Source: Paenibacillus sp. 19GGS1-52
Lineage (GTDB): Bacteria > Bacillota > Bacilli > Paenibacillales > Paenibacillaceae
Direction of reading: 5' to 3'
Assembly (NCBI RefSeq): GCF_022369515.1
Contig: NZ_CP059724.1
Coordinates: forward strand, 682,001 to 746,000
Length of the DNA: 64,000 nt
Below are positions 1-64,000 of this stretch, piece after piece; position 1 is the first letter of the stretch; the number at the start of each line of letters is the position of its first letter. The translations under genes and the position numbers were made by a program. A model generated the notes under the pieces. It was not told the origin of the DNA, made no database searches, and worked only from the letters and a program-made list of their open reading frames with translations.

Positions 1-1
1 A

Positions 2-583
2 GGCGGCTGGGCAGCGCCTGCGGAGCAGGGACAACGCAGCCGGCCAGAAGCGGCAGCGGGCGGCAAGCGCAGCGCTTATAGCGCAGCTAGCGCACCACGC
101 GGCGGCGGCGCAGGCGCAGCCAAAACGGGTGGACAAGCCAGCGGTAAAACAGCTGGTGTACCAAGAGTAGGCGGCGGCTACGGTGCTTTTGCTTCCAGAG
201 GCGATAGCCCGGCAGCAGCAGCTAGTGCTGGCGGACAGCGCGGTGCGAACAGACCAGGAGCTTCCTCAAAAGGTGCACCAAGCAGCGGCTATAGCGAGAA
301 TGTAACCAGAGGAGCAGACGGTGGCGCTTATGCTGGAGGCACACCACGTGGTGGCTTGGGCAGCGGTTACGGCACCGGCCCATCCAAAGGTAAAGGTAAA
401 GGCGGAAGCTACAGTTCCGGTGGTCCCTCAAAGGGTGGCAGTAAAGGCGGCTACGGCGCTAAGGGCGGTTCAGGTGCAGGTAAAAGCACTCGCAATAGCA
501 CTGGCGGCGGCGGTGCTTCACGCAGTACGCGCAGCACGGGTTCCGGTGGTTTTAAGAGCGGCGGACGTGGCACATCCAGATAA
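2..583 (+). CDS. 3' end of a Gly/Ser/Ala-rich basic protein (partial)
   Basis: The reading frame is open from the window edge to TAA at 581-583, so this is the C-terminal part (about 193 residues) of a longer protein. The visible part is low complexity: Gly, Ser, Ala and Lys/Arg dominate, with GGSKGG- and RSTRSTGSGG-type stretches towards the end, and no folded domain or membrane segment can be seen. Basic Gly-rich tails of this kind occur on bacterial DEAD-box RNA helicases, where they bind RNA, but other disordered-tail proteins would look the same. The helicase suggestion is inference only. A strong hairpin follows 26 bp downstream. Confidence 0.55.
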   Translation, partial: GGWAAPAEQGQRSRPEAAAGGKRSAYSAASAPRGGGAGAAKTGGQASGKTAGVPRVGGGYGAFASRGDSPAAAASAGGQRGANRPGASSKGAPSSGYSENVTRGADGGAYAGGTPRGGLGSGYGTGPSKGKGKGGSYSSGGPSKGGSKGGYGAKGGSGAGKSTRNSTGGGGASRSTRSTGSGGFKSGGRGTSR

Positions 584-609
584 AGGCGCTAGACATAGAT
601 AGATCAAAT

Positions 610-660
610 GGTTACCATAGGGCAGTTAGCAGAATGCTAATGACCTATGGTAACCTTTGT
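610..660 (+). terminator. Long hairpin after the Gly-rich gene, likely terminator
   Basis: A perfect 12-bp stem (610-621 with 644-655, GGTTACCATAGG) encloses a second stem (TTAGCA, 626-631 with 635-640) and is followed by CTTTGTTT. The tail is a modest T-tract. Confidence 0.6.
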
Positions 661-841
661 TTAAAGATAAGAATTTATAGGTTTCACACGGCAATTATCT
701 GATTAATGCTGAAACATTTTGGGCCTAAAGCCTGTCTAATAGCTAAATAGAAGTAGTTAACTATGCTTACGAAGCGAGTTTTGTACGAAGTAACTCAATG
801 TTGTAATACTAACAAAACTTTTAGGAGGAATACGTTTACCC

Positions 842-1774
842 ATGTCCAAAAAAGCTAGAATTCTCATTTTGTTCATTGTTGTGATCGCCATCGGTTGGGG
901 AATAGGAAAGTATGCGACTCCTTCTGCCTCGCAGGAAGAAGGAACTAGTATAAGTGAACAGAACGATCTCCAGGGTCAGCCTGTGGCAACTCCGGACTCC
1001 TCGACTGTTATGGGTGAAGCATCGGCCGAGCCGGATCCTACTGTGACAACTAGTGCTGCTCCAGAAGAAACGGCTACGCCTCATGAAGCTTCTCCAGTAC
1101 CAGCAATAACAGTAAAAGCAACTGCAACAAGAGCACCAGCAACAAATAAGCCAACTAATCATTCCGGGAATGATGCAGAGCAGACGGCTGCTGAGCCGGA
1201 TAGTATAACGGTGATGGTAAACAAGCAGTACAAGCTGCCTAATCACTATAAACCGACTGATCTGGTTTATCCGAATGTACCCTTTACCTTCACTGAGAAG
1301 ATTGAGAAGCGCATGATGCGCAGTGCTGCTGCTAAGGCGTTGGAGAAAATGTTCGCAGGTGCAAAGTCTGGCGGCATTTATTTGGCCGGTGTTTCCGCCT
1401 ATCGTTCCGAAGCGACGCAGACCACGTTATTCAACCGTTATGTAGCGAAGGATGGAGAAGAGAAGGCTCGCACCTACAGCGCAGTGCCTGGCCATAGCGA
1501 GCATCAGACAGGATTATCTATCGATGTCTCGGGCAGTACTGGCAAATGTGCCGCAGAAAGCTGCTTTGGCGGAACAAAGGAAGCCAAGTGGCTAGCCAAG
1601 CATGCTTCAGAATATGGATTTATCATTCGTTATCCAGAAGGTAAAGAGGCTATAACGGGATATATGTATGAACCATGGCATATTCGTTATGTCGGCAAGG
1701 ATATTGCAACTTCAATAGCTAAGAGCAACAGTACGCTGGAAGAATATTTTGATGCAATACCAGTATCTAAATAA
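842..1774 (+). CDS. D-alanyl-D-alanine carboxypeptidase, M15B/VanY (LdcB-like)
   Basis: This is a membrane-anchored peptidoglycan carboxypeptidase predicted to trim the terminal D-Ala of stem peptides outside the cell. A hydrophobic segment at residues 7-22 acts as signal or anchor, followed by a Ser/Thr/Pro/Ala-rich linker to about residue 120. The M15B catalytic domain covers about 125-300. Zinc and catalytic motifs are visible: SEHQTGLSID (H221, D228) and EPWH (E277, H280). The 310-residue length is normal for tethered LdcB/VanY proteins. ATG 842 lies 13 nt after AGGAGG at 823-828, a rather long spacing. It has its own terminator and seems monocistronic. Nothing links it to vancomycin resistance, since no vanH/A/X genes are nearby. 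Confidence 0.9.
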   Translation: MSKKARILILFIVVIAIGWGIGKYATPSASQEEGTSISEQNDLQGQPVATPDSSTVMGEASAEPDPTVTTSAAPEETATPHEASPVPAITVKATATRAPATNKPTNHSGNDAEQTAAEPDSITVMVNKQYKLPNHYKPTDLVYPNVPFTFTEKIEKRMMRSAAAKALEKMFAGAKSGGIYLAGVSAYRSEATQTTLFNRYVAKDGEEKARTYSAVPGHSEHQTGLSIDVSGSTGKCAAESCFGGTKEAKWLAKHASEYGFIIRYPEGKEAITGYMYEPWHIRYVGKDIATSIAKSNSTLEEYFDAIPVSK

Positions 1775-1794
1775 ACCATACAGCCTAGTTAGGC

Positions 1795-1831
1795 AAGCAG
1801 TCCTGAGAAATTGACGGGGCTGCTTATTTTT
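1795..1831 (+). terminator. Rho-independent terminator of the carboxypeptidase gene
   Basis: Stem AAGCAG (1795-1800) pairs with CTGCTT (1820-1825), extended by weaker pairs, and is followed by ATTTTTG. Confidence 0.7.
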
Positions 1832-1921
1832 GTCCACTCATCGTCTAGGAATGAGAGGCCCGTGATATAATATTGGGGATCTATATCCGGAAACGATCTT
1901 TCTTAATGGAGAGCTGTCCTA

Positions 1922-2950
1922 ATGATAAAACTAAGTGTGCTTGACCAGTCGCCGGTATCGGAGGGAACCTCTCCCGCTGAGGCTTTAGCCCAGACAGCGA
2001 TATTGGCGCGGGAAGCCGAACGGCTTGGATATCACCGCTTTTGGGTATCTGAGCATCATTCCGCTGTGGGTCTGGCGGGTTCAAGTCCAGAAATATTGAT
2101 GGCTCACCTAGCTGCAGTAACCACAACGCTTCGCATCGGTTCAGGCGGTGTTCTGCTTCCGCACTACAGTGCTTATAAGGTAGCCGAGAATTTCCGCGTG
2201 CTGGAGGCGCTATATCCGGGCCGGATTGATCTGGGTGTCGGACGAGCACCGGGTGGAGCGGCTTTGGTGACTAGAGCTCTTCAGGAGCAGCATCAGCTCC
2301 GCAGCTCGGGCCACTACGAGCAGCAGGTTGAGGACCTGATCACCTATTTATACGACAAGGAGGATCCGGCTCACCGCTTTGCGGGGCTTACTGCTACTCC
2401 TGCGATTGCTACGGCACCGGAAATTTGGCTGCTCGGCTCCAGTAAAGACAGTGCTGCCCTTTCTGCTAAGCTGGGAACCGGCTTTGCCTTCGCCCAATTT
2501 ATTAATGGCGCCGGTGGTAGTGAAGCCGTAAAGGCCTACCAGCACAGCTTCCAGCCTTCTTCAATCACGCAGAATTCTCGTTCATTGGTTGCTGTATTCG
2601 CAGTATGTGCCGAGACCTCAGAGCAAGCGGACCAACTGGCCTCCAGCATGGATCTTTCCCTTGTTTTGTTGGAGAAAGGACATGTCTCAACCGGTACTCC
2701 CTCTGTGGAGAAAGCGCGCAGCTATCCTTACACGCCTTATGATCTGTTCCGCATTCAAGATAATCGGAGGCGAATGGTTATTGGTTCGCCTGAGGATGTA
2801 AAGGCGCAGCTTGAAGCTCTAGCAGAGCAATATCAATGTGGAGAGATTATGATCGCGAGCATCATGCACAGCTTTGCCGACAAGCTGAAATCACTCCAGC
2901 TTATTGCAGAGGTCTGCGGCCTGCAACAACGGAATACAACGTCTCTATAG
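1922..2950 (+). CDS. Luciferase-like flavin-dependent monooxygenase
   Basis: This protein belongs to the bacterial luciferase-like superfamily, 'group 1' (related to B. subtilis YceB/YwcH and E. coli YhbW). These are TIM-barrel enzymes using FMNH2 and O2. The start LDQSPVSEGTS, the FWVSEHH motif near residues 40-47 and GVGRAPGG near 104 are typical of the group. The 342-residue length is normal. ATG 1922 follows GGAGAG at about 10 nt. The physiological substrate is not known for this group and cannot be read from the neighbours. The gene stands alone between a terminator and the peroxidase gene. Confidence 0.88.
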   Translation: MIKLSVLDQSPVSEGTSPAEALAQTAILAREAERLGYHRFWVSEHHSAVGLAGSSPEILMAHLAAVTTTLRIGSGGVLLPHYSAYKVAENFRVLEALYPGRIDLGVGRAPGGAALVTRALQEQHQLRSSGHYEQQVEDLITYLYDKEDPAHRFAGLTATPAIATAPEIWLLGSSKDSAALSAKLGTGFAFAQFINGAGGSEAVKAYQHSFQPSSITQNSRSLVAVFAVCAETSEQADQLASSMDLSLVLLEKGHVSTGTPSVEKARSYPYTPYDLFRIQDNRRRMVIGSPEDVKAQLEALAEQYQCGEIMIASIMHSFADKLKSLQLIAEVCGLQQRNTTSL

Positions 2951-3065
2951 CTGTGGATGAATATCGCCATAATTTGCATTCCGGTGGGGATAAGGTAAGA
3001 TGGAAATGAATTGCAGCAATATTGCTTCAAGGCTTACCACTTACAGAAGAGAGAAGGGAACAAGG

Positions 3066-3542
3066 ATGTCGATCTACAGTTTCGCCGGAGTTACACCTTC
3101 GGGCAAAGAAGTTTCTTTTACAGAATATGAAGGCAAGGTGCTGCTGATTGCCAATACAGCCAGCAAATGCGGACTTACGCCGCAATACGGTGATCTCCAG
3201 AAATTGTACGAGCAATATGGAGAGCAGGGACTTGTGATCTTAGGATTTCCTTGTAACCAATTTGCCAGCCAAGAGCCGGGGACAAGTGAAGAAGCAGAAG
3301 AGTTCTGTAAGATCAATTACGGAGTTACCTTTCCGGTATTTGCCAAAGTTGATGTTAATGGACCAGATGCCAGCCCTCTTTTTGAATATTTGAAGGGTCA
3401 GCAGCCGGGTTCAGAAGAGAGCAGTGATATTGCTTGGAATTTCACTAAATTTCTCGTTGATCGCACGGGCAATGTTGTGGCCCGCTTCGAACCGAAGCAA
3501 GCACCAGAAACAATGAAGGAAAACATTGAGTCACTATTATAG
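3066..3542 (+). CDS. Glutathione peroxidase family protein (BsaA-like thiol peroxidase)
   Basis: A thioredoxin-fold peroxidase that reduces hydroperoxides; in bacilli the reductant is usually thioredoxin or bacillithiol rather than glutathione. The 158-residue protein shows the catalytic tetrad pieces: peroxidatic Cys35 in NTASKCGLT, Gln65 in FPCNQF, and WNFTKF with the Trp/Asn pair near 122. Cys63 could act as resolving residue. ATG 3066 was chosen over an upstream in-frame ATG at 3000 because homology starts at MSIYSF and AGAGAAGGGA sits just upstream. The gene ends at a clear terminator, so it is probably transcribed alone or with the preceding monooxygenase. Confidence 0.93.
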   Translation: MSIYSFAGVTPSGKEVSFTEYEGKVLLIANTASKCGLTPQYGDLQKLYEQYGEQGLVILGFPCNQFASQEPGTSEEAEEFCKINYGVTFPVFAKVDVNGPDASPLFEYLKGQQPGSEESSDIAWNFTKFLVDRTGNVVARFEPKQAPETMKENIESLL

Positions 3543-3548
3543 AGCACT

Positions 3549-3615
3549 AACCTCCCATGAATAGTTAAACAATCCTTTCAGGTCCGCTATAGACGCGGCT
3601 TGGGAGGTTTTTTTC
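3549..3615 (+). terminator. Rho-independent terminator of the peroxidase gene
   Basis: AACCTCCCA (3549-3557) pairs with TGGGAGGTT (3601-3609), followed by a T-run. The 43-nt loop holds a small CCGC/GCGG hairpin. Confidence 0.8.
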
Positions 3616-3709
3616 TGAAAATAATACTTGACGCTTTTCAAAGACCTTGTATCCTTTGAATAGAGCGATATGAATTAGGATAATAACGGCAGGAGGGTTC
3701 TTTTCAAGC

Positions 3710-5344
3710 ATGAGGTTAATTACAGAGATCGCATCAGAAGCAGGGATTGATGAGCAACATCTGGAACTGTACGGCAAATATAAAAGCAAACTGTCACCAT
3801 CCCTATGGGAGGATCTGAAGCATAAGCCCGATGGTAAGCTGGTATTGGTCACTGCGGTCAATCCGACGCCAGCTGGGGAAGGCAAGACGTTAACGACGAT
3901 CGGATTGGCCCAGGCCATGAATGCGGCGGGCGTTAAGACTGTTGCAGCTCTGCGTGAGCCATCCCTCGGCCCATGCCTTGGCATGAAGGGCGGCGCTACC
4001 GGCGGCGGCAAATCGCAGATCGTGCCTGCGGATGAGATTAACCTGCACTTTACGGGTGATATTCATGCGGTTACGTCTGCACATAATCTGTTGTCGGCCA
4101 TGATCGATAATCATATATTCCAAGGCAATGAGCTGGGTCTTGATCCGCAGCGCATCGTATGGAAACGCGTGATGGATATGAATGATCGCAGCCTGCGCAG
4201 CATTGTGACCGGACTTGGTGATGGCAATGGAACGGTACGTGAGAGTGGATTCCAGATTACGACCGCATCCGAAATTATGGCTGTACTCTGTCTCTGTGAT
4301 AACCTCGCTGATCTGAAGAAGCGCTTGAGCCGGATGCTGATCGGATATGATCAGTTGGGGCGGCCGGTGGCTGCCAAAGAGATAGGGGCTGTTGAAGCTA
4401 TGACTGCGCTGCTTAAAGAAGCGGTTAAGCCCAATTTGGTACAGACTTTAGAGGGAACTCCGGTCATCGTCCACGGTGGACCTTTTGCAAATATTGCCCA
4501 TGGCTGTAGCAGTGTTATTGGTACCCGTTATGCATTGAAGCTGGGAGATGTTGTGGTCACGGAAGCAGGATTCGGTGCTGACCTTGGGGCTGAGAAGTTC
4601 ATGGATATTAAATGCCGTCAAGCTGGGCTGGCACCTTCGGCAGCGGTGCTTGTCGTAACGGTGAAATCGCTGAAGTATAACGGTGGCGTTCGCAAGGATG
4701 AGCTGCAAACCGAGAATCGGGAAGCCTTGCTGACCGGATTGTCCAATATGGAGCGCCATATTGAGAATCTCGGTAAATTTGGCGTACCTGTGCTGGTCGC
4801 CATTAATCATTTTGCCGGGGACAGCGAGTTAGAGATTCATGATATTCAGGAAGCTTGCCGCCGCCTAAATGTGCCTGCTGCTGTATCTAAGGTATGGGCC
4901 GAAGGTGGAGCCGGTGGATTGGAGTTGGCTGCGGAATTGAAGAAGCTGCTGGATCAGAGCGACACGGAGAGTTTTACTCCTTTATATGAGAATAGCCTGG
5001 ATATTCCGTCTAAGATCAACAAAATAGTCCATGAAATCTATCGCGGTGCGGACGTGGCCTTCTCTCCTGCGGCGAAACGCAGCTTAGCAATCATTGAACG
5101 GCTTGGACTGCATGATCTTCAGGTGTGTATGGCGAAGACACCGTATTCCTTCTCCGATCAGCCACGGTTGCTTGGTGCACCAGTAGGCTTCACAATGGGT
5201 GTTCGCGATATTACCTTATCGCTAGGTGCTGGGTTTGCAGTTGTGATTACAGGTAATATTGTAACCATGCCAGGTCTTCCAGCAAAACCAGCCGCAGAGT
5301 CACTGCGGATCGACGAGGATGGAGAGCTGCACGGGCTCGTGTAA
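3710..5344 (+). CDS. fhs: Formate-tetrahydrofolate ligase
   Basis: Fhs makes 10-formyl-THF from formate, THF and ATP in the cytoplasm, feeding purine and formyl-Met synthesis. The 544-residue protein is close to the usual 555. The nucleotide-binding loop TPAGEGKT lies near residue 52, and the family blocks LREPSLGPCLGMKGGATGGG and FTGDIHAVTSAHNL follow it. ATG 3710 has AGGAGGG at 3691-3697. The gene is flanked by terminators on both sides, so it is monocistronic. No ZTP riboswitch is seen here, although one precedes ywlG-glyA in this window. The formate/nitrite channel at 7.2 kb and the formate-dehydrogenase-like gene at 8.4 kb make a formate-handling neighbourhood plausible. Confidence 0.97.
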   Translation: MRLITEIASEAGIDEQHLELYGKYKSKLSPSLWEDLKHKPDGKLVLVTAVNPTPAGEGKTLTTIGLAQAMNAAGVKTVAALREPSLGPCLGMKGGATGGGKSQIVPADEINLHFTGDIHAVTSAHNLLSAMIDNHIFQGNELGLDPQRIVWKRVMDMNDRSLRSIVTGLGDGNGTVRESGFQITTASEIMAVLCLCDNLADLKKRLSRMLIGYDQLGRPVAAKEIGAVEAMTALLKEAVKPNLVQTLEGTPVIVHGGPFANIAHGCSSVIGTRYALKLGDVVVTEAGFGADLGAEKFMDIKCRQAGLAPSAAVLVVTVKSLKYNGGVRKDELQTENREALLTGLSNMERHIENLGKFGVPVLVAINHFAGDSELEIHDIQEACRRLNVPAAVSKVWAEGGAGGLELAAELKKLLDQSDTESFTPLYENSLDIPSKINKIVHEIYRGADVAFSPAAKRSLAIIERLGLHDLQVCMAKTPYSFSDQPRLLGAPVGFTMGVRDITLSLGAGFAVVITGNIVTMPGLPAKPAAESLRIDEDGELHGLV

Positions 5345-5363
5345 ATCTGTCTGATCAATCTCT

Positions 5364-5418
5364 TCCCCGGGTTGTCATCGTGATGTTCTAACGGTGAGAC
5401 CGGGGATTTTTTGCTTTT
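5364..5418 (+). terminator. Rho-independent terminator of fhs
   Basis: TCCCCGG (5364-5370) pairs with CCGGGGA (5400-5406), followed by TTTTTTGCTTTTTT. Confidence 0.85.
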
Positions 5419-5531
5419 TTCTGATAAACATAATGTCCTGATGATGTGGAAAAGCTAACAAAGTCGCAAGTTGTAGAACTGGCATCATCTACTTTAAGTT
5501 GTGAACAATTTGGGAATATAGCGTAAAAGAC

Positions 5532-5586
5532 TTGCAATGTGATATTAATCACAATATAATCAGCGTATGAAGTGAAATAAATCACA
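5532..5586 (+). promoter_or_regulatory. Promoter with two Rex/FNR-type palindromes ahead of the NADH oxidase gene
   Basis: A strong promoter is visible: -35 TTGCAA (5532-5537), 17-bp spacer, -10 TATAAT (5555-5560). The spacer is filled by a palindrome TGTGA-TATTAA-TCACA (5538-5553). A second site AGTGA-AATAAA-TCACA lies at 5571-5586, just past the expected start point, 33 bp centre to centre. Both fit the TGTGA-N6-TCACA pattern shared by Rex and FNR/CRP sites. Their positions over the spacer and start favour a repressor. Rex, which senses NADH/NAD+, is the attractive candidate for an NADH oxidase gene; that choice is inference. Confidence 0.7.
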
Positions 5587-5643
5587 TACAAAGCGAAGAT
5601 AAGAGTATACGAACAGCTAGTCAAATTGGAGGAGGAAGAAATC

Positions 5644-7008
5644 ATGAAAGTAGCAGTCATTGGATGTACCCATGCCGGAACCGCCGCAATTGTAAATACC
5701 GCCCAGTTATACCCTGATGCCGAAATCACCGTATATGAGCGTAATGATAATATTTCCTTTCTATCGTGTGGAATTGCCTTGTACGTAGGTGGAGTAATCA
5801 AAGACCCGCAAGGATTGTTCTATTCCTCGCCAGAGCAACTGGCGGAGCTGGGTGTGAAGACGAACATGCGCCATGAAGTAATCGCCGTTGACACGAAACG
5901 CAAAACCTTACGCGCCCGAAATTTGGCTACTGGCCTCGAATTTGACGATACGTATGACAAGCTGATCATGACTACCGGTTCGTGGCCGATTGTTCCGAAG
6001 CTCGAAGGCATGGAACTGGATGGTATCCTGCTGTCCAAGAATTACAGCCACTCCAACACCATTATTGAAAAAGCACAGCAGGTGGACAGAATCACTGTTG
6101 TGGGTGCCGGATATATCGGGGTGGAGCTGGTCGAGGCTTTTCAGATGAACGGTAAACAGGTGACGCTGATTGATGGAGAAGAGCGCATCCTGAGTAAATA
6201 TCTGGACGAAGAATTCACTGCACCTATACAACAATCGCTGCAGGATCATGGAATTAAATTGGCTTTGGGTGAGAAGGTCAGCTCTTTTGCAGGTGCTGGT
6301 GGAAAAGTAACGAAGGTGATTACGAGCAAAGGTGAGCATGAGACAGATCTGGTCATTCTCTGCATCGGCTTCCGCCCGAATACAGATTTGCTGAAGGGTC
6401 AAGTGGACATGCTGCCAAATGGCGCCATTATCGTCAATGACTATATGCAGACCAGTACCCCGGATGTTTATGCAGCTGGTGACAGTTGCGCCATTCATTA
6501 CAATCCTACAGGCAAGCATGCCTATATCCCGCTAGCTACTAACGCTGTCCGGATGGGAACCTTGGTCGCACGCAATCTGGTTGCCGAAACGATTCCTTAT
6601 ATGGGAACTCAAGGCACTTCGGGCATTAAGATTTATGAAGACAATATTGCAGGCACCGGACTTACTGAAGATGCGGCTAAGGCTGAGGGAATGGATGTAG
6701 AAACCGTCCTGATCAACGATAATTACCGTCCGGAATTCATGCCGACATTCGAGCAGGTTCAGCTAAAAGTTGTATTTGACCGGGCAACCCGCCGCATTCT
6801 CGGAGCGCAGATTATGTCCAAAATGGACCTGACGCAATCGATCAACACCGTATCGGTATGTATTCAGAACAAAATGACCATAGATCAGCTGGCTTTCATT
6901 GATTTCTTCTTCCAGCCACACTACAATAAACCTTGGAATTTCCTGAACACGGCCGGACTTCAAGCACTGCCGAAGACAATCGTTCGCAAAGAAACAGTAA
7001 CTGTATAA
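5644..7008 (+). CDS. NADH oxidase / CoA-disulfide reductase family flavoprotein
   Basis: A 454-residue FAD- and NAD(P)H-dependent oxidoreductase of the Nox/CoADR family. The N-terminal FAD-binding fold (VAVIGCTHAG) is followed by the family's redox-active Cys in NISFLSCGIALYVGG (Cys43). An NADH-binding fold (VVGAGYIGVELVEAF) lies near 150-170, the FAD motif TSTPDVYAAGDS near 275, and a dimerisation domain completes the C-terminus. These proteins reduce O2 to water or reduce CoA disulfide; the sequence alone does not decide. ATG 5644 has GGAGGAGG immediately upstream; an upstream TTG overlaps that ribosome binding site and was rejected. The promoter carries two Rex/FNR-type palindromes, consistent with redox control. 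Confidence 0.9.
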   Translation: MKVAVIGCTHAGTAAIVNTAQLYPDAEITVYERNDNISFLSCGIALYVGGVIKDPQGLFYSSPEQLAELGVKTNMRHEVIAVDTKRKTLRARNLATGLEFDDTYDKLIMTTGSWPIVPKLEGMELDGILLSKNYSHSNTIIEKAQQVDRITVVGAGYIGVELVEAFQMNGKQVTLIDGEERILSKYLDEEFTAPIQQSLQDHGIKLALGEKVSSFAGAGGKVTKVITSKGEHETDLVILCIGFRPNTDLLKGQVDMLPNGAIIVNDYMQTSTPDVYAAGDSCAIHYNPTGKHAYIPLATNAVRMGTLVARNLVAETIPYMGTQGTSGIKIYEDNIAGTGLTEDAAKAEGMDVETVLINDNYRPEFMPTFEQVQLKVVFDRATRRILGAQIMSKMDLTQSINTVSVCIQNKMTIDQLAFIDFFFQPHYNKPWNFLNTAGLQALPKTIVRKETVTV

Positions 7009-7046
7009 ACTATTTGGAAATGACGGTATAATAATATAGCATTGGG

Positions 7047-7080
7047 GACTGAGGCCATTTTTAGTGCTTCAGTCTTTTTT
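7047..7080 (+). terminator. Rho-independent terminator of the NADH oxidase gene
   Basis: GACTGAGGC (7047-7055) pairs with GCTTCAGTC (7066-7074), one G-T pair, followed by six T. Confidence 0.85.
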
Positions 7081-7115
7081 GTTGATTTCTACTTGTACAA
7101 TAAATTTGACATGTC

Positions 7116-7194
7116 AGTGAAAATTTTCACTTAGGTTTTCTGAGAGTGATAATTGTCACGTTATTGTGTTTTGTGACACGCTACAATGGCATAA
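7116..7194 (+). promoter_or_regulatory. FNR-type promoter of the formate/nitrite channel gene
   Basis: Two palindromes, AGTGA-AAATTT-TCACT (7116-7131) and AGTGA-TAATTG-TCACG (7145-7160), precede a -10 box TACAAT (7182-7187). There is no recognisable -35 box. If transcription starts about 7194, the proximal site is centred near -41.5, the classic position for FNR/CRP class II activation. Centre-to-centre distance of the two sites is 29 bp. The sites fit the Bacillus Fnr pattern TGTGA-N6-TCACA with A in place of the first T. Confidence 0.72.
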
Positions 7195-7235
7195 AGGAAC
7201 AAATTTGAAGTAAATAGACGAAGGAGATAGGAACC

Positions 7236-8063
7236 ATGGCTTATAACAAACCGCAGCAGATTGCCGAAGTAACCGTAGAGAACGGAATTAAGAAGGCTCA
7301 TAATCCGTTGAGTACCGTGCTTATTCTGGGCTTTCTGGGAGGAGCGTTTATCGCGCTCGGATTTTTACTGGATATTCGTGTCATCGCAGGCGCGCCTAAA
7401 GAATGGGGCTCCATCGCCACTTTTATCGGGGCTTCTGTATTCCCAGTGGGGTTGGTGCTGGTCCTGCTGGCAGGAGGAGAACTGCTCACGGGTAATATGA
7501 TGGCAGTGCCGCTAGCATTCATAGCGAAGAAGATTTCTTTTTGGGAAGTCATCAAGAATCTTGTCCTGATCACACTTAGTAATTTGGCGGGTGCCTTATT
7601 TGTTGCTTATTTCTTCGGCCATATCGTGGGGTTGACGGCAGATGGAGTATATTTGGACAAATTGGTTGATATGGCAGGGCATAAGATTGACGCGACTTTC
7701 TTACAAGCTTTTATTTCCGGTATTGGCTGTAACTGGCTCGTTGCACTGGCTGTTTGGTTATCGTATGGTGCAGATAATTTCAGCGGTAAGATTCTTGGCA
7801 TCTGGTTTCCGACTATGGCTTTTGTTGCCATTGGCTTCCAGCACGTTGTTGCGAATATGTTTCTTATTCCGGCAGCTATATTTGAAGGCCATTTCACTTG
7901 GGGCCAATACTTTAACAACTTTGTTCCGGTCTGGCTTGGTAACTTGGTAGGAGGAGCAATATTCGTCGGTGCGGCTTATTATATATCGTTCTTGCAAAAA
8001 GCACCTTCAGCCGTTCAATCCGTGGACACCATGGCTTCGGCCAGTGTGAAGAAACACGCTTAA
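7236..8063 (+). CDS. Formate/nitrite transporter (FNT) family channel
   Basis: A 275-residue membrane channel of the FocA/NirC/YrhG family, pentameric in known structures, moving formate or nitrite. Six hydrophobic segments are visible. FNT motifs include GAFIALGFLL near 36, LLAGGELLTGNMM near 85 and GIGCNWLVALAVWLSYGADNFSGK near 160. ATG 7236 has AAGGAG at 7221-7226, ideal spacing. The gene is monocistronic (terminator at 8112-8180) behind an FNR-type promoter, which suggests expression under oxygen limitation. Formate (YrhG/FocA) is the more likely substrate given fhs and an Fdh-like gene on either side, but nitrite cannot be excluded. Confidence 0.94.
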   Translation: MAYNKPQQIAEVTVENGIKKAHNPLSTVLILGFLGGAFIALGFLLDIRVIAGAPKEWGSIATFIGASVFPVGLVLVLLAGGELLTGNMMAVPLAFIAKKISFWEVIKNLVLITLSNLAGALFVAYFFGHIVGLTADGVYLDKLVDMAGHKIDATFLQAFISGIGCNWLVALAVWLSYGADNFSGKILGIWFPTMAFVAIGFQHVVANMFLIPAAIFEGHFTWGQYFNNFVPVWLGNLVGGAIFVGAAYYISFLQKAPSAVQSVDTMASASVKKHA

Positions 8064-8111
8064 TTAGCCCTCATACTATGTAGAAACCATTGGTATCATT
8101 AGTTTAATGAG

Positions 8112-8180
8112 CACTCCTTAGAACATTTATTTCCAAGGCCTTCGGGTAAGTGGAGATGAAGTTTCTGAGGGGTGTTTTTT
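8112..8180 (+). terminator. Rho-independent terminator of the FNT channel gene
   Basis: CACTCCTTAGAA (8112-8123) pairs with TTCTGAGGGGTG (8163-8174), with two G-T pairs, followed by six T. Confidence 0.78.
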
Positions 8181-8388
8181 CGTTCAGACATAAGAAAATT
8201 CGCCGTGCAGATCCGACTCGGGGGAACGAAATCGGGCTCACGACGAATGAAAGAATAGGGAGTGTTTCATAGTAATGATTACCCGGACTACTCAGGATCG
8301 AATCAGCACATTTCATACTCCGCCTTTACGGACGACTCCAGCATCTATAAAATATAAATATCTAGGGAAACGAGGGAGGACTGCGGTT

Positions 8389-10455
8389 ATGAGCCAGAAT
8401 GGGGACGGGATATTTCAGGCGGTGTGTCCGCTGGATTGCCCCGATACATGTGGACTTTTAGTGCATAAGCAAGCTGGGAAGATTATAAAAGTAGAAGGTA
8501 ATCCGCAGCATCCGGTAACCCAGGGAGCTATTTGCAATAAGGTGCGGCATATGGCCGAGCGGGTTCAGCATCCCGAACGGCTGATGCATCCACTCAGACG
8601 TGTGGGTCCCAAAGGGGAAGGCTCGTTTGAAATTATTAGCTGGGAGGAAGCGATCCGTGAGATTGCTGGCAAGTTCAGCCAGCTGTCTACGGATTATGGA
8701 GCGGAGAGTATTCTACCTTATAGCTTCTATGGAAATATGGGTGTACTCAGTGTAGACGGAATGGATCGGCGGTTCTTTAATGCGCTCGGGGCAAGTCGTC
8801 TGCAGCAGACGATCTGCAGTGCGGCAGGTACCGTTGGTTGGAATTATACGATGGGCTTCAACGGGGGCACAAGTCCCGAAGATACGGTAAACGCTGATGT
8901 GATCATTATTTGGGGTGGGAATATTGTCAGTACCAATATGCACCAGGTAGTCTTGGCTGAGAAGGCCCGCAAGCGCGGCGCACAGGTTATCGTTATCGAC
9001 GTGCACCACAATAAGACGGCACAGTGGGGTGACTGGTTCCTGCCGCTGTATCCAGGGACAGATACGGCGCTGGCGCTGGGTCTGATGCATATTCTATTTC
9101 GGGACGGTCTAACCGACGAGTTGTTCATGGAACGGTATACTGTGGGCCATCAGGAGCTGCGGGAGCATGTTGAAGCGTATCCTCCTAAGGTAGTCTCGGA
9201 TATTACGGGTATTCCTGCTGCTGATATTGAGAAGCTGGCTAAATTGTATGGTGAGGCCGCAATTTCGCATATTCATATTGGCAACGGGCTACAGCATCAT
9301 GACAACGGTGGGATGAATGTGCGGACAATTGCCTGTCTGCCAGCGCTGACCGGACAATGGCAGAAGATCGGCGGCGGTGCGTATAAGTCTAATGGTGGTT
9401 ATACCTCCATGAATTCACGCGCCTTGACCCGTCCGGATTTGCGTCCAGATTCAAAGGTGCGCAGCATTAATATGAATAGGATTGGCGAAGCGCTGGAAAT
9501 GACGGAACGACCAGTGAAGGCGGTATTTGTCTATTGCAGCAATCCAGTCGTTGTCGCTCCGGATGCGGAGCGGGTACGGACGGGCTTTGCTCGTGAGGAC
9601 CTGTTCACAGTGGTCCATGATTTGTTTATGACGGATACGGCGCGGTATGCAGATATTGTACTGCCGGCGACTTCCTCTTTTGAGAATACGGATGTCTTTG
9701 GCTCGTATTGGCATCATTACATTCAGCTTCAAGAGCCTATTATGGAGGCGCCTGGGGAATGTAAGAGCAACGTGGAGCTGTTCTCCCTGCTGGGCCAAGC
9801 TATGGGTTTTGACTCGGATATCTTCAGCCAGTCTGAGCAGGAGATGATCCGGGAAGCGCTAGACTATCCGCGTAATCCCTATTTAAAGGGTGTGACACTG
9901 GAACGGCTGATGGCCGAGCGCTACGTGAAGCTGGATATGACGCCTAAGGAATCCTTTCTGGATCGTCTGCCTACCGAGTCAGGCAAGATCGAGCTGTACT
10001 CCAAATCGATGGAGCGGGCAGGCTTGCCTCCGCTGCCTACCTACATGCCGCTGAAGGAAGGTTATGATGGGGTGCGGAGACCGGAGGTGGGAACTCCCTA
10101 TCCACTGATGTTTATCTCTCCACCGAATCATAATTTCTTGAATTCCACCTTCTCTAACTTGGAGAAGCATCAGAAATTGGAAAAGGGTCCCCTGCTGCAG
10201 ATTCATCCAGAGGATGCGGCAGCGCGGGGCATAACCGATGGCGATGAAGTTACCCTATTCAATGATAGAGGTATCGTAGAACTTGCGGCTATGGTGACAG
10301 ACAAGATGCTGCCCGGCACCGTCATCAGTCAGGGGCTGTGGTGGGAAGGAAAAGGTCGCAGGCAAAGAGTGAATGTACTAACTCCGGACCGGCTTAGCGA
10401 TATGGGAAACGGAGCAACCTTTTTCTCAACGACAGTGGAAGTGAAACGACGGTGA
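8389..10455 (+). CDS. Molybdopterin-dependent oxidoreductase with 4Fe-4S site (YoaE/FdhA-like)
   Basis: A 688-residue soluble member of the DMSO-reductase/formate-dehydrogenase superfamily. Four Cys (C13, C17, C21 in CPLDCPDTC and C49 in GAICNK) bind a 4Fe-4S cluster. The molybdopterin-binding body follows, and the C-terminal molydopterin dinucleotide-binding domain runs from about 575 (FISPPNHNFLNS) to the end. No signal peptide is seen, so it acts in the cytoplasm. B. subtilis YoaE is a close match in architecture; its substrate is unproven and 'formate dehydrogenase' is a family guess. ATG 8389 was chosen because GGGAGGA sits 8 nt upstream and the Fe-S motif starts soon after; a longer frame from 8275 lacks such a site. 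mobA at 17.5 kb and a TorD chaperone at 25 kb could serve this enzyme. Confidence 0.9.
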   Translation: MSQNGDGIFQAVCPLDCPDTCGLLVHKQAGKIIKVEGNPQHPVTQGAICNKVRHMAERVQHPERLMHPLRRVGPKGEGSFEIISWEEAIREIAGKFSQLSTDYGAESILPYSFYGNMGVLSVDGMDRRFFNALGASRLQQTICSAAGTVGWNYTMGFNGGTSPEDTVNADVIIIWGGNIVSTNMHQVVLAEKARKRGAQVIVIDVHHNKTAQWGDWFLPLYPGTDTALALGLMHILFRDGLTDELFMERYTVGHQELREHVEAYPPKVVSDITGIPAADIEKLAKLYGEAAISHIHIGNGLQHHDNGGMNVRTIACLPALTGQWQKIGGGAYKSNGGYTSMNSRALTRPDLRPDSKVRSINMNRIGEALEMTERPVKAVFVYCSNPVVVAPDAERVRTGFAREDLFTVVHDLFMTDTARYADIVLPATSSFENTDVFGSYWHHYIQLQEPIMEAPGECKSNVELFSLLGQAMGFDSDIFSQSEQEMIREALDYPRNPYLKGVTLERLMAERYVKLDMTPKESFLDRLPTESGKIELYSKSMERAGLPPLPTYMPLKEGYDGVRRPEVGTPYPLMFISPPNHNFLNSTFSNLEKHQKLEKGPLLQIHPEDAAARGITDGDEVTLFNDRGIVELAAMVTDKMLPGTVISQGLWWEGKGRRQRVNVLTPDRLSDMGNGATFFSTTVEVKRR

Positions 10456-10567
10456 AATTGCGTATTAATGCGATAAAGCGTCAATGTACAGGCTTGCCCT
10501 GAGCTCTGTTATCGGATAATACTGGATGGGATTAATGACATATATATAACAGGGGATGTACATTACA

Positions 10568-11800
10568 ATGAAGTTTTTAGATGCTTATCCTAAAGAAGTA
10601 AAAGTATTTCTGATTGCCAGCCTTATAAACGCTATAGGCAGTGCGATCATGTGGCCGCTTGTGACGATGTATGTATTTGACGAGCTTGGCCGCAGTATGA
10701 AGGATGCCGGGCTCGTTATCGTTATCCAATCTATTGGCGGAATTGCAGGCCAATTGCTCGGCGGTTCACTTTATCATAAAATAGGCGTAAATAAGCTGAT
10801 TGTTGGAGCGTTGGCGATGAATGCGTTGGCCCTGTTCACTTTACCGGCCGCAAGCACCAACTGGAACTTATTTATGGCAATGATGGGACTGGTAGGATTA
10901 TTTAACTCACTCTCGCTGCCGGCCATACAGGCATTCATCGGCTTCCGATTCAGGGAGCAGCGCGGTGAGCTGTTCAATGTTATTTATGTCGCCAATAATA
11001 TAGGAGTAGCCATCGGTACCGCGCTAAGCGGGTTCCTCGCAGACTTCTCCTATATGCTGAGTTTTGTGCTGAATGGCGTGTCCTCGGCTGTATTTGCGGT
11101 TTTTTTCTTTGTTTATTTGCGGAAGGTGGGTACAGAACCCTCATCTGAGACGATGGATCACAGAAGAGTCCAACCACGCACGGATTCCAACTGGAGGCTG
11201 ATGGGTCATGCGCATATTTATTTATACATGGCTATTGGCTCGCTGTTCCTACTGATCGGTAATTCCATCTGGAATACAGGTGTATCACCATTTATTATTT
11301 CCGAAGGCTGGTCCAAAAGTATTTATGGCTTTCTCTGGACGCTGAATGGTGTGCTTATCTTCGTGGCACAGCCACTCGTCAGCCTGATTAAACGCTGGTT
11401 CGCATCGACGACAACAGCCCAAATGACAGCAAGTGCTGTATTTTACTTTAGCGGCTATGTCGTTATATTATTGCTGCCGAGTTACCCCGGTCTGCTGCTG
11501 GCGATGCTGCTGACTACGCTAGGCGAAATGCTTATCTCACCGGCGATGCCCTCCTTTATTTCGGAGCATGCAGACCGCAGCGCTCCATTTTATCTCGGAT
11601 TAACGGGGGGGATTGGCGCAGTGGGTAGAGTCATTGGTCCTTTTTTCATGGGCAGTCTATTTGATAGTGGCGGCTTAGCCCCCACAGCTTGGTTGGCCTG
11701 CGCAATGGCAGTGCTGTCCATAGGGTCCTTCGTTTTACATGCGTTTGTCAACCGGCGAGGTCGTAAAGCTTGGACTAATAGTACGGAACAATCTGCTTAG
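10568..11800 (+). CDS. MFS transporter, drug-efflux-like
   Basis: A 410-residue major facilitator with about twelve hydrophobic segments. Visible parts are an early hydrophobic helix (FLIASLINAIGSAIMWPLV), the small loop GGSLYHKIGVNKL, and a C-terminal half starting near 215 after a charged central loop. It resembles DHA1-type multidrug exporters of bacilli, but no substrate can be read from the sequence. ATG 10568 is preferred over ATG 10556 because AGGGG at 10551-10555 abuts the latter. It is followed after 37 bp by an acetyltransferase gene on the same strand, so the two may be co-transcribed. Confidence 0.85.
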   Translation: MKFLDAYPKEVKVFLIASLINAIGSAIMWPLVTMYVFDELGRSMKDAGLVIVIQSIGGIAGQLLGGSLYHKIGVNKLIVGALAMNALALFTLPAASTNWNLFMAMMGLVGLFNSLSLPAIQAFIGFRFREQRGELFNVIYVANNIGVAIGTALSGFLADFSYMLSFVLNGVSSAVFAVFFFVYLRKVGTEPSSETMDHRRVQPRTDSNWRLMGHAHIYLYMAIGSLFLLIGNSIWNTGVSPFIISEGWSKSIYGFLWTLNGVLIFVAQPLVSLIKRWFASTTTAQMTASAVFYFSGYVVILLLPSYPGLLLAMLLTTLGEMLISPAMPSFISEHADRSAPFYLGLTGGIGAVGRVIGPFFMGSLFDSGGLAPTAWLACAMAVLSIGSFVLHAFVNRRGRKAWTNSTEQSA

Positions 11801-11837
11801 AATGATTGAAGCAGTAACGCAAGGGGTGCAATAAGGA

Positions 11838-12368
11838 ATGCAACACATCAATAGAGATACGCTTGATATTAGACCTTCTGAATTCAAGGATGCTCGTGAA
11901 CTGATTACACTGGACAATATGATCTGGACGGAAGAGACTACACCGGGTCCTTTAATGTGGCGTTCACGTGAGGATTATCTGCTGCACGCTCCCCCGGGTT
12001 CTCAGCTCGTGGCTATGCAAGAGGGCCAGCTCTGCGGGTATGTCGGCTTTGGCTGTCCCAGTGGAATGGTAAGCAATAGACATGTGTGCGAGGTTAATAT
12101 TGCCGTTCATCCGCGCTGCCAGCGAGTGGGCATTGGGCAGCAACTGATGGTAGCGATCAAACAGCATGCCGCAAACAATGGAATTCGCAAGCTTCGTCTG
12201 CGTGTATTATCCTGTAACACGCCGGCACTCTCCTTCTACCAAAAATGCGGGTTTCAGGAAGAGGGACGTTTGCGGGAGGAATTTTATCTGGGCGGTCGTT
12301 ACGTGGATGAGGTATTTATGAGCTGTATGCTGACAGGAGGTCAGGAACATGGAAATCATCTCGCTTAA
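11838..12368 (+). CDS. GNAT family N-acetyltransferase
   Basis: A 176-residue acetyl-CoA-dependent acetyltransferase. The acetyl-CoA-binding segment is HPRCQRVGIGQQLM near 95-108 (Q/R-x-x-G-x-G type), and the C-terminal LSFYQKCGFQEEGRLREEF is typical of the fold. The acceptor substrate is unknown. ATG 11838 has AAGGGGTG upstream. The 3' end overlaps the next gene by 20 nt, so the pair is translationally coupled. The position between an MFS exporter and a MOSC protein suggests a small detoxification-type operon, as inference. Confidence 0.88.
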   Translation: MQHINRDTLDIRPSEFKDARELITLDNMIWTEETTPGPLMWRSREDYLLHAPPGSQLVAMQEGQLCGYVGFGCPSGMVSNRHVCEVNIAVHPRCQRVGIGQQLMVAIKQHAANNGIRKLRLRVLSCNTPALSFYQKCGFQEEGRLREEFYLGGRYVDEVFMSCMLTGGQEHGNHLA

Positions 12369-12993
12369 CTTGGGTCAGCCGATAACGGTCGACTACCGCG
12401 GCAAACCAGTGGAGACAGGAATCTATAAAATGCCCGTGAAAGGCCCGGTACAGCTGTGCAGCAACGGCTTCGAGGGTGATGGACAGGCGGATCTGGTGAA
12501 TCACGGCGGTCCCGACAAGGCGGTTTGTGTATACCCTATTGAGCATTATTCGTATTGGGAGAAATACTTAGGCAAAAAGTTGGAATTCTCCGCCTTTGGT
12601 GAGAATATAACGACAAGCGGGCTATTGGAGACAGAGGTCAACATTGGAGACATTTATGAAATAGGGTCGACGCTGCTACAGGTGAGTCAGCCGCGTTATC
12701 CTTGCTTCAAGCTCTCGCAAAAGCATGGTCCTGTTGATATGCCTGCCCAGGTGCTGCAAACGGGGTATAGTGGTTTCTACTTTCGCGTACTGCGTGAAGG
12801 CAAAATCTCTGCCGGCGACGTTATCCTGAAGAAGGAGAGCGGTGCGGGCGGTATAGCAGTGTCACGGGTATTGCATTCTATGGAGGTCGGACGTACGGAC
12901 AAGACGGGCTTGGCCGAACTGCTGGAGCTTGAGAGCCTGGCTGAAGGAATCCGCACGAAGTTCCGCAATTGGCTGGAGCTGGCGGAGAGCTAG
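12349..12993 (+). CDS. MOSC domain protein (YiiM/YflK-like)
   Basis: A 214-residue MOSC (molybdenum cofactor sulfurase C-terminal) protein. Family landmarks are GFEGDGQADLVNHGGPDKAV near 43-62, the FGENITTSGL block near 82, and RYPCFKLSQKHG with the conserved Cys near 118. MOSC proteins handle Moco or act in reduction of N-hydroxylated compounds (E. coli YiiM). ATG 12349 has AGGAGG 8 nt upstream inside the end of the preceding acetyltransferase gene. Together with mobA and the molybdopterin oxidoreductase it adds to the Mo-related genes of this window, although it is not in an operon with them. Confidence 0.9.
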   Translation: MEIISLNLGQPITVDYRGKPVETGIYKMPVKGPVQLCSNGFEGDGQADLVNHGGPDKAVCVYPIEHYSYWEKYLGKKLEFSAFGENITTSGLLETEVNIGDIYEIGSTLLQVSQPRYPCFKLSQKHGPVDMPAQVLQTGYSGFYFRVLREGKISAGDVILKKESGAGGIAVSRVLHSMEVGRTDKTGLAELLELESLAEGIRTKFRNWLELAES

Positions 12994-13042
12994 GTTTAAC
13001 GAAGTAACAATGAAACGTGGTCGAAATGATCATGATCCGGCA

Positions 13043-13081
13043 AAACAACCCTGGCGGCATATCTACCCACCAGGGTTGTTT
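13043..13081. terminator. Bidirectional terminator between convergent MOSC and GNAT genes
   Basis: A perfect 12-bp stem AAACAACCCTGG (13043-13054) with CCAGGGTTGTTT (13070-13081). It carries T-tracts in both directions and lies between genes that converge. Confidence 0.85.
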
Positions 13082-13116
13082 CACGTCTTATGCCCGTGAG
13101 TTCGAGGCTGGAGGCC

Positions 13117-13665
13117 TCAGCTCAGCAGTTTCCATTCGCTGCGCAGCAAGCCATACACAGCATGATTCACATAGCCGGCAGGCAGCTTTTCCGCCTGTCG
13201 GACAATACCTTCGAGTACGAACCCAAGCCGCTCGGGTATGGCTCGGCTGGGGGTATTGCCGGTGGCGCAACGAATTTCCACACGGTTTAGCTCTAATTCC
13301 AGCAGTGCGTAGTCCACAAGAACCCGGCAGGCACTGGTCATATAGCCTTTTCCTTCATAACCCTCACCCAGCCAGTAGCCGATGCCAACAGAACGGTTGC
13401 TCCAGTCGATTTCGTGATACCCGACAATGCCGGCAAGCTCACCGCGGACCCACAGTCCGGCGGTAAAGCCGCCGTTGTCAGCGCCTTGCTTAATCGCATT
13501 TTTGACAAAGCTGACGATGTGGGTCTGCTCCGTAACGGCATCTACCCAAGGTAACCATTGCCGCAGTCGAATCCGCGAGCGCTGCACCAGCGCAAACATT
13601 TGACGGGTATGCTCCAGCACCAGTGGCTTTAGCATAAGCTCTTCATCAATGAGATAATTGAACAA
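13117..13665 (-). CDS. RimJ/RimL-type (YdaF-like) N-acetyltransferase
   Basis: A 182-residue GNAT of the ribosomal-protein-acetylase-like group, similar to B. subtilis YdaF. Family signs are RLRQWLPWVD near 32-41, the acetyl-CoA loop GYWLGEGYEGKGYMT near 94-108, and NRVEIRCATGNTPSRAIPERLGF near 125-147. The start is TTG at 13665, seven nt after GAGGAGG on the minus strand. The true acceptor is unknown, since many YdaF-like proteins do not act on ribosomal proteins. It lies 36 bp downstream of the DUF2164 gene and is probably co-transcribed with it. Confidence 0.88.
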   Translation of the reverse strand: MFNYLIDEELMLKPLVLEHTRQMFALVQRSRIRLRQWLPWVDAVTEQTHIVSFVKNAIKQGADNGGFTAGLWVRGELAGIVGYHEIDWSNRSVGIGYWLGEGYEGKGYMTSACRVLVDYALLELELNRVEIRCATGNTPSRAIPERLGFVLEGIVRQAEKLPAGYVNHAVYGLLRSEWKLLS

Positions 13666-13701
13666 GCAGCAGCCTCCTCAGCGGCATAGGACTTGTTGTG
13701 C

Positions 13702-13950
13702 TTACTTGCGCTTCTTCCATTCCAGTGCGTAAATATCTTCCTCCAACGATTGCATTCGCTGTCCTACAAGGGTGCGGCAATCCCCTAACGCCCCATTATA
13801 AATGGAGGGTCCGAGTTCCTCTAAGAAGAACTCCAGCAGGCTGTCTGCTGCCAGGTGGCCAATGGTTTCCCCACGTTCGGACTCGAAGTAGGCGCGGATG
13901 TTCTCTACAATGTTTTCCCGCTGCTCCTTAGGCAGTTTAATTAACTTCAC
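13702..13950 (-). CDS. DUF2164 family small protein
   Basis: A small (82-residue) cytoplasmic protein of unknown function. The recognisable block is KLPKEQRENIVENIRAYF followed by GETIGHLAADSLLEFFLEELGP and YNGALGDCR, matching DUF2164. GTG 13950 (minus strand) was chosen because AAGGGGAGA lies about 10 nt upstream and the length then fits the family; a longer frame from 14007 lacks family similarity. It is the first gene of a two-gene minus-strand unit with the acetyltransferase. No function can be proposed. Confidence 0.8.
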   Translation of the reverse strand: MKLIKLPKEQRENIVENIRAYFESERGETIGHLAADSLLEFFLEELGPSIYNGALGDCRTLVGQRMQSLEEDIYALEWKKRK

Positions 13951-14085
13951 GGCTCTAAAGTCTCCCCTTTTGTGCAGATAAAAGCTAAAAGTCCCTATGT
14001 TCTTCATGCTACTCCATCGCCGGGAGAGAAGTCAAAGGATAGGGTGATTAACTTGGGATTAGTGGATGGCCTGTGTCTACTTTTA

Positions 14086-14114
14086 TTGAACAATCGCTGT
14101 TTAACGGGTATATT
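14086..14114 (+). promoter_or_regulatory. SigA-type promoter of glnS
   Basis: TTGAAC (14086-14091), 17-bp spacer, TATATT (14109-14114). It lies 62 bp upstream of the start. No T-box leader is present between promoter and gene. Confidence 0.65.
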
Positions 14115-14176
14115 AGTAGGAAACATGTTTATACAAGAAAAGTGATGTAATATTCCAGAACGAAAGGTTGATAACT

Positions 14177-15886
14177 GTGGAGAACCGTAGCACCCCCTCC
14201 AATTTCATTAAGAATGCCATTACCGAAGATCTACGCTCGGGTAAAGTAAAGGAAGTTGTTACCCGCTTTCCACCAGAGCCGAACGGTTATTTACATATCG
14301 GACATGCCAAGGCGATTTGGATTAACTTTACACTGGCTGATGAGTTTGGTGGGAAGACAAACCTGAGATTCGACGATACCAATCCTGCTAAAGAGGACAC
14401 GGAATATGTGAATTCCATTCAAGAAGATGTGAAGTGGCTAGGCTACGAATGGGATGAGCTGCGCTTTGCTTCGGATTATTTCGAAGAGATGTACAAGCGG
14501 GCTGAACTGCTGGTGACCAAGGGCAAAGCTTATGTAGATGATCTTAGTGCTGATGAAATCCGTCAACTGCGGGGAACGCTGACGCAGCCAGGTCAGAACA
14601 GTCCGCATCGCGAACGCAGCGTAGAGGAGAATTTGGATTTATTCCGGCGTATGCATGCTGGCGATTTCAAGGACGGCGAGAAGGTGCTGCGCGCCAAAAT
14701 CGATATGTCTTCCCCGAATATTAACCTGCGGGACCCGGTTCTTTATCGTATTTCTCATACGCATCATCATAATACAGGCGATAAGTGGTGTATCTATCCC
14801 ATGTATGCTTTTGCCCATCCGTTGGAGGATGCTATCGAAGGTGTGACCCATTCTCTCTGTTCGCTGGAGTTCGAGGATCAACGACCGTTCTATGATTGGG
14901 TTGTAGCGGAATGTGAGATGCCGTCCGTGCCCCATCAATATGAATTTGGACGTCTTAATGTAGCTCAGACGATGACCAGCAAGCGCAAGCTGAAGTTGCT
15001 GGTAGACGAGGGGCATGTGGACGGCTGGGATGATCCGCGTATGCCAACGATTTCCGGCCTGCGTCGTCGTGGCTATACTCCGGAAGCTATTCGCAGCTTT
15101 GTCTACGAGGCAGGCATCTCCAAAAGCCAGGGTCTAGTGGACTTGCAAATGCTGGAGCACTTTATCCGTGAAGATCTTAAGCTTACCGTACCGCGTACCA
15201 TGGCTGTACTGCGTCCGCTCAAGGTCGTTATCACGAACTATCCCGAGGGCCAAACCGAAATGTTTGAAGTGGAGAATAACATTGAGAATGAAGAAATGGG
15301 CACCCGCCAGGTTCTGTTCTCACGTGAGCTTTACATTGAACGCGACGACTTCATGGAGAATCCAGCGCATAAATATTTCCGGTTGTTCCCCGGCAATGAA
15401 GTTCGCCTGAAGAATGCCTACTTCATCAAATGCAATGAGTTCATCAAAGACGAACACGGTGAGGTTGTCGAGCTGCATTGCACGTATGACCCGGAAACCA
15501 AAAGCGGAAGCGGATTTACGGGCCGCAAAGTGAAGGGGACGTTGCACTGGGTAGAAGCAAGTCAGGCTGTACCTGCGGAATTCCGTCTGTACGAGCCGCT
15601 GATTTCTGCCGAGGCACCGGATGAGGTAGTGGCGGATCTGGAAGGTCTGGATGCTCCTGCTGAGAAGGCAGAGCCAAGTTTCCTCGATCAGATCAACCCG
15701 AAATCCATTGACATTCTGCAAGGATTCGTAGAGCCAGCGCTTAGAGAAAGTGTGGCGCAGGATAAATATCAATTTTTCCGGCATGGCTATTTCAATGTGG
15801 ACAGCAAGTATTCCGCTCCAGGCCATCTTGTATTTAATCTCGTAGTTCCACTGAAAAGCTCATTTCAGCCGCCTAAGCAAGGCTAA
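14177..15886 (+). CDS. glnS: Glutaminyl-tRNA synthetase
   Basis: A 569-residue class I synthetase charging tRNA-Gln with glutamine. The catalytic core has [17 protein letters not shown] (HIGH near residue 41) and the KMSKS-like MTSKRKL near 270, then the two beta-barrel anticodon-binding domains ending in the usual block [15 protein letters not shown] 14177 is preferred: AAAGG ends 9 nt upstream, while an upstream in-frame TTG (14168) directly abuts it. Most Firmicutes lack GlnRS and make Gln-tRNA by GatCAB transamidation, so this gene is probably an acquired one, as known for several Paenibacillus. It has its own promoter and a strong terminator. Confidence 0.96.
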
Positions 15887-15928
15887 TTGGAGTGAAATGT
15901 AGGGAAGTGTTCTGGGCGGACGCTCCGC

Positions 15929-16008
15929 GAACGGAACGTTGCTTCAATCGCTGTGCGACCGCTGGCGCTTTTCCGCAATCGTTCCGTTCTCTCCGCTGCT
16001 TCCAGCGG
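15929..16008. repeat. GC-rich intergenic inverted repeat
   Basis: GAACGGAACG (15929-15938) is repeated inverted as CGTTCCGTTC (15980-15989), and a second hairpin CCGCTG/CAGCGG lies at 15993-16008. It sits downstream of glnS before the terminator. The sequence is much more GC-rich than its surroundings and looks like a dispersed intergenic element, but no second copy is seen in the window. Confidence 0.4.
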
Positions 16009-16043
16009 GAACCGTTTCATAAGCAAGCACAATAAACCCAAAA

Positions 16044-16086
16044 AAAACTAGCAAGTCCCCAATGACCGGAGGCTTGCTAGTTTTTT
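16044..16086. terminator. Bidirectional terminator between glnS and the MFS gene
   Basis: AAAACTAGCAAG (16044-16055) pairs with CTTGCTAGTTTT (16073-16084). A-run on the left and T-run on the right serve both converging genes. Confidence 0.9.
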
Positions 16087-16132
16087 AGCTTTATTGAATT
16101 TTAAGAAAGTTGCCTTAGCCTCAGCCAGATGA

Positions 16133-17356
16133 TCACAGATCAATATCCGCATGCTCTTCTTCGACCTCAGAAGGGGGGCGATACCCACCACGAATGACGA
16201 AGAGCCACATGGAGCCGAAACCGAGAGCGCCTATCAGGGCTAGAAATACTCCAGACTGGTACATGCTTTGTGCACCGAGATTCTGAAACAGCCAGCCGCC
16301 AAGAACACCACCAAGAATGCCGGATATCCCGCTCCAAGTTAGCGTATAGAGGGCTTGTCCGGAAGAACGGTAAGCACGTGGAACTAACAGCATCGTCAGT
16401 TGGGTCCCAACATAGAAGAAGCCCCCGAACGTGACACAGTGCAGAATTTGAATAAGCGCAACCTGAAGTGCTGTTGTCGCATCAGCCATCAGCCACCAGC
16501 GCAGTGCGAATAAGGCACTGACGAACGCCAGCCAGCCTAGAAGCACCGAGATCTTACGTTTGAGAAACCGGTCACAGAGGATAAACACGCCTACTTCCAG
16601 AATGGAAGAGAGGAATACAGCGAGCCCGATCATTGATTTTGAGCCGCCAAGGTCCGTAATGTACAGCGACATAAATGTATTGTTCATTGTATTAGGAATA
16701 GAGACCAGAATGCCGAAGAGAATAAAACATAGGAAAAAGGGATTGTAGAAATTTCGACTGAACCCTTTAAATGGCAGTGGAGCCATTCCAATCGACTGGT
16801 CCAGCTTTGGCAGCGCAAGCAGGGCTATCATCGAGGCGCATAGCAGCGCTGTAAATAGATAAGACAATACAGACACTCCAGCCCAATTCAGAATTGGCCC
16901 GGCGATGACCGCAGTCAGCGCCCATCCCATGGAACCCCACAACCGAAAAGAGCCGAAACGGTGAGTCGTGCCGTTAATATAACTTAGAATCATCGTGTTG
17001 CTCTGGGCAAACAGAGGGCCTTGAAAGAAATAGAATAAAATAATGGAGACGTAGATCATCTCATATGTATTGGCCTGAAAAACAAGCTGGGATATCACAA
17101 GTGTTCCCGTCAGCATAAGCATTACGATTCGCCGAATATTCTGAGACCGGTCTGTCCATATGCCCCAGAATGGATTGGCGAAAATCGACACAAGCGCTCC
17201 TATGGACATTACACTGCCTATCTCCAACTTGTTCATCCCGGCATCCTGCAGGTATAGTTGGAAGAAGCTGGTGAAGAGGACTATAGTACCATATACAAAA
17301 AAGTTGAACCATTTCAAAGACGTGAAAGAAGGTTGCTTGTCAAGGTTTTCCCGCAA
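16133..17356 (-). CDS. MFS transporter, LacY/NupG-like (MFS_1-like)
   Basis: A 407-residue twelve-helix permease. Family-like segments are FFVYGTIVLFTSFFQLYLQDAGMNKLEIG at the N-terminus, NPFWGIWTDRSQNIRR (loop 2-3) and GSFRLWGSMGWAL. This pattern is seen in the proton-symporter group of MFS (PF12832), which includes sugar and nucleoside permeases; the substrate is not known. The start is TTG 17356 on the minus strand, 8 nt after AAAGGAG; an upstream in-frame start at 17404 would add residues unlike the family. It converges with glnS and diverges from mobA. Confidence 0.82.
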   Translation of the reverse strand: MRENLDKQPSFTSLKWFNFFVYGTIVLFTSFFQLYLQDAGMNKLEIGSVMSIGALVSIFANPFWGIWTDRSQNIRRIVMLMLTGTLVISQLVFQANTYEMIYVSIILFYFFQGPLFAQSNTMILSYINGTTHRFGSFRLWGSMGWALTAVIAGPILNWAGVSVLSYLFTALLCASMIALLALPKLDQSIGMAPLPFKGFSRNFYNPFFLCFILFGILVSIPNTMNNTFMSLYITDLGGSKSMIGLAVFLSSILEVGVFILCDRFLKRKISVLLGWLAFVSALFALRWWLMADATTALQVALIQILHCVTFGGFFYVGTQLTMLLVPRAYRSSGQALYTLTWSGISGILGGVLGGWLFQNLGAQSMYQSGVFLALIGALGFGSMWLFVIRGGYRPPSEVEEEHADIDL

Positions 17357-17499
17357 ATTGGGCACTCCTTTCCCGCTAGATGCTTGGTAACAGCAGCGCG
17401 GCATTTAAGGCCGCTTCTATCACTGTAACACGTGTTGAAAAGGGATACAAACCAACTTTTGAGCGGTTTTCCAAATGTCTGGTAAAGAGGTGACTAAAG

Positions 17500-18138
17500 A
17501 TGGAGATTACCGGAATCATTTTAGCTGGAGGGCACTCCCGACGAATGGGTACTGACAAAGCACTGTTAGAGTTGGGTGGAATTCCTCTCGTCGCACTCAC
17601 GGCAGCCCGATTATCACAGGTAGCGGATACCGTTGTAATCGCTTGTGGTGAAGAGGAAAGGAAAGACTACCAGTTTCTTAGATTGCCCATGGTAATCGAC
17701 CGTTATCCCGACCTCGGCCCACTTGCGGGCCTACATGCCACACTACGCATATCGCATACGGAATGGAGTGCTGCCGTGGCCTGTGATTTGCCCTTTGCAG
17801 GCGTAGAGCTTCTTAATTTCATGAAAGAGATTGCCTCAACTGAGTCATCTATTCAAGCGGTCGTCCCCGTGAATGCCGCGGGTAAAGCCCAGCCGCTATT
17901 GGCTTTCTATCATAGAAGCGTTCTCCCTAGTCTGGAGGAGTCGCTTATGCAGAAGCGTCTACGGGTGATGGAGTGGCTTGACAACCTAGCGGTTCGTTAT
18001 GTTCAAGAGAAAGACTTCCCCCTTAGTATGAGTGACAGAGGTCAAGGCATGGAGCTGCTTAATATGAATACACCTGCTGAATATCTTGCTGCTGTGAAGC
18101 TTGCCTCATTTCTTTTTAAGGGCGACCATGAAGTTTAA
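17500..18138 (+). CDS. mobA: Molybdenum cofactor guanylyltransferase
   Basis: MobA transfers GMP from GTP to molybdopterin to form the bis-MGD cofactor used by DMSO-reductase-family enzymes. The 212-residue protein starts with the nucleotide-binding signature GIILAGGHSRRMGTDKALLELGG, and CDLPFAG near 93 carries the metal-binding Asp. Length is normal. GAGGTG lies ahead of ATG 17500. No other moa/moe genes are adjacent. Its expected client in this window is the molybdopterin oxidoreductase at 8.4 kb. Confidence 0.93.
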   Translation: MEITGIILAGGHSRRMGTDKALLELGGIPLVALTAARLSQVADTVVIACGEEERKDYQFLRLPMVIDRYPDLGPLAGLHATLRISHTEWSAAVACDLPFAGVELLNFMKEIASTESSIQAVVPVNAAGKAQPLLAFYHRSVLPSLEESLMQKRLRVMEWLDNLAVRYVQEKDFPLSMSDRGQGMELLNMNTPAEYLAAVKLASFLFKGDHEV

Positions 18139-18253
18139 TCAGGCTTATTCAATCGTTTAACTTCAGTTTACATAGCAGGGTTATTGTAGATTTATCGCAG
18201 GATAGAAGCAGTAAGGCTCCTGCCATTTATCCAAGAAGAAAAGGGGAGCAATC

Positions 18254-20119
18254 ATGAGCAGCATAACAACTAAGCGGGGGAAGGGAATCGCGATCAAGCC
18301 TTTCCTGACCTTGCTGAAGGATACCAAACCTTCCTATGGCCTACTGGCTATAGCGATTGGTCTTAGCATAATATCAACATTGGTGGGATTGGTAATTCCG
18401 ATGTTCACCAAGAATCTAGTGGATGGTTTCTCACTGGCTTCTATCAGTAAACTGCAAATTGTCGGAATAGTAGGGGCCTTTATTGCCCAGACCATTGCCG
18501 CTGGAGTCTCCATTTATCTGCTGAATTATGCCGGACAAAAAATGGTTGCCGGTTTGCGGGACCGGCTGTGGCGCAAGTTCCTTGTTCTTCCGGTAGCCTA
18601 TTATAATGAGAACCGGACCGGAGAAAGTGTCAGCCGTATGACTAACGATACGGGGATCATTAAGACCCTGATTTCTGAGCATTTAGCCAGCCTATTTACA
18701 GGAGTAATCTCCATTGTGGGCTCGATTGCTGTTCTGCTCTACCTGAACTGGAAAATGACCCTGGTCCTGTTCACCGTACTTCCGCTCTCTGCGCTCATTT
18801 TGGTACCGCTCGGGCGGCAGATGTACAAGATCTCAAAGGGGATGCAGGACGAAACGGCCTCTTTTACCGCGACACTCAGCGGGGTATTGTCAGAGATTAG
18901 ACTGGTGAAATCCTCCGGGGCTGAAGAGCGTGAATATGTGGCCGGCAAGACTGGAATTATGAACCTGCTCTCCTTCGGTATCCGTGAGGGTAAGATCAGT
19001 GCAATGATTAGTCCATTAGTTTCGTTCGTGTTTATGCTGCTGCTGGTTGTCATTATTGGCTACGGTGGGATGCAGGTATCAGCGGGTGTTTTGACAGCGG
19101 GGGAACTGGTTGCTTTTATTCTCTACCTGATTCAGATTATCATGCCGCTTACCCAATTGACGACGTTTTTCACGCAAATGCAGAAGGCCAAGGGTGCGTC
19201 TGAGCGTATTATTGAAACGCTGGCTGAGGCAGAGGAAATCTATGAAGGGGAAGAGGAGGCGAGCGGAACAGAGGGTCCGATCTCGGTAGAAGACTTGAGC
19301 TTCGGCTACAAGAACGGCGAGAATGTGTTGAGCAATGTAAGCTTCCGTATGCACCCAGGTGAGGTGACCGCTATTGTAGGACCTAGTGGAGGCGGCAAAA
19401 CAACCTTGTTCTCCCTGCTGGAGCGCTTCTATGAGCCGCAGACTGGCATGATCAGACTTGGTGAGAAGCCGGTAGCCGCGTTCTCGCTGCGTTCCTGGCG
19501 TAACCTGATCGGCTACGTATCCCAGGAGAGTCCTCTGCTGGCAGGTACGATTGCTGAGAATCTCAGCTATGGGCTGGAACGGGAAATCAGCAGTGATGAG
19601 ATGCGCAGCGCAGCAGCAATGGCTTACGCAGATGGCTTTATCGACGAGCTGCCGAATGGATATAATACCGATGTCGGAGAACGTGGCGTGAAGCTGTCTG
19701 GCGGACAGCGGCAGCGGATTGCGATCGCCAGGGCGCTGCTGCGAAATCCGCGGATTCTGATGCTTGATGAGGCGACTTCCAGTCTGGACAGCCAATCCGA
19801 AGCTGTGGTGCAAAAGGCGCTCTCCAATCTGATGGAGGGCCGGACAACGATCGTGATTGCTCACCGCCTGGCGACAGTCGTGAACGCAGACCAGATTATT
19901 TTTATGGAAAAAGGCCGGATCACCGGCACGGGAACACATGCGGAACTGCTGCAGACTCATGAGCTTTATAAGGAATTCGCTACCCAGCAGCTGCAGCTGA
20001 ATACACCAGAGATTCTCGCTGGCAGTGAAGAGGAGGTTGCAGTAGCAGATGACAAGAATACTGGTAGTGGACGACGATCCGCACATTCGCGAATTGGTGG
20101 AAGTCTTTCTGAGGGCTGA
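18254..20119 (+). CDS. ABC exporter, fused permease/ATPase (BmrA-like)
   Basis: A 621-residue half-transporter expected to work as a homodimer. The membrane domain with six helices covers about 30-320 and the nucleotide-binding domain about 345-590. Walker A is GPSGGGKTT, the Q-loop is YVSQESPLLAGT, the signature is LSGGQRQR, Walker B is ILMLDEAT, and the switch His is in IAHRLAT. It resembles BmrA/LmrA multidrug exporters. ATG 18254 follows AAGGGGAGC. Its last 71 nt overlap the response regulator gene in another frame, so the C-terminal tail after about residue 595 is probably not conserved. It forms an operon with the downstream two-component system, which suggests that the regulator or sensor responds to the exporter's substrate. 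Confidence 0.93.
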   Translation: MSSITTKRGKGIAIKPFLTLLKDTKPSYGLLAIAIGLSIISTLVGLVIPMFTKNLVDGFSLASISKLQIVGIVGAFIAQTIAAGVSIYLLNYAGQKMVAGLRDRLWRKFLVLPVAYYNENRTGESVSRMTNDTGIIKTLISEHLASLFTGVISIVGSIAVLLYLNWKMTLVLFTVLPLSALILVPLGRQMYKISKGMQDETASFTATLSGVLSEIRLVKSSGAEEREYVAGKTGIMNLLSFGIREGKISAMISPLVSFVFMLLLVVIIGYGGMQVSAGVLTAGELVAFILYLIQIIMPLTQLTTFFTQMQKAKGASERIIETLAEAEEIYEGEEEASGTEGPISVEDLSFGYKNGENVLSNVSFRMHPGEVTAIVGPSGGGKTTLFSLLERFYEPQTGMIRLGEKPVAAFSLRSWRNLIGYVSQESPLLAGTIAENLSYGLEREISSDEMRSAAAMAYADGFIDELPNGYNTDVGERGVKLSGGQRQRIAIARALLRNPRILMLDEATSSLDSQSEAVVQKALSNLMEGRTTIVIAHRLATVVNADQIIFMEKGRITGTGTHAELLQTHELYKEFATQQLQLNTPEILAGSEEEVAVADDKNTGSGRRSAHSRIGGSLSEG

Positions 20120-20729
20120 GGGGATCGATGAGGTGCAGGGAGCTTCTGATGGCTTGGAGGCTTTACATTATCTTGAAAGTGCCAGTGTAGACATGGCTAT
20201 TCTTGATGTGATGATGCCGAATATGGACGGCTGGGAGCTGTGCCGACACTTGCGGAAGAGCTATGATTTTCCGATTCTGATGCTGACCGCCAAAGGCGAA
20301 GCCACACAAATTGTAAAAGGCTTTGAGCTCGGGACGGATGATTATTTGGTGAAGCCGTTTGAGCCGACGGTACTTATTGCGAGGGTTAAGGCGTTGCTCA
20401 AACGGTACCAGATCTCGGCTGCACAAAGTGTGACCATTGGTCTTTTGCACATGAACCGTAAGACATATGAGGCGTCCTCTGAACATGGGGAGATTACATT
20501 GCCGCTCAAGGAATATGAGCTACTGTTCAAGCTCGGCAGCTATCCGGGACAGACATTGACAAGAGACCGGCTGATTGAGGAGATCTGGGGTTATGATTTT
20601 GAGGGCAATGAGCGGACGCTGGATGTGCATATTAACCGCCTGCGTGAACGCTTTCCTCGGGAGAAGTATGGATTCGCCATCCGTACGATCCGCGGGCTGG
20701 GTTACCGGCTGGAGGGGGATATGGAATGA
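20049..20729 (+). CDS. OmpR/PhoB-family response regulator
   Basis: A 226-residue DNA-binding response regulator. The receiver domain has acidic residues D8/D9, phospho-acceptor D53 (ILDVMMP) and K102 (LVKPF). The winged-helix output domain covers about 130-224, with LTRDRLIEEIWGYDFEGNERTLDVHINRLRE. ATG 20049 follows a GAGGAGG lying inside the end of the ABC gene, with a 71-nt overlap. Its last bases overlap the sensor kinase start (ATGA), so all three genes form one unit. The likely targets are this operon itself and envelope-stress genes; no operator was identified. Confidence 0.95.
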   Translation: MTRILVVDDDPHIRELVEVFLRAEGIDEVQGASDGLEALHYLESASVDMAILDVMMPNMDGWELCRHLRKSYDFPILMLTAKGEATQIVKGFELGTDDYLVKPFEPTVLIARVKALLKRYQISAAQSVTIGLLHMNRKTYEASSEHGEITLPLKEYELLFKLGSYPGQTLTRDRLIEEIWGYDFEGNERTLDVHINRLRERFPREKYGFAIRTIRGLGYRLEGDME

Positions 20730-21775
20730 AAAAGTTCAGACTGACTGCTAAGATTATATTGGGCATATTGGGTGTTTCAACAGTGATTGCGGCCGCTTGG
20801 ACAGGGGCCTATTTCGCGTCTAAACTGATTTTTCATAAATTTGGGGCGCCTTCTACGGAATATGTAACGCAACTGATTATTATGCTGCTTCAGTTTGTGT
20901 TTCTTTTTTGCCTGATGGCTATCATCAGCTTTGCTACCCGTGGACAAGAGAGAGTCTATATTCCGATTATTACCGCGATCCGGCAAATTTCCAAAGGTGA
21001 TTTCAAGGTGGTATTGGATAATGATAGAAGATATGGTCAGTTTAACGGAATCGTCGAGGGGATCAATGAAATGGCCAGTGAGCTGAGCCGAATGGAGACG
21101 ATGCGCCAGGACTTTATCTCCAATGTATCGCATGAGATTCAATCGCCGCTAACTTCTATTCGCGGATTTGCACGGGCACTGCGCAATGAGAGCTTGAGTT
21201 CCGGCAGCAGGAGTCATTATCTTGACATTATTGAAGCAGAGAGTACCCGTCTATCGGGTTTAAGTGAGAATCTGCTGAAGCTGTCGGCGCTGGAAGCAGA
21301 CAGCTTTCCGTTCGAGCGCAAGGCCTACCGTCTGGACAAGCAACTGCGGGAAATGATTCTGGTCGCCGAGCCGCAGTGGCTCGGGAAAACTATAGAAGTT
21401 GAGGCTGAGCTGGAAGAAATCCATGTTTACGCGGTGGAAGATCTGATGAGTCAGGTCTGGACCAATCTGCTGCATAACAGCATCAAATTCACCCCGGAGG
21501 GTGGATGCATCCATATTCGGCTGTACTCCCTGGAGAAGACGATTGAGGTGGAGATCAAGGATAGCGGTATCGGGATTGCTGAAGAGGAACTGTCCCGTAT
21601 CTTCGAACGCTTCTACAAAGTGGACCAAGCCAGAACAACCAGTGAAGGCGGTAGCGGGCTTGGTTTGTCACTCGTGAAGAAGATTGTTGAAATTCATGAA
21701 GGAAGTGTAGCTGTAAGGAGTCGTCCTGGTGAAGGAACGGTATTTGTGGTGAGTCTGCCGCTGCAGATAAAATAA
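20726..21775 (+). CDS. Sensor histidine kinase
   Basis: A 349-residue membrane kinase paired with the regulator upstream (ATGA overlap). Two transmembrane helices lie at about 9-31 and 47-70 with a very short extracytoplasmic loop of about 15 residues, so it may sense within the membrane or through the ABC exporter. A HAMP-like linker is followed by the phospho-acceptor H136 in FISNVSHEIQSPLTSIRG. The ATPase domain has N (LLHNSIKF), G1 (DSGIGIAEEELSRIFERFYK) and G2 (GGSGLGLSLVKKI) boxes. Short-loop kinases beside ABC exporters are common in antimicrobial-resistance modules of Firmicutes. Confidence 0.94.
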   Translation: MKKFRLTAKIILGILGVSTVIAAAWTGAYFASKLIFHKFGAPSTEYVTQLIIMLLQFVFLFCLMAIISFATRGQERVYIPIITAIRQISKGDFKVVLDNDRRYGQFNGIVEGINEMASELSRMETMRQDFISNVSHEIQSPLTSIRGFARALRNESLSSGSRSHYLDIIEAESTRLSGLSENLLKLSALEADSFPFERKAYRLDKQLREMILVAEPQWLGKTIEVEAELEEIHVYAVEDLMSQVWTNLLHNSIKFTPEGGCIHIRLYSLEKTIEVEIKDSGIGIAEEELSRIFERFYKVDQARTTSEGGSGLGLSLVKKIVEIHEGSVAVRSRPGEGTVFVVSLPLQIK

Positions 21776-21803
21776 TTGCCATTTACGCTCAGGGGTTCCC
21801 TCG

Positions 21804-22409
21804 TTACTTAACGGGTGCAGTAAGTCCCTTCTCCAACAGGTACCATAATCCGCGGAATTCCTGCTCAATGTCTGTACTCAGCCACTGATAGGCATGAGCG
21901 GGGTGGTGGAAACGGGCAGTCGCATTAAAAATAGAACGTGCCAGGACTTCAGTCTGAACTGACGTATGAATGAGATTAGCCTCAACACCCCTAGCGATAA
22001 GGGTACTCATCTGCTCAATAATGCGCCCTACATGGGCGTCAATGAGATCAGCGGATTCTGCTGTGACGTCCGCATACATCTTGAACATCTCAGGGTCTTG
22101 CTCCGCGTATAGATGTTTCAGCTCTATTAACTTTAGTATATAACTCTTCAGTTGCTCCAAAGGACTCTCTACTGCAAGATTTACTATTTCTGTAAGGGGA
22201 ACGATGATACTATCCTCCAGCCATCTTTCCGTTACAGCCTCTCTTAAAATCGCTTTGCTCGGAAAATGCCTGTATAGAGTGCCATGACTGACTCCCAGCA
22301 GCTTGGCCACATCGGTGACTGATGTCTTGTCAGGGCCGAACCGGCGCAGGGTTTGTTCAGCGGCATCCAAAATTTCGGTTTTACTCAAAAAAGTATTTGG
22401 TTTGATCAT
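21804..22409 (-). CDS. TetR-family transcriptional regulator
   Basis: A 201-residue repressor-type protein. The N-terminal helix-turn-helix is TSVTDVAKLLGVSHGTLYRHFPSKAILREAV at about 28-58, and the C-terminal ligand domain is of the TetR_C type seen in YcdC/AcrR-like proteins. ATG 22409 (minus strand) follows GGAGAGAGG; upstream frame extension to 22466 has no ribosome binding site. A large inverted repeat (22455-22482) sits just upstream and is the likely operator for autoregulation. Gene order on the minus strand is MocR then TetR, 67 bp apart. The target genes beyond itself are unknown. Confidence 0.88.
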   Translation of the reverse strand: MIKPNTFLSKTEILDAAEQTLRRFGPDKTSVTDVAKLLGVSHGTLYRHFPSKAILREAVTERWLEDSIIVPLTEIVNLAVESPLEQLKSYILKLIELKHLYAEQDPEMFKMYADVTAESADLIDAHVGRIIEQMSTLIARGVEANLIHTSVQTEVLARSIFNATARFHHPAHAYQWLSTDIEQEFRGLWYLLEKGLTAPVK

Positions 22410-22454
22410 AATTCCTCTCTCCTCTCTGTGAATATAGCTTAGCACAAACATTCG

Positions 22455-22482
22455 AAATGACAACAATTATTATTTGTCATTT
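22455..22482 (-). promoter_or_regulatory. Inverted repeat, probable TetR operator
   Basis: AAATGACA (22455-22462) is mirrored by TGTCATTT (22475-22482), a perfect 8-bp arm pair with a 12-bp AT-rich centre. It lies 46 bp upstream of the tetR start and reaches into the last codons of the MocR gene. Confidence 0.55.
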
Positions 22483-23946
22483 GATTTGTTCTTTTAGTAT
22501 AGCGGATAGAGTAATCAACCCTGCCTCCAGCTCAGAGAGCGGTGCATACGCATAAGAAAGCCGCAGGTGCCTGCCATCGCGGCGATCGTAGAGATCGCCT
22601 GTGTTGAGCAGCAATCCTGCTTGCAGTGCCTTTTTGAAGAGTAGCTGCAGCGGTATTGGCTTGTGAAGGGACAGCCAAATATAGAAGCCTCCTGCTGGAT
22701 TGTTCCATGAAGCCAGGTCAGTAAAATGAGTGCGAAGGATTTCCAGTACAGCAGAGCGTCGCTTGCGCAGCTCTTGACGTAAGGTATGACAGTGCAGTTC
22801 ATGATAACCGCTCTCCAACCATTTTGCGGCAGCGAGCTGTGACAGAGAACTTGCACCATAATCACTCTGCATCTTGATGTCGGCCAGCCGCCGAACCACT
22901 GGCTCGGGACCGACTACCCAACCAATGCGCAGTCCTGGACTGGCTGATTTAGACAGCGTGCCGAGATAAAGAACACGGCCTTCGTTGTCCAGCGCTTTTA
23001 GCGGCAAGGGTGGTGGAGTATCCAGCCATAATTCCTGATAGGCAGCATCTTCGAGGATGGGCAGTCCAAGGCTGCTGGTGACCGCCATCAACTCCTGTCG
23101 TCGTCTTGCATCCATCAGAATCCCAGTAGGGTTGTGGAAGGTAGGAATGCTGTAGAGCATGGCGGCAGCGCTCCGCTGTACTTCAGGTGTAATGCTCTCT
23201 GTAAGCACTCCACGTTCATCCATGGGCAGACCGCTAAATTTCACACCTGCAGATTGAAACGAATGAATGGAGTACAGATAGGAAGGTTTCTCCAGTAGAA
23301 TCGTTGAGCTGCGTGGCAGCAGCCCCAGAGCAATCAGTTGAAGGCCCTGCAGTGAGCCGGAGGTGATCAGAATAGAATCAGGTGCTGCATAAATCCCTAT
23401 CTTGGACAATTGGTGGCTTATAGCTGTGCGCAACTGAAGACTGCCAAGCGGCTCTTCATAGGATAGAGGTAGGTGTGTTTGCTGTGCGAGATCAGCAAGA
23501 ATGCTCTGCATCATGGCACTAGGCAGCAATTCAGGGGCCAGTTCACCGGTGCCAAGACGAATCAGCCCGCGTTCATATTCCAAGCGGTTGATGGACTGTA
23601 TGGTGGGCAAATTGGGATAGTGGGTGCCTTCCTCGACATAATCGTTCCAATTGCCCGCTTGGCTTTCGAAGTCACCAGATTTCAGAAGTGCGACGAGGGT
23701 TCCGCCGCCCCGTTTACCCTCGATTAGACCCAAAGCCGTTAGCTGCCCCAGCGCAGTTACAATAGTACTACGGTTGACTCCAAACTGTCTGGCGAGCTCA
23801 CGCTGTGGTGCGAGACGCATCCCTGTGGGCCAAGCGCCACTCCTGATCTTGCCCAAGAAGTAAGCGGAGATTTGGGCATGGAGAGGCAGCGGCGAAGAAC
23901 GATCTAGCTTCCAGTTTTCTGTTATGGAGGCGGAGGGAACAGACAC
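22477..23946 (-). CDS. MocR-type regulator: GntR HTH fused to aminotransferase domain
   Basis: A 489-residue MocR/PdxR-type regulator. The N-terminal winged helix of the GntR class covers about 20-90 (RLAPQRELARQFGVNRSTIVTALGQL). A fold-type I aminotransferase-like domain follows, with the PLP lysine in YLGTLSKSASPGLRIGW. Such proteins bind PLP and often an amino compound to control neighbouring genes. GTG 23946 (minus strand) is preferred: AAGGAGG sits 7 nt upstream. It is divergent from the LysE exporter gene (190 bp apart), the usual arrangement for a MocR protein and its target. Confidence 0.92.
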   Translation of the reverse strand: MSVPSASITENWKLDRSSPLPLHAQISAYFLGKIRSGAWPTGMRLAPQRELARQFGVNRSTIVTALGQLTALGLIEGKRGGGTLVALLKSGDFESQAGNWNDYVEEGTHYPNLPTIQSINRLEYERGLIRLGTGELAPELLPSAMMQSILADLAQQTHLPLSYEEPLGSLQLRTAISHQLSKIGIYAAPDSILITSGSLQGLQLIALGLLPRSSTILLEKPSYLYSIHSFQSAGVKFSGLPMDERGVLTESITPEVQRSAAAMLYSIPTFHNPTGILMDARRRQELMAVTSSLGLPILEDAAYQELWLDTPPPLPLKALDNEGRVLYLGTLSKSASPGLRIGWVVGPEPVVRRLADIKMQSDYGASSLSQLAAAKWLESGYHELHCHTLRQELRKRRSAVLEILRTHFTDLASWNNPAGGFYIWLSLHKPIPLQLLFKKALQAGLLLNTGDLYDRRDGRHLRLSYAYAPLSELEAGLITLSAILKEQIK

Positions 23947-24136
23947 AGCATGACCTCCTTGTTTTTGCCTTGAGTATATCATAATTTGCTTGCTACTCTT
24001 TAGCTTGGTTGGGTATGCTGCGATCATTTGGATGGTTACGAAAGCTATGCTGGACAGTACTATCAGTGTTACGGCCATAAGTAGTGACTAGGCTGGTAAA
24101 GCTGACGTACATAGAATGCGTAGAGGAGAATCTAAT

Positions 24137-24748
24137 ATGATCGTAGCCATCATACATGGAGTTATATTGGCCTTGGGACTTATTTTACCGCTGGGAGTGC
24201 AAAATATATTCGTATTTAATCAGGGAGCTTTACACCCCAAATTCCGCAGCGTGCTGCCGGTTATTCTGACCGCCGCTATGTGTGATACGCTGCTTATTGC
24301 CGCCGCTGTGGGTGGTGTTTCGCTGGTTATCATTTCAGTGAGCTGGGTTAGGCCTGTTGTTTATGGGGCAGGGATTCTGTTTCTAGCCTTTATGGGCTGG
24401 AAAATTTGGAGAAGTGTTCCGGCAAAGAGAGAAACGAAGCTGCTTTCATTAAAAGGCCAGGTGGGATATGCATTGTCAGTATCACTGCTGAATCCGCATG
24501 CATTAATGGATACGGTAGGGGTTATCGGTACCAATTCCTTGCAATACACAGGTGGGGAACGCTGGGCGTTCGCCGTTGCCACAGCGGGAGTTTCCTGGAT
24601 TTGGTTCATCGGTCTTGCCGCAGCAGGAAGAATGCTGGGGAAGGCTGATTCCACTGGAGAAGCTGTTCGGCTGCTGAATGTTATTTCTGCATTGCTAATC
24701 TGGGGTATCGCGTTTTATATGGGCATTCAACTGTTGGGAAGCCTCTAG
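24137..24748 (+). CDS. LysE/ArgO-family amino acid exporter
   Basis: A 203-residue membrane exporter with about six hydrophobic segments. The N-terminal block GVILALGLILPLGVQNIFVFNQGA and SVSLLNPHALMDTVGVIG near 115 are typical of LysE/ArgO (B. subtilis YisU-like). It is expected to export basic amino acids or related compounds. ATG 24137 follows AGAGGAG; an upstream in-frame ATG at 24116 lacks spacing for this site. It is transcribed away from the MocR gene, which is the likely regulator. Confidence 0.9.
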   Translation: MIVAIIHGVILALGLILPLGVQNIFVFNQGALHPKFRSVLPVILTAAMCDTLLIAAAVGGVSLVIISVSWVRPVVYGAGILFLAFMGWKIWRSVPAKRETKLLSLKGQVGYALSVSLLNPHALMDTVGVIGTNSLQYTGGERWAFAVATAGVSWIWFIGLAAAGRMLGKADSTGEAVRLLNVISALLIWGIAFYMGIQLLGSL

Positions 24749-24966
24749 CCGTGATTGATTAGCATGAATTTGACAGTAATACGACAATTATAGGGAATGG
24801 ACATAGAATGCTCACGGAAAGCGCTTTGAATGTTCGTTATAATTTTGAGTGTAGAATATTACTTTCACTTTTGCGAAGAGCACAGCTACGATCTCGGAAT
24901 GCGTTGCGGCGACCATGGCTCTACAGGCGCGGCGCCCGAGCAAACCAATTGAGGGGGATTTGCAGA

Positions 24967-25659
24967 ATGACCAATCAAACAGTTCCATTACTTGCCGTGC
25001 CAGAGGCGCTTAGCCGGTGGCTGAAAAGCCGGGGATTAATATACCAACTGCTAGTAGATTTCTTTGGAAGAAAACCAACACTTTCACTGGTTGCCCAGTG
25101 GAGTCGTAAAGCACAAATGAGCGTTGCAGCAGAGATGACTGAAGGTGGACGGGAGCTCAAACGCTACCTCTGCAGCCAGGAGCCAGGTGAGCTGATGCAC
25201 ATCTGTGAGAAAGAGACGTTTGAATACAAGCGACTGATGAATGAGCGGGCCGCCATTGTCCCGCGTGAAGCTGCCCACATGGGCTGTGCGGATGAATTCT
25301 GTAACGTGCTGTCCGATGTCTACGCTTCAGCAGGAATTGTCTTTAAGAAATGCAATGGTGATGAATCCGATGATCATATTGCCATTGAACTGGAGTTCAT
25401 GGCAGTGCTGCATGAACGTATGCTCTACAACAGCTTTTCCATTAGAAGTGCTATGGAACTGCTGGAAATTCAGGAAACCTTTCTGGAAGAGCATTTACTG
25501 AAGTGGACGCCGAAGTTCTGCGAAAGACTGAATGCTGCTACAGAAAGTCCATTGTATCTTGGACTCAGCCATATGCTTGAAGAATTTTTGCCTCAGGATC
25601 TGCAAATGCTGCGGATCTGGAAGGCTTCGCTGGAGAGCAGCGCAACTACAATGGCCTAG
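24967..25659 (+). CDS. TorD/DmsD-family molybdoenzyme chaperone
   Basis: A 230-residue all-helical cytoplasmic chaperone of the TorD family, which guides cofactor insertion and export of DMSO-reductase-type molybdoenzymes. The family motif region is PREAAHMGCADEFCNVLSDVYASAGI (about 96-121), followed by DHIAIELEFMAVL. ATG 24967 has GAGGGGG 8 nt upstream. No molybdoenzyme catalytic subunit is adjacent; the gene sits alone between lysE and a terminator. Its client may be the molybdopterin oxidoreductase at 8.4 kb or an enzyme outside the window. Confidence 0.85.
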   Translation: MTNQTVPLLAVPEALSRWLKSRGLIYQLLVDFFGRKPTLSLVAQWSRKAQMSVAAEMTEGGRELKRYLCSQEPGELMHICEKETFEYKRLMNERAAIVPREAAHMGCADEFCNVLSDVYASAGIVFKKCNGDESDDHIAIELEFMAVLHERMLYNSFSIRSAMELLEIQETFLEEHLLKWTPKFCERLNAATESPLYLGLSHMLEEFLPQDLQMLRIWKASLESSATTMA

Positions 25660-25700
25660 GCAAGTAGCAGATTCTGCTGCCTGTACCAGGTTCTAATTAG

Positions 25701-25760
25701 TAACAAAACAAATAAAGGCACCTTCCCTAATCGGAAAGGCGCCTTTTATTTGTTTTGTTA
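25701..25760. terminator. Bidirectional terminator between torD-like and RND genes
   Basis: A very long stem with left arm starting TAACAAAACAAATAAAGG (25701-25718) and right arm ending TTTTATTTGTTTTGTTA. The right arm contains the stop codon of the RND gene (25758-25760). Confidence 0.9.
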
Positions 25761-28700
25761 TTCTTCTACTCGTTTGCTGCGGAATTTCATCAAGAATTCG
25801 TACACGACCGGTACAACAACTAGTGTCAGCAGCGTGGAGCTGATCAATCCGCCAATGACAGTTACACCAAGTCCTTTGGAGATGATCCCGGCACTGTTTT
25901 CAAGCCCCGTAACTAGCGGCAACAGAGCGCCTATAGTAGCAAGAGCTGTCATCAGAATTGGACGCAGGCGGGTTCCCCCAGCTTCAAGCAACGCTTGACG
26001 GGTGGATAGCCCTTCCTTCTCCTTATGAATAACACGGTCGATTAGCACGATCGCATTTGTGACGACAATACCAATTAGCATCAGCGCTCCCATAAGGGAG
26101 GAGACGTTCAGTGTTTCACCTGCCAGCAATAGAGCAACGAGTGCTCCGATCACGGTGAAGGGAAGCGAGAACAGAATGGCGAAGGGGGCCAGCCCGCCAC
26201 CAAAGGTAACGACAAGCACGAAATATACAATGGCGATAGCGGCTGCCATGGCAATGCCCAGTTGGCCAAAGGTATCGTTGATTTGCTCGGTCACACCACC
26301 GAAGGTAATGGTTACACCATCGGGCAGATCCATAGCATCAATCTTATCTTTTACGCTGTTTGAAGCACTGTTGACGTCAGTTGCTATAATTTCAGCAGTA
26401 ACGTCTACCTTCATTTTACCGTCCATACGAGTAATGGAGTCAGGGGAAGTACCATTTTTGATGGTTGCAACTTCTCCAATAGGTACTGTAAAGCCTAGTG
26501 GCGAAGTCAGTGTAGCATCCTCCATTTCCTGAATACTGCTGTACGTATCTTTATCAGTCTGGATGTATACATTATAGTTCTTGCCGTCCACGCTCACCTC
26601 GGTCAGAACAGGAAGCGCACCGGCAGGACTTAGCTTCATGGCGATTTGTCCAGCGGTTAAACCGAGAGCACTTAGCTTCTCTTGATTTGCTACAATCGTG
26701 TATTGATCATAAGATTCCTTGAGGCTTGTTTCCCCGTCTTTAAAGTTGGCTTTGTCGGCCTGGACGATTCCAGCGATCTCATCGGCAACCGGCTTCAACT
26801 GCTCCAGAGTGTCACCGAAGATATTTACGGTTAGTGTGCTGCCGCCAAGTCCTCCACCGGACGTACCGGACAGATCACCCCACACGCCTTCTGGAACTTC
26901 TTTAGTCAAGCCTTCGATTAATTTTTCTTTAACGGTATCAAAATCAGCAGTGTCACTATCATAAGCGACATAGAACAGGCCCGAATTGCCGGAGCCTATT
27001 CCGAACGGGCTGCTACCACCGATGGAATATTGCATTTTGTCCAAATGCTGTTGGGCCAATATATATTTCTCGGCCTTCAGTCCCTGTTCCTTCACGTCTT
27101 CCAGCCGTTGTCCAGCTTTCGGGGAGTAGGTCAGTGTAATATTCTTCTCTTCTTGGGAAGGCAGGAAGCTGACACCGATCGGTTTGATCAGGAGCAAGCT
27201 GCCGGCAAGCAGAAGTACGGCTACCCCGAGCGTAATCAGCTTATGAGAGAGACACCAGTTCAGAATTCTTTGGTAGCCGACGGCCATTCTTCCAGGTTTT
27301 TCACTGTGAATCTTCTTGCTGTTCTTAAGTCCATTGCGGAACAGCGTGTGAGCCAATGCTGGAACCAGCGTAATTGCAACTACCAGTGAAGCCAGCAGAG
27401 CAAATACCATAGTAAGGGCAAACGGCAGGAACAGTTCACCTACCATACCACTGACAAAAGCAAGTGGCAGGAACACGGCGATCGTTACAATCGTAGAGGA
27501 TAGGATTGGCACGAACATTTCGCGTGTCGCCGCGCTAATCAATTCCCGACCACGCAGTTTCTCGCCGGATAGCGATAGCCGCCTGAATATATTCTCTATG
27601 ACGACAATAGAGTCATCGACTACCCGCCCGATGGCTACGGTCATCGCCCCGAGCGTCATCATGTTAAGGGTAATATCCATCTGTCGCAAGCACAGAATAG
27701 CAATGAGGAGCGACAATGGAATGGAGATGATTGAAATAATGGTAGAACGGATATTTCTTAGGAAGACCAATATAATAATAACAGCGAACAGAGCTCCAAA
27801 AGCTGCTTTGGACAGCATCGTACTTACGGAATCCTCAATCGGCTTGCCTTGATCCAGAAGAACTGTCAGGTCAAGTCCCTTATACTGCTGCTTCAGTTCC
27901 TCCGTCTTGTCCTTGACGCTGTTTACAACGTCGACGGTGTTGGCATCATTGCCTTTGACGATTTGAATGCCGATGGATTCTTTACCGTTCGTGCGGGAGA
28001 TGGATTCAGACTTTCCGGTAACCTTAATCGTGGCCAGCTCTCCGAGCTTAACGGTTGGCAGTCCCAGATTAGCTGAAGCACCAGTAGCTGTTCCAGCGAC
28101 GTCGGTAGTATTAGCGACGCCAGCAGCGCCACTACCGGCAGCTTTTGGCACAATCGGGATACTTATATTTTTAAGATCCTCAACTGTAGTGATGTTGCCA
28201 TCCACAACTACTGCTTTCTGGGCCTTCTCCATCTCGAACAGTCCAAGTGGAACGCGGATAGAGGAGCCTTGGACGATACCTTTAATAGTATCTTCTGTCA
28301 GCCCGTATTCCTTCAGCTTGTCTTGGTCGAACTTGAGTGTGACTTCCTTGACATATTGTCCGGCAATTTGCACGGAGGCTACACCTTCAAGATCTTCCAG
28401 GGCAGGGCGGATATCATTCTCGGCAATTTTCGTTAGTGCTTCAAGGTCCTGGGAGCCGTCAGTGGAAAGACTGAGCGAGATAACGGGCAATGAGCTCAGG
28501 CTGAAGCGGGTTATGGAAGGCTTCTGCGCATTCTCTGGCAGAGTGACCTCATTCAATGCCTCGCGCACGGCAGCTGTTGCGTTATCCAGATTGGTACCAT
28601 AAGCGAATTCAATTGTAATGCTGGAGGCGTTCTCCAGTGAAGTGGAGGTCAGTGTCTTGACCCCATCCACATTGCGCAGCTTCTGCTCTAGCGGTTTGCT

Positions 28701-28892
28701 GACATCATTAACGACGCCCTCTGGTGCAGCACCCGGATAAATCGTTGTAATGCTGAGATAGGGTATATTAATATTAGGCAAGGTCTCTTGCTTCATGGTT
28801 AGGCCGCTGTATAAGCCAGCAAACACAATAATGATGGTCAGAAGCCAAATGGCGAATTTGTTTCTGAGTGAGAAATTAATTAAGCTTTTCAT
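25758..28892 (-). CDS. RND-family efflux pump (SwrC/YerP-like)
   Basis: A 1044-residue proton-driven RND transporter of the AcrB/SwrC type. A transmembrane helix at 11-30 is followed by a large extracytoplasmic domain, helices from about 345 to 470, a second extracytoplasmic domain and C-terminal helices. Motifs include GAMTVAIGRVVDDSIVVIENIFRR (conserved charged residues of TM4) and the C-terminal LMLIGIVVTNAIVLIDRV. In B. subtilis, SwrC exports surfactin and is preceded by the TetR gene yerO; the same order is present here (121 bp apart). Lipopeptide or drug export is therefore likely. It lacks a membrane-fusion partner, as usual in Gram-positives. Confidence 0.93.
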   Translation of the reverse strand: MKSLINFSLRNKFAIWLLTIIIVFAGLYSGLTMKQETLPNINIPYLSITTIYPGAAPEGVVNDVSKPLEQKLRNVDGVKTLTSTSLENASSITIEFAYGTNLDNATAAVREALNEVTLPENAQKPSITRFSLSSLPVISLSLSTDGSQDLEALTKIAENDIRPALEDLEGVASVQIAGQYVKEVTLKFDQDKLKEYGLTEDTIKGIVQGSSIRVPLGLFEMEKAQKAVVVDGNITTVEDLKNISIPIVPKAAGSGAAGVANTTDVAGTATGASANLGLPTVKLGELATIKVTGKSESISRTNGKESIGIQIVKGNDANTVDVVNSVKDKTEELKQQYKGLDLTVLLDQGKPIEDSVSTMLSKAAFGALFAVIIILVFLRNIRSTIISIISIPLSLLIAILCLRQMDITLNMMTLGAMTVAIGRVVDDSIVVIENIFRRLSLSGEKLRGRELISAATREMFVPILSSTIVTIAVFLPLAFVSGMVGELFLPFALTMVFALLASLVVAITLVPALAHTLFRNGLKNSKKIHSEKPGRMAVGYQRILNWCLSHKLITLGVAVLLLAGSLLLIKPIGVSFLPSQEEKNITLTYSPKAGQRLEDVKEQGLKAEKYILAQQHLDKMQYSIGGSSPFGIGSGNSGLFYVAYDSDTADFDTVKEKLIEGLTKEVPEGVWGDLSGTSGGGLGGSTLTVNIFGDTLEQLKPVADEIAGIVQADKANFKDGETSLKESYDQYTIVANQEKLSALGLTAGQIAMKLSPAGALPVLTEVSVDGKNYNVYIQTDKDTYSSIQEMEDATLTSPLGFTVPIGEVATIKNGTSPDSITRMDGKMKVDVTAEIIATDVNSASNSVKDKIDAMDLPDGVTITFGGVTEQINDTFGQLGIAMAAAIAIVYFVLVVTFGGGLAPFAILFSLPFTVIGALVALLLAGETLNVSSLMGALMLIGIVVTNAIVLIDRVIHKEKEGLSTRQALLEAGGTRLRPILMTALATIGALLPLVTGLENSAGIISKGLGVTVIGGLISSTLLTLVVVPVVYEFLMKFRSKRVEE

Positions 28893-29013
28893 AAGTTACG
28901 TTTCTGCTCCTTTTAGACCTTCCGGATACGGAAAAGTCATTTTTTTTGGGTTGGCGTATGAAGCTCGCTATCTATGTTGAACTCTCTCTAAAAGTTCCTG
29001 CTGAATCCGTCCG

Positions 29014-29928
29014 TTAGTGAAATGCACATAAGTTATGCATATAAGGTGTAATCAGCTTCTGTAGCTCCTCCACTTCTTTGGCCAATTCAGGAAAGGTACG
29101 CAGATTGGACAGCATCCCTTGCATAATAGCTCTCCGAGGATGGGGCACTAGCATCTCTCCCTCCAAAATGGTGAGTGATTCCAGCATATCTTCCTTAGGT
29201 TGTGGCTGCATGGCAGTGGATGCACTCAATAAATCCTTTATCTCTTTGATCAACTGAAGTGGATTCCTGCGCTTGTTATCCTCGTGAACTTCCATCCAGC
29301 TTGACAGGATAGCAGAGGAGATGAGCGGGTCGGGATGGCGGGTGAGCAGACCCGACACAATGATATCCAATAGATCTACCAGATGATCAGCCATGCGGGC
29401 TATTGATATAGGACTCTCCTGATAAAACATAACACGCACATAGGAGCTGATCGTACCATGAGCTATCAGGCACAAGTCACCGGTGTACGGCAGAATTTCT
29501 TTTCCATACAGGCTCTCCAGCTTGGCCTGGAACCAGTTGAATAGAGTTAGGTTGCTATTGCGCAGCCATTCCGGTATCTCGGTTTGCTCTCTTCCGGACA
29601 GTTCCTGAATCTGTCGTTGTAGAAACTCTCGTAACTCATAGACGTGATGCAACAGGATTTCAATTTGATTGCGCAGCTTCTCTTGGGGGGTTCTCCGACT
29701 TTCCTGCTCCTCACGTAACAGGGGATCACGAATCATCCGGAAGCAATATATGTAAATGCTGCGTTTTAGCTCTTCCTTGGATTTGAACACCAGATAGAGA
29801 CTGCCTTTGGACATCCCACATAGCTCGGCAATCTCCTGCATGGAGGTGGAGGAGGAGCCTTTTACGGCGAATAATTGCATTGCTGTCTTGATAATCTGTT
29901 CTTTTTTGTCCACGCTTCGCTCAGCCAC
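29014..29928 (-). CDS. TetR-family regulator, YerO-like
   Basis: A 304-residue TetR protein, longer than the usual 190-220 but close to YerO of B. subtilis (about 290). The helix-turn-helix covers about 10-55 with SSTSMQEIAELCGMSKGSLYLVFKSKEELK. The long C-terminal domain is helical with no further recognised domain. It lies directly upstream of the SwrC-like pump on the same strand and very likely represses the two-gene operon. A TGACT-N4-AGTCA palindrome overlaps its predicted start point. Confidence 0.9.
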   Translation of the reverse strand: MAERSVDKKEQIIKTAMQLFAVKGSSSTSMQEIAELCGMSKGSLYLVFKSKEELKRSIYIYCFRMIRDPLLREEQESRRTPQEKLRNQIEILLHHVYELREFLQRQIQELSGREQTEIPEWLRNSNLTLFNWFQAKLESLYGKEILPYTGDLCLIAHGTISSYVRVMFYQESPISIARMADHLVDLLDIIVSGLLTRHPDPLISSAILSSWMEVHEDNKRRNPLQLIKEIKDLLSASTAMQPQPKEDMLESLTILEGEMLVPHPRRAIMQGMLSNLRTFPELAKEVEELQKLITPYMHNLCAFH

Positions 29929-29967
29929 TATGCTACTAGCTCCTTTTTGACTATTGAGTTCTGTAAT

Positions 29968-30015
29968 TGACTAGTAAGTCAGATCGATTATATTATATTA
30001 TTTGTAGCATTACAA
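29968..30015 (-). promoter_or_regulatory. Minus-strand promoter with TetR-type operator
   Basis: On the minus strand: -35 TTGTAA (30015-30010), 17-bp spacer, -10 TATAAT (29992-29987). A palindrome TGACT-AGTA-AGTCA (29968-29981) covers the expected start point, a position for autorepression by the YerO-like regulator. An extra half-site TTGACT lies near 29947. Confidence 0.62.
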
Positions 30016-30153
30016 ATCTCCCACAGAAGAGGTTACAGTATTGACGCAATTCTATTTTGTAAGCTTTTCCGGTAGGAAGAAAGAGCTTCTTCAGGTAATA
30101 TATAAATGTGTCGATTACGTGAGGATTGCTAGAAAGAGAAGGTAGGTTGGCAA

Positions 30154-31671
30154 ATGAGAAGAGGATTACAGTCTACAGTCATTATTGGGGCTTTATTAGC
30201 ATTTTATTACTTCGGTTTCGGGCTATTTGGCAGTACCGGAGGTACAATTATTAGTATTTTTTCTACATTAACGGTCATTTCCATTGGCTTGGCTATTTTT
30301 ATGGAGAATCGTAATCCTTCTACAACGATGGCTTGGATTCTGCTGCTTGCCCTAATTCCGGTACTGGGACTTGTCTTCTATTTCCTGTTCGGACAAAATG
30401 TGTTCAAACGCCGTAAGTACGACAAAAAAGCCCAGCGCGACCTGATGGCTTACGAGCGGATCGAGAATGACGCGCTGCGAATGCATCAGGACTGGTCCAT
30501 TTTTGATCCTTCACGCCAGAAGTTGCTCGGACTGGCTCAGAGATTGGCACGTACGCCTATATCGTTTACTTCGGAGACGCGTATATTGACCAACGGTGAA
30601 GAGACATTTGGTACCCTGCTGCTTGAGCTGCGCCAGGCTCAGCATCATATTCACATGGAATATTATATTTTTCGTGCAGACCATATCGGGACCCGTATTC
30701 AGCAGATTCTGATCGACAAGGCTCGTGCGGGTGTGGTCGTCCGATTTATGTATGATGCGGTCGGCAGCATTCAGCTTTCCAAAGCTTTTCTGAAGGAAAT
30801 GAGTGATGCGGGGGTGCAGGTTGCGGCATACGGTAGTTCCAAATCCTTCTTCTCCTTTTTCTCCAGTCGTGTGAATTACCGGAATCACCGCAAGATTGTT
30901 GTTATTGATGGCGATGTTGGATTTATGGGCGGACTGAACGTGGGCGACGAATATCTGAGCCGCAGCAAGACTTACGGCTTCTGGCGGGATACGCATATGC
31001 TCGTTAGAGGTGAGGCAGTGCGTACGATGCAGATTATCTTTTTACAGGATTGGATGCATACAACGGGTGAGAAGATTCTGGAGCAGGATTATCTTTCACC
31101 GCAACTGCGGTTTATGTCAGGTGATGGAGCAGTGCAGATTATAGCGAGCGGACCGGATAATGAACGTCGGGCGCTCAAAAATATATTTTTCTCCATGATC
31201 ACCTCTGCCGAGAAGTCGGTGTGGATTGCCAGCCCCTATTTCATTCCCGATGAGGATATTCTAACGGCGATCAGAGTTGCGGCGATGTCCGGGCTTGATG
31301 TGCGCCTGTTATTTCCGGCCAAGCCGGATAAATGGATTCCGTTTCTGGCCTCACATTCCTATTTCCCGTCTCTGCTGGAAGCAGGGGTGAAGATTTATGA
31401 ATATGAGAAGGGCTTTATTCATTCCAAACTGCTGATTATTGACAGTGAGATAGCCACGATAGGCACGGCAAATATGGATATGCGCAGCTTCCACCTTAAT
31501 TTTGAGGTCAATGCACTGCTGCTTAAGACAGAGAGTGTAGCCCGGATTGTAGCTGATTTTGAGCGGGATTTATTGTCTACCAGCCAGATAGAGCATACGG
31601 AGTTTATGAACAAGCGTTTGATAGAAAGGCTGCTGGAATCAGGAGCCAGACTGATGTCGCCGTTACTCTAA
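30154..31671 (+). CDS. cls: Cardiolipin synthase
   Basis: A 505-residue membrane enzyme of the phospholipase D superfamily that condenses two phosphatidylglycerol molecules to cardiolipin and glycerol. Two N-terminal helices lie at about 7-30 and 33-52 with NPSTTMAWILLL, then FGQNVFKRRK. The two HKD motifs are HRKIVVIDGDVGFMGG (about 248) and HSKLLIIDSEIATIGTANMD (about 425). Length is typical. AAGGTAGG precedes ATG 30154. It is monocistronic with its own terminator and divergent from the yerO-like gene. Confidence 0.95.
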   Translation: MRRGLQSTVIIGALLAFYYFGFGLFGSTGGTIISIFSTLTVISIGLAIFMENRNPSTTMAWILLLALIPVLGLVFYFLFGQNVFKRRKYDKKAQRDLMAYERIENDALRMHQDWSIFDPSRQKLLGLAQRLARTPISFTSETRILTNGEETFGTLLLELRQAQHHIHMEYYIFRADHIGTRIQQILIDKARAGVVVRFMYDAVGSIQLSKAFLKEMSDAGVQVAAYGSSKSFFSFFSSRVNYRNHRKIVVIDGDVGFMGGLNVGDEYLSRSKTYGFWRDTHMLVRGEAVRTMQIIFLQDWMHTTGEKILEQDYLSPQLRFMSGDGAVQIIASGPDNERRALKNIFFSMITSAEKSVWIASPYFIPDEDILTAIRVAAMSGLDVRLLFPAKPDKWIPFLASHSYFPSLLEAGVKIYEYEKGFIHSKLLIIDSEIATIGTANMDMRSFHLNFEVNALLLKTESVARIVADFERDLLSTSQIEHTEFMNKRLIERLLESGARLMSPLL

Positions 31672-31709
31672 CCAGAAATATAAACCGCCTGCTTAGAGGC
31701 ACAATAAAC

Positions 31710-31745
31710 ACCACCGGGGAAAAAGGTTCCTCGGTGGTATTTTAC
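31710..31745 (+). terminator. Terminator between cls and the PLD-like gene
   Basis: ACCACCGGGGA (31710-31720) pairs with TCCTCGGTGGT, one G-T pair, followed by ATTTTA. It may serve both converging genes. Confidence 0.7.
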
Positions 31746-31766
31746 TTTTACATTGTTCATTATGTC

Positions 31767-33266
31767 CTAAAATGTGGTGAAGCCCAAAGTGGTCTGCAAC
31801 CGGAACAACAGGTATTTTAGCCATGTCACATCAGTTTGATAATCTTGAAGCGGCAAGCTGTATTCGGCACCTTCATTATTCCATAGCCGGTTGAAGTAGG
31901 CATTCATCTCGGTATAAAGCGGCTGGTCCTGTTTCACTGCTACCCACAAATCGTTCTCCAGATTGTAATCATCCAGATTCCGTGTCGTAAAATTAGTAGA
32001 GCCGCCAAGGATAATGGAATTGCCGCTTTGTTTAGCAATGAAGAGCAGTTTGGGGTGGAATTGCTCTTTGGTCGTATTGTACCAGCGGATGGCAATCTTT
32101 CCTGCGGATCGTCGGTTCAGGTCCATAGCTACCGGACGGTTGGGAATGCCGATTTTGTCCCGACCAAAGGCATTCTGGTTCGGGTCTAGCAGGAGATTGA
32201 CTTTAGCACCACGGGCAGAGGCATCCAGAAGTGCGTCGATGATGCCGTCATCGGCAAGATAGAACATAGCCATCCATACAGTATCTCCCTTCTGGGCGCC
32301 ACGAATTCCTTGCAGTGCATACTTGTATACTTTTCCCTCTGTCACATAGCGCACCTCCGCCAGCCCTGCTACTTCTCCCTTATCTTCCTGCGTGAATACA
32401 GGTTCTTTGCTCAGCAGAGGACCTGCCCCGGACAAATTGGCGGCTGCCTGCTCCGTTTGTAGAATATCCGCTAGTATAGGACCCTGTACCTCAAGGGCGA
32501 TATTGGAATGATAGGAACTGGCATCATGGACGTTCCCGGAGGAGATCAGTGCTGTCTTCTCGCTGACAATCACTTTGCGGTGATTAGCCTTCACATTTAG
32601 CAGTTTCAGATAGGAACGTGCTGTGATATCAGGCCCTTTACTTGCCATAAGATTCGGAATCCAGCCGGTTCCCGCTTGTCCAAACCACTGAATGAAGGTA
32701 CGCCAAACGGCCGAATAGGCAGGAGTAGAGTCGCGCAGTGGATCAACGTCAGTCATAATGACGTTGATGCCTGCAGCCTTCATTTCCTCAAGTAGAGCAT
32801 TGGGAGCGGAACCGTAATTGGTGTTAACCTCGTCCGTAATGAAGACAATGTCCATCTTTGGATAAGCTAATTTTTGCGCGATAAGCTTAGTAGTTAGCGT
32901 TCTGCTGACTGGCGGAAACTGCTGGTCTTTATGAGTGTAGTCATTGAACAAAAACAGGTCGATCACCAAAAACTCCCTAGAGTCCTCAATAATCTGTAGG
33001 ATCCTCGGTAAAATCTGACTCTCTTGTTTTCCTGTGGGGCTGCCATCCGAATACGTTAGGTCATGCCAGAAGGTCACATGATCCACCTGGTATAGAGGAC
33101 TCTCGTAGGAAATTCCCGGAGGAAGAGGTTTATGTGTCTGATATATCATTACACCCGTTAGCCAGAGAATGAGCATAAGGGTTAATCGTAATATCCAGGT
33201 GCGGCGGCGTGAAGGGCGTTTCTTGTTATGGGATTTGGGCGGAATAGAGAAGTGGCCTAGTTTCAT
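31767..33266 (-). CDS. Phospholipase D-like protein with N-terminal membrane anchor
   Basis: A 499-residue PLD-superfamily protein. A basic N-terminus and one transmembrane helix (about 25-43) are followed by two HKD-like halves: HRKVIVSEKTALISSGNVHD (about 230) and HPKLLFIAKQSGNSIILGGSTNFTTRN (about 400). The second motif departs from the strict HxKxxxxD form, with no Asp at the usual place. It differs clearly from the neighbouring Cls, which has two N-terminal helices, so a phosphodiesterase or transphosphatidylase of unknown substrate is safer than a cardiolipin synthase call. The minus-strand ATG 33266 follows AGGAGGA. Confidence 0.82.
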   Translation of the reverse strand: MKLGHFSIPPKSHNKKRPSRRRTWILRLTLMLILWLTGVMIYQTHKPLPPGISYESPLYQVDHVTFWHDLTYSDGSPTGKQESQILPRILQIIEDSREFLVIDLFLFNDYTHKDQQFPPVSRTLTTKLIAQKLAYPKMDIVFITDEVNTNYGSAPNALLEEMKAAGINVIMTDVDPLRDSTPAYSAVWRTFIQWFGQAGTGWIPNLMASKGPDITARSYLKLLNVKANHRKVIVSEKTALISSGNVHDASSYHSNIALEVQGPILADILQTEQAAANLSGAGPLLSKEPVFTQEDKGEVAGLAEVRYVTEGKVYKYALQGIRGAQKGDTVWMAMFYLADDGIIDALLDASARGAKVNLLLDPNQNAFGRDKIGIPNRPVAMDLNRRSAGKIAIRWYNTTKEQFHPKLLFIAKQSGNSIILGGSTNFTTRNLDDYNLENDLWVAVKQDQPLYTEMNAYFNRLWNNEGAEYSLPLQDYQTDVTWLKYLLFRLQTTLGFTTF

Positions 33267-33398
33267 GGAAGTCCTCCTGTATGTGTAGGAGCATATACCT
33301 CCATCACGATAGGATGTGGTTATGCTCGGGAATTTATCAATTTCTATATAACACCCATAAGGAGAATTGAAGCAGCGAGGACCCCGGACTAACGTCTG

Positions 33399-33461
33399 AT
33401 GACATTATACTTAGGCTTATGTATAATGAGTGTAAATAATTTGTATAAGGTTTGAGACATT
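33399..33461 (+). promoter_or_regulatory. carH promoter with tandem 11-bp CarH-type operator repeats
   Basis: -35 ATGACA (33399-33404), 17-bp spacer, -10 TATAAT (33422-33427). Four contiguous 11-bp units run from 33418: TATGTATAATG, AGTGTAAATAA, TTTGTATAAGG, then a degenerate TTTGAGACATT. The first three share TGT at unit positions 3-5 and A at position 8, the published CarH operator pattern. The first unit covers the -10 box, giving an autoregulation site. Confidence 0.78.
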
Positions 33462-33491
33462 AAAGGTATATAGCGGCAATTGGGAAAGTGA

Positions 33492-34415
33492 GTGAGTTAC
33501 AACGTGTATTCCATCAAACAGGTCGTCGAAATGCTGGAGATTCCATCGGTTACGTTAAGAGCCTGGGAAAGCAGGTATCAGGCGGTGACCCCAGAGCGAA
33601 CCGAGTCCGGATACAGGCTATACAGCCATGATAATGTTGAAGATCTGCGCTGGTTGAAGGAGCAGATTGAGCAACAGGGCATAAGTATTTCGCACGCTGT
33701 TCGATTGTTGAAGGCACAGAAAGAGAAACATCTGGAGGACAATATTGCCGTTAGTGGAACTACACAGGATGCCTTCGAGAAGATGAAAGAGCAAATTTAT
33801 AATGCTCTACTTGAATTCCAAGGGGAGCGGGCCAATGCGCTAATTGATTTTGGTTTCTCCATGTATGGCTACGAAGCGATGTTCCATCAGGTATTGGTGC
33901 CAGTTCTGATCAAGGTCGGGGATGCATGGGAAGTAGGTACGGCGACTGTAGCGCAGGAGCATTATATGACCCATATGATTTCCAATCGATTTTATCAATT
34001 TTTTAATGTCTTTCCCGTTTATGCGCATTTGCCAAAGGTGCTGGCGTTTTGCCCAGCTGGTGAGCATCATCAGGTTGGATTACTATTATTTTCACTCTTT
34101 TTACGGAAGAATGGAGTGGAGGTTATCTATCTCGGTGCCAATACGCCTGAGGAGGGCATCCTGTCGATACTGGAGCAGCAAAAGCGTATTGGTGCCCTAT
34201 GTCTGTCAGTTACAGATAAAGCGCTAATTCCATACTGTGAGGGCCTAATCAAGCATCTAAAGGGTGCTTGTCCAGAAGCAGAGTTCATTGTGGGTGGTAA
34301 GGCTTACGAAGCTTTTCCCAATTCTATCGGGGCGCGTTTCATTATGAATGAGCCGCCGGAGCACTGGCAATCGTGGTTTGACAAAATGTTTATTGGCATG
34401 AAAAGCAAGATTTAA
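33492..34415 (+). CDS. carH: CarH-type B12-dependent photoreceptor and repressor (MerR family)
   Basis: A 307-residue light-sensing transcription factor. The N-terminal MerR helix-turn-helix covers about 1-75 (VYSIKQVVEMLEIPSVTLRAWESRY). A helical B12-cap domain follows, with the diagnostic W-x9-EH motif (W146, E156, H157), then a Rossmann-like cobalamin-binding domain with ExHxxG (E191, H193, G196), where His is the lower cobalt ligand. Adenosylcobalamin-bound CarH tetramers repress in the dark and fall apart in light. The start is GTG 33492 with a weak GGGAAAG site. The gene lies directly before the carotenoid operon, on the same strand but with a terminator between. Both promoters carry the 11-bp repeats. 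Confidence 0.93.
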   Translation: MSYNVYSIKQVVEMLEIPSVTLRAWESRYQAVTPERTESGYRLYSHDNVEDLRWLKEQIEQQGISISHAVRLLKAQKEKHLEDNIAVSGTTQDAFEKMKEQIYNALLEFQGERANALIDFGFSMYGYEAMFHQVLVPVLIKVGDAWEVGTATVAQEHYMTHMISNRFYQFFNVFPVYAHLPKVLAFCPAGEHHQVGLLLFSLFLRKNGVEVIYLGANTPEEGILSILEQQKRIGALCLSVTDKALIPYCEGLIKHLKGACPEAEFIVGGKAYEAFPNSIGARFIMNEPPEHWQSWFDKMFIGMKSKI

Positions 34416-34445
34416 AGGCCATCTGGCGTGGCTGATAATGAAATG

Positions 34446-34492
34446 AAGAGTCTGTAGTGTCACTTATTAGTGATGCTGGAGGCTCTTTTTTT
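34446..34492 (+). terminator. Terminator between carH and the carotenoid operon
   Basis: Outer stem GAGTCT (34448-34453) with AGGCTC, inner stem AGTGTCAC with GTGATGCT including two G-T pairs, followed by seven or more T. Confidence 0.75.
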
Positions 34493-34600
34493 GAATCCAA
34501 ATAAAATTATTAAACAACTAGCAAACATATCCTATTGAAATAGTAAAAACTAGCTATATTGGCCTCAGGCTTTGCTGAATGAGATAGCTATAGTTGGTCA

Positions 34601-34663
34601 TTTACATAAGCACATAATAATTGTATAATGTTTGTAAAGGATTTGTATAATGTTTATAGATTG
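34601..34663 (+). promoter_or_regulatory. Carotenoid operon promoter with four tandem 11-bp CarH-type repeats
   Basis: -35 TTTACA (34601-34606), 17-bp spacer, -10 TATAAT (34624-34629). Four contiguous 11-bp units start at 34620: ATTGTATAATG, TTTGTAAAGGA, TTTGTATAATG, TTTATAGATTG. The first three match nnTGTnnAnn and the fourth has TAT in place of TGT. The first unit begins 4 bp before the -10 box, exactly as at the carH promoter, so bound CarH would block RNA polymerase in the dark. Confidence 0.85.
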
Positions 34664-34685
34664 TGGGATTTGAGGGGGAGTAGGC

Positions 34686-36233
34686 TTGATCAGTACAAAG
34701 AGTGCCGCAAAGGTTGCTGTTGTCGGAGCTGGACCAGGCGGACTTGCCGCTGCTATGCTGCTTGCTGCAGAGGGATATGATGTTGAGGTTTATGAGAAGC
34801 AGGAAGTAGTTGGAGGACGTTCGGGCGAGCTTCGACTGGGGAGTTATACCTTTGACCGCGGGGCTACATTTCTGATGATGCCGCATCTGCTGAGAGAGTT
34901 GTTTACCTCTGCAGGCCGCTCTTTAGATGATTATATTTCCTTGAAAGAGCTTGATCCGCTGTATTCACTACATTTCGGCGATACCGTATTCAAACCTTCT
35001 ACAAATCAGAACCAAACCGCGAACGAGGTGGAGAGGTTGTTTCCAGGTAACGGTGAAGGCTACCGTCGATTCATGGCTGATGAAGGCGATAAGCTGGACA
35101 GAGTACAGCCTTTGTTACAGCGTCCGTTTCAATCTCTTGGTGATTATCTCAAAAAAGATGTTCTGCATGCACTTCCTAAGCTGCATGCTACAGATACTGT
35201 GTACAATCGTCTTTCTAAATATTTTTCGGATGAGCGCCTCCGGTTTGCCTTTGCCTTTCAGGCCAAATATTTGGGGATGTCGCCTTGGGAATGTCCAGGA
35301 ACCTTCACAATTCTTTCCTACATGGAGCATCGTTACGGACTGTATCATCCGATTGGCGGAATCAATCAGGTTTTTCAGGCGATGGCGGATGTGATAAAGG
35401 AGCATGGCGGTAGGGTTCATACCTCCTGCGGGGTAAAGCGTGTGCTGCTTCATAACGGCCAGGCCACGGGGCTGTTGCTCGATAATGGAGACAAGGTAGA
35501 AGCGGACTATGTTGTGATTGGTGCTGATTTCGGTTCAGCCATGACGGAGATGTTTGAGCCTGGAGTATTGAAGAAATATACGCCGAAAAAGGTAGCTAAT
35601 AAACGATATTCATGCTCTACAGCAATGCTGTATCTGGGAGTGGATGGTGCCGTTGATCTGGGCCATCATTCTGTGCATTTCGCAGAGGATTATCGGCGTA
35701 ATGTGGAAGAAATCACGAAATTAGGTACCTTGTCTGCGGACGCTTCGATTTATGTGCATAATCCGTCCGTTCTCGATCCAACACTGGCACCAGCTGGCAA
35801 ATCTTCGCTGTATGTGCTGATGCCAGTTCCTAACCTGACTGCAGACATCGACTGGAAGCAAGAAAGTGCACGGGTAGAGGAAGAAATGCTTGAGCGCTTG
35901 CAGCGTATTCCGGGACTCGCGAATTTATCTGGGCGGATCGAGGAGAAGCTGTTCTTCTCGCCGCTGGATTGGCAAGGCAAGCTGGACGTGTATAACGGCG
36001 CGACGTTTAATCTGGCCCATAATCTGGGCCAGATGATGTATCTGCGGCCTCATAATACCTTTGAGGAGGCGCGGGGGATATGGTTGGTCGGGGGCGGAAC
36101 GCATCCCGGCAGCGGGTTGCCGACGATATTCGAGTCGGCCAAGATCAGTGTGCGGCTGCTGAAGGAGCATGACCGTGCAGCCCGTTCCAGAACGTTCAAG
36201 GCAGGAGTGGCTGGAACGGGGGCTTCGCTGTGA
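34686..36233 (+). CDS. CrtI/CrtN-family carotenoid desaturase or oxidase, first copy
   Basis: A 515-residue flavoenzyme of the phytoene/diapophytoene desaturase family, first gene of the operon. The FAD-binding motif is VAVVGAGPGGLAAAMLLAAEG with VYEKQEVVGGRSG, then YTFDRGATFLMMP. The C-terminal family signature is GIWLVGGGTHPGSGLPTIFES. The start is TTG 34686, after GAGGGGGAG. Its TGA overlaps the GTG of the next gene. Firmicutes usually make C30 carotenoids, so one of the three copies should desaturate diapophytoene and the others oxidise or ketolate the product; which does which cannot be read here. Confidence 0.92.
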   Translation: MISTKSAAKVAVVGAGPGGLAAAMLLAAEGYDVEVYEKQEVVGGRSGELRLGSYTFDRGATFLMMPHLLRELFTSAGRSLDDYISLKELDPLYSLHFGDTVFKPSTNQNQTANEVERLFPGNGEGYRRFMADEGDKLDRVQPLLQRPFQSLGDYLKKDVLHALPKLHATDTVYNRLSKYFSDERLRFAFAFQAKYLGMSPWECPGTFTILSYMEHRYGLYHPIGGINQVFQAMADVIKEHGGRVHTSCGVKRVLLHNGQATGLLLDNGDKVEADYVVIGADFGSAMTEMFEPGVLKKYTPKKVANKRYSCSTAMLYLGVDGAVDLGHHSVHFAEDYRRNVEEITKLGTLSADASIYVHNPSVLDPTLAPAGKSSLYVLMPVPNLTADIDWKQESARVEEEMLERLQRIPGLANLSGRIEEKLFFSPLDWQGKLDVYNGATFNLAHNLGQMMYLRPHNTFEEARGIWLVGGGTHPGSGLPTIFESAKISVRLLKEHDRAARSRTFKAGVAGTGASL

Positions 36234-37741
36234 GCCGGGTCGCCATCGTTGGCGGCGGAATCGGCGGGCTTACGGCAGCGCTGCTGCTTAGCCGCAGCGG
36301 GCAGGAAGTTACGCTGTACGAACGCGCTTCACAGATCGGTGGGCGTGTAGCTTTTGAAGAGCATGGACCTTACCGGATAGACCGTGGACCTACGATTGTG
36401 CTGCTGCCAGATATGCTGCGGAGCATCCTTGAGGAAGGGGGTCTGCCGCCGGAAAGTGTAGAGCTGCTGCGCTGTGATCCACTTTACCGAGTTCACTTCA
36501 AGAGCGGACGGACCTTAACCAAGGTAAATGGAATTCAGGAGCAGGCTGCAGAGATCGAACGCTGTTTTCCCGGTGAAGGTAAGGGATTTATCCGCTTTAT
36601 GCATGACATGTCGATCTTATATCCACTGGGTAAGGCTTCATTTCTTGAGCGGAGTTTTAAGAACCGTAGAGAGTTCTTTAGCTTTGGCAATCTGTCGCTG
36701 ATGGCTCGGCTACAAGCTTACAAGAGTCTGAAAGATGCAGTTGGGCGCTATTTTCATAGTGAAGAGCTGAAGGATGCCTTCTCCCTACAAAGTTTATACA
36801 TCGGCGGGGCTCCTTTCCGCACACCTGGAATCTACACCATGCTTCCTTATGCGGAGCAGGCCTTTGGCATCTGGATGTTGAAGGGGGGGTATGGTGAACT
36901 GCCGCAGATTATGCTCCGAGAGCTGGAGCGCCGTGGAGTTATTATTCATACTCATACTGAGGTTCAATCTCTGCTAGTAGAAGGCGGACAATGCCGAGGT
37001 GTAGTTATAGAGGGAGAAGCCATTCCATATGATGCCGTGTTATATAACGGGGACTTTCCACATTTGGAAGGACTCCTGCCGCAGGGGATTATTAAGAAAG
37101 CCCGTAACTCGCAAAAAGCTAGCCAGCCGGCCAGCAAGTTTCTCCCCTCATCCGGTTGTCTGCTTATCTACGTGGCCGCCACCAAAAGGTGGGAGGAATC
37201 GCTGACACACCAGTTTTTTCTGCCAGATAGTCTGAATGACAGCTTGCGGGAGGTATTTGATCAGCATACCATTCCCGATAAACCCTCCTATTATGTCTTC
37301 AATCCGGCGGCGCTGGATGAAAGTGCTGCTCCGCCAGGAGAAAGTATATTGTACTTTCTTGTTCCTGTTCCTACTTCCCAAGGCATCGACTGGAAAACTG
37401 CCGCTGGCCCGTTAGCCGACAAAGTGCTAGCGGATGCAGAGTCTCGCGGTTTTCCCGGACTTGCTGACAGTATGGTTTGGCGCAAAGTACGTACTCCTAT
37501 GGACGCTGAGCAGGAAGGGATGTTCGGTGGAGGGAGCTTTGGGATTGCCCCAGTGCTGTCCCAGTCGGGGGTATTCCGACCTCAGCCGAAGCCTTATAAA
37601 ATAGACGGATTGTATGCCGCCGGCGCTTCTGTGCACCCCGGGGGTGGGGTGCCGATTGTAATGCAGGGAGCGAGACTGGCCGTACATGAACTGATAAAGG
37701 AGCTGAATATAAATGAAGGAAGACGTATTGCAAAAGTGTGA
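36230..37741 (+). CDS. CrtI/CrtN-family carotenoid desaturase or oxidase, second copy
   Basis: A 503-residue paralogue with the FAD motif VAIVGGGIGGLTAALLLSRSG, then YRIDRGPTIVLLPDML, and the C-terminal block YAAGASVHPGGGVPIVMQ. GTG 36230 overlaps the previous stop (GTGA), showing translational coupling. It overlaps crtM/crtB by 29 nt at its end. The N-terminal DRGPT and C-terminal HPGGGVP forms resemble CrtN/CrtP-type enzymes of C30 pathways. A late-step terminal oxidase role for one of the copies is inference from operons of Planococcus and Halobacillus that have crtNa, crtNb and crtNc. Confidence 0.92.
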   Translation: MSRVAIVGGGIGGLTAALLLSRSGQEVTLYERASQIGGRVAFEEHGPYRIDRGPTIVLLPDMLRSILEEGGLPPESVELLRCDPLYRVHFKSGRTLTKVNGIQEQAAEIERCFPGEGKGFIRFMHDMSILYPLGKASFLERSFKNRREFFSFGNLSLMARLQAYKSLKDAVGRYFHSEELKDAFSLQSLYIGGAPFRTPGIYTMLPYAEQAFGIWMLKGGYGELPQIMLRELERRGVIIHTHTEVQSLLVEGGQCRGVVIEGEAIPYDAVLYNGDFPHLEGLLPQGIIKKARNSQKASQPASKFLPSSGCLLIYVAATKRWEESLTHQFFLPDSLNDSLREVFDQHTIPDKPSYYVFNPAALDESAAPPGESILYFLVPVPTSQGIDWKTAAGPLADKVLADAESRGFPGLADSMVWRKVRTPMDAEQEGMFGGGSFGIAPVLSQSGVFRPQPKPYKIDGLYAAGASVHPGGGVPIVMQGARLAVHELIKELNINEGRRIAKV

Positions 37742-38585
37742 GGAAATGATCAGAATTGGGTCCTCTTCGTTTTACAGGGCCTTTGACGGACTGCCTAGCC
37801 CGCGCCGTGAGGCGGTTCATGTTATTTATGCCTTTTGCCGCATCATTGACGATAGTGTTGATGAGCCGGAGAAGTCGCCCTTCACGATCCATGAGCTACG
37901 CAATCAGTTTCAGGACTTGGAGCAGGCAGATGGACACTTTATCTGGCCTGCGCTGCGCTGGCTGTTCCGCAGCTTCCCGCAGTTGGGGAAGGAACCGTTT
38001 CTATTGCAGATGGAAGGCCAGCTAACAGACCTCTCTTTCACCCATTATGAGACGATGGAGCAGCTCGAATCTTATTGTTATCTCGTAGCGGGTACCGTCG
38101 GAGAAATGCTGCTGCCTGTTCTTAGAGATGACGGCAGTGAAGAAGCGCAAGCCGCAGGTATTGCTCTTGGGATAGGGATGCAGTTTGTGAACATCATTCG
38201 TGATGTGGGCGAGGATCTGGAGCGTGGCCGCCGATATCTTCCACTTGAGGTGCTGAAGAAGCATGAGTATAGCCAGCAGGAGCTGGAAAAGGGCATAGTG
38301 AACAAGCCGTTTAAAGCGGTATTGCATGAGCTTAAAGAAAGTGCGCTATATTGGTTCGAAAAAGGGCTGGAAAATCTCGATACCTATCCACCAGAGAGTG
38401 GCATGGCAGTAGAATTAGCAGCAGCTTTCTATGCAGGTATACTCGATGCCGTGGCCGCGATTGATTATGATGTATTTCGTAGTCGGGCCTATGTCAGCGA
38501 TGAGGCCAAGCTGCAAATGTACCGGCGCACAGCTGCACGTTATGCCGCAGGTTTTAACAGCAAGGGCAAGACGGCGGCATTTTAA
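37713..38585 (+). CDS. Squalene/phytoene synthase family (CrtM/CrtB-like)
   Basis: A 290-residue head-to-head prenyl synthase, the committed step of the pathway: two farnesyl-PP to dehydrosqualene (CrtM), or two GGPP to phytoene (CrtB). The first Asp-rich motif is CRIIDDSVDEP near 48-58, and the second is NIIRDVGEDLERGRRYLP near 160-177. SSFYRAFDGLP at the N-terminus matches the family. ATG 37713 lies inside the preceding gene (29-nt overlap). Length fits CrtM. The C30 or C40 choice cannot be settled from motifs; Firmicute context favours C30. Confidence 0.94.
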   Translation: MKEDVLQKCEEMIRIGSSSFYRAFDGLPSPRREAVHVIYAFCRIIDDSVDEPEKSPFTIHELRNQFQDLEQADGHFIWPALRWLFRSFPQLGKEPFLLQMEGQLTDLSFTHYETMEQLESYCYLVAGTVGEMLLPVLRDDGSEEAQAAGIALGIGMQFVNIIRDVGEDLERGRRYLPLEVLKKHEYSQQELEKGIVNKPFKAVLHELKESALYWFEKGLENLDTYPPESGMAVELAAAFYAGILDAVAAIDYDVFRSRAYVSDEAKLQMYRRTAARYAAGFNSKGKTAAF

Positions 38586-39361
38586 TGATCAGGTATTTAT
38601 TCTGGGCTTGGTATTTTATAGGCGCGCTGCTCTTAATCGTGTTCAGCATACCGGAGAGCCTGCAATTCTCCAATGGCTTATTTCTAATTTTTTATGCAGC
38701 ATATGCTCTGGATTTAACGAACAAGGGAATAGAGCAACCTTTCCTGTCCGACCAGTCAGTCAGCAGTTGGCGAGGTCTTCCAAGCTGGCTGTCCGCTATA
38801 GTGATTTGGTCGGGAGGCATGGGAGTAGAGTGGATTGGTGTTCATTCTGGCAGGTTGTTTGGCAGTTACGAATATTCTAATATTTTGGGACCGTTGTTAT
38901 TTGGCGTCCCTGTCACTTTAGGTTTTGCCTGGATAGCTGTAGTCTGCGGTGCAGTCTTGATCAGTAATGATTTTGGCCTGACTGGTGTCCGTTTGTCTTT
39001 GGTCCGGGCTCTTCAGACAGGCTTTTGGAGCGTTTTATTGGATTTGGTCCTCGATCCTGTGGCACATGCCAAAGGTTTTTGGCATTGGGGCAGCAGTGGG
39101 GGACTGTATGGTGTTCCCTGGAGTAATTTTCTCGGCTGGTTCATCGTCAGTGCAGCTTTGTCGCTGTCCTTGCAGGTCTTTAAGATTTCCCGTCTGAGCG
39201 TGCGTCGGGGTACCCGATTGTATCAGGCAATTCTAATCATGTTCGGGCTTATGGCTGTGCGTGAGGGATTAATGCTCTGTGCTGGGATAGCGGGGCTGGG
39301 AGTTTTACTGGCAGAAGGGAGTTTGTATTATGCTGGAAGCCGTCAGATCAAAAAGCTTTGA
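38585..39361 (+). CDS. Carotenoid biosynthesis membrane protein (DUF422/CruF-like)
   Basis: A 258-residue integral membrane protein with about seven hydrophobic segments, of the PF04240 'carotenoid biosynthesis protein' family. Family signs are GMGVEWIGVHSGRLFGSYEYSN, DLVLDPVAHAKGFWHW, and GVPWSNFLGWF. Characterised relatives (CruF) hydrate carotenoid double bonds at the 1,2 position; the reaction of Firmicute members is not well established. ATG 38585 shares a base with the previous stop TAA, and its end overlaps the acyltransferase gene by 32 nt. Confidence 0.88.
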   Translation: MIRYLFWAWYFIGALLLIVFSIPESLQFSNGLFLIFYAAYALDLTNKGIEQPFLSDQSVSSWRGLPSWLSAIVIWSGGMGVEWIGVHSGRLFGSYEYSNILGPLLFGVPVTLGFAWIAVVCGAVLISNDFGLTGVRLSLVRALQTGFWSVLLDLVLDPVAHAKGFWHWGSSGGLYGVPWSNFLGWFIVSAALSLSLQVFKISRLSVRRGTRLYQAILIMFGLMAVREGLMLCAGIAGLGVLLAEGSLYYAGSRQIKKL

Positions 39362-40067
39362 TAAGTTATTCTACCGTTACAATTATCATTATTTAATTCG
39401 TAGACATTTCCGGTATCTCGGGGTGGCCGGAGAGCTGCAGCCGCCTTCTATAGAGGGTAGACCGGTGCTGTATATTATGAATCACAGCTCATGGTGGGAT
39501 GGACTGCTCGCATACCATGCGGCTAGGACGCTGACGAATCGGGAGCACTATTTCATGATGGAGGAAGAGCAACTGCGCAAGTATGCTTTTTTTCGCAAGT
39601 TGGGAGCGTATTCAATTAATCGGCATAGTACGGGAGACATCAGCACCTCGCTGCGTTATACCACGAGACTACTCCGGGCTGGAGGCGGTGTGTGGATGTA
39701 TCCAGAGGGTGAAATCCAACCCTTAGAGCATCGCCCGATGGTATTGAAGGCGGGTGTTGGCCTTGTGCTGCGATTGTGTCCGGAAGCGGTCGTGGTGCCA
39801 GTAACGTTGTATCATGGCTTATTTCGGCATTCCAAGCCGGAGGCGACATTGTTGGCTGGGGTTCCGCTTGCCCATTCCTGGAAGGACATGAACCGCAACA
39901 GCATCGGGGAGGAGCTGCAGACTGTGCTGGAAGAACAATTGAATAACCACCGCCAAATGATCATCAATAATGGTGGGTTTATACCCGAACAATTCCAACC
40001 TCTGATGAAACAGAGTCGTTCCACCAATGAATGGTTTGATGCTGTGCTTGGCAGGCGAAGACGATGA
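39330..40067 (+). CDS. PlsC-like acyltransferase of the carotenoid operon
   Basis: A 245-residue lysophospholipid-acyltransferase-like protein. The catalytic HX4D motif is NHSSWWDG (about 51-58), and the acceptor-binding block is WMYPEGEIQPLEHRPM (about 125-140). AAGGGAG precedes ATG 39330, inside the end of the DUF422 gene. Its place in the operon, next to a glycosyltransferase, suggests that it acylates a glycosylated carotenoid, as CrtO does for staphyloxanthin, although CrtO is a different family. A plain phospholipid role is the alternative. Confidence 0.88.
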   Translation: MLEAVRSKSFDKLFYRYNYHYLIRRHFRYLGVAGELQPPSIEGRPVLYIMNHSSWWDGLLAYHAARTLTNREHYFMMEEEQLRKYAFFRKLGAYSINRHSTGDISTSLRYTTRLLRAGGGVWMYPEGEIQPLEHRPMVLKAGVGLVLRLCPEAVVVPVTLYHGLFRHSKPEATLLAGVPLAHSWKDMNRNSIGEELQTVLEEQLNNHRQMIINNGGFIPEQFQPLMKQSRSTNEWFDAVLGRRRR

Positions 40068-41221
40068 TTCTACTGCTGCAGATCATCAGCGGCTGTCTGC
40101 TGCTTCAACTGCTGTTCGCGCTATGGAACACTACACGGCTGCCGAAGCTTGGAGTGGTAGAGCGGGTAGTCCATTCAATTTCCGATAGCCCTCTGATTCA
40201 AGAGGGAGTTCCGCGCTTGTCCGTATTGATTCCGGCCCGTGACGAGGTGGATAATATTGCCGCTTGCCTGGCATCTGTGCTGGCCTGCCGAAGCGTGGGT
40301 TGGGACTTTGAGGTGCTCGTGCTGGATGACCGTTCCAGTGATGGAACTGGTGAACTTGCTGCCGCGACTGGAGATCACCGGGTTAAGGTGCTAGCCGGTC
40401 GGGAGCTGCCAGAGGGTTGGTTGGGCAAGTCCAATGCCTGCGATCAGCTAGCGGAAGCAGCGAGAGGGACTTGGTTGCTCTTCTTGGACGCAGATATCAG
40501 ACTCCGTCCGGAGGCGCTGGAAGCGGCTATGCTGACAGCTAATGCTCAAGGAGACGGCTTGGTGACCGGCTTCCCCGGGCAGGTAACGAGGACATGGCTC
40601 GAAAAGCTGATTGTGCCGTTAATGAACTTCACCATCATCTGCCATCTGCCCATTCCACTGGTTCGCGGCGTAAGAGATCCCCGATTTGTAGCCGCGCATG
40701 GAGGATTTATGCTGATTCAGCGGGACAGTTATTCACGTAGTGGAGGCCATGCCTACATTCGTACCGAGCTTGTGGATGATATGGCTTTAGCCCGTGCAGT
40801 AAAGATTTCGGGAGATCCGGTGACACTGGCTAATGTTGTGGATTATACGGAAATGCGCATGTACCATAACGCAACAGAGGTGTGGAATGGCTATCGCAAG
40901 AACATTTACGCCGGTCTGGGTCGCCGTCCTCTTTTGCTGCTAGGTTTACTAATTGTCTATACACTAATGTATGTTCTGCCTATTGTGATACTTACTCTAG
41001 CTTGTCTGACAAATCAGGGAACACTGGCGTTATGGGCGCTTCTTGCAGCTCTGTTAGGTATGGCTATCAAACGGACTAGTGATGCATCTGCTAAACAGGC
41101 GGTTTGGTTATGTCTGCTGGTATCCGTAAGCATGCTCTGCTTGAGTGCTATTGCGATCAGCTCTTGGCGGGGCGCTCAGTCCGGGCAAGGCTATGAATGG
41201 AAAGGGAGATGGTACCGTTGA
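40064..41221 (+). CDS. Family 2 glycosyltransferase of the carotenoid operon (CrtQ-like)
   Basis: A 385-residue membrane-bound GT2 enzyme. An N-terminal helix (1-18) is followed by the GT-A domain: LSVLIPARDEVDNIAACL (about 45-62), the DxD-type LLFLDADIRL (about 140), and a Q/RxxRW-like region replaced by ELVDDMALARAVKISG. Three C-terminal hydrophobic segments follow from about 295. It resembles staphyloxanthin CrtQ-type enzymes that add glucose to a carotenoid carboxyl group. ATG 40064 overlaps the previous stop (ATGA), and its own TGA overlaps the next TTG start. Confidence 0.88.
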   Translation: MILLLQIISGCLLLQLLFALWNTTRLPKLGVVERVVHSISDSPLIQEGVPRLSVLIPARDEVDNIAACLASVLACRSVGWDFEVLVLDDRSSDGTGELAAATGDHRVKVLAGRELPEGWLGKSNACDQLAEAARGTWLLFLDADIRLRPEALEAAMLTANAQGDGLVTGFPGQVTRTWLEKLIVPLMNFTIICHLPIPLVRGVRDPRFVAAHGGFMLIQRDSYSRSGGHAYIRTELVDDMALARAVKISGDPVTLANVVDYTEMRMYHNATEVWNGYRKNIYAGLGRRPLLLLGLLIVYTLMYVLPIVILTLACLTNQGTLALWALLAALLGMAIKRTSDASAKQAVWLCLLVSVSMLCLSAIAISSWRGAQSGQGYEWKGRWYR

Positions 41222-42693
41222 AATCGAAAGCTGTGATTATCGGTGCCGGGTTCGGTGGACTATCCTGTGCGGTAACACTTGCCTCCAAAGGATGGGATGT
41301 AACCGTGTTGGAACGCCAGCACCATCCCGGCGGCAAGCTGCAGCGTATTGAGACTGGAGGGTATACCTTTGACCGTGGACCCAGCACTATTACAATGCCT
41401 CAGGTTTTTCGCTCGCTTTATGAGCTTGCTGGAGTTGCAATGGAGGATTATGTCCAACTTTATGAACTAGAACCGCGTACGCGCAATGTTTTTGCAGATG
41501 GAAGAGTGGTAGATTTGTCTCGCGATGCCAGATATATGAAGGAACAAATTGCTGCATATAGCCCCGCTGATGCTGCACGTTACACGGATTTTATGACTGA
41601 AGCCGCTGTAATGTATCGCCTTAGTGAGAAGCGGTTTCTGAACAAGCTGTTACTCTCCTGGCGGGACAAAATTTCTCCGGCACTTGTGCGTGACCTGCTC
41701 CGTGTTCGGCCTTTTCTTAGCCTGCACGCCCTGCTGTTGCAGTACTTCAGCCACCCGCATACACTCGCAATGTTGGGACGTTATGCTACTTATGTTGGAT
41801 CATCGCCTTACCGTTCTCCTGCTATCTTTGCCATGCTGGGGTATTTGGAGAGTGAAGAGGGCGTATTTGGTGTGAAGGGCGGTACATATAAGCTGGTGGA
41901 GGGTCTTGTGTCCCTGGCTGAAAGATTAGGTGTGAATATCGTAACGGATACGGAAGTAACAGCAATCTCGGTGGTGAATGGTGCGGTAGAAGGGGTGGAG
42001 ACGGTACAAGGTTTCTACACTGCTAAGACGGTGATCGCCGGGGGCGATGTGCTTAGTATTAATCGGATGTTGCTGCCAGAGCGTAGTCGTCCGGCTATGA
42101 GCAATCGCAAAATCGCTGCCTATGAGCCCTCACTCTCAGGCCTGGTTACGCTCGCTGGTGTCCGGCAGAAGTATCCTGCACTGCTGCATCATACGGTATT
42201 TTTCCCGGAGCATTATGAGCCGGAGTTTAAGGATATTTTTGAACAGAAGCGCCCTCCGCTAGACCCCACCGTATATGTGTGTCACTCCGGTTATTCCGAG
42301 CCAAGTATGGCTCCTGAAGGTGGCAGCAATCTGTTCATACTCGCTAACGCGCCGTATGTGAATGAGGCCTGCGACTGGCGGGAAGAGACATCCACCTATG
42401 GAGCGCGAGTCTTATCAACACTAGCAGGACATGGTATTTCCGGTGTGGATCAAGGAGATGTTCTGCTGCATTACACGCCACAGGATATCGCCGATGATAC
42501 GCTCTCGCATAAGGGAGCCATCTATGGGATTTCTTCGAACTCCATTCGCCAGACCTTCTCTAGACCAGGCAACCGCTCCAGTGATGTGAAAGGTCTTTGG
42601 TATGTAGGTGGCACCACACATCCCGGTGGCGGAACACCGATCGTATCATTGTCCGGACGGCTTGTAGGCGAACATATTGCCAATAAATCGTAG
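41218..42693 (+). CDS. CrtI/CrtN-family carotenoid desaturase or oxidase, third copy
   Basis: A 491-residue flavoenzyme, last gene of the operon. The FAD motif is AVIIGAGFGGLSCAVTLASKG, then YTFDRGPSTITMPQVF, and the C-terminal signature is GLWYVGGTTHPGGGTPIV. TTG 41218 is preferred because AAAGGGAG lies 9 nt upstream and TTGA couples it to the preceding stop; in-frame ATGs at 41197 and 41209 lie within or next to that ribosome binding site. This copy looks closest to classical phytoene/diapophytoene desaturases by its N-terminal block, which is an impression and not a tree. Confidence 0.92.
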   Translation: MKSKAVIIGAGFGGLSCAVTLASKGWDVTVLERQHHPGGKLQRIETGGYTFDRGPSTITMPQVFRSLYELAGVAMEDYVQLYELEPRTRNVFADGRVVDLSRDARYMKEQIAAYSPADAARYTDFMTEAAVMYRLSEKRFLNKLLLSWRDKISPALVRDLLRVRPFLSLHALLLQYFSHPHTLAMLGRYATYVGSSPYRSPAIFAMLGYLESEEGVFGVKGGTYKLVEGLVSLAERLGVNIVTDTEVTAISVVNGAVEGVETVQGFYTAKTVIAGGDVLSINRMLLPERSRPAMSNRKIAAYEPSLSGLVTLAGVRQKYPALLHHTVFFPEHYEPEFKDIFEQKRPPLDPTVYVCHSGYSEPSMAPEGGSNLFILANAPYVNEACDWREETSTYGARVLSTLAGHGISGVDQGDVLLHYTPQDIADDTLSHKGAIYGISSNSIRQTFSRPGNRSSDVKGLWYVGGTTHPGGGTPIVSLSGRLVGEHIANKS

Positions 42694-42747
42694 ATTAGAA
42701 GTAAACAAGCGATATCCTCTAATTGTAAATTCAGACACACGGATGTG

Positions 42748-42753
42748 TTATAA
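42748..42753 (+). promoter_or_regulatory. Possible -10 box ahead of the IPP isomerase gene
   Basis: TATAAT in the 152-bp gap after the carotenoid operon. The only -35-like hexamer (TTGTAA, 42722-42727) is 20 bp away, longer than ideal, so this promoter is uncertain. No 11-bp CarH repeats are present. Confidence 0.35.
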
Positions 42754-42845
42754 TGAAGCGTATTGCGCGGAAAAATAGTATGTAGATGGGCCAAGCGCCA
42801 ACTACCGTACTTCAAATATAGGGTAAGGAACGGGAGGAAGATATC

Positions 42846-43952
42846 ATGAATGATACGCCACAGGATGCCGTGCCGCAGGAAGTGAACGGGCAGCCTGGCG
42901 CGGATCATGGCGGTTCCTTGCTGCCAACCTCCAAGACAGGTGAGCGAAAGATTGAACATGTTCGTCTCTGCCTGAATGAGGAAGTGGGCGGCAGCGGGAT
43001 TACTACAGGTTTTGAGCACTACCGGTTCCGGCATAACGCTCTTCCAGAACTGAATTTTGACAATATCTCGCTGCGCACGGTCTTTCTGGAACGCCAGTTG
43101 CGCACACCGCTATTAATCAGTTCCATGACGGGTGGCAGTGCAGCTACCGGGGCCATCAATGCCCGGTTGGCCGAGGCTGCTGAACGGCGGGGCTGGGCGC
43201 TTGGTGTAGGCTCTGTTCGGGCGGCGGTAGAGCGTTCTGAACTTGCTTCTTCCTTTCGTGTGCGAGACAAAGCACCAAGCATTCCTGTTATCGCAAATAT
43301 CGGTGCTGTGCAGCTATCCTATGGCTTTGGTGTAGAGGAGTGCCGCCGGGCTGTAGAGATCGTCGGTGCAGATTATCTGGTACTGCATCTTAACGGACTG
43401 CAGGAGGTCTTTCAACCGGAAGGCAACACCGGATTTGCTTCCCTGCTGTCGCAGATTGAGCAGGTATGCCGCATGCTTGAAGTCCCGGTAGGTGTGAAGG
43501 AGGTTGGCTGGGGTATCGATGGCGAGACCGCAGCCAAGCTCTACAATGCCGGAGCGGCTTTCATCGATGTAGCTGGTGCAGGCGGCACCTCCTGGAGTCA
43601 GGTGGAGAAGTTCCGCAGCACGGACCCTGTTCGCCGCGCTGCGGCTGAGGCTTTTGCCGATTGGGGGATTCCCACTGCTGAATGCATCGCTGAGGTGCGG
43701 GCGGTGTCACCGAATGGTGCTTTGATTGGCAGCGGTGGATTAAAGCATGGTGTGGACGCGGCTAAGGCCTTGGCACTGGGTGCGAATCTCGCCGGTTTCG
43801 GTCGAAATCTGCTCGGTCCAGCTGTTCATTCGGAAGAAGCGCTGGATGCAGCGCTGGCTCAGATAGAGCTGGAGCTGCGAACGGCCATGTTCGGCATCGG
43901 TGCTCCCGATCTCGCAGCACTGCGCGGCACTTCTCGCCTTGTCCGCGGTTAG
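42846..43952 (+). CDS. fni: Type 2 isopentenyl-diphosphate delta-isomerase
   Basis: A 368-residue FMN-dependent IDI-2 that interconverts IPP and DMAPP, supplying the farnesyl-PP precursor of carotenoids. TIM-barrel landmarks are RTVFLERQLRTPLLISSMTGGS near 77-98, GVKEVGWGID near 217, and DVAGAGGTSW near 237. GGGAGGAAG precedes ATG 42846. No terminator lies between it and the carotenoid operon 152 bp upstream, so it may be partly co-transcribed and light-controlled through CarH. It has a possible -10 box of its own. Confidence 0.95.
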   Translation: MNDTPQDAVPQEVNGQPGADHGGSLLPTSKTGERKIEHVRLCLNEEVGGSGITTGFEHYRFRHNALPELNFDNISLRTVFLERQLRTPLLISSMTGGSAATGAINARLAEAAERRGWALGVGSVRAAVERSELASSFRVRDKAPSIPVIANIGAVQLSYGFGVEECRRAVEIVGADYLVLHLNGLQEVFQPEGNTGFASLLSQIEQVCRMLEVPVGVKEVGWGIDGETAAKLYNAGAAFIDVAGAGGTSWSQVEKFRSTDPVRRAAAEAFADWGIPTAECIAEVRAVSPNGALIGSGGLKHGVDAAKALALGANLAGFGRNLLGPAVHSEEALDAALAQIELELRTAMFGIGAPDLAALRGTSRLVRG

Positions 43953-43998
43953 AAGCAAGAAGATGAATACACAGAAGTAAGGAAAGGGTCTAACAATC

Positions 43999-44469
43999 AT
44001 GATCAAACTGGTCCAAATGGACGAAACAACATTCCAATTTTTTCTAGGTCATTCCACTCGCGATTATGCTGAAGGTAAGATGAAAGCAGGGGCTTGGGAT
44101 GTAGTTAGCGCGCTGAAGCAATCCAAGGAAGAAATGACGCAATTTCTGCCTAAAGGTCTGAATACGGAAGGCGCTTATTTATATTCTGTAGTGGAGCTTG
44201 AAAGTGACACTCAGGCCGGATACATCTGGTTTAATGTCAATGAAGGACGCAGCGGGCTGGAAGCCTTCATTTATGATATTTATATTTTTGAACCCTTTCA
44301 GGGTAAGGGGTACGGCAAGCTAGCGATACTGGCGCTGGATGAAGAAGCTCGGGAGATGAATATCACCAAAATCGGCCTGCATGTCTTCGGCCAGAACAAC
44401 CGTGCCTTTGAGCTGTACAAAAAAATGGGCTACCTCGTAACCGATATTACTATGTCCAAAGAGCTGTAA
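43999..44469 (+). CDS. GNAT family N-acetyltransferase
   Basis: A 156-residue acetyltransferase. The central block YDIYIFEPFQGKGYGKLAILALDEEA (about 93-118) contains the Q-G-K-G-Y-G acetyl-CoA loop, and GLHVFGQNNRAFELYKKMGYL forms the last strand and helix. The substrate is unknown. AAGGAAAGGG precedes ATG 43999. It follows fni by 46 bp on the same strand and is probably co-transcribed with it; a terminator follows. Confidence 0.87.
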   Translation: MIKLVQMDETTFQFFLGHSTRDYAEGKMKAGAWDVVSALKQSKEEMTQFLPKGLNTEGAYLYSVVELESDTQAGYIWFNVNEGRSGLEAFIYDIYIFEPFQGKGYGKLAILALDEEAREMNITKIGLHVFGQNNRAFELYKKMGYLVTDITMSKEL

Positions 44470-44504
44470 AAAGCTGTTGCTTGGCAGGCACTATATTATA
44501 GGAG

Positions 44505-44537
44505 GGCCTCTGGGATGAGGTCTTTTTTATTTTTTTG
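44505..44537 (+). terminator. Terminator of the fni-GNAT unit
   Basis: GGCCTC (44505-44510) pairs with GAGGTC (44517-44522), followed by long T-runs. The palindromic repeat carrying the IS starts immediately after the T-run. Confidence 0.68.
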
Positions 44538-44559
44538 AAATATAAGACACCCATGCCGC

Positions 44560-44760
44560 TGCGCGGCATCACTGAGGAATGAAAATATTGTCTATACTGG
44601 TTACTGGGCTGGCGAAGGTAGGTCGGAAATTCTTGGTGTCACGAACCCGCATATAAGACGGACCCCAACGACCCGGTGCATCACAGATTGTTGCTCCCTA
44701 CGGGGAAGCACGCAGGGCAGAATAACCTTAGCATTGGTCTTTGCACCAGCCTTAATTACC
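44560..44760 (+). ncRNA. Candidate bridge RNA of IS110 copy 1
   Basis: IS110 elements encode a bridge RNA in the noncoding left end that pairs with target and donor DNA. Here GCATATAA (44649-44656) is the reverse complement of the target right half TTATATGC, and GGAAAT (44625-44630) resembles the left half GAAATAT. CAGGGCAGAA (44713-44722) is identical to the right end of the IS plus core, and GGTCTT (44736-44741) is complementary to core plus the first IS bases (AAGACA). The limits given are approximate, and folding was judged by eye only. Confidence 0.6.
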
Positions 44761-44784
44761 GCCAGCAGGCAGGAGACGCAAACC

Positions 44785-46005
44785 GTGGAAATACTCATTG
44801 AACGTTGCTGTGGATTGGATGTGCACAAGAAGAGTATCACAGCATGTATCATCACCTCGAAAGGAAAGGAGATTCGGAGTTTTGAAACATTGACTCGTCG
44901 GCTGATTGATCTGGTAGATTGGATCAAAAGCGAACGGTGCACCCATGTCGCGATGGAGAGTACCGGAGATTACTGGAAACCCATTTATAATCTGCTAGAA
45001 ATGGAAGACCTTGAGCCACTGGTCGTAAACGCCCAGCATATCAAAGCCGTGCCAGGACGCAAAACGGACGTGAAAGATGCAGAATGGATAGCGAAATTAC
45101 TCCGGCATGGGTTGGTGCAAGGCAGCTACATTCCGAATCGGGATCAACGAGAACTTCGGGAAATTATCCGTTATCGCCGAAGTATCATTGAAGAACGCAC
45201 GCGTGAAGTGAACCGGCTGCAAAAGGTACTAGAAGGCGGCAATATCAAACTTTCGTCGGTAGCGTCTAATGTGCTAGGCGTGTCTGGACGAAACATGCTG
45301 GAAGCGATGATTCAAGGAGAAAGTGATCCGTCCATCCTGGCTGACTTTGCGCAAAAGAAGTTAAAGGCCAAGAAAGAGCAATTGAAACTTGCACTGGAGG
45401 GAAGCCTAGGTCCCCATCAATTATTAATGCTGGAAAAACAGTTGTCGCATATCGACCAATTGAATGAGTTAATCACGGAACTGGATGAAGAGATCGAGCG
45501 CCGAATGAGCCCTTTTGCTGAGGATCTGAAGTTGTTGGATACCATCCCCGGTGTCGGTAAGCGAACCGCTGAGCAAATTCTGGCGGAAATTGGGACAGAC
45601 ATGACACGGTTTCCAAGTGCAGGACATTTATGTTCCTGGGCAGGGATGACTCCAGGTCACGATGAAAGTGCGGGGAAGAAGAGATCCGCCAAAACCCGAA
45701 AAGGGAACAAAAAACTACGAAGTGCACTCGTAGAATCAGCGCGAGCCGCAGGACGAAAAAAGAACACCTACCTGTCGGCGCAATATCACCGAATCGCAGG
45801 CAGGCGAGGGAAAAACAGAGCGGCCGTGGCCGTTGGACACAGCATTTTAGCGATTGTATACATCTTGTTAACGCGAAGACAAGAATATAAGGAACTAGGA
45901 TTTGACTACTTCGACCAACGAAACCACGATATGGTAATGAACCGTTCTATTAAACGTTTGGAATCCTTGGGATACCAAGTGAATCTGAGTGAGCAAACGG
46001 CCTGA
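44785..46005 (+). CDS. IS110-family transposase (RuvC-like DEDD recombinase), copy 1
   Basis: A 406-residue recombinase. The N-terminal DEDD domain shows CGLDVHKKSITACI (Asp12), THVAMESTGDYWKPIYNLL (Glu), and GRKTDVKDAEWIAKLLRHGL (Asp pair). A coiled-coil-rich middle is followed by the C-terminal Tnp_20 domain with DTIPGVGKRTAEQILAEIG, SAGHLCSWAGMTPG (Ser and Gly conserved in the family) and KKLRSALVESA. GTG 44785 follows AGGAGA by 8 nt; an upstream in-frame TTG-type start would run into the predicted bridge RNA. This copy keeps the family Gly in SWAG and looks intact. Confidence 0.95.
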   Translation: MEILIERCCGLDVHKKSITACIITSKGKEIRSFETLTRRLIDLVDWIKSERCTHVAMESTGDYWKPIYNLLEMEDLEPLVVNAQHIKAVPGRKTDVKDAEWIAKLLRHGLVQGSYIPNRDQRELREIIRYRRSIIEERTREVNRLQKVLEGGNIKLSSVASNVLGVSGRNMLEAMIQGESDPSILADFAQKKLKAKKEQLKLALEGSLGPHQLLMLEKQLSHIDQLNELITELDEEIERRMSPFAEDLKLLDTIPGVGKRTAEQILAEIGTDMTRFPSAGHLCSWAGMTPGHDESAGKKRSAKTRKGNKKLRSALVESARAAGRKKNTYLSAQYHRIAGRRGKNRAAVAVGHSILAIVYILLTRRQEYKELGFDYFDQRNHDMVMNRSIKRLESLGYQVNLSEQTA

Positions 46006-46019
46006 CGGCCGAAATTAAA

Positions 46020-46043
46020 AAAACAAAACATGGGGTTTGTTTT
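46020..46043 (+). terminator. Hairpin in the right end of IS copy 1
   Basis: AAAACAAA (46020-46027) pairs with TTTGTTTT (46036-46043) directly after the transposase stop. Weak AT-rich stem, identical in copy 2. Confidence 0.4.
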
Positions 46044-46090
46044 CGTATGCGTAATTTTAGTGTTCTAGAGCAATTTTATTTTCAGGGCAG

Positions 46091-46174
46091 AATTTATATG
46101 CTTCACGCAATAATGTATCCTTATATTTCTCGAAGAAACGGATGCCATCCCTAAAAGGACGGCAAAGCCGTTTC
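46091..46174. repeat. Right part of palindromic repeat, copy A (split by the IS)
   Basis: Continues the repeat whose left end GAAATATAA is at 44537-44545. It contains TTATATTTC (46121-46129), which pairs with that left end, and a degenerate second hairpin starting GAAACGGATGCC and ending CCGTTTC. Confidence 0.75.
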
Positions 46175-46218
46175 ATCTTATTTCTTGATGATCCGTCACA
46201 TCCGCTTGACATCCGGTG

Positions 46219-46247
46219 TTGCTGGAGCATATGTTCTAATATATAAT
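46219..46247 (+). promoter_or_regulatory. Promoter of ychF
   Basis: TTGCTG (46219-46224), 17-bp spacer, TATAAT (46242-46247), 62 bp ahead of the ychF start. The 300-bp gap before ychF otherwise holds the IS right end and repeat copy A. Confidence 0.6.
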
Positions 46248-46309
46248 GGTTTAGATCGTGTGGCTTGTTCGGATGATCAATCCAACTGAAAATAGGAGTT
46301 GTCATATAA

Positions 46310-47410
46310 ATGGCTTTGAAAGCTGGAATCGTTGGACTTCCCAACGTCGGGAAATCTACATTGTTTAATGCTATAACGCAAGCAGGAGCAGAAGCTGCTA
46401 ACTATCCGTTTTGCACCATTGACCCTAATGTGGGTGTCGTTGAAGTTCCGGACGAACGTCTGGTAAAGCTGACAGAATTGGTTCAGCCTAAGAAAGTGGT
46501 TCCGACCGCTTTTGAATTTGTAGATATTGCCGGGCTTGTGCGCGGTGCTAGTAAAGGTGAAGGTCTTGGCAACAAGTTTCTGGCTCATATCCGCGAAGTA
46601 GACGCTATCGTACATGTTGTGCGTTGTTTTGAAGACGAGAATGTTACACATGTTGATGGTAAAGTGAACCCGCTTAGCGACATTGAGACGATTAATCTGG
46701 AGTTGATCCTTGCGGATCTAGAGAGTATCGAGAAACGTATTGATCGTGCCCGCAAAAACCTCAAGGGCGGCGAGAAGAAAATCGTTCAGGAAGTCGAGCT
46801 GTTGGAGCGCATCAAGGAAGCTCTCTATAAAGACAAGCCCGCACGCAGCCTAGATTTGTCTGAAGAGGAACAACTTATCGTGCGCGATCTTCATCTGCTG
46901 ACGCTGAAGCCGGTACTTTATGCGGCTAATGTGGGCGAAGATGAAGTGGCTGATGCCGACAATAATCCTTTTGTACAGCAGGTACGTGAGTTTGCGGCCT
47001 CTGAGAATGCGGAAGTTGTGCCAATCAGTGCCAAGATGGAGGCAGAAATTGCCGAGCTGGAAGGCGAAGACAAGGCGATGTTCCTGGAAGAGCTTGGACT
47101 ACAGGAATCCGGTCTGAACCGTCTGATCAAAGTGGCTTACAAACAGCTGGGCTTGTACACCTATTTCACAGCAGGCGTACAGGAAGTACGCGCTTGGACG
47201 ATCCACCGCGGGACCAAAGCGCCTGGAGCAGCTGGTGTCATTCACACCGACTTTGAGCGTGGTTTTATCCGTGCTGAAGTTGTGGCCTATGCGGATCTGC
47301 TGGCTGCCGGTTCGATGAACGGAGCCAAGGAACGTGGTCAATTGCGTCTGGAAGGTAAAGAATATTTGGTGCAGGACGGCGATGTTATGCATTTCCGGTT
47401 TAACGTATAA
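46310..47410 (+). CDS. ychF: Redox-regulated ATPase YchF (OLA1 family)
   Basis: A 366-residue universally conserved P-loop protein of the Obg family that prefers ATP and associates with ribosomes. Motifs are G1 [13 protein letters not shown] (about 8-20), G3 [22 protein letters not shown] (about 68-89), and the altered G4 region NVGE that explains ATP preference. A coiled-coil insertion and the C-terminal TGS domain follow, ending in [16 protein letters not shown] precedes ATG 46310. It is monocistronic, with promoter and terminator both visible. Confidence 0.97.
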
Positions 47411-47439
47411 ACTGCTATCAGCCATATAATATATAAAGA

Positions 47440-47488
47440 CAAAAAGATCATCCCACGATTAGATAGAGCTCATGGGATGGTCTTTTTG
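47440..47488 (+). terminator. Rho-independent terminator of ychF
   Basis: AAAAAGATCATCCCA (47441-47455) pairs with TGGGATGGTCTTTTT (47473-47487), with one G-T pair; the right arm itself is the T-tract. Confidence 0.85.
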
Positions 47489-47655
47489 TGTACGAAAGGA
47501 TTTCCTTATAACAGCAGAAAAAACTTTACGATACCCACTGTAGCCAATTCATCATATCAGTGGTATAATATAAAGTCGTATATCTATTTTTATTAGATGA
47601 CGATTTAAATACTTAATTTGTCAATATGAAATTGAAACAGGAGAGGTGAATTCCC

Positions 47656-48723
47656 TTGTTGGACCGATTGCAATCCCTGGCGGGCCGCTATGAGAAACTC
47701 AGTGAACTGCTTTGTGACCCGGATGTTGCAAGCGATAGTAAGAAACTGAGGGACTATTCCAAAGAACAATCAGACCTGCAGCCAGCCTATGAGGCGTATG
47801 CTGAATATAAAAATGTAATGGAAGAGCTTGAAGCCGCTAAAATTATGCAGGGCGAGAAGCTTGATGATGACATGAAGGAAATGGTCAAGATGGAGATAGA
47901 TGACCTTTCTTCGCGTCAGGTGGAGCTGGAGGCTAAGATTCATCTGTTGCTGCTGCCTAAAGATCCAAATGATGACAAGAACGTGATCGTGGAAATCCGC
48001 GGCGCAGCTGGCGGAGACGAAGCGGCCTTGTTCGCGTCTGATCTCTACCGGATGTACACTCGTTTTGCCGATACTCAAGGCTGGCGCGTCGAGTTAATGG
48101 ATGCGAACACGAATGATCTCGGCGGATTTAAAGAGGTGATCTTCCTCATCAACGGACGTGGTGCATACAGCAAGTTGAAATATGAAAGTGGCGCACATCG
48201 GGTACAGCGTATTCCAACGACTGAATCTGGTGGACGTATTCATACTTCTACTTCTACAGTATCGGTTATGCCGGAAGCGGAGGAATTTGAAATCGAAATT
48301 CACGATAAAGATATTCGTGTAGATACCTTCTGTTCCAGCGGCGCGGGCGGCCAGTCCGTTAATACAACCAAGTCTGCAGTGCGTGTAACCCATATCCCTA
48401 CGGGTATCATGGCTACCTGTCAGGATGGCAAGTCGCAGAACTCCAATAAAGACAAAGCTCTGCAAGTGCTTCGGGCCCGGATCTCGGATATGAAGCGTCA
48501 AGAGGAAGAAGCAAAGTATGCCGGAGAACGGAAGAGCAAAGTCGGCACTGGTGACCGCAGTGAGCGTATTCGTACCTACAATTTTCCGCAGAGCCGGGTT
48601 ACGGATCATCGGATCGGCCTTACCTTGCACCGTTTGGAGCAGGTCATGAATGGAGATATTGCCGATATTATCTCGGCACTGTCCATTGCAGAACAAGCAG
48701 ATTTGATGGAAAAAGGAGAATAA
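47656..48723 (+). CDS. prfA: Peptide chain release factor 1
   Basis: RF1 reads UAA and UAG stop codons and triggers peptide release. The 355-residue protein shows the GGQ loop in [17 protein letters not shown] (about 228-244), the methylation target of PrmC, and the domain 2 region with the PxT-type discriminator. The start is TTG 47656, a few nt after GAGAGGTG. It is followed by prmC 4 nt downstream, so factor and methylase are co-expressed, as usual in Bacilli. Confidence 0.97.
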
Positions 48724-48727
48724 TGCT

Positions 48728-49615
48728 TTGAAACACGGCGCATATGTTATGTCGGAAGTGCAAAGCATTCGGGAAGCCTTTGCGGAGGCTTCTTCTTTTT
48801 TAAGCCGGAGTGGTGCAAATGAGCCGCAGCGGAGTGCTCAACTGCTGCTTGAGCATGTGCTTGGCTTGTCCGGCGCGGCGTATTACATGGCGCTGGCTGA
48901 TCCATTTCCAGGCGCGGACCGGGAAGTGTGGGAAGCCATGGTGACCCGCCGCGGCGCAGGCGAACCTGTGCAATATATTATAGGCGAGCAAGAGTTCTAC
49001 GGACGGGTCTTCGAAGTAACACCGGAGGTGTTGATTCCCCGTCCGGAGACTGAGCTGCTCGTCGAAGCTATTCTGCGCTACAGCGCGGAGCTGTGGCCCA
49101 AGGAGCAGTCGCTCAGCGCCGTCGACATCGGCGCCGGCAGCGGAGCGATCTCCGTCACGCTGGCGGCCGAAGCGCCGGCGTGGCGGGTCTGCGCCGGCGA
49201 CATCTCGCCGGCGGCCCTAACCGTGGCTGCGCGCAACGCAGCGCGTCACGGCACAGCCGTGGACTTCCGGCTCGGCGACCTGCTCGAGCCGTTTGCGGGG
49301 CTGGAGACGGATATCCTCGTCTCCAATCCGCCCTACATTCCCGGCGCAGACATCGCCGGGCTGCAGCGTGAGGTGCGCGACCATGAGCCGCGCACGGCGC
49401 TGGATGGCGGCACGGACGGGCTGGACCCGTACCGCCGCATGATGGAGCAGCTGCCGCTCTTTCCGGCACCGCCACGGCTGGTCGGCTTCGAGCTCGGCTT
49501 CGGCCAGGCGGAGCAGGTGGCTGCGCTGCTTACAGCGACTGGTCACTGGAGCGAAATCATCACGATCCATGACCTCGCGGGGATTGCGCGGCATGTAATT
49601 GGCATAACGCGCTGA
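48728..49615 (+). CDS. prmC: Release factor glutamine methyltransferase
   Basis: PrmC methylates the Gln of the GGQ motif in RF1 and RF2 using S-adenosylmethionine. The 295-residue protein has a helical N-terminal domain, the SAM-binding VDIGAGSGAISVTLA (about 131-145) and the catalytic NPPYIP motif (about 198). TTG 48728 has AGGAGA 8 nt upstream, at the end of prfA. The part from about 49090 to 49500 is markedly GC-rich compared with neighbours, with runs of GCGGC-type codons. Confidence 0.96.
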   Translation: MKHGAYVMSEVQSIREAFAEASSFLSRSGANEPQRSAQLLLEHVLGLSGAAYYMALADPFPGADREVWEAMVTRRGAGEPVQYIIGEQEFYGRVFEVTPEVLIPRPETELLVEAILRYSAELWPKEQSLSAVDIGAGSGAISVTLAAEAPAWRVCAGDISPAALTVAARNAARHGTAVDFRLGDLLEPFAGLETDILVSNPPYIPGADIAGLQREVRDHEPRTALDGGTDGLDPYRRMMEQLPLFPAPPRLVGFELGFGQAEQVAALLTATGHWSEIITIHDLAGIARHVIGITR

Positions 49616-49729
49616 GGCTAGTCCTAGTAGCGCAGAAATTGCATTTTCACGGAACCTTCCTTTACAATAGAAATATCTATGCGCGAGATGCGTATCCGGA
49701 TAGCCCACTCTAGAGCAAGGAGGCACAGC

Positions 49730-50914
49730 ATGCTTCAGAAGATAAAAAAGATCGATGGCGTCATCATACTTATACTAGTATTACTGATGGTCGTCAGCAT
49801 CTTCTCCATATACAGTGTCACCCATGGGAGAGACAAGCTGGATGGGTCCCATATCAAAATGATCAAATTTTATATCCTTGGCTTTATTGCCTTTTTTGTT
49901 CTGACTTTTGTAGATTATCGATTGATTGTTAAATATGCTCTCTATATATATGCATTTGGTATTGGAATGCTGGTGCTAGTCAGCTTCATCGGCAAGGAAC
50001 AGAACGGTGCCCAAGGCTGGATTAAGTTCGGAGGACTGGGCCTACAGCCTGCTGAGCTGTTCAAGCTGATTCTGATTCTCTTTTTGGCAGCAGTGCTTGT
50101 CCGAAAAAACAAAAACAAACTCTTGTTCTGGCGTGACGTCTTTCCGCTTGGGTTGCTCACTATTGTCCCTTTTCTGCTTGTTATTTCCCAAAATGACTTA
50201 GGAAACGCACTCTCCTATATCGTGATTCTGGTCGGGCTGTTATGGATTGGGAATATCAAATTTACGCATGCGCTGATCGGGTTGCTTATTATTGGTTCCT
50301 CTGCGGCAGCCGGAATTATGAGCTATATCCATTATCATGATGAAATCGAAGGGTTTCTTGTAGATATCGGCCGCTCACACTGGGTGGAGCGCTTTGACCC
50401 TTGGCTTGTGCCGGACAAAGCGACAGCAAAAGCGAGCTATCATACGAAGAACGCCAAGCTGGCTATTGCCTCAGGTGGGATGAGCGGGGAGGGTTACATG
50501 CAAGGCAGTTCTGTGCAAACGGACCGTGTGCCGTATACTTATTCTGACTCTATCTTTGTGCAGATTGCCGAGGAGTTTGGATTTGTAGGTTCTGCGCTGG
50601 TATTGCTGCTGTATTTTATCCTCATTCACCGGATGATTCTGATCGCTCTGGAAAGTCGAGATAGGGGTGGGCCATTTCTGATTGTGGGTGTGGTTGCCAT
50701 GATGCTGTACCAGATTTTTGAGAACATCGGCGCTTTCCTCGGACTCATGCCGTTAACAGGGATTACGTTGCCCTTCATCAGCTTCGGCGGTACGTCATTG
50801 CTTATCAATATGGCCAGTATCGGGCTGGTAATGAGTGTTCGCTTGCATGGCCAGGAAGTAGAGGATGACTTGCCGAAGTCTAGACTTTATTCCGCTCCAG
50901 CCAAACAGGGTTAA
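49730..50914 (+). CDS. SEDS-family (FtsW/RodA/SpoVE) protein, first of a tandem pair
   Basis: A 394-residue polytopic membrane protein of the SEDS family; members polymerise peptidoglycan glycan strands with a class B PBP. Ten hydrophobic segments are visible. The C-terminal signature is GITLPFISFGGTSLLINMASIGLVMS, and the large extracellular loop contains SGGMSGEGYMQGSSVQTD. ATG 49730 has AAGGAGG at ideal spacing; an upstream frame extension to 49679 has no site. A close paralogue follows 255 bp downstream. It is probably a RodA/SpoVE-type member; elongation and sporulation roles cannot be told apart from sequence. Confidence 0.9.
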   Translation: MLQKIKKIDGVIILILVLLMVVSIFSIYSVTHGRDKLDGSHIKMIKFYILGFIAFFVLTFVDYRLIVKYALYIYAFGIGMLVLVSFIGKEQNGAQGWIKFGGLGLQPAELFKLILILFLAAVLVRKNKNKLLFWRDVFPLGLLTIVPFLLVISQNDLGNALSYIVILVGLLWIGNIKFTHALIGLLIIGSSAAAGIMSYIHYHDEIEGFLVDIGRSHWVERFDPWLVPDKATAKASYHTKNAKLAIASGGMSGEGYMQGSSVQTDRVPYTYSDSIFVQIAEEFGFVGSALVLLLYFILIHRMILIALESRDRGGPFLIVGVVAMMLYQIFENIGAFLGLMPLTGITLPFISFGGTSLLINMASIGLVMSVRLHGQEVEDDLPKSRLYSAPAKQG

Positions 50915-50940
50915 GCAGCTAGCGAGTAAACTAATTTAAA

Positions 50941-50983
50941 CCAGGAGATTTCATCGATGTGGATGAGATCTCCTGGTTTTTTT
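50941..50983 (+). terminator. Terminator after the first SEDS gene
   Basis: CCAGGAGAT (50941-50949) pairs with ATCTCCTGG (50968-50976), extended by TCATC/GATGA, followed by seven T. The palindromic repeat copy B begins at the end of the T-run. Confidence 0.88.
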
Positions 50984-51072
50984 GAAATATAATTTATATG
51001 CTTCACGCATAATTTATCCTTATATTTCTCGAAGAAACGGGTGCCGTCCATATAAAGGACGGCACCCGTTTC
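50984..51072. repeat. Palindromic repeat, copy B (intact, empty IS target)
   Basis: An 89-bp element with two hairpins. The first pairs GAAATATAA (50984-50992) with TTATATTTC (51020-51028) around an inner TTATATGC/GCATAA stem. The second is a perfect 16-bp stem GAAACGGGTGCCGTCC (51034-51049) with GGACGGCACCCGTTTC (51057-51072). The same element, interrupted at AA (50991-50992 here), flanks both IS110 copies. It lies just after a terminator T-run, as does copy A. Confidence 0.85.
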
Positions 51073-51169
51073 ATCTTGTTTATTTATGGATATTATTCCT
51101 ATACAATGTAAAGAGTGGCTATTCGATCGTTAGGGTAGTTGTAAATCTAGCAGAATAAGGAGTATCCAT

Positions 51170-52360
51170 ATGCTGCAAAAGCTTAAGAAAATTGATGGTG
51201 TAATTGTAATTGTGCTGATTATGCTAATGTGTGTCAGTATATTTTCTATATTCAGTGTAACTCATGGCAGGGAATTGGACGGCTTTCATCTGCGAATGCT
51301 CAAGTATTACATATTGGGTTTTGCTGTTTTTGTAGTGCTTGCCTTTGTTGATTACCGGATATTTATCAAATATGCCCTCTATTTATATCTATTAGGAATT
51401 GGACTATTGGTTCTGGTGAGCCTATTTGGCCAAGTACATAATGGGGCTCGAGGCTGGGTAGAGATAGGAGGATTAAGCCTGCAACCAGCTGAATTGTTCA
51501 AACTGGTGTTAATTCTTTTTCTTTCTTCTGTAATAGCCCGTAAACAAGGTTCCGCGCTTACCTTCTGGAAAGGGATTGTTCCCCTAGGTTTGTTGACGCT
51601 GATCCCCTTTGCAATAGTTATTGTACAGAATGATCTGGGTAACGCGCTCAGCTACATTGTTATTCTGTTAGGTTTATTATGGATAGGAAATATTAAATTT
51701 TCCCATGCCCTCATAGGCTTAATTATTGTAGGTGGACTGAGTCTGCTGTTCGTCTTCAGCTATATTCACTATCATGATCAAGTGGTGGATTTTATTGTGG
51801 AAACTACGGGACGGGATCATTTGATCGACCGGTTTGATCCGTGGCTTGTCCCGGATCTGGCAACTGCTGATGCAAGTTATCATACCCGGCATGCTAAGCT
51901 GGCTATTGCCTCGGGTGGGATGAGCGGTGAAGGATATATGCAGGGAAGCTCTGTACAGTCCAATCAGGTGCCCTATACCTATACTGATGCCATTTTTGTG
52001 CAGATTGCCGAAGAGTTTGGTTTTTTAGGGGCCGCACTTCTACTTCTGCTCTTCTTCATTCTGATTCACCGGATGATCCTGATTGCTCTGGAAAGTAAGG
52101 ATCACAGCGGGTCGTTTCTGATCATCGGGATGGTAGCCATGCTGCTGTATCAGATTCTTGAGAATATCGGGGCCTTTATTGGACTGATGCCGTTGACGGG
52201 GATTACGCTGCCTTTTATCAGTTATGGAGGGACTTCAGTGCTGATTAATATGGCTAGTATGGGAATAGTGATGAGCGTACATCTGTATGGACAGGATATA
52301 GAAGATGAGCTGCCAAGAGCGATGGATTATGCGGTAAAGGTTAAAGGGCTAAAGGGCTAA
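51170..52360 (+). CDS. SEDS-family (FtsW/RodA/SpoVE) protein, second of a tandem pair
   Basis: A 396-residue paralogue, closely similar to the preceding gene along its whole length: the same start MLQKLKKIDGVIVI, the loop SGGMSGEGYMQGSSVQSN, and the end GITLPFISYGGTSVLINMASMGIVMS. AAGGAG precedes ATG 51170. The pair clearly arose by tandem duplication and then diverged mainly at synonymous and conservative sites. This copy is more AT-rich at third positions than the first. It is followed by spoIIR, which hints at a sporulation-linked role for at least one copy, as inference. Confidence 0.9.
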   Translation: MLQKLKKIDGVIVIVLIMLMCVSIFSIFSVTHGRELDGFHLRMLKYYILGFAVFVVLAFVDYRIFIKYALYLYLLGIGLLVLVSLFGQVHNGARGWVEIGGLSLQPAELFKLVLILFLSSVIARKQGSALTFWKGIVPLGLLTLIPFAIVIVQNDLGNALSYIVILLGLLWIGNIKFSHALIGLIIVGGLSLLFVFSYIHYHDQVVDFIVETTGRDHLIDRFDPWLVPDLATADASYHTRHAKLAIASGGMSGEGYMQGSSVQSNQVPYTYTDAIFVQIAEEFGFLGAALLLLLFFILIHRMILIALESKDHSGSFLIIGMVAMLLYQILENIGAFIGLMPLTGITLPFISYGGTSVLINMASMGIVMSVHLYGQDIEDELPRAMDYAVKVKGLKG

Positions 52361-52452
52361 AATCAACATTTAATAGATTGCTAGGTTTGCAGACTCTCCT
52401 CCCCGGGCATACTGACTCACATAAGAGTTCAGAGGGAGAGGGGCCGCTAAAC

Positions 52453-53217
52453 ATGGATATGAACCAACCGAATCACCGAGATTCGTTACAGGATTCCTTA
52501 CGCGTGACTTTTAAGTATACTGCCATTTTAATTTGTTTCTTTATGGTAATCATGATGGCCTGGGAAGGGCAAAAAAGCGATGCAGCAGTAGCAGAGGTAG
52601 CAATTCCGAAGGATTCGATCCGGCTGCGCATTCTGGCTAATTCAGATGGGACGACGGATCAATTGGTCAAGCGGCAAATCCGCGACAAAATCGTTGAGCA
52701 AATGAACCAGTGGGTGTCCGGTCTTGCCGACCCGCAGAGCTTGGAGCAGGCACGAACCTTGATCAGAAGCCATCTGCCGGAGCTGAATGTGCTGGTTGGA
52801 GCGGAGCTTGCGAAACGGGGAATAGAGTATTCTTATAATGTGGAGTTAGGAGTCGTCCCTTTTCCGACAAAAATGTATGGGGGCACGGTGTACCCAGCTG
52901 GCGATTATGAAGCGGTACGCATCACCTTGGGTGCGGGCCAGGGACAAAATTGGTGGTGTGTATTATTTCCTCCATTATGCTTCATAGATGCAGGTTCAGG
53001 AGATGCGGCTGCGCCTGCATCTACCAAGGGGGCAAAGACAGTTGCTGCTTCCGCAGCAGATGATGGCAAAGTGCAACCAGCGACTGGCAAAGCGGTGCAG
53101 AAGGCTTCAGCAACTGGGGATGATTCAAATGCTGCGGGCAAGAAACCGAAAGTACGTTTCTTCTTCTGGGAGCTGCTGCAAAACATCTGGAGCTGGATCA
53201 GTGGATTATGGTCTTAA
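52453..53217 (+). CDS. spoIIR: Stage II sporulation protein R
   Basis: SpoIIR is made in the forespore, secreted into the intermembrane space, and activates the SpoIIGA protease that processes pro-SigE in the mother cell. The 254-residue protein has a transmembrane or signal segment at about 26-43, the family block SIRLRILANSDGTTDQLVKRQIRDKIV (about 57-83) and YGGTVYPAGDYEAVRITLGAGQGQNWWCVLFPPLCF (about 142-177). A low-complexity Ala/Lys-rich region (about 185-235) precedes a hydrophobic Trp-rich C-terminus. ATG 52453 follows GAGGGAGAGGGG; an earlier in-frame start at 52378 adds non-family residues. Its presence shows an endospore former. Confidence 0.95.
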   Translation: MDMNQPNHRDSLQDSLRVTFKYTAILICFFMVIMMAWEGQKSDAAVAEVAIPKDSIRLRILANSDGTTDQLVKRQIRDKIVEQMNQWVSGLADPQSLEQARTLIRSHLPELNVLVGAELAKRGIEYSYNVELGVVPFPTKMYGGTVYPAGDYEAVRITLGAGQGQNWWCVLFPPLCFIDAGSGDAAAPASTKGAKTVAASAADDGKVQPATGKAVQKASATGDDSNAAGKKPKVRFFFWELLQNIWSWISGLWS

Positions 53218-53298
53218 AGTAATAATGTAATTCACCATATACCAAGTTCTATAGTTTTGTTTCTGGATATGTTACTATTTTATAAGCAGATCACACAG

Positions 53299-53325
53299 CG
53301 GCTCCCCTCGTGGGGCCGTTTCTTC
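53299..53325 (+). terminator. Probable terminator of spoIIR
   Basis: CGG plus CCCC pair with GGGG plus CCG around a TCGT loop with one bulged T, followed by TTTCTTCTT. Confidence 0.6.
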
Positions 53326-53355
53326 TTGAATACAGAAACCGAAAGTTTGTTAGAA

Positions 53356-53542
53356 TTAGAGGGAATTCATCCCTCTAATTTTCAAGGATAGCTACTTTGC
53401 AGTGATATAGAGGGATTTCCTCCCGCTAATATGCCGGAATTCGTTCTGAATAGGGATATTCCCGGAATTTAGCGGGAGGAAATCCGCCTAATCCTTAATT
53501 TAAAGCCAAAAGTGATTAATTAAAGGGACTTTTTCCCGCTAA
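53356..53542. repeat. Cluster of short palindromic intergenic repeats
   Basis: The 342-bp gap between spoIIR and ywlC holds several related units. TTAGAGGGA (53356-53364) mirrors TCCCTCTAA (53370-53378). GGATTTCCTCCCGCTAA (53413-53429) is a perfect 17-bp inverted match to TTAGCGGGAGGAAATCC (53469-53485). A last half unit, AAAGGGACTTTTTCCCGCTAA, lies near 53522-53542. No open frame or known RNA is seen. Confidence 0.7.
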
Positions 53543-53559
53543 CTTTTTCTAGAAAGCCT

Positions 53560-54783
53560 GTGATGAGTATGGAACAACCTGATGATTCTTTATTTGCTGT
53601 TCAGCGGCAGACTGGGGATATAAACACTACCGTATATTGGGAGCTACATTCAGCTGTGGAGGCTTCTTTATTAGTGCAGACGGAGGAAGACCGTTCAGTT
53701 ATAGCGGAAGCAGCACAAATGCTACGCGCGGGGGGTACGGTGGCATTTCCCACCGAGACGGTTTACGGTCTGGGGGCAGACGCTCGGAATACAGCAGCTG
53801 TTGAAGCTGTATTCGCGGCAAAAGGACGCCCGTCCGACAATCCCTTGATTGTGCATATTGCCGATCGGAGTGCTCTGGACGGGCTTGTTACTACTGTGCA
53901 CCCTATGGCTGAAGCACTAATTGATGCTTTTTGGCCCGGCCCGTTAACGCTGGTGCTGCCGGTCCGGTCGGGTGTTCTGTCGCCCCTCGTGACGGCAGGT
54001 CTGGATACAGTCGGCGTACGTATGCCTGACCATCCGGTGGCGTTGGCACTATTAAGTGCGGCAGCCTGTCCGGTTGCCGCACCAAGCGCCAACCGCTCCG
54101 GCCGGCCAAGTCCGACCTTGGCCTCGCACGTAATGGACGACCTGGCCGGCTATATTGGCGGTGTCCTGGACGGCGGCGCCGCTGGGGTTGGTCTGGAATC
54201 GACCGTCGTGCAGGTGCAGCCTGACGGCACGATCGCTGTGCTGCGCCCGGGTGGCATCACCACCGAGCAGCTCGCTGCTGTAGCGGGTGCGGATGCTGTT
54301 GATACCGCGCCTGCCGCTGTTGTGGAGCTAGCAGCTGTGGAAGCAGATGCTAGCTTTGCCTCCGGCCCGGACTTCGCGGCCGGGAACAGCAGCCCCGGCC
54401 CACGCGCGCCGGGCATGAAGTACACGCACTACGCGCCGCGCGGCTGGCTCGGCGTAGTGCGCGGCGTTTCGCCGCAGCGCGTGGCGGCGGAGGCCACGCT
54501 TCTGCTGCAGGCGGCGCAGCAGGACGGCGAAATCACGGGCCTGCTCCTCTTTACGGAGCATAAGGCCCTGTATCCCGCCGACGCTGCCGCCTGCGTTGTC
54601 TCTCTTGGCTCGTTATCCTCGCCAGAGGAGGGAGCCCGCTCCCTGTATGCCGCGCTGCGGCGCTTCGATGAAGCGGGAGCTACCTACATTCTGGCCGAGG
54701 CTTGTCCGGAGACCGGCCTCGGCGCAGCGATCATGAACCGGCTGATGAAAGCCGCCGGTGGATCAGTGATCGACGCGGGTTAA
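53560..54783 (+). CDS. ywlC: L-threonylcarbamoyladenylate synthase (Sua5/YwlC)
   Basis: Makes threonylcarbamoyl-AMP from Thr, bicarbonate and ATP, the first step of the t6A37 tRNA modification. The YrdC domain covers about 45-235: GGTVAFPTETVYGLGADARN, KGRPSDNPLIVHI, and SANRSGRPSPT. The Sua5 C-terminal domain starts after the SPGPRAPGMKYTHYAPRG linker (about 285). At 407 residues it is longer than B. subtilis YwlC (346), mostly from an extended N-terminus. The start is uncertain: GTG 53560, ATG 53563 and ATG 53569 are all in frame and none has a good ribosome binding site. The central part near 54080-54500 is strikingly GC-rich. Confidence 0.94.
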   Translation: MMSMEQPDDSLFAVQRQTGDINTTVYWELHSAVEASLLVQTEEDRSVIAEAAQMLRAGGTVAFPTETVYGLGADARNTAAVEAVFAAKGRPSDNPLIVHIADRSALDGLVTTVHPMAEALIDAFWPGPLTLVLPVRSGVLSPLVTAGLDTVGVRMPDHPVALALLSAAACPVAAPSANRSGRPSPTLASHVMDDLAGYIGGVLDGGAAGVGLESTVVQVQPDGTIAVLRPGGITTEQLAAVAGADAVDTAPAAVVELAAVEADASFASGPDFAAGNSSPGPRAPGMKYTHYAPRGWLGVVRGVSPQRVAAEATLLLQAAQQDGEITGLLLFTEHKALYPADAAACVVSLGSLSSPEEGARSLYAALRRFDEAGATYILAEACPETGLGAAIMNRLMKAAGGSVIDAG

Positions 54784-54790
54784 CCCGCGT
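54773..54790. other. Perfect 18-bp palindrome over the ywlC stop codon
   Basis: ACGCGGGTTAACCCGCGT contains the TAA stop. As RNA it would form a 7-bp GC-rich hairpin with a TTAA loop. A T6 run lies 12 nt further, too far for a standard terminator, so its role is open. Confidence 0.5.
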
Positions 54791-54941
54791 GTTCCGGAAG
54801 TTTTTTGGACTATCCCTTTCTTTACTAAAGGGTGTCTCCTAATCCTGCACTCTCCCTTCCCTCATTCCTCATACTGTCATGATTACCATCTTGTCCGCAT
54901 ATCGTTGTAGTACAAGATATAACAGACTTGGGGGTAGGGGA

Positions 54942-55514
54942 ATGGGCATAGGGGAAGTATATGCCGGATGGGGGCAGACCCTAACAATTGCTATAATGGC
55001 AGTTGCGCTGGGCATGGATGCTTTTTCGCTCGGTGTAGGCATCGGGATGAAGGGCATTCGTCTGCTACATGTGCTACAAATGAGCCTGCTTATTGCCTTT
55101 TTCCATGTGCTTATGCCTCTTCTGGGCTTGTTTGCGGGAAGTTATGTTGGGCATTTGCTCGGTCAGGTGACAGCTTATGCGGCTGGAGGCCTGCTTGTCC
55201 TACTGGGGACGCATATGGTTTTCAACTCCTTTCGTCCGTTTTCCAGTGAGATGCGGGGGGCAAATCACCGGACATTTTGGGGCATGCTGCTCATTTCGTT
55301 AAGTGTAAGTGTAGATTCGTTTTCCGTTGGAGTATCACTAGGCATGTTTGTAAATAGCGTATTTTTGACTGTGCTGGCCTTTGGAATCTGCGGAGGATTA
55401 ATGTCGACTATCGGCTTGCTGCTGGGGCGGCATGTTAGCCGCGGACTTGGTGAATACGGTGAAGCCTTGGGTGGGGCTATACTTTTGGCGTTTGGCTTAC
55501 TGTTCATCTTCTGA
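54942..55514 (+). CDS. mntP: Putative manganese efflux pump, MntP family (YwlD-like)
   Basis: A 190-residue membrane protein with six hydrophobic segments and the internal repeat typical of MntP: VALGMDAFSLGVGIGMKG near 19-36 and SVSVDSFSVGVSLGM near 117-131, each with the Asp needed for metal transport. It exports Mn2+ in characterised relatives. ATG 54942 follows GGGGGTAGGGG; an earlier in-frame ATG at 54879 adds a hydrophilic leader unlike the family. No yybP-ykoY manganese riboswitch is seen upstream. The ywl gene order matches Bacilli. Confidence 0.9.
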   Translation: MGIGEVYAGWGQTLTIAIMAVALGMDAFSLGVGIGMKGIRLLHVLQMSLLIAFFHVLMPLLGLFAGSYVGHLLGQVTAYAAGGLLVLLGTHMVFNSFRPFSSEMRGANHRTFWGMLLISLSVSVDSFSVGVSLGMFVNSVFLTVLAFGICGGLMSTIGLLLGRHVSRGLGEYGEALGGAILLAFGLLFIF

Positions 55515-55561
55515 TACAATAACGGCGAAAGTATCTTTCAATATTCATGGGGGTGGAAAGC

Positions 55562-56149
55562 ATGCTGCATATTTTATTCGTCTGCACCGGAAATACGTGC
55601 CGTAGTCCAATGGCCGAAGGGCTTCTACGGAAACTAGCAAAGGAACGCGGAATCGACCTGGAAGTGCGGTCTGCAGGTGTATCTGCCATTTCCGGTACTT
55701 CGATTTCACGACATGCCGCAGCTATTCTGCGGGATGAAGGCATTAATGATCCTATTCTTTCCTCGCAGCTAACGGGGCAAGCTGTTTCCTGGGCAGATCT
55801 TGTATTGACGCTGACCGGTGGGCATAAAAGGCATTTGCTGCAGTATTTCCCGGATGCGGTTACGAAGACTTACACACTGAAGGAATACGTACATGACGAA
55901 GATGCTGTAACTGAAGATATTCAAGAGCTGGATAGCCTATATGCTGATGCGGAGCTTAGCATGGCGCTTGGTGGAGAACCGAAAGCTGAAGATCTGCAGC
56001 GGATCATTGAAATCCGCCAACGTATTCCTAGCTTCGACATCTCAGATCCCTTTGGAGGGAATCGCGAAGATTACGAGCTAGCAGCTGCTGAGATTCGTAC
56101 AGCATTGTTCGGTCTGCTGGATAAATTGGAATCCTTACGCCGTTTGTAA
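55562..56149 (+). CDS. ywlE: Low-molecular-weight protein arginine/tyrosine phosphatase (YwlE-like)
   Basis: YwlE removes phosphate from phosphoarginine, countering the McsB kinase. The P-loop CTGNTCRSPMAEG starts at Cys8 with Arg14, and the general-acid Asp is in SDPFGG near residue 162. The Thr in CTGNTCR (residue 12) is the residue linked to arginine rather than tyrosine specificity. The protein is 195 residues against about 150 in B. subtilis; the surplus lies between about 110 and 155 just before the DPF loop. ATG 55562 follows GGGGGTGG. Confidence 0.92.
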   Translation: MLHILFVCTGNTCRSPMAEGLLRKLAKERGIDLEVRSAGVSAISGTSISRHAAAILRDEGINDPILSSQLTGQAVSWADLVLTLTGGHKRHLLQYFPDAVTKTYTLKEYVHDEDAVTEDIQELDSLYADAELSMALGGEPKAEDLQRIIEIRQRIPSFDISDPFGGNREDYELAAAEIRTALFGLLDKLESLRRL

Positions 56150-56194
56150 TGAAGGTTGATTTTCAGCGGCCTTTGCATTAATATGAAAGAACAA

Positions 56195-56276
56195 ATATCG
56201 GTTCCGGTGTAACTGGCGACAAGTGTGGATCAAACCACGATGGAGCATCGGAATAAACGGCCGGTCGCCTGGGCAA
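56195..56276 (+). ncRNA. ZTP (pfl) riboswitch
   Basis: The conserved parts of the pfl motif are present: ACTGGCGA (56212-56219), a TGTGG/CCAC hairpin (56223-56238), GGAGC, then the 3' domain with CGCCTGGGCA (56266-56275). GGCGAC (56215-56220) can pair with GTCGCC (56264-56269). ZTP riboswitches sense ZMP/ZTP, which builds up when 10-formyl-THF is short, and turn on one-carbon and purine genes. The terminator directly downstream indicates transcriptional control of ywlG-glyA. Confidence 0.9.
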
Positions 56277-56316
56277 AAGAGCAAATCCGCAGCTACCTGC
56301 GGACTGCTCTTTTTTG
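56277..56316 (+). terminator. Riboswitch-controlled intrinsic terminator
   Basis: AAGAGCA and TCCGCAG arms pair with CTGCGGA and TGCTCTT, followed by six T. It is the expression platform of the ZTP riboswitch ahead of ywlG. Confidence 0.88.
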
Positions 56317-56376
56317 TTTAAAATGAACAGGATTACATCAAAAGAAATCCTCACAATACTTATGGGAGGTAAGGCG

Positions 56377-57030
56377 ATGGACGAAGTCGTGAAGCAGGAC
56401 CCTTGGGAAGAACGTGTATTCAGTAATGTACCCGTAAGTACAGATTCTTCGGCGGAAGTAGAGCTTTCTTGGACTGCTGCAACTGCTACCGTAGTGCGCG
56501 AACTGGCAAATACGGGCAAGCTTGGGCCTGGCAAAGTTCTTGTTGTTGGAGTGAGCACTAGCGAGGTTGCGGGTGTTCGGATTGGCACTGGAGGCGCACT
56601 GGAAGTGGCAGAGCAACTGCTTGAAGGGGTGCGCCAAGTGGCTGAAGAATGGGGCTTTCATCCTGTATATCAATGTTGTGAACACTTGAATCGTGCACTT
56701 GTAATGGAACGTTCTTTGCTTGCGTCGCTTGGGCTGAAGGAAGTTGCTGCTGTACCTATACCCGGGGCCGGGGGTTCTATGGCTGCCGCTGCTTACCGTT
56801 CGATGACAGATCCTGTTCTGGCCGAAAGCGTACAAGCTCATGCCGGAATAGATATTGGAGAAACATTGATTGGTATGCATTTGCGCTCTGTGGCAGTCCC
56901 TTTCCGGCCCACACAACGCTATATTGGCGCCGCCAGAGTGAATGCAGCGTGGACTAGACCGGCATTGATCGGTGGTGAACGTGCAGTATACCGTACACCG
57001 GAAGTTAGTGGTTCTCAGCTCTGCGATTGA
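56377..57030 (+). CDS. ywlG: TIGR01440 / YwlG family protein
   Basis: A 217-residue conserved Firmicute protein of unknown function. Recognisable blocks are VLVVGVSTSEVAGVRIGTGGALEVAE (about 54-79), YQCCEHLNRALVMER (about 100-114) and PGAGGSMAAAAYRSM. No membrane segment is visible. ATG 56377 follows GGGAGGTAAGG. It lies between a ZTP riboswitch and glyA, with only 52 bp to glyA, so both are co-controlled by one-carbon status. This suggests a link to folate or glycine metabolism, which is inference from context. Confidence 0.92.
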   Translation: MDEVVKQDPWEERVFSNVPVSTDSSAEVELSWTAATATVVRELANTGKLGPGKVLVVGVSTSEVAGVRIGTGGALEVAEQLLEGVRQVAEEWGFHPVYQCCEHLNRALVMERSLLASLGLKEVAAVPIPGAGGSMAAAAYRSMTDPVLAESVQAHAGIDIGETLIGMHLRSVAVPFRPTQRYIGAARVNAAWTRPALIGGERAVYRTPEVSGSQLCD

Positions 57031-57082
57031 CCTGCGAGCTTCAATAAAATATAAACACAAACACTAGGAGGAAATAAGAATC

Positions 57083-58330
57083 ATGGAACAATTGCGTAAG
57101 AGTGACCCGGCAGTACTGGAAGCGATGGGACTGGAATTAAGACGTCAGCGTGCCAACATTGAGCTTATTGCCTCAGAAAATATCGTCAGTGAAGCCGTTA
57201 TGGAAGCCATGGGCTCCGTGCTTACGAACAAGTATGCAGAGGGCTATCCCGGCAAAAGATATTATGGTGGTTGTGAAGATGTGGATATTGTGGAGAACCT
57301 GGCCCGTGATCGTGCCAAACAACTGTTTGGTGCCGAACATGTAAACGTGCAGCCGCATTCCGGTGCTCAGGCGAATATGGCAGTTTATCTGGCTGCACTT
57401 AACCCAGGGGATACTGTGCTGGGTATGAACCTGGCGCATGGTGGCCATTTAACGCACGGCAGTCCGGTCAATGCCTCTGGTTTGCTGTATAACTTTGTAG
57501 CCTATGGTGTTCAAGAGAATACATTCCTCATCGATTATGATGAAGTGCGCAAAGCAGCGTTTAAGCACCGTCCTAAATTGATTGTAGCTGGTGCGAGTGC
57601 TTACCCGCGTATCATTGATTTTGAAGCGCTAGGCTCTATCGCAAATGATGTCGGAGCTCTGTTTATGGTAGATATGGCGCATATCGCCGGATTGGTCGCG
57701 GCAGGCCTTCATCCAAGTCCGGTTCCCTATGCTCATTTTGTTACAACAACAACACACAAGACCTTGCGCGGTCCCCGCGGAGGCATGATTATGTGTAGAC
57801 AGCCATGGGCGGCTGCAATCGATAAGGCGGTATTCCCTGGGTCTCAAGGTGGCCCACTGATGCATGTGATTGCATCCAAAGCTGTGGCATTCGGAGAAGC
57901 GCTGCAGCCATCCTTTAAGACTTATGCTGAGAATGTAGTGAAGAATGCTAAAATACTGGCAGAAACGCTTATAGGCGAAGGAGTGAACATCGTATCTGGC
58001 GGTACGGATAATCATTTGATGCTGCTGGATACCCGTAATCTCAATATCACTGGCAAAGTAGCGGAAAAAGTGCTGGATTCCGTCGGAATTACTGTGAATA
58101 AGAATGCAATACCGTTTGACCCTACAAGTCCGTTTGTAACGAGTGGCATCCGGATTGGTACACCTGCGGTGACCTCGCGTGGCATGGACGAGCAGGCAAT
58201 GGTAATCATCGGCCGTATTATCGCCAACGTTCTGAAGAATCCAGAGGACGAAGCGAAATTGACTGAGGCTGCCCGCCAAGTAGCGGAACTTACGGAGCAA
58301 TATCCACTTTACACTGACCTGAAATATTAA
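57083..58330 (+). CDS. glyA: Serine hydroxymethyltransferase
   Basis: A PLP enzyme converting serine and THF to glycine and 5,10-methylene-THF. The 415-residue protein shows [34 protein letters not shown] (about 33-66) and the PLP lysine in [14 protein letters not shown] (about 223-236). AGGAGG precedes ATG 57083. It is the second gene behind the ZTP riboswitch. In related genomes upp usually follows directly; here an IS110 copy lies between. The terminator hairpin at 60021-60058 beyond the IS may be the original glyA terminator. Confidence 0.98.
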
Positions 58331-58400
58331 TATTAGCTGCAGTGTCGTATGTGTGTATAATCGAGCTTATCTTTTTGCAAATATAAGACACCCATGCCGC

Positions 58401-58601
58401 TGCGCGGCATCACTGAGGAATGAAAATATTGTCTATACTGGTTACTGGGCTGGCGAAGGTAGGTCGGAAATTCTTGGTGTCACGAACCCGCATATAAGAC
58501 GGACCCCAACGACCCGGTGCATCACAGATTGTTGCTCCCTACGGGGAAGCACGCAGGGCAGAATAACCTTAGCATTGGTCTTTGCACCAGCCTTAATTAC
58601 C
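58401..58601 (+). ncRNA. Candidate bridge RNA of IS110 copy 2
   Basis: The left end reads the same as copy 1. The target-like GCATATAA is at 58490-58497, and the donor-like CAGGGCAGAA is at 58554-58563. Limits are approximate. Confidence 0.58.
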
Positions 58602-58625
58602 GCCAGCAGGCAGGAGACGCAAACC

Positions 58626-59846
58626 GTGGAAATACTCATTGAACGTTGCTGTGGATTGGATGTGCACAAGAAGAGTATCACAGCATGTATCATCACCTCG
58701 AAAGGAAAGGAGATTCGGAGTTTTGAAACATTGACTCGTCGGCTGATTGATCTGGTAGATTGGATCAAAAGCGAACGGTGCACCCATGTCGCGATGGAGA
58801 GTACCGGAGATTACTGGAAACCCATTTATAATCTGCTAGAAATGGAAGACCTTGAGCCACTGGTCGTAAACGCCCAGCATATCAAAGCCGTGCCAGGACG
58901 CAAAACGGACGTGAAAGATGCAGAATGGATAGCGAAATTACTCCGGCATGGGTTGGTGCAAGGCAGCTACATTCCGAATCGGGATCAACGAGAACTTCGG
59001 GAAATTATCCGTTATCGCCGAAGTATCATTGAAGAACGCACGCGTGAAGTGAACCGGCTGCAAAAGGTACTAGAAGGCGGCAATATCAAACTTTCGTCGG
59101 TAGCGTCTAATGTGCTAGGCGTGTCTGGACGAAACATGCTGGAAGCGATGATTCAAGGAGAAAGTGATCCGTCCATCCTGGCTGACTTTGCGCAAAAGAA
59201 GTTAAAGGCCAAGAAAGAGCAATTGAAACTTGCACTGGAGGGAAGCCTAGGTCCCCATCAATTATTAATGCTGGAAAAACAGTTGTCGCATATCGACCAA
59301 TTGAATGAGTTAATCACGGAACTGGATGAAGAGATCGAGCGCCGAATGAGCCCTTTTGCTGAGGATCTGAAGTTATTGGATACCATCCCCGGTGTCGGTA
59401 AGCGAACCGCTGAGCAAATTCTGGCGGAAATTGGGACAGACATGACACGGTTTCCAAGTGCAGGACATTTATGTTCCTGGGCAGAGATGACTCCAGGTCA
59501 CGATGAAAGTGCGGGGAAGAAGAGATCCGCCAAAACCCGAAAAGGGAACAAAAAACTACGAAGTGCACTCGTAGAATCAGCGCGAGCCGCAGGACGAAAA
59601 AAGAACACCTACCTGTCGGCGCAATATCACCGAATTACAGGCAGGCGAGGGAAAAACAGAGCGGCCGTGGCCGTTGGACACAGCATTTTAGCGATTGTAT
59701 ACATCTTGTTAACGCGAAGACAAGAATATAAGGAACTAGGATTTGACTACTTCGACCAACGAAACCACGATATGGTAATGAACCGTTCTATTAAACGTTT
59801 GGAATCCTTGGGATACCAAGTGAATCTGAGTGAGCAAACGGCCTGA
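58626..59846 (+). CDS. IS110-family transposase, copy 2
   Basis: A 406-residue recombinase, same domains as copy 1. It differs at two residues: SWAEMTPG instead of SWAGMTPG (Gly to Glu at the conserved Tnp_20 motif) and HRITGRR instead of HRIAGRR. Two further base changes contribute a silent site and part of the second substitution. The Gly in SWAG is strongly conserved in IS110 recombinases, so this copy may be impaired. GTG 58626 follows AGGAGA; the frame is open further upstream to 58353, but that part crosses the IS boundary and the predicted bridge RNA. Confidence 0.93.
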   Translation: MEILIERCCGLDVHKKSITACIITSKGKEIRSFETLTRRLIDLVDWIKSERCTHVAMESTGDYWKPIYNLLEMEDLEPLVVNAQHIKAVPGRKTDVKDAEWIAKLLRHGLVQGSYIPNRDQRELREIIRYRRSIIEERTREVNRLQKVLEGGNIKLSSVASNVLGVSGRNMLEAMIQGESDPSILADFAQKKLKAKKEQLKLALEGSLGPHQLLMLEKQLSHIDQLNELITELDEEIERRMSPFAEDLKLLDTIPGVGKRTAEQILAEIGTDMTRFPSAGHLCSWAEMTPGHDESAGKKRSAKTRKGNKKLRSALVESARAAGRKKNTYLSAQYHRITGRRGKNRAAVAVGHSILAIVYILLTRRQEYKELGFDYFDQRNHDMVMNRSIKRLESLGYQVNLSEQTA

Positions 59847-59931
59847 CGGCCGAAATTAAAAAAACAAAACATGGGGTTTGTTTTCGTATGCGTAATTTTA
59901 GTGTTCTAGAGCAATTTTATTTTCAGGGCAG

Positions 59932-60014
59932 AATTTATATGCTTCACACGATAACCTATCCTTATATTTCTCGAAGAAACGGGTGCCATCCTAAAATGAC
60001 GGCAAAGCCGTTTC
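59932..60014. repeat. Right part of palindromic repeat, copy C (split by the IS)
   Basis: Contains TTATATTTC (59962-59970) and the second hairpin beginning GAAACGGGTGCC and ending CCGTTTC (60008-60014). The left end of the repeat is at 58378-58386. It is diverged from copies A and B after TATGCTTCAC. Confidence 0.73.
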
Positions 60015-60020
60015 TTCTTG

Positions 60021-60058
60021 CTCCGCAAGGTCATTTTTTGACCTTTGCGGAGTTTTTT
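60021..60058 (+). terminator. Strong terminator upstream of the upp region
   Basis: CTCCGCAAGGTCA (60021-60033) pairs with TGACCTTTGCGGAG (60039-60052), one bulge, followed by six T. Probably the original terminator of glyA, displaced by the IS. Confidence 0.85.
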
Positions 60059-60120
60059 GTTGTTGCATAATGTTCACACTTAACATTAAAAATCTCAGCT
60101 TTCCTAAATGATTACGCTCA

Positions 60121-60192
60121 TGAAAGTTCATGAAAATTTCATTAAATTAATGAAAATTAGTGAAAGAAATGTGAAAAGTATAAAAAACATGA
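60121..60192 (+). other. AT-rich stretch with TGAAA repeated at about 10-bp phase
   Basis: TGAAA occurs at 60121, 60131, 60151, 60161 and 60172, with ATTAAA filling the 60141 position and an A6 tract at 60182. Phased A-tracts bend DNA. It lies 165-235 bp upstream of the predicted upp promoter, in a 380-bp noncoding region. A regulator-binding array is the alternative reading. Confidence 0.5.
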
Positions 60193-60263
60193 ATTCGTGC
60201 AAATTTAAACACGTTATATATCCAGCAAGTTGAGCAAACTCCTAATCTTTACCGAGTACCTAC

Positions 60264-60326
60264 AGGGACTGCAGCAGATTGCTGCAAATAACAGTGTCAG
60301 CTTCTTAACTAAAAGTGTCAGTCCCT
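60264..60326 (+). other. Inverted repeat with internal hairpin and direct repeats upstream of upp
   Basis: AGGGACTG (60264-60271) is mirrored by CAGTCCCT (60319-60326). Inside are a GCAGCA/TGCTGC hairpin (60271-60285) and two direct copies of AGTGTCAG (60293-60300 and 60314-60321), 21 bp apart. It lies just upstream of the upp -10 region, so it may be an operator rather than an RNA leader. Confidence 0.45.
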
Positions 60327-60352
60327 ACATAGGTGAAAAGCAGTGAAGGGAA

Positions 60353-60361
60353 TGCTATAAT
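60353..60361 (+). promoter_or_regulatory. Extended -10 promoter of upp
   Basis: TGC-TATAAT (60353-60361), 77 bp before the upp start. The -35 position is only GTGAAA (60333-60338), compensated by the TGn extension. Confidence 0.6.
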
Positions 60362-60437
60362 AGACAAGATTTAGCCGCAGAGAAGTATAAACGCTTTCTA
60401 TGGCTATAAGACTCACAATTACCGGAGGGACAAGTTA

Positions 60438-61067
60438 ATGGGAAAATTGGTGATTTGCGATCATCCTTTGATTCAGCACAAACTAACATTTATACGCGAT
60501 GTGAGAACGAACACGAAAGAATTCAGAGAACATGTCGATGAAGTTGCTACCTTGATGGCTTATGAGATTACGCGTGATATTCCGCTCGAGACCATTACGG
60601 TGCAGACACCGGTTGCTGAGACACAGAGCAAAGTAATTTCTGGAAGGATGCTGGGCCTTATTCCGATTCTTCGGGCGGGACTGGGTATGCTTGAAGGCGT
60701 GCTGAAGCTTCTTCCTGCAGCTAAGGTAGGACATGTTGGATTGTTCCGCGATCCAGACACACTGCAACCGGTTGAGTATTATATTAAACTTCCTACTGAT
60801 GTGCAAGAACGCGAACTGATCGTAATCGATCCGATGCTGGCTACTGGCGGCTCTGCAATTGCTGCTATTACAGCACTGAAGAAGCGGGGATGTACCCAGA
60901 TCAAGATGATGAACCTGATTGCAGCTCCAGAAGGGGTTGCTGCTGTGCAAGCGGCTCATCCCGATGTTGATATTTATGTAGCTGCACTTGATGACCATTT
61001 GAATGAGCATGGTTATATCGTACCAGGACTCGGCGATGCCGGTGACCGCTTGTACGGAACGAAGTAA
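60438..61067 (+). CDS. upp: Uracil phosphoribosyltransferase
   Basis: Salvages uracil to UMP using PRPP. The 209-residue protein has the PRPP-binding loop [15 protein letters not shown] (about 130-144), [16 protein letters not shown] (about 73-88) and the uracil-binding C-terminus [29 protein letters not shown] precedes ATG 60438. It has an unusually long noncoding upstream region. The mnaA gene follows after 61 bp and is probably co-transcribed. Confidence 0.98.
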
Positions 61068-61128
61068 TACACATAAGGTTCTTATTCAACAGGGAAACTT
61101 CGAAGGATTTAAAGAAAGGATAGGGGTT

Positions 61129-62283
61129 ATGTCTAAAATTAAAGTAATGACGATTTTTGGTGTGCGCCCCGAGGCGATAAAGATGGCGCCCTTGGTGCTG
61201 GAACTGAAAAAACATTCCGAGCATATTGAAACGGTTGTATGTGTAACGGCCCAGCATCGCGAGCTACTCGATCAGGTATTGGAAGTGTTCAAGATCACTC
61301 CAGATTACGATCTGGATGTGATGAAGGACCGTCAGACACTGAATGAGATTACCATTCGTGTGCTGGAAGGACTGGAACCTGTACTGAAGGAGGCCAAACC
61401 TGATCTTGTGCTCGTGCATGGGGATACGCTGACAACATTTCTGGCCAGCTACGCTTCATTTCTGCAGCAAATTCAGGTAGGGCATGTAGAAGCAGGACTT
61501 CGGACCTGGAATAAGCTGTCTCCATATCCCGAGGAGATGAACCGTCAGCTGACAGGAGTGTTAGCCGATTTACATTTTGCTCCGACCGATCTTTCAGCTG
61601 ATAACCTGAGACACGAGAACAAAAAAGAATCAAGTATTTATATCACAGGCAATACGGTAACCGATGTGTTTCAATATACCGTACAGCCGGACTATCGGCA
61701 TCCTGTACTGGACTTTGCTTCAGGAAAAAGACTTATTTTAATGACGGCGCACCGCAGAGAATCACAAGGCGAACCGCACCGTCATATTTTCCGTGCTATC
61801 AGAAGAATCGCTGATGAATTTGAAGATGTGGCCATTGTTTATCCTGTGCATCCGAGCCCTGCGGTTAGGGAGCCGGCACATGAAATTTTAGGCGGACACC
61901 CGAGAATTAAGCTAATTGATCCGCTGGATGTCGTAGATCTGCACAATTTTTATCCGCATACCCACTTGATTTTAACCGATTCCGGCGGCCTGCAGGAGGA
62001 AGCTCCCTCTTATGGTATTCCTGTGCTTGTGCTGCGTGATACGACCGAGCGCCCGGAAGGGATAGAAGCCGGAACGCTGGAGCTGGTGGGAACGGACGAG
62101 GAGAAGGTGTATCAACGGACACATGCTCTGCTGACTGATCAAGCACTCTATCAGTCCATGAGCCGGGCCGCCAACCCGTATGGAGATGGTAAAGCCTCCG
62201 AAAGAATTGTCAATGCGATTTTGCACCATTTTGGAGTGATTCAAGAACGTCCAGAAGAATTTCACAGAATGTTCACAAAGTAG
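61129..62283 (+). CDS. mnaA: UDP-N-acetylglucosamine 2-epimerase (non-hydrolysing)
   Basis: Interconverts UDP-GlcNAc and UDP-ManNAc for teichoic acid linkage units or other cell-wall glycans. The 384-residue protein starts with KVMTIFGVRPEAIKMAPLVLEL, then VTAQHRELLDQVLEVF, VHGDTLTTF, VGHVEAGLRT and the C-terminal TDSGGLQEEAPSYGIPVLVLRDTTERPEG. ATG 61129 follows AAAGGATAGGGG; a frame extension to 61003 overlaps upp and is not family sequence. The position between upp and atp matches Bacillus. Confidence 0.97.
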   Translation: MSKIKVMTIFGVRPEAIKMAPLVLELKKHSEHIETVVCVTAQHRELLDQVLEVFKITPDYDLDVMKDRQTLNEITIRVLEGLEPVLKEAKPDLVLVHGDTLTTFLASYASFLQQIQVGHVEAGLRTWNKLSPYPEEMNRQLTGVLADLHFAPTDLSADNLRHENKKESSIYITGNTVTDVFQYTVQPDYRHPVLDFASGKRLILMTAHRRESQGEPHRHIFRAIRRIADEFEDVAIVYPVHPSPAVREPAHEILGGHPRIKLIDPLDVVDLHNFYPHTHLILTDSGGLQEEAPSYGIPVLVLRDTTERPEGIEAGTLELVGTDEEKVYQRTHALLTDQALYQSMSRAANPYGDGKASERIVNAILHHFGVIQERPEEFHRMFTK

Positions 62284-62419
62284 TCTAGTGACATTGAAAG
62301 CGATATTTTCAAAGACCAAATTTAACATACAGTGAAACTGTACGGTTTATATGGTTTTGGAATGTTTTGCTGTGATTATTTTCATATTTTCATCCGAAAA
62401 ACCCGCGATTTTCGCTGGA

Positions 62420-62449
62420 TTGACAAACTCTTGTAACATTCAGTAAAAT
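62420..62449 (+). promoter_or_regulatory. Promoter of the atp operon
   Basis: TTGACA (62420-62425), 18-bp spacer, TAAAAT (62444-62449), 28 bp before the first gene. Confidence 0.7.
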
Positions 62450-62476
62450 GAATGGGACTTCTAAGGGTGGGATAAA

Positions 62477-62731
62477 ATGAAAGAACCTGATCAATCCGAT
62501 AAAAAGGGTCGAAATACAGGTAAACCGCTCCAAGCAATGGGTCTTGTTACCGCAATTGGGGTCGATCTGGCTGGCTGTACAGTGGGAGGATTTCTCTTGG
62601 GCAGATGGTTGGGCGGCATGTGGGGCAACCCAAGTCTGTGGATTGGTTTAGGTGTGCTCTTCGGCATGGTGTCAGGAGCGGCCAGTATTGCGGCTGTTAT
62701 TAAATCAGTGATGAGGGATGGCGATGAATGA
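62477..62731 (+). CDS. AtpZ/AtpI-family small membrane protein
   Basis: An 84-residue protein with two hydrophobic segments (about 20-42 and 50-75) rich in Gly, including GCTVGGFLLGRWLGGMWGN. It matches the AtpZ/AtpI family that precedes F-type ATP synthase operons and is thought to help assembly or Mg2+ supply. ATG 62477 follows AAGGGTGGG. Its TGA overlaps the following gene by 8 nt. First gene of the atp operon. Confidence 0.88.
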   Translation: MKEPDQSDKKGRNTGKPLQAMGLVTAIGVDLAGCTVGGFLLGRWLGGMWGNPSLWIGLGVLFGMVSGAASIAAVIKSVMRDGDE

Positions 62732-63101
62732 GGTTAACAAGTTAAACAAGCTGCTGATTTGGACCATTATAGGAACTATTATTGCTTGTTTTATCATCGC
62801 GGAGTTAATGCCCCATCGCCGTACTGTTTTCCACGGTATCGTACTTGGCGCTTCGGTCAGCTGTATCAATGTAATTTACATGGCCTACAAGGTGCGGAAT
62901 ATCGCAAAAGCTGCGGCGGGTGAGATTAAGAAAAGGGCCAGTCTCGGCTTTGGAGTAAGAATTGCGACCTCCATATTGGCGATAGTATTGGCCTTGGAGT
63001 ATCCTCAATACTTTCACGAGCTCGCAGTGTGTGCCAGCCTTGTAGCCGGTCAATTCATGCTTTATATAATAGCGTTTATTATGGTGCTCAACGAGGATTG
63101 A
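62724..63101 (+). CDS. atpI: ATP synthase subunit I (AtpI)
   Basis: A 125-residue membrane protein with four hydrophobic segments, as in AtpI of bacilli, which assists assembly of the c-ring. ATG 62724 is preferred over ATG 62718 because GAGGG ends just before the latter. The start lies inside the preceding gene, so translation is coupled. Sequence conservation in this family is low, and the call rests on topology plus position directly ahead of atpB. Confidence 0.85.
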   Translation: MNEVNKLNKLLIWTIIGTIIACFIIAELMPHRRTVFHGIVLGASVSCINVIYMAYKVRNIAKAAAGEIKKRASLGFGVRIATSILAIVLALEYPQYFHELAVCASLVAGQFMLYIIAFIMVLNED

Positions 63102-63130
63102 CGCTACAGCTGAGAAAGGGGTGAAAAAAC

Positions 63131-63925
63131 ATGCATGAATCACCAATTATTGAACTCCTGGGATTAAAAGTCGACCTGTCCATCGTACTGATGCTGCTGG
63201 TCACTTGTACCATTGTTTTTGTATTTGCACGACTAGCAACAAGAAATCTTTCCGTGGAGAATCCTGGGAAGTTGCAGAATTTCATGGAATGGGCGGTAGA
63301 ATTTGTCCAGAACCTTATATCCGATAATATGGATATGAAAAAGGGCAAACCTTTCCTTTCTCTAGGGTTGACGCTTATCCTGTTCATCTTTGTAGGGAAC
63401 ATGTTAGGCCTTCCGTTCGGGATTGTTACGGAGTACCATGATGCCAGCAGCGCTCACATCTTCGGGAAAACAATTATTCCGGTGGTCGAACAGCTTAAGC
63501 TGCATGAAGAGGTGGGTGTGAGTTGGTGGAAATCACCGACAGCTGATCCTGCTGTAGCCATGGGACTGGCTGGAATGATCTTTGTTCTGGTTCATTTCTT
63601 GGGTATAACACGCAATACCAAAAATTATTTCAAACATTATTTCCAGCCGTTTTGGTTCTTCTTCCCAATTAATCTGATCGAACAATTCTCCAAGCTGCTG
63701 ACACATGGCATGCGGTTGTTCGGTAACATTTTTGCGGGTGAGGTTCTGATCACCGTGCTGATTCAGCTAGGATCAACCGGGATCATTGGGGGTATTGCTT
63801 CTATACCGCTTCTGATGGTATGGCAGGCCTTCAGTATATTTATTGGCTCTATCCAGGCATTTGTATTTACAATCCTGGCGTTTGTATATATCTCACAAGC
63901 ACTCGATACACATGAAGAACATTAG
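63131..63925 (+). CDS. atpB: ATP synthase F0 subunit a
   Basis: The 264-residue proton-channel subunit of F-type ATP synthase. The functional helix is in FPINLIEQFSKLLTHGMRLFGNIFAGEVL (about 174-202), with the essential Arg in GMRLFGN, and the last helix block is IGSIQAFVFTILAFVYISQAL. AAGGGGTG precedes ATG 63131. The rest of the operon (atpE onward) lies beyond the window; the remaining 75 bases are noncoding and end in AAGG, perhaps its ribosome binding site. Confidence 0.97.
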   Translation: MHESPIIELLGLKVDLSIVLMLLVTCTIVFVFARLATRNLSVENPGKLQNFMEWAVEFVQNLISDNMDMKKGKPFLSLGLTLILFIFVGNMLGLPFGIVTEYHDASSAHIFGKTIIPVVEQLKLHEEVGVSWWKSPTADPAVAMGLAGMIFVLVHFLGITRNTKNYFKHYFQPFWFFFPINLIEQFSKLLTHGMRLFGNIFAGEVLITVLIQLGSTGIIGGIASIPLLMVWQAFSIFIGSIQAFVFTILAFVYISQALDTHEEH

Positions 63926-64000
63926 TTCTAAGCTGAATGCAGTACAATTGCATCTGGCTTTGATATAAACTAAAATTCACAATAATACAGATATCTAAGG

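Follow-up and report, generated by a model that had tools for sequence, protein, structure and literature searches.

Tandem 11-bp arrays at the carH and carotenoid promoters of a Paenibacillus genome as candidate operators of a putatively light- and B12-dependent CarH regulator

Two promoters overlapped by 11-bp arrays

In the genome of Paenibacillus sp. 19GGS1-52 the gene of a B12-binding regulator, carH, is followed by a cluster of carotenoid (crt) genes, and the promoters of both are overlapped by contiguous 11-bp units. The question raised by this locus is whether these arrays are the operators of the CarH protein which is encoded between them. We consider this likely, with a probability of roughly 0.88: both arrays would serve the AdoCbl-dependent repression of carH and the crt genes in the dark and their release in the light. 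The window, i.e. the whole stretch of 64,000 nucleotides that was analysed, harbours the following features:

33399..33404, + strand: -35 element ATGACA of the carH promoter, PcarH (read directly)
33418..33461, + strand: candidate operator of CarH over PcarH (TGTnnA in the first three of its 11-bp units, unit 4 degenerate)
33422..33427, + strand: PcarH -10 element TATAAT, within unit 1 (read directly and found by promoter scan)
33492..34415, + strand: carH, MerR-type B12-binding regulator of 307 aa, alternatively 303 aa with the GTG at position 33504 as start codon (Pfam, structure match, signature residues)
34601..34606, + strand: -35 element TTTACA of the crt promoter, Pcrt (read directly and found by promoter scan)
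34620..34663, + strand: candidate operator of CarH over Pcrt (TGTnnA in the first three of its 11-bp units, unit 4 degenerate)
34624..34629, + strand: Pcrt -10 element TATAAT, within unit 1 (read directly)
34686..36233, + strand: crtI-family carotenoid desaturase/oxidase, first crt gene (TIGR02734 above cut-off)
36230..37741, + strand: second crtI-family gene (TIGR02734 above cut-off)
37713..38585, + strand: squalene/phytoene-synthase family gene, crtM/crtB-like (PF00494)
38585..39361, + strand: CruF-like carotenoid biosynthesis protein (PF04240)
39330..40067, + strand: acyltransferase (PF01553)
40064..41221, + strand: glycosyltransferase family 2 (PF00535)
41197..42693, + strand: third crtI-family gene (TIGR02734 above cut-off)

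From position 33418 onwards the units of PcarH read TATGTATAATG / AGTGTAAATAA / TTTGTATAAGG / TTTGAGACATT, those of Pcrt, from position 34620, ATTGTATAATG / TTTGTAAAGGA / TTTGTATAATG / TTTATAGATTG. Direct reading bears out what a sequence-only reading of this DNA had described, namely contiguous 11-bp units over a TATAAT at both promoters, a first unit starting exactly 4 bp ahead of the -10 element, and a 17-bp spacer (ATGACA-17-TATAAT at PcarH, TTTACA-17-TATAAT at Pcrt). A recount likewise returned the same figures: six of the eight units carry TGT at positions 3-5 together with A at position 8, and seven start T-rich. At PcarH and Pcrt alike, units 1 to 3 match TGTnnA while unit 4 fails this core, so that each promoter presents the anatomy by which we define a CarH operator, at least three tandem 11-bp TGTnnA units and an overlap with the -35 or -10 element, here the -10. 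The repeat had been given as nnTGTnnAnnT; its TGTnnA core holds, but the outer T (position 11) is found in none of the six matching units. In the available parts of the literature the CarH repeat is published as nnnnTnnACAn or nAnnTnnACAn (PMC9304148, PMC8156234). Read on the complementary strand the core TnnACA becomes TGTnnA, so that the window shows it, in a 3+1 arrangement, on the other strand from that of the published notation; none of the six matching units has the outer base which nAnnTnnACAn calls for.

Within positions 33250-34750 PcarH and Pcrt are the top two of eight promoter-like matches (11/12 each), to be seen against an average of 3.3 such matches after shuffling of this segment. 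The in-phase TGTnnA triple occurs twice in the window compared to an expectation of 0.01, and not one of 100 shuffles reached two, which upholds the earlier argument that the shared phase is not due to chance. Resampling each array from its own dinucleotides yields three units at that phase with p = 4.5e-5 and 7.5e-5, respectively. The entire 6.83-Mb genome contains six such triples: PcarH, Pcrt, one isolated site and three overlapping ones which belong to a single TGTGGA array. The latter (G000:C1:6627434-6627483; L089, L084:1434-1485) comprises five units at 11-bp steps and was rejected as a CarH site; downstream of it follow a cobalamin riboswitch and reading frames which, judged by eye, resemble ribonucleotide reductases. 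Its units resemble DnaA boxes and are, as we presume, perhaps just that.

Two further observations concern other parts of the window. A ZMP/ZTP riboswitch (58.8 bits) is located at 56199-56281, and a 300-nt direct repeat at 44531-44830 and 58372-58671 is 99% identical over a distance of 13,841 bp; other pattern matches share this offset, which suggests a longer duplication.

The encoded CarH protein and its light-sensing residues

The carH product contains, all above cut-offs, the domains MerR_1 (PF13411), B12-binding_2 (PF02607) and B12-binding (PF02310), which is the domain order of class I CarH/LitR proteins. In a sequence search its closest solved relatives are the chains of Thermus thermophilus CarH (E 4.5e-29). 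The Wx9EH motif is present (WEVGTATVAQEH), and the recognition helix, which reads RAWESRY, is one residue away from RxWERRY. The B12 motif of class I CarH/LitR proteins is D/ExHx2G/P x41 SxT/V x22-27 GG; the window protein shows it, including the axial His, as EHHQVG, 42 residues, SVT, 26 residues and GG, so that the strict x41 form is unmatched by a single residue. The best family match is the NCBIfam CarH equivalog NF052513, whose score of 148 bits falls under the cut-off of 400; other CarH proteins from Paenibacillales reach 123-143 bits, and this cut-off is narrower than the family, for which reason we did not take it as defining.

GxxW, EH, GxxH and GxxxP are described, in the part of the source at hand, as the signature of light-responsive cobalamin domains (PMC11796333), and the alignment reveals all four in the window CarH. 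This alignment comprises 65 rows from the order, the 45 loci of the genus, the window's own included, and 20 from outside the genus. Counting our own protein, Trp, Glu-His and GxxxP are present in 65 of the 65 rows, the axial His in 64 and the Gly of GxxH in 63. At L153:2117-4047 a tandem pair of carH-like genes is situated behind folE; in the aligned CarH row of this locus Gln replaces the axial His and Lys occupies the position which corresponds to Thermus His132.

A difference from Thermus CarH concerns this very position, which is occupied by Glu in the window CarH (residue 147, region of window position 33930). Glu is also found in 61 of the 64 other Paenibacillales rows, and His in none. 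According to the excerpt of PMC10442372, Thermus His132 serves as upper ligand in the light state and matters for the release of the tetramer. One might hence suppose that the arrays are bound by a CarA-like, B12-independent repressor and that light does not act through AdoCbl, the more so as the Thermus H132A variant is described there as mostly staying tetrameric in the light. The same paper, though, refers to previous work in which H132A was reported to disassemble. Moreover, CarA lacks the Trp of Wx9EH in the account available to us (PMC9304148), whereas the window protein possesses Trp, Glu, His and the axial His. The His beside Trp is described in the partial sources as present in 'many' CarH proteins, not in all, and the residue at this position is therefore not defining for class I. 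Other light-responsive cobalamin proteins carry Arg, Gln or Tyr there (PMC11796333, in part), which makes Glu compatible with light sensing. A CarA-like repressor thus appears very improbable to us, and we retain the reading of a light-sensing CarH whose release step may differ in detail from that of Thermus, given the Glu in place of His132. As the genome encodes, besides its single carH, one PduO-type cobalamin adenosyltransferase and four cobalamin riboswitches, AdoCbl is plausibly available.

Conservation of the arrays and further candidate targets

Among 100 genomes of the genus, 45, our own included, encode carH (E 1e-30). At least three strict in-phase units, oriented along transcription, are present upstream of carH in 36 of these 45 loci, again including our own. 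Seven loci (L038-L044) show three in-phase TGT units one of which is weak, in the carH array of L019 one unit starts with CGT, and L045 has two strict forward units and three on the opposite strand. The sequence-only reading had proposed to align other Paenibacillus carH-crt loci, and this alignment retains the 11-bp phase. With our own locus counted, [AG]TGACA-17-TATAAT together with a unit 1 that begins 4 bp ahead of the -10 element is found at PcarH in 34 of the 36 closest loci, and TTTAC[AT]-17-TAT[AG]AT with the same start of unit 1 at Pcrt in 35 of 36; the compared genomes being related, these counts express conservation and not independent replication. As the -10 element of Pcrt, 33 of these 35 aligned loci have TATGAT. 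Most of the 35 possess four TGT units at Pcrt, whereas in the window, its sister, L003 and L008 one of the four is degenerate, which leaves the crt array of the window one good unit shorter. Outside the genus an array accompanies carH in 14 of 20 loci and is absent from six at the score used, compared to 2 of 20 for the reversed-pattern control.

Across the 36 closest loci the conservation of units 1 to 6 amounts to 1.79, 1.59, 1.97, 1.33, 0.77 and 0.50 bits per base at PcarH and to 1.73, 1.34, 1.50, 1.52, 0.73 and 0.26 bits per base at Pcrt, the drop occurring after unit 4 at both promoters. The conservation of unit 1 is partly that of the promoter, as this unit is overlapped by the -10 element. 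It may even be asked whether the units are no protein site but a repeated -10-like sequence reflecting alternative starts or promoter slippage. AT-rich repeats of such kind arise easily, and in addition to the -10 element in unit 1 a TATAAG or TATAAT is present in unit 3. Yet it is in unit 3 that conservation at PcarH peaks, the conserved G of TGT and the flanking bases are needless for a -10 element, and in the promoter scan the second -10 elements lack a -35 element at 16-18 bp. As the 11-bp phase is, moreover, shared by two promoters and maintained between genomes, we judge an origin as mere -10-like repeats to be highly unlikely.

A loose search for triples with a TGTATA core and up to two mismatches, in which overlapping matches of one array are counted repeatedly, gave 204 matches in the 45 genomes with carH and 43 in the 55 without it (reversed-pattern control: 38 and 49). 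Per genome this corresponds to 4.53 and 0.78 (control: 0.84 and 0.89), a contrast which is partly built in because carH-less genomes by definition lack the carH promoter. This contrast bears on the notion that a regulator other than CarH uses the arrays. At least one loose match is indeed present in 26 of the 55 carH-less genomes, and in G066, a genome devoid of this carH, a strict in-phase TGTnnA triple adjoins the gene of a small membrane protein; set against the difference in frequency between genomes with and without carH, we nonetheless regard another regulator as extremely unlikely and adhere to CarH. The cleanest sign of arrays following carotenoid genes is provided by genome G092, in which the crt cluster is divided between two contigs: the carH-crtI1-crtI2-crtB part bears the usual arrays, and the cruF-AT-GT-crtI3 part (L091) has a four-unit array of its own.

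In the window's own genome the three-unit pattern with at most one mismatch matches only PcarH, Pcrt and a third array at G000:C1:6103485-6103539 (L082:7486-7540), which reads ATTGTATAACA / TTCGTATAGTA / ATTGTATAGCA / TTTGTATAATC / ATTTTCTATAA. If up to three mismatches are allowed, 16 matches are obtained compared to nine for the control, so that the weaker ones mean little. The third array, which fails the strict triple as one unit reads CGTATA, is flanked by the gene of a FAD oxidoreductase with that of the small membrane protein behind it and, divergently, by a GGDEF-EAL gene. By eye, a GTGACA-16-TATCAT is directed towards the latter in our genome; it is not kept in the sister genome G037. 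The sister does keep the array, with four perfect TGTATA units, which is modest evidence since conservation is high throughout this intergenic region. The FAD oxidoreductase itself is encoded in only these two of the 100 genomes (E 1e-40). We conclude that a third CarH target in this genome is probable. The earlier proposal of a two-promoter regulon consequently stands with respect to the arrays at PcarH and Pcrt but is probably too small.

The small-membrane-protein family also adjoins a photolyase gene and an array in G034 (L094), and photolyase, array and carH in G101, which belongs to another family (L143). Its gene occurs in 19 genomes, seven with and 12 without carH. Arrays lie beside it in three of the seven (G000, G037 and G034), the other four showing no convincing one, and a TGTATA-type array beside it was found in none of the 12 carH-less genomes. 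As a marker of the regulon this gene is suggestive only. In L045 (2980-3014), L152 (2058-2090) and L156 an array lies between carH and a divergently oriented PAS-MCP gene, and in G005 a four-unit array (L101:3491-3534) precedes a PAS-MCP gene unlinked to carH. Among 30 inspected PAS-MCP loci out of 56 genomes matched, arrays are found only in G005 and G061, both of which have carH, and the next best score (23.5) belongs to G010, which lacks it. In L150 and L153 folE with an array precedes carH. Of 18 further loose-match loci chosen (L091-L108), three are situated at plausible light genes, namely L091 at cruF-AT-GT-crtI3, L094 at photolyase and L101 at PAS-MCP. The other 15 present no convincing target; in L096 and L097 the loose match follows a helicase gene in both genomes, and the sequences of L107 and L108 recur in carH-less genomes.

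We tentatively put forward, as a possibility with the odds rather against it, that CarH operates a genome-wide light switch in Paenibacillales, with a light-state chemistry that differs owing to the Glu in place of the His, which would include the unlinked FAD oxidoreductase/membrane protein and GGDEF-EAL genes here and photolyase, GTP cyclohydrolase and a PAS chemotaxis transducer in relatives. If true, a single B12 repressor would carry light information to DNA repair and to motile or sessile behaviour.

The proposed switch and its relation to known systems

By analogy with characterised homologues, AdoCbl-loaded CarH would assemble in the dark, presumably to the tetramer known from these, and bind each 44-bp operator through its four 11-bp units. 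The bound protein would cover the -10 element and the start site and thereby block RNA polymerase, which at carH would amount to negative autoregulation and at the crt cluster would turn pigment formation off. Light (UV to green) would break the Co-C bond, whereupon the oligomer would let go and both promoters would open. The domain order, the light-sensing residues, the repeat core and a unit count as in Bacillus megaterium support the earlier assignment to CarH-type regulators, and the light-responsive pigmentation described, in the available part of PMC6739363, for a B. megaterium isolate and for an isolate closest to Paenibacillus alvei fits the proposed switch. Counting against the operator reading are the 148 bits towards NF052513, the degenerate unit 4, the outer T in 0 of 6 units, the Glu replacing the bis-His residue and the 6 of 20 loci from outside the genus that show no array at the score used.

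We regard the locus as an ordinary, well-conserved case of the known CarH switch, one with a probable third target and with a substitution at the His132 position. In titles and abstract openings of the literature we found no operator study in Paenibacillus, for which a clear and conserved candidate CarH operator set of two, perhaps three, promoters is now at hand. If the proposal is true, carotenoid making in these soil bacteria is gated by light and B12, and the conserved Glu poses the question of how a CarH that lacks the bis-His switch comes off its DNA. Operators of 44 bp with an embedded -10 element would, furthermore, suit green-light gene control in Gram-positive hosts.

Known systems, as described in excerpts of the cited papers, share some features with the window and differ in others. 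The regulon of the class II LitR PplR of Pseudomonas comprises phrB, a FAD-dependent oxidoreductase gene and folE (PMC9758184), gene kinds which adjoin arrays here as well, the FAD oxidoreductases being likened by gene kind; class II LitR proteins, in contrast, are described as acting with LOV proteins and without B12 binding. The operators of myxobacterial CarH/CarA (PMC9304148) resemble ours in mixing good and degenerate 11-bp repeats, but consist of five units at the -35 element with TTGACA inside one repeat, whereas in the window TGTnnA runs along transcription. Thermus thermophilus CarH (3whp, 5c8d) shares with the window protein the domain order, Trp, Glu-His, the axial His and GxxxP, and its sites share the 11-bp direct repeats with the core TnnACA. 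Its operator, however, has three repeats including the -35 element (PMC9304148), compared to four over the -10 element here, and its light-state upper ligand His132 is matched by Glu. The CarH/LitR of B. megaterium QM B1551 is, likewise, the MerR-B12 repressor of crt genes in a Gram-positive spore former (PMC9304148, PMC8156234, PMC9758184). Its operators, which overlap the -35 or the -10 element, are described as having either four repeats or three with an added pseudorepeat (PMC9304148, PMC8156234), while both arrays of the window overlap the -10 element and run downstream.
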